From Candidatus Micrarchaeum sp. (lineage in GTDB: Archaea > SpSt-1190 > DYHY01): a stretch of DNA of 10,011 bases. The notes under the pieces are model-generated. The model worked only from the letters and a program-made list of their open reading frames with translations. It ran no database searches and was not told the origin of the DNA. A program made the position numbers and the translations under genes. Location of the stretch: positions 1-10,011 of the forward strand of contig DYHY01000006.1 of assembly GCA_020723935.1 (NCBI GenBank), given 5' to 3'. Below are positions 1-10,011 of the stretch, piece by piece; positions within the stretch are counted from its first letter, which is position 1, and each line of letters begins with the position of its first letter.

Positions 1-95
1 TGTCGATGGCCGCGACCTATCTGGAGAGCCTCAAGGGGAAGCTGGAGAGCCTGGGCGGAGCCGGAAGGCCGCCGGCACGGCCGCCGGCCGCCTAG
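1..95 (+). CDS. 3' end of an unidentified protein (partial)
   Basis: Reading from base 3, an open frame runs to a TAG at 93-95. It encodes about 30 residues: a short helix-prone stretch (ATYLESLKGKLESLGG) and then a Pro/Ala/Arg tail (GRPPARPPAA). The tail composition resembles the Ala/Pro linkers in the neighbouring proteins. The gene lies on the same strand as the next one but is separated by 87 bases that contain a promoter, so the two are probably transcribed independently. A self-complementary GC decamer (CCCGCGCGGG, 96-105) directly follows the stop. Too little is visible to name a function, and the start lies outside the window. Confidence 0.55.
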   Translation, partial: SMAATYLESLKGKLESLGGAGRPPARPPAA

Positions 96-127
96 CCCGC
101 GCGGGAGCCGCAATGCCCCCTACAGGC

Positions 128-142
128 CAAATAAGTTTTATA
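128..142 (+). promoter_or_regulatory. Archaeal TATA-type promoter of the scaffold operon
   Basis: An AT-rich island in otherwise GC-rich DNA reads CAAATAAGTTTTATA, with the TATA-like core TTTATA at 137-142. At the usual archaeal spacing of about 25 bases, transcription would begin near 163-168. That gives a leader of roughly 15-20 bases before the ATG at 183. No clear Shine-Dalgarno sequence precedes that ATG (GTGACAAAATA). The placement supports 183, rather than the in-frame ATG at 309, as the translation start. Confidence 0.55.
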
Positions 143-182
143 GTCGGTCGTCACAGATGATACCCGTCGTAGTGACAAAATA

Positions 183-2042
183 ATGGCCAAAGCTCAGACT
201 CCCGCCGCGACCGCGTCTCCTGCGGCAGCCGCGCCCAATCCGGACGACAATCCGGCGGGCGACTTCTCCAGCGAAGCCCCCCCGGGAAGCGCGGAAGCAG
301 GGCCCGTCATGTCCGCGACCGGCGGCGGAGGCGGCGGAGGTCCCGCCCTAATCAAGTTCATAGACGAGATAGACATGAAGGCCGTCCTCTCCGACATCGA
401 GAAGGTGAAGGCGGAACTCTCGGCGCTCAAGGAAGTCAAGTTCTCCGCGGACACCAAGATGAAGGAGTTCGCCGAGAGCATCGGGGAGCTACGCAACATG
501 TCAAGCACCCGCGACCAGTCCTTCCGCGAGGTGGAGGCGAAGGTCCTCAAGAGCGACGAAATAATGAAGGCGCTGCAGCCCCAGGTCATACTCACGGAGC
601 TCCAGAAGAGGGAGCGCGAGCTCGAGGGCACGCGCGCGCAGCTGGAGCGCACCACGATGATGCTCAACGAGACGATAGTGCAGGTGCGCGAGATCCAAAA
701 GTCGATGGACCGGGTCCGGGGGATAACGAACATCCTCGACGTCGACAAGGGCCTGAACACCAAAATAGGCCGCCTCGAGGAGCTCCTCGCGGCCGGCGAG
801 CGCTTCTCCGCGAAATCCGAGAAGCTCTACTACGAGATGGACAAGCGCATGTCCGACTTCCTCGTCCTCAAGGAGAAGCTGGAGCGCGTCGACGCCCTGA
901 CGAGGGAGCTCCTGAAGGAGTTCGACGAGAAGAAGATAAAGCTCTCCTCCGCCGCATCGACCGACGACATCACCCTCCTCAAGAACGAGCTCACCCAGAG
1001 GATGTCGGAGCTGAGGGAGGAGCTAAGCAAGAGGTCGGCTGCCGCGCCGGCCTTCTCGGAGAGTGCCCAAAGAAGGATGGTTTCGCTGGAAAGGCCGTTC
1101 TCGGAAGAGGCGGAAAGGATGGATGAGGCGGGCGGCCCCGCCCTCGTCGCAAGCCTGCTCAAGCAGAGGGACGACGTGAAGTCGGTCCTGACGCTCCTTG
1201 AGGAGGAATACCGGGAGGGCGAGATAACGGAAAAGGCCTTCCAGGAGGCGAGGGTGAAGAACGAGCAGAGGCTCGCCGAGCTCGACCAGCAGATCCAGTC
1301 CGGCGCTGTCCTCCCGACAAAACCGGTGCAGCCCATTTCCGCGGTGGCCCCATCTGAACCCGCGCCGGCTCCGGCCCCAGCTCCTGTGCCCGGGCCGGCC
1401 GCACCGATGCCCGCATCTCCATCGCTCCCTCCCCAACCCGTCCTAGGCCCGGCGCCGATTGTGGCGGTCCAGGCGCCCGTCCGCGAAGGGGCGCCAAGCA
1501 AGCCCTCCGCCGAGAGCCGTTCCGGAGCACCTGTCGAGAAGGGCTCTGAGGAGCTGGAGGCCATCCTTGAGGTCATAAACAACCTCCCCTCCCTGCACGC
1601 GCAGAAGCGGGACCTCGAGCGCATGCTCTCGATCCTCTCGCGCCAGTACAAGCACGGCGTGATAAACGAGGAGAGCTACTACGAGATAAAGGCCAAGTCC
1701 GAGGACAAGCTCGCGGGCCTCAACGAGCGCCTGACGGTGATGGAGACCCTGCCCTCCCAGGTCAAGCTCTTCCGCGAGGAGACGAAGCGCCTCAAGAAGA
1801 ACAAGGCGGAGCTGGTCACGCTCCTCGACCTCCTCGACAAGCAGAAGACGGACGGGATGCTGAGCGAGGACAGCTACCGCTCCTCGAAGGCTAGTTCCTC
1901 CCTGAAGCTGGGGGAGATAGACAAGCGCATCGAAATGCTCGAGAAGATAGTGGAGAAATACGCCTCGCCCGAGATGCACGGGAAGGGCGAGAAGGGACGG
2001 AAGGGCGAGAAAGGCAAGAAGGGGAGCGAAGCCAGGAAGTAG
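183..2042 (+). CDS. Coiled-coil scaffold protein with three helical-hairpin modules
   Basis: 619 aa, not assignable to a named family. Regions seen: an Ala/Pro-rich N-terminus (1-42), a run of seven glycines (47-53), a long heptad-rich coiled coil (about 56-285), hairpin copy A (325-371), a Pro/Ala-rich linker (about 374-455), hairpin copies B (472-517) and C (538-583), and a Lys/Gly tail with KGEKG-type repeats. There is no signal peptide or membrane helix, so the protein is expected in the cytoplasm. Each hairpin has an LxxhLxhL first helix, a Gly turn, a polar helix cap and an aromatic in helix two, loosely like SHOCT modules but longer. The same module occurs in the linker protein and in the giant glycoprotein tail, suggesting a scaffold that binds them. 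The downstream membrane protein begins 7 bases after the stop. The ATG at 183 is chosen for its fit to the promoter; the ATG at 309 (M43) would drop only low-complexity sequence. Resemblance to archaellum FlaC/D/E-type coiled coils was considered, but no specific motif supports it. Confidence 0.85.
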   Translation: MAKAQTPAATASPAAAAPNPDDNPAGDFSSEAPPGSAEAGPVMSATGGGGGGGPALIKFIDEIDMKAVLSDIEKVKAELSALKEVKFSADTKMKEFAESIGELRNMSSTRDQSFREVEAKVLKSDEIMKALQPQVILTELQKRERELEGTRAQLERTTMMLNETIVQVREIQKSMDRVRGITNILDVDKGLNTKIGRLEELLAAGERFSAKSEKLYYEMDKRMSDFLVLKEKLERVDALTRELLKEFDEKKIKLSSAASTDDITLLKNELTQRMSELREELSKRSAAAPAFSESAQRRMVSLERPFSEEAERMDEAGGPALVASLLKQRDDVKSVLTLLEEEYREGEITEKAFQEARVKNEQRLAELDQQIQSGAVLPTKPVQPISAVAPSEPAPAPAPAPVPGPAAPMPASPSLPPQPVLGPAPIVAVQAPVREGAPSKPSAESRSGAPVEKGSEELEAILEVINNLPSLHAQKRDLERMLSILSRQYKHGVINEESYYEIKAKSEDKLAGLNERLTVMETLPSQVKLFREETKRLKKNKAELVTLLDLLDKQKTDGMLSEDSYRSSKASSSLKLGEIDKRIEMLEKIVEKYASPEMHGKGEKGRKGEKGKKGSEARK

Positions 2043-2049
2043 GCGCGAC

Positions 2050-2907
2050 ATGGCAAGCAAGAAGGGCGCCCTCCGAAAGGGCGGGCCGGGCAAGGCGCCC
2101 GGGGAGGGCATTCCCCGCCGGGCGCGCATAATCCGCGCAGCCTATTTCCCGTTCCTAATCCTCCTCGCCCTCGTCGCGATCGCCTCCGCCGCAATATACT
2201 TCCTTGACATCGGGGACATTGCCGTCTACGACGGCCTTCCGGTCCTCGCCTCGTTCCTCGCGGCGGTTTCCGTGTCCGCGGTCCTCGCCTTCGACGTCTC
2301 CCTGGGCGGCGGCGTCCTGTCCGACGACCTCCTGCTTCTCGTCGGAATGCTCCTTTGGTTCCTAGCGGAAGCCGCCTGGTTCGTCTACGACGCGATATTC
2401 GGCGTTGAGGTCGCTTCCGGCGCCCTCCCCGACCTCCTCTGGCTCTCCGGATACGTTTTCGTCATAAGCTATTTGGTTAGGAAGCTCATCGCCCTCGGGG
2501 GGCGTTCGCCCGGAAGGATCGCGCTCGTCGTGCTGGTCCCGGCCCTCCTCGCCCTCGTCGGATGCTTCGCCGCGGCCGGAGCTTTCCGGTCCGCTGGGGA
2601 CCTCTCGCTTGCCGACGAGGCGACAGCCCTCCTCTACGTCGTCGCGGATTCCGCGGTGCTGGGCCTCGTGCTCCTCTTCATTTTCTACATCTTTTCCGGG
2701 GAGCTCGCCGCCGCGAACGTAATATTCCTCCTGGGCTTCGTGCTGATGACCGCCTCGGACGTCGCGTACTATTACTACCTGGCCCTCAGCGGCCGGTATT
2801 TTTCGGGGAGCCTCGCGGACCTCGGCTGGATCTTCGGCTATCTCCTGGTAGCGACCGCGATGGCGATGACCCTCAGGGTGATTTCGGAGCCCCTCCTAGA
2901 GCGGTAG
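2050..2907 (+). CDS. Eight-helix membrane protein with internal duplication, sensor-type membrane domain
   Basis: 285 aa. A basic cytoplasmic N-terminus (1-29, rich in K/R/G) is followed by about eight hydrophobic helices, near residues 30-52, 59-82, 91-117, 123-149, 154-179, 190-216, 220-246 and 255-278. Halves one and two each end in the same motif: SGALPDLLWLSGY (123-135) and SGSLADLGWIFGY (252-264), that is SGxLxDLxWxxGY at an offset of 129. By recollection of the family, this D..W..GY pattern is typical of the membrane-sensing domain found N-terminal to bacterial GGDEF/EAL proteins and histidine kinases. Here no output domain follows; the protein ends six residues after the last helix. 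It follows the scaffold gene by 7 bases with an AGGAAG possibly acting as ribosome site at 2034-2039, so the two are probably co-transcribed. It meets the linker gene tail-to-tail with a 6-base gap. A T-rich stretch at 2992-3000, inside the converging gene, could end this transcript. Ligand and partner are unknown. Confidence 0.85.
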   Translation: MASKKGALRKGGPGKAPGEGIPRRARIIRAAYFPFLILLALVAIASAAIYFLDIGDIAVYDGLPVLASFLAAVSVSAVLAFDVSLGGGVLSDDLLLLVGMLLWFLAEAAWFVYDAIFGVEVASGALPDLLWLSGYVFVISYLVRKLIALGGRSPGRIALVVLVPALLALVGCFAAAGAFRSAGDLSLADEATALLYVVADSAVLGLVLLFIFYIFSGELAAANVIFLLGFVLMTASDVAYYYYLALSGRYFSGSLADLGWIFGYLLVATAMAMTLRVISEPLLER

Positions 2908-2913
2908 GCAGAA

Positions 2914-3561
2914 CTACCTCTTCACTTTCTTCTTGCGCCCGCCCTTCTTCCCAGGCTTCCCCTTCTTCGGCGCGGCGCCCGCCCTTGCAGGTTTCTTTTT
3001 CCCCTTCAGCCTCTCCATCATCTTGGAGATCGCCTTGAGCTCGAAGTTGACCTCATGGAGCTTGGCCATCGCGTTCCGCCTTATCTCGTCGTAGGAGGCC
3101 CTGCTGACGATGCCGGCCGAAAGCTCCTTCTGCAGGAGGACGAGCATCTTTTCGAGGTCGCCCTTCTGCCTCTTCAGTTCCTCCAGGGAGAACTTGTCTA
3201 TCGCCGCGAAGAACTTGGCTTCCGGGTTCTCTATCGGCCGGGCGGCGGCAATGTCCTCTGCGGAGGAAGGAGCGGCTGGCTCCTGGGGCGCCGGATGCCC
3301 GTCCTTCTGCGGAGAGTCGCCGGCGGCCGCCGGCGGAGCGGGAGGAGCTGGAGCTTTCGTAGCTTCCGGAACAGCGGCGGCGGGAGATACAGCCGGCTTC
3401 GCTGCGGGCGCCGCCAGGGGCTCCGGCTTCGCCTCGGGCTTGTCGGAATAAGTCGCCTCCACCGCCAGAAGGCCTGCGCCCTCCTTTTCAGCGATCCTGA
3501 TCTTCGGAAGCTTCTTCTTCACCGCGTCGACAGCCCTGCGCAGAGGGTCGAGAATGCCCAT
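2914..3561 (-). CDS. Basic linker protein with one helical-hairpin module
   Basis: 215 aa from the ATG at 3561, no named family. Regions seen: an N-terminal amphipathic helix (MGILDPLRRAVDAVKKKLPK) that could lie on a membrane, a Pro/Ala linker (about residues 45-105), one hairpin module (core 130-175; LEKMLVLLQKELS at 136-148, Gly 150, Tyr 157, Leu 168), and a tail of about 33 residues made largely of Lys, Arg, Gly and Pro. The tail resembles that of the scaffold protein and could bind nucleic acid, acidic lipid or an acidic partner. There is no signal peptide. The frame is open up to 3642, but the extra 27 residues lie across and upstream of a good TATA box, so 3561 is the better start. The gene faces the glycoprotein gene divergently, which would allow shared control. 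Function is inferred only from the shared module. Confidence 0.8.
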   Translation of the reverse strand: MGILDPLRRAVDAVKKKLPKIRIAEKEGAGLLAVEATYSDKPEAKPEPLAAPAAKPAVSPAAAVPEATKAPAPPAPPAAAGDSPQKDGHPAPQEPAAPSSAEDIAAARPIENPEAKFFAAIDKFSLEELKRQKGDLEKMLVLLQKELSAGIVSRASYDEIRRNAMAKLHEVNFELKAISKMMERLKGKKKPARAGAAPKKGKPGKKGGRKKKVKR

Positions 3562-3582
3562 GAGGCATATTGTGACCCTCGC

Positions 3583-3590
3583 ATAAAAAT
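3583..3590 (-). promoter_or_regulatory. TATA box of the linker gene, giving a probably leaderless mRNA
   Basis: Read on the minus strand the sequence is GGCATTTTTATGCG, with a TTTTTATG core. Its centre lies about 26 bases upstream of the ATG at 3561. That matches the normal TATA-to-start distance in archaea, so transcription should begin at or within a base or two of the A of the ATG. This both explains the absence of a ribosome binding site and fixes the start codon. Confidence 0.6.
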
Positions 3591-3657
3591 GCCTTTGGAG
3601 CCGGAAACTACCTTTTTTGAATGGTGAAAAAGCAAAATGCACATATAATAGTAAGTC

Positions 3658-3668
3658 TTTAATTTAAA
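3658..3668 (+). promoter_or_regulatory. TATA-type promoter of the giant glycoprotein gene
   Basis: The AT-rich segment TTTAATTTAAA is the best plus-strand TATA candidate in the divergent region. It would place the transcript start near 3685-3692, inside the inverted repeat at 3677-3696, and leave a leader of about 35 bases to the GTG at 3724 or 80 bases to the GTG at 3769. A second candidate, CATATAAT at 3642-3649, would start the transcript near 3670 and put the whole inverted repeat in the leader. The sequence alone does not decide between them. Confidence 0.5.
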
Positions 3669-3676
3669 TGCCCCTT

Positions 3677-3696
3677 TTTGGGCTACATAGCCCAAA
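3677..3696. repeat. Perfect 8-bp inverted repeat, possible operator
   Basis: TTTGGGCT and AGCCCAAA form a perfect 8-bp inverted repeat around a 4-base spacer (ACAT). It lies between the TATA element and the coding start of the glycoprotein gene, at the predicted transcript start. No T-run follows the arms on either strand, so an intrinsic terminator is unlikely. A dyad at this position could be the site of a dimeric repressor, or a leader hairpin if the more upstream TATA is used. The flanking GCCCC-TTTT and GCCCCC-TTT runs (3670-3679 and 3699-3707) are near direct repeats. Confidence 0.5.
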
Positions 3697-3723
3697 CTGC
3701 CCCCTTTCGCGGCGCAGAAAGGC

Positions 3724-6700
3724 GTGAAGGGGAGAACCGGGCGGAAAAGAGAGGAGAGAGACAGCGCGGTGGCCGAGTCAAGGAGAAAGCGGGTTCTGCT
3801 CTTAGCCCTCCCTCTCGTTTTCCTGCTGCTGGCCTTTTCCGCCGGCTTCTCCGCGCCGGCGGGCTGGTTCAACTCGAGCTGGCACGTGCGCGTCCCGGTC
3901 AACGTCTCCTATCCAGGGGGGAACGAGAACCTCTCGGTGAACGTCACGCTCAACCTCACGCGCCTCTTCTCCCAGGCGAACATGTCGGGAGCGGCTCTGG
4001 ATTCCGGCTCTCTGCGCGTCATTGAGAACCAGACGCGCCTCCCCCTCGACTGGACGAACCTCACGGGCGGCGAGATTCTCGTCACATGGATCGCGAACGG
4101 AACGGTCGACGCGAACAACCGCACCTTCTACGTCTATTTCGACTCCGTCGCTAACGGCCCCAAGCAACCGGGCGACCTCATTCTCGATTCCATCCACTGG
4201 CGCTCGGGCTACATCAACTTCATGAACGACAACTCCCCCTACGTCAACAACACCACTGGCGCGGCCCAGATCCCCTACAACCGGAGCTGGGCGCAGAGGG
4301 TGGAAGTCTCCTTCAAGTGGGCCTTCCAGGGCGACGGGTTCGACAAGCTTCAGCTGTATGCCGACGGTGTCCAGCAGGGGTTCACCAGGTTCGGCGTAGG
4401 TTCCGCGAACGAATCCTACTGGGGCTCCGCGGTGCACGGGAAGGTGTCGACCAACGCCTTCGGCTCCTTCCAGGACGGCTTCGGGGCGAACGACACTTAC
4501 GGTATATACGGCGGCGCGATAGACACGGTGAAATTCTACCCCGTCAGGAACTACACGGTGGTCAACTACGTCCTTGTTTCCGATTCCGTCGAGCCCCAGC
4601 CGTCCAACGCGACTGCCGCGGCCAACCTCACGCAATACAACTTCAACGAGACGCTGGGTGTCTTTGGCATTGTGAGCGATGCGGGCGGCGCCGGGATCCC
4701 AGGGGCGAGCGTGAACGCGAGCGTCTTCTTCCCGAACGGCACGCTGATAGCCTCCCTCGCCGCATCGACGAACGCCAGCGGCTCTTACGCCATACCGTTC
4801 CTGATATCGTGGGAGGCGCCAAACGGCACGTACTCGGTGAACGTCTCGGCGGCGAAGAGCAGCTTCAACACCTCCTTCAACGGGACCACGTTCTACTACA
4901 CCGCGGACAAGGTGGCTAGCATCTCTGCCTTCTCCGTGACGCCGGGCCTCGGGGGCTGGAGCCAGTACTACAACTTCTCCGCGAACGTCTCGGATTTCGA
5001 CGAGAACAAGGACCTCGTGAACGTCTCCCTCTGGGTGAACACGGCCGCAAGCGGTTGGGTGAAATTCTTCCAGCAGAACCTGACGACGCCCAACTTCACC
5101 AACTGGACGATGAACCCCTTCGGGATAGGGGACATTGGGACGAACCGCACCTTCCTCTTCGAGTTCGCAGACACCTACCATCCGGCGATCAACACGACCG
5201 TCTCGACGGGGCCCGAGATAGAGCGCGACGACGTCGCGGTCGAGTTCCTCGGCACCGTCGGGAGCCCGATAATTAGGCCGGGAACCGGGAACGCCTCCTT
5301 CGCGATCTCACTCCGTGACACGGACAACGGGGCGCTCCTCCCCGTGCAGACGGTGCGCTTCTACGCGAACCTCACCGACGGCAGCTGGCTCCTGATAGAC
5401 ACCAATTTCACGGACTTCACCGGAAACTCCGCGGCCACGTTCGAACCGTCGTGCTCCTCGCCCTTCGGCATCAACTTCTGGAAGGCCAACTATTCGGAGT
5501 CTGTGGCATACAAGGCTGCCGAGTCTGACCCCTTCGTCTTCAACGTGACCGGCCAGAGCATCGTCAACCTGACCGAGCCCGTCCACTATTTCCTCCCCAG
5601 GCAGGGCGACGCGATACTCTTCCAGGCCAACGTGACGGACGAGTGCTCGGTCCCGATCCCCCACGCTTCCGTGAACTTCACGATAGTGAACGTGACGAAC
5701 AACCCGGCGAACTTCGCCTGCCGTGACGCGGCCCAGTTCGGCGCAGGCGGCCTCTACAACTGCACCTGGAACTCGTCGGGGGCGAACGCCGGGAACTACA
5801 CCGTCGTCATCAACGCGAGCCAGGCCTCGAGCATCCTCAACATCACGTCCTTTGAGAACTGGTTCTACCTCCTGACCGGGCCCCCCAAAATAAACCTCTA
5901 CGTGAGCCCGCGCCAGTTCGACCAGCTCAGCAGCACGGTCGTCACTGCCGCCGTCACCGACTTCTCGGGCCTCAACATCTCCGTCGCCAACATCACCTTC
6001 ACGAGCCCCAACACGACGGTCTACGCGAGCAACATGACCCTCGCGGCATTCGCGAACATCTCGGGGAACTGGGTCTTCAACTACACAGTGACCTTCCCCG
6101 GGACGTGGGGGTCGACCATCCAGCGCGGCCTCTACTCGATATACGCGACGGCCGTCGACGGCATCGGCAGCTCCGGGAACAAGACGGACAGCGCCACGAT
6201 CTACAGCTACGTGAACCTCACTGGAAAGACGGACGTGTCCTTCTACCAGGCAGATTCCACCCCGCGCCTCGTTGTGAACGCGACCGACCTCTTCGGCGTG
6301 CCGATAGCCGGGCTCCTCGCGAACCTAACAGTCTCGGACCCCTCCTGGATCCCCCTGGAATTCACGAACGGCGTGACGCAGGCGTCCCTCAATACCTCCG
6401 CGAACGGGACGGCCTCCAAGACATTCTTCCTCCCGGCCGGCTCCACGCCCGGAGTCTACACCGTCCAGACGCAGGCGAGCTTCTTTGAGCCCCTCATAGA
6501 CGAGACGATATACTTCAACCGGACCGCCGCCTTCGCGGTGACGAACCTCACGTCCTTGGAGGCTTTCCTCTCCTTCCCCCCTGACGTGTTCCTCGCAAAG
6601 AAGCTCTCCTTCTCCCTCTGGGTCAAGAACGACGTGACATACCTCAAGCCCGACAATTTCAGCGTCAACTTCTACTACGACGACCTCAACGGGACGTCCG

Positions 6701-8268
6701 TCCCAATCCACATGGCATTCAACCTCTCCAAGGCCGACTTCCTGGAGCTCGGCGGGACATACGCCTATTATTATTACTCGGGAACCACGCCGGGCTGGAA
6801 CTTCGGGCAACATCACGCAGTCCTGGAAGGGACGGTGGGCGGCACCCCTTTCGTCGCGGTGGCCCCGTTCCAGGTCCTCCAGGGGGGCCCCTTCGACGTC
6901 GAGATCCAGGCGCTCAACTCCCCCGTCGGCCAGGGCAACCGTCTCAACGTCCAGACGAACATCACGAACCGCGGCTCGGCCGACCAGTTCGACGTGATGG
7001 TGACATACCTCCTCGACGGCGTGACGCCTGTGGGCGGAGGCCCGGTCCAGGTGAACGGGGGGACCAAGAGGATCTTCTACGACAGCCTCCTCGTGCCGCT
7101 CGCGACGCCGATCGGCATCCACAATATGACCGTCCGCGTTGACTACAACGGGACGAGCAGCCCGGCCGTCGCATTCGACCTCTTCGTGGTCACCTCCGCC
7201 TCCACGACGACCGCGCCGCCCGGGCTTTCGGGCGGCGGGGGCTTTGCGGGCGCGGGCCCGATTCCGGAGGCGACGACGACCTCGATTCTCCCCGGCAAGC
7301 CGACCTTCGGGATCACGATCTCAGACTATCCGCGCGAGCGCGACCTCTTCGTCGAGAGGAACAGCATCAAGTTCTTCAATGTCGAGGTGAGGAACGTGGG
7401 GTCTGAGACCCTCCACGACATCAGGATAGGGATCGCGGGCATTTCCGACTCTTGGTTTGAGATAACCGCGAGCAACACGAGCTACCTTGACCCCGACGCG
7501 ACGGCCAACTTCGTCGTCAGGCTCGTCGTGCCCAACGAAGCCAAGGCGCAGACCTACCCGATAACGATATCCGCGTCGGCGAACGAGACGTCGACATCCA
7601 AGGTGACGGCCGTCTCCGTCTTCGCCTCTGAGAAGGAGCGCCTCTTCTACGAGATACAGTTCCTGAAGAGCAGGTACACGGACCTGCAGGACGCCCTCGC
7701 GATAGCGGTGCAGAACAACAAGAACGTGAGCGACATCGTCGACATCATGGCGCAGGCGAAGCTGCAGGTGGACACCGCCGCGAAGTTCGTGGACGACGGG
7801 GCCCTCCGGAACGCGGGCGACGCCATAAGGAAGGCGCACAACTACCTGGACCGCGCCGAGTTCGAGCTCAACCGCCTCCCCCAGGTCCCGACGACGGTGC
7901 CGCCCGTGGTCTCCTTGATCTTCCCGGTGACGGCATTCCCCTACTTCATCGCGCTCCTCATAATACTCCTGGGGATAATCGTCCTCATCTGGGTGGCGAA
8001 GACTATGCGCCGCGTGAAGAAGATAGTGAAGACCGAGGCCGCGGCGCAGCTCAGGCGGGCCCTTGACACGAAGAAGACGCCCGGGGACATGATCAAGTCG
8101 CGCGAGAGGATCAAGAGGTTCCTCTCCGTCATAGAGGGCCAGTACAGGGACAAGGCGATGTCCAAGGAGACCTACGAGGAGCTCAGGCGCGAGAACGAGA
8201 AGAAGCTCGCCGTCCTCAGCAAGGAGCTGGGGATGGAGGACGAGATCGCGCCCTCCCAGAAGAAGTGA
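3724..8268 (+). CDS. Giant sequon-rich surface glycoprotein with C-terminal anchor and cytoplasmic hairpin tail
   Basis: 1514 aa from GTG 3724. A second in-frame GTG at 3769 (V16), preceded by GAGGAG at 3751-3756, gives a shorter and more typical signal-peptide n-region and may be the true start. Numbering here uses 1514. A signal peptide (ESRRKR, then a hydrophobic core about 23-42) ends near A46. A DUF2341-like domain starts at G47 (GWFNSSWHVRVPV). It is followed by a jelly-roll-like stretch (about 155-300), a carboxypeptidase-regulatory-like fold (about 308-385), several beta-sandwich-like segments (about 396-1055), a CARDB-like domain (1056-1155), a T/P/G-rich linker (about 1157-1190), a NEW3-like domain (1192-1301), a juxtamembrane helical region (1303-1390), one membrane helix (about 1404-1425) and a cytoplasmic tail. 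The tail holds one hairpin module (IKRFLSVIEGQYR, 1463-1475; Tyr 1484; Leu 1495). By hand I counted about 71 N-x-S/T sequons, all before the membrane helix. Likely an adhesin or cell-envelope protein, tied to the scaffold through its tail. Confidence 0.88.
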   Translation: MKGRTGRKREERDSAVAESRRKRVLLLALPLVFLLLAFSAGFSAPAGWFNSSWHVRVPVNVSYPGGNENLSVNVTLNLTRLFSQANMSGAALDSGSLRVIENQTRLPLDWTNLTGGEILVTWIANGTVDANNRTFYVYFDSVANGPKQPGDLILDSIHWRSGYINFMNDNSPYVNNTTGAAQIPYNRSWAQRVEVSFKWAFQGDGFDKLQLYADGVQQGFTRFGVGSANESYWGSAVHGKVSTNAFGSFQDGFGANDTYGIYGGAIDTVKFYPVRNYTVVNYVLVSDSVEPQPSNATAAANLTQYNFNETLGVFGIVSDAGGAGIPGASVNASVFFPNGTLIASLAASTNASGSYAIPFLISWEAPNGTYSVNVSAAKSSFNTSFNGTTFYYTADKVASISAFSVTPGLGGWSQYYNFSANVSDFDENKDLVNVSLWVNTAASGWVKFFQQNLTTPNFTNWTMNPFGIGDIGTNRTFLFEFADTYHPAINTTVSTGPEIERDDVAVEFLGTVGSPIIRPGTGNASFAISLRDTDNGALLPVQTVRFYANLTDGSWLLIDTNFTDFTGNSAATFEPSCSSPFGINFWKANYSESVAYKAAESDPFVFNVTGQSIVNLTEPVHYFLPRQGDAILFQANVTDECSVPIPHASVNFTIVNVTNNPANFACRDAAQFGAGGLYNCTWNSSGANAGNYTVVINASQASSILNITSFENWFYLLTGPPKINLYVSPRQFDQLSSTVVTAAVTDFSGLNISVANITFTSPNTTVYASNMTLAAFANISGNWVFNYTVTFPGTWGSTIQRGLYSIYATAVDGIGSSGNKTDSATIYSYVNLTGKTDVSFYQADSTPRLVVNATDLFGVPIAGLLANLTVSDPSWIPLEFTNGVTQASLNTSANGTASKTFFLPAGSTPGVYTVQTQASFFEPLIDETIYFNRTAAFAVTNLTSLEAFLSFPPDVFLAKKLSFSLWVKNDVTYLKPDNFSVNFYYDDLNGTSVPIHMAFNLSKADFLELGGTYAYYYYSGTTPGWNFGQHHAVLEGTVGGTPFVAVAPFQVLQGGPFDVEIQALNSPVGQGNRLNVQTNITNRGSADQFDVMVTYLLDGVTPVGGGPVQVNGGTKRIFYDSLLVPLATPIGIHNMTVRVDYNGTSSPAVAFDLFVVTSASTTTAPPGLSGGGGFAGAGPIPEATTTSILPGKPTFGITISDYPRERDLFVERNSIKFFNVEVRNVGSETLHDIRIGIAGISDSWFEITASNTSYLDPDATANFVVRLVVPNEAKAQTYPITISASANETSTSKVTAVSVFASEKERLFYEIQFLKSRYTDLQDALAIAVQNNKNVSDIVDIMAQAKLQVDTAAKFVDDGALRNAGDAIRKAHNYLDRAEFELNRLPQVPTTVPPVVSLIFPVTAFPYFIALLIILLGIIVLIWVAKTMRRVKKIVKTEAAAQLRRALDTKKTPGDMIKSRERIKRFLSVIEGQYRDKAMSKETYEELRRENEKKLAVLSKELGMEDEIAPSQKK

Positions 8269-8297
8269 AGACGTCCCCCTTCCCCGCGGCCCGCCCC

Positions 8298-8305
8298 TTT
8301 TCTTT
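8298..8305 (+). terminator. T-rich stretch after the glycoprotein gene, possible terminator
   Basis: TTTTCTTT lies 30 bases after the glycoprotein stop codon, in a C-rich stretch with no strong hairpin. Archaeal polymerase often terminates at such pyrimidine runs without a stem. It falls just before the tail of the converging transporter remnant. The assignment rests on position and composition only. Confidence 0.3.
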
Positions 8306-8308
8306 CCC

Positions 8309-8752
8309 CTAAGCCACGGAGCCTTCCTTCCGCTGCCTCGTTCCGGCCGCGTCCGCGTAGGCCGTCCAGAAGAACTCCTTGGCCCGCTTCTCCTTCCCCG
8401 CCGCCTTGAGCGAGTCGTAGAGCATCGCGTCGTCCGCGCCGGACAGGAAGGCGACGCCCGCGGCCATCAGGAGCTCGCCGAGGAGGAAGGCGCGCAGATC
8501 CGGGACGCTCCAGTACGCGATCGCGCCCAGGCAGTACGCTCCCGCCCCCATGGCAAGCGAGTATTTCCTGCCGATCCTGTCGGCGACGACGCCCGTCGGG
8601 ACCTCGAGGGCAAAAGACCAGAACATGAACCCTGATTCGAGCAGCATCACCTGCGCGAACGTGATCTTTCCCCACTGCGTGAAGAACTGGATGAGCACGC
8701 CGCCGAAGAAGGCGAGGCTTGAGAGGAACTGGAAGAGGTAGGCCTTCCACAC
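8309..8752 (-). pseudogene. Truncated major-facilitator-superfamily transporter (N-terminal third)
   Basis: 147 codons from a GTG at 8752; full MFS carriers usually have about 400 residues and 12 membrane helices. About four helices are visible. The MFS loop signature between helices two and three appears as EVPTGVVADRIGRKYSL, followed by a family-typical SGADDAMLYDSLKAAGKE segment. The match stops near FFWTAYADA, where the family would continue into helix five. A short unrelated tail (GTRQRKEGSVA) then leads to a TAG. Downstream on this strand lies the antisense of the glycoprotein gene, so the missing two thirds are not nearby in another frame. The frame upstream of the GTG reads SNV before the WKAY start, with a stop (TGA) ten codons above the GTG. 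No TATA-like promoter precedes it. A 3' deletion remnant is most likely; a functional mini-transporter is possible but unlikely. Confidence 0.7.
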
Positions 8753-8810
8753 GTTTGACGCGACGCCCCCAAGTAATCATCAACCATTGCTTCTGCGGCG
8801 CCTAGAGCCT

Positions 8811-8828
8811 CCGAAAACCCTTAAATAT
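8811..8828 (+). promoter_or_regulatory. BRE/TATA promoter of the MinD-like gene
   Basis: CCGAAAACCCTTAAATAT combines a purine-rich BRE-like GAAAA with a TTAAATAT box at 8821-8828. This is the most canonical archaeal promoter in the window. Transcription is expected near 8848-8852, giving a leader of about 16-20 bases before the ATG at 8868. An in-frame GTG at 8856 would be almost leaderless and would add four residues. Confidence 0.65.
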
Positions 8829-8867
8829 GCCACTGTATTTAATGAACTCCAGGTTGTGTTTTCGGAA

Positions 8868-10011
8868 ATGACGATTCCGTTGGACAGGGCGAGGATAATC
8901 GGCGTGGTCTCTGGGAAGGGCGGCGTCGGCAAGACAATGCTCACCGTGAACCTGGGCCTTTCGCTCGTCCAGGAGTTCAGGAAGAAGGCCCTCGTCGTCG
9001 ACGGGAACATCACTTCCGCAAACCTCGGCCTACACCTCGGGTTCCTCTACCCCCCGACGACGATACAGGACGTCCTCGACGACAAGGTCGCTCCCGCACA
9101 GGCCGTCTACATCCAGGAGAGCGGCCTGCACCTCATCCCGGCATCCCTTTCCATCAAGCGCAAGGCGTACTACGAGAAGCTCCGGGACAAGATATACGAG
9201 CTCGTGGACAACTACGACGTCATACTGATTGACGGCGCCGCCGGCATCGGCGCCGAGGTCAAGGCGACGATGCATGCGTGCGATGAAATAGTGGTCGTGA
9301 CTACGGCCGAAGTGCCAGCCGTTGCAGGAGCTCTCAAGGTGATAGAAACCGCGAAGGAAATGGACGTCCCCGTCCGCGGCATCGTCGTGAACTGTTTCAA
9401 GCGCAGGGCCTTCGAGACGAGCGTGCGCGAGATAGAAGCTACGTGCGGCCTCCCGGTCCTCGCCGTGATACCCGACGATCAGGAAATCCCGGCTTCCATA
9501 GCCCATCGGATACCCCTCGTCAAATACCGCCCCCAGTCGGAAGCTTCCAAGGCGATCCTGCGCCTGGCAGGGGTCCTGGTGAACGAGAAATACCAGGACA
9601 GGACGCCCTTCCTTGTCCGCGCGCAGCACAACGTCCTTGCGGCCCTCGGGCTCAAGGAGGCTCCCATAAGCCAGCCCGAAATCAGGATGGACGACAATTT
9701 CAAGTTCCTGCGCCGCCAGGCAGCCGGGGAGAGGGAAGCCATGGTCGCCGAGGAATCCAAGAAGGAGATGGAGCTCGGAAGGCAGCTTTCCGACGACAGA
9801 ACTTCCCTTTCATCCGGCCCCGGGGCGCAAGAGCACGAGGCGCCTGAATCCGGGTTCCCCATGGAAAAAGTGCGCGAATTGGAAGGGGATATGGCAAGCC
9901 TTCGCCGGATAAAGGATCTCCTTGAGAAAGGAGACAATGACCTCTCGTCCCTTGAGGCGGAACTGGCCAAAGTGCGCAAAATCCTCCTTATTCTCGAAAG
10001 GGAGCGCAAGC
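8868..10011 (+). CDS. MinD-like ATPase with long C-terminal helical extension (partial)
   Basis: 381 codons visible; the frame is open at the window end. It is a SIMIBI/MinD-family P-loop ATPase, a class that dimerises on ATP and positions cell structures at membranes. Seen: a deviant Walker A, GKGGVGKT (16-23, signature K17, K22); switch I, DGNITSANLGLHLG (45-58); Walker B, VILIDGAAG (118-126); and VVVTTAE (142-148). Differences from bacterial MinD: M24 for Thr in GKTT, N47 for the switch-I Asp, G123-A124 for Ser-Pro, and A147 for Pro. The ATPase domain ends near 245, close to the normal total length of about 260. An extension follows: a segment 247-320, then a heptad-rich stretch from M332, ending in VRKILLILERERK (369-381). 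That end matches the first helix of the hairpin module in the neighbouring genes. The ATG at 8868 fits the promoter; GTG 8856 is an alternative. Mrp/NBP35 is unlikely because the C-terminal CxxC is absent. FlhG- or ParA-like roles remain possible. Confidence 0.88.
   Translation, partial: MTIPLDRARIIGVVSGKGGVGKTMLTVNLGLSLVQEFRKKALVVDGNITSANLGLHLGFLYPPTTIQDVLDDKVAPAQAVYIQESGLHLIPASLSIKRKAYYEKLRDKIYELVDNYDVILIDGAAGIGAEVKATMHACDEIVVVTTAEVPAVAGALKVIETAKEMDVPVRGIVVNCFKRRAFETSVREIEATCGLPVLAVIPDDQEIPASIAHRIPLVKYRPQSEASKAILRLAGVLVNEKYQDRTPFLVRAQHNVLAALGLKEAPISQPEIRMDDNFKFLRRQAAGEREAMVAEESKKEMELGRQLSDDRTSLSSGPGAQEHEAPESGFPMEKVRELEGDMASLRRIKDLLEKGDNDLSSLEAELAKVRKILLILERERK

Follow-up and report, generated by a model that had tools for sequence, protein, structure and literature searches.

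Four neighbouring and otherwise unrelated archaeal proteins (a large surface protein, a coiled-coil scaffold, a linker and a MinD-like ATPase) are shown by profile comparison to have one homologous helical-hairpin module in common, and searches of archaeal genomes show this module to be specific, across many archaea, to a type of gene cluster built around a HerA/VirB4-type membrane ATPase. The stretch of DNA analysed here (the window) covers bases 1 to 10,011 of contig C29 in an archaeal assembly of 1.14 Mb that is 91% complete, and it comes from a tiny, probably symbiotic archaeon. Given the homology and locus specificity of the module, together with the gene order, the topology and the predicted hairpin fold, we consider it on balance probable that the window encodes part of a surface machine conserved among archaea, in which the hairpin would act as a docking tag that clusters the surface protein beside the ATPase, with MinD providing positioning.

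The window opens with the C-terminal codons of the membrane ATPase gene (3..95, forward strand), where frame 3 reads SMAATYLESLKGKLESLGGAGRPPARPPAA up to the stop codon; the remainder lies on contig C45, which ends in the same gene (its ORF ends in NMSMAATYLESLKGKLESL) and is identical to the window start over at least 52 nt. The 619-aa coiled-coil scaffold follows on the same strand (183..2042), and its orthologue in relatives lies directly 3' of the ATPase gene. It carries three hairpin copies, detected as profile matches at residues 323-372 (1149..1298, forward), 469-518 (1587..1736, forward) and 534-584 (1782..1934, forward). Only 7 bp further 3' lies the gene for a 285-aa multi-pass membrane protein (2050..2907, forward), which is assigned to no family and gave no match in a Pfam search. 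The 215-aa linker (2914..3561, reverse strand) combines an amphipathic N-terminal helix (hydrophobic moment 0.80, a value reached by 2% of shuffles) with a proline/alanine-rich middle, a single hairpin found by the profile (copy 4; 3034..3183, reverse) and a basic tail. The surface protein, a putative adhesin of 1514 aa (3724..8268, forward), has 70 N-glycosylation sequons, MG2 and NEW3-type domains detected with Pfam, a C-terminal membrane helix, and a cytoplasmic tail in which the profile locates copy 5 (8080..8229, forward). Its membrane-adjacent NEW3/NPCBM-associated beta domain (7375..7578, forward) scores slightly below the Pfam cut-off (E 8.6e-5) and is predicted by AlphaFold2 as a high-confidence beta fold. 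The MinD-like ATPase (8868..10011, forward; ATG at 8868 as probable start) extends to contig position 10121, and the first helix of its hairpin (copy 6; 9948..10011, forward) closes the window. Whole-protein matches in Pfam and NCBIfam to PspA, FlhF, SMC, tropomyosin and similar families were set aside as noise from low complexity and coiled coil.

A first-pass annotation of this DNA had described five gapless hairpin copies, three in the scaffold and one each in the linker and the surface protein. All five were found where it had placed them, and inspection by eye bore out the claimed residue pattern (counted from the start of the first helix, Gly at +14, replaced by Lys in the surface-protein copy, a hydrophobic residue at +16, S/T/N at +17, Y/F at +21 and Leu at +32). 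The other copies are 22-32% identical to copy 1. Leave-one-out profiles, in which four copies were used to retrieve the fifth from 563 ORFs of the same genome, recovered the copies at i-E 6.6e-9, 1.7e-13, 6.4e-5, 1.3e-7 and 2.4e-5, whereas the best score in three shuffled ORF sets was E 1.6. Furthermore, in an 815-aa tropomyosin-like coiled coil from the same genome the terminal hairpin alone was significant, with the remainder at E 1 or worse. The leave-one-out recovery, the shuffles and the tropomyosin-like control together show that the similarity among hairpins is not that of generic coiled coils. The match in the MinD-like protein, previously seen over 13 positions at the window edge, is real, but it belongs to a full rather than a partial copy: beyond ten Ns (10012-10021), an assembly gap whose true length may not be ten, the frame continues as ISEESYNELKAGNERKLEQLQEKI (profile E 1.7e-6), with the rest of the hairpin at contig positions 10022-10094 and a stop at 10121. 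Two further copies are held by a coiled-coil gene on the same contig (11734-12405), which adjoins a TrmB-type regulator, and another (E 1.4e-9) ends a long coiled-coil protein of contig C16, where a type IV pilus locus encodes it together with MinD, pilins and a T2SSF platform protein. In the rest of the 1.14 Mb genome there is no further hairpin match at E 0.01, the next being a stretch of 17 residues on contig C36 at E 0.03. Type IV pilus loci with coiled-coil proteins have been described in DPANN archaea (PMC11291902); the C16 locus is similar in content, whether or not its coiled-coil protein is orthologous to the published ones.

The association of the module with the ATPase was assessed at several scales. 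A search for the ATPase in one genome per species (84,980 species) returned 238 relatives, and the best 80 of these, chosen without using the hairpin module, bear labels that are almost all DPANN archaea or Altiarchaeota, plus Hydrothermarchaeum. Hairpins are present in neighbour genes at 40 of these best 80 loci. The half that have none are mostly more distant, Woesearchaeota-type loci, and the module is therefore not essential to the ATPase family. A profile of the five copies was run against 22 whole archaeal genomes, as the first-pass annotation had proposed, and did not pick up coiled coils irrespective of locus: 56 of its 67 matches at E 0.01 or better lie less than 10 kb from the ATPase gene, in loci that account for about 1.9% of the sequence, and the other 11 comprise four in surface proteins of about 2,000 aa elsewhere and seven others. 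Because 19 of the 22 genomes had been picked for having the module at the ATPase locus, one match per locus is expected, and the scarcity of matches elsewhere is unaffected by that choice. Three genomes with a module-free ATPase locus gave no match to this profile anywhere. In a separate set of 61 genomes the module was present in all six with a closely related ATPase versus five of the 55 others (Fisher p 8e-6), in a comparison for which the ATPase profile was partly built from the same six genomes and in which fragmentary assemblies belonging to the same class account for two of the five exceptions.

Gene order also recurs in relatives, running from the ATPase to a hairpin scaffold, a surface protein with a hairpin tail and, often, MinD. 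At loci with the module, a coiled-coil protein with one to three hairpins lies at or near the 3' side of the ATPase, and there is often a large surface protein, rich in sequons, whose cytoplasmic tail is a hairpin; MinD falls within the fetched flanks, which often end at contig ends, at 11 of the 40. Fusions of MinD to the hairpin recur in a sister genome (G001, with two copies) and at two places in Hydrothermarchaeum, one of which directly adjoins a coiled-coil protein with three hairpins. Across loci, surface-tail hairpins are 44% identical and scaffold N-terminal copies 41%, whereas hairpins of different kinds within one locus are 27-34% identical. Since identity across loci exceeds identity within a locus, these copies are old and have been kept distinct, rather than being recent duplicates, and the identity comparison shows ancient conservation of each hairpin in its own protein, at least for the surface-tail and scaffold N-terminal copies. 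The C-terminal copies of the scaffold form a mixed group in which identity across loci is 31%, and the pattern does not extend to them.

The first MinD-like ATPase shares with archaeal MinD/ParA-type ATPases, such as those of Haloferax, a deviant Walker A motif (GKGGVGKT) and a match to the archaeal MinD model TIGR01969 (E 1.2e-57), at 195 bits slightly under the cut-off of 201.75, and it ends in the hairpin, apparently in place of their membrane-binding tail. The last stretch of this hairpin is amphipathic (moment 0.64), and a second MinD gene, overlapping the end of the first, encodes a separate amphipathic tail (moment 0.70, with 0.9% of shuffles as high). The MinD membrane tails of relatives appear amphipathic on inspection, and only that of the second MinD in the window genome exceeds shuffles. 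MinD/ParA-type positioning ATPases are described as regulating the placement of motility structures and other cargoes (PMC11588486).

The first-pass annotation had drawn these proteins together into a membrane-linked surface system of four parts. That scheme overlooked the membrane ATPase, a core member whose last codons open the window. The ATPase ORF on contig C45 (about 580 aa; E 5.8e-239 against the ATPase profile) combines a short ectodomain with membrane helices and a domain of HerA/VirB4 type (DUF87, E 1.1e-10), and HerA is the closest of the solved structures to the ATPase profile (E 2e-12). In many relatives a giant protein ends in the ATPase and contains 80 to 250 sequons within the fetched part, and the family defined by the profile includes a frame of 11,262 aa and another of 8,891 aa, the latter (in G027) with a second ATPase adjacent. 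Giant membrane-anchored surface proteins of nanohaloarchaea were first named SPEARE (PMC6642349) and later reinterpreted as consisting of an Ig-rich ectodomain, a membrane helix and a VirB4/TraG-type ATPase, with rejection of the earlier protease and nuclease assignments (PMC10266531). The family found here resembles them in its ectodomain, membrane region, cytoplasmic C-terminal HerA/VirB4-type ATPase and short helical tail, and the neighbouring second ATPase in G027 matches what was reported for nanohaloarchaea. It differs in that the ATPase of the window genome lacks a very large ectodomain, whereas the frames of relatives reach thousands of residues, and in its hairpin scaffold, hairpin-tailed surface protein and MinD partners, which are absent from both published descriptions (PMC6642349; PMC10266531). 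Neither laminin-G nor serine protease domains, which belong to the original SPEARE definition, were found in the one relative searched, a 3,779-aa fragment. The system, supposed to be undescribed, is consequently not entirely so, because its ATPase belongs to the nanohaloarchaeal giant surface protein family already in print (PMC6642349; PMC10266531). The ATPase family and SHOCT domains, to which we relate the hairpin below, were known; the partner genes, the shared hairpin and the combination of ATPase and SHOCT-like module with scaffold, surface protein and MinD were found in none of the open-access journal papers covered.

In an alternative reading, the system would be chiefly a secretion or DNA-transfer machine run by the VirB4/HerA-type enzyme, with the hairpins coupling accessory proteins to it. 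The proximity of the ATPase profile to HerA is consistent with such a role, and secretion has been proposed for the nanohaloarchaeal giant proteins from their VirB4/TraG-like domain and an adjacent VirB4 gene (PMC10266531). We nevertheless regard it as rather unlikely, since the window genome contains no second ATPase of the HerA/VirB4-type family elsewhere with a comparable score, the neighbourhood of the window shows no further recognisable component of type IV secretion, the ATPase protein itself gave no hairpin match, and an ATPase domain does not by itself prove transport.

On sequence criteria, the module is best called an extended SHOCT-like hairpin of about 48 residues, a relative of SHOCT rather than a member of it. 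The shared helical hairpin first proposed is thus a real module, but not a wholly new fold, since it is related to SHOCT (PF09851). With SHOCT it shares two short helices, a tight turn, a frequent C-terminal position and a motif formed by a conserved glycine (the turn glycine, present in four of the five window copies), a hydrophobic residue at Gly+2, Ser/Thr at Gly+3 and Tyr/Phe at Gly+7. It differs in spanning about 47-50 conserved columns, against about 30 residues without insertions or deletions in SHOCT, in recurring inside scaffolds and in being tied to one gene-cluster type. Comparison with a profile of real SHOCT sequences (hhalign) gave a probability of 94.6% and a score of 32.3; the highest score among 100 column shuffles was 14.7, and scaffold coiled-coil windows reached at most 13.8. 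The best matches of the Pfam SHOCT model in three relatives fall on the module, at 20.7 (G001), 17.4 (G005) and 16.1 bits (G009) versus a cut-off of 27; G000 has no match to that model at E 0.01, and the module stays under the cut-off everywhere tested. Single-chain AlphaFold2 predictions yield two confident helical hairpins for the scaffold tandem (mean pLDDT 88), with models for copy 2, mostly at pLDDT above 90, and copy 3, and a beta domain, three helices, a membrane helix and the copy 5 hairpin for the C-terminal part of the surface protein (mean pLDDT 82). In a structural comparison, the tandem-hairpin model matched CdvA best (Z 10.7); CdvA also gives a weak Pfam match to copy 1 (E 0.0054, below cut-off), and no further CdvA feature was seen. 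As fold relatives, neither CdvA nor the Asgard OST1 cytoplasmic domain (Z 9.5) rises above the range of unrelated helical bundles. The gas vesicle protein GvpG was rejected (weak Pfam match at E 0.015, no gas vesicle context seen), as were module matches in solved structures, which fall on single hairpins of unrelated enzymes and of one chain from a toxin family, at E 0.007 or worse.

The relation to SHOCT bears on how the hairpins would act. A canonical single SHOCT domain did not oligomerise in the sole reported test, and a role in localisation was suggested for it (PMC3581485). The first-pass view is supported in part, for the homology and locus specificity of the module, with glue between its own copies as a candidate role that this test does not favour. 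The same result, the kinship with SHOCT and the C-terminal position of several copies, like that of sorting tags, would also fit a SHOCT-like tag for one common third partner (membrane, chaperone or hub), in which case the copies would not bind each other and neighbours would share the hairpin by virtue of having that partner in common. This appears rather improbable to us: scaffolds hold two or three copies, some of them far from the ends, and scaffold N-terminal copies and surface tails are distinct and separately conserved, unlike a uniform sorting tag. Lastly, the idea that the hairpins are products of ordinary coiled-coil convergence, with no shared origin or function, could appeal to short, charged, helical sequences of low identity to copy 1, but it is refuted here, and left with a negligible likelihood, by the leave-one-out significance and its shuffle control, the whole-genome locus specificity of the profile and the low profile-comparison scores of the scaffold's own coiled-coil stretches relative to that of SHOCT.

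In the docking model that we favour, the HerA/VirB4-type ATPase and the large glycosylated surface protein would sit in the membrane, with the coiled-coil scaffold and its one to three hairpins on the cytoplasmic side. Hairpins from the surface-protein tail, the linker and MinD would pack against those of the scaffold, or share a partner with them, and the surface protein would thereby be clustered beside the ATPase, while the MinD pair, with one hairpin tail and one amphipathic tail, would tie this cluster to the membrane and position it. We infer physical docking, MinD positioning and a function in attachment, and the lifestyle of the organism suggests attachment to a partner cell. Because the hairpin is common to four proteins and marks the same cluster in about 40 other loci, beside a membrane ATPase known from giant host-contact proteins, it probably holds an attachment machine together. 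Shared domains, as a caveat to the docking model, need not bind each other, and points against it are the SHOCT oligomerisation result, the lack of the module at half of the ATPase loci, the presence of MinD within the fetched flanks at only 11 of 40 module loci, and the short ATPase ectodomain in the window genome.

Every cultivated DPANN archaeon reportedly lives in attachment to other archaea (PMC11291902), and which proteins build the attachment structures is not known, a point made for YN1 (PMC11420986). DPANN archaea are abundant, and the locus offers defined and conserved parts, namely a membrane ATPase, an adhesin-like protein, a scaffold and MinD, linked by the hairpin as a single tag open to testing. 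SHOCT-like domains, whose role was still an open question in 2013, also gain a concrete setting from this locus. More tentatively, and with doubt prevailing, one hairpin code may assemble an organelle for attachment or translocation that is widespread among DPANN archaea and their relatives, in which cognate SHOCT-like hairpins would join a surface ATPase and an adhesin, both giant, to a scaffold in the cytoplasm and a MinD protein for positioning. If this were true, the locus would supply candidate genes for host-contact organelles that lack identified proteins.

Within the window, a 147-aa open reading frame (8309–8752, minus strand) lies between the genes for the surface protein and the hairpin-tailed MinD. 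Its similarity to MFS transporters is confined to their N-terminal third, and it is probably a gene remnant.

The extended SHOCT-like hairpin also forms the terminal part of an 815-aa coiled-coil protein encoded elsewhere in the same genome, in a type IV pilus locus (contig C16, 1–14000) that comprises several pilins, a T2SSF protein and a MinD. This protein may be the counterpart of the coiled-coil proteins of DPANN pilus loci (PMC11291902). Hydrothermarchaeum carries two separate MinD-hairpin fusions (loci L150 and L156), one adjoining a three-hairpin coiled-coil protein and the other lying near genes for a KaiC-like protein and a histidine kinase. A zinc ribbon follows the hairpin tail in two further archaeal loci (L110, 14118–20339; L146, 9241–10776), a pairing that SHOCT proteins are reported to show as well (PMC3581485).

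The HerA/VirB4-type ATPase also occurs in Woesearchaeota-type loci devoid of the hairpin (L100, L102, L104, L114, L126 and similar), where a sequon-rich protein of approximately 1,000 aa is encoded immediately 5' of the ATPase gene. In genome G055, the ATPase domain (contig C2, which also carries locus L080; 63707–65080) is embedded in an unbroken open frame of 11,262 aa, exceeding the 9,409 aa of the largest protein reported in cultivated archaea (PMC10266531).

Beyond the window, approximately 5 kb downstream of the MinD pair, contig C29 harbors a row of Roadblock, KaiC-plus-Arf-like GTPase fusion, second Roadblock-like and KaiC-like ATPase genes (15390–18224). On the same contig (11255–12405), a gene encoding two hairpins is overlapped by one for a TrmB-type winged-helix regulator, an arrangement that hints at a regulatory branch of the hairpin system.
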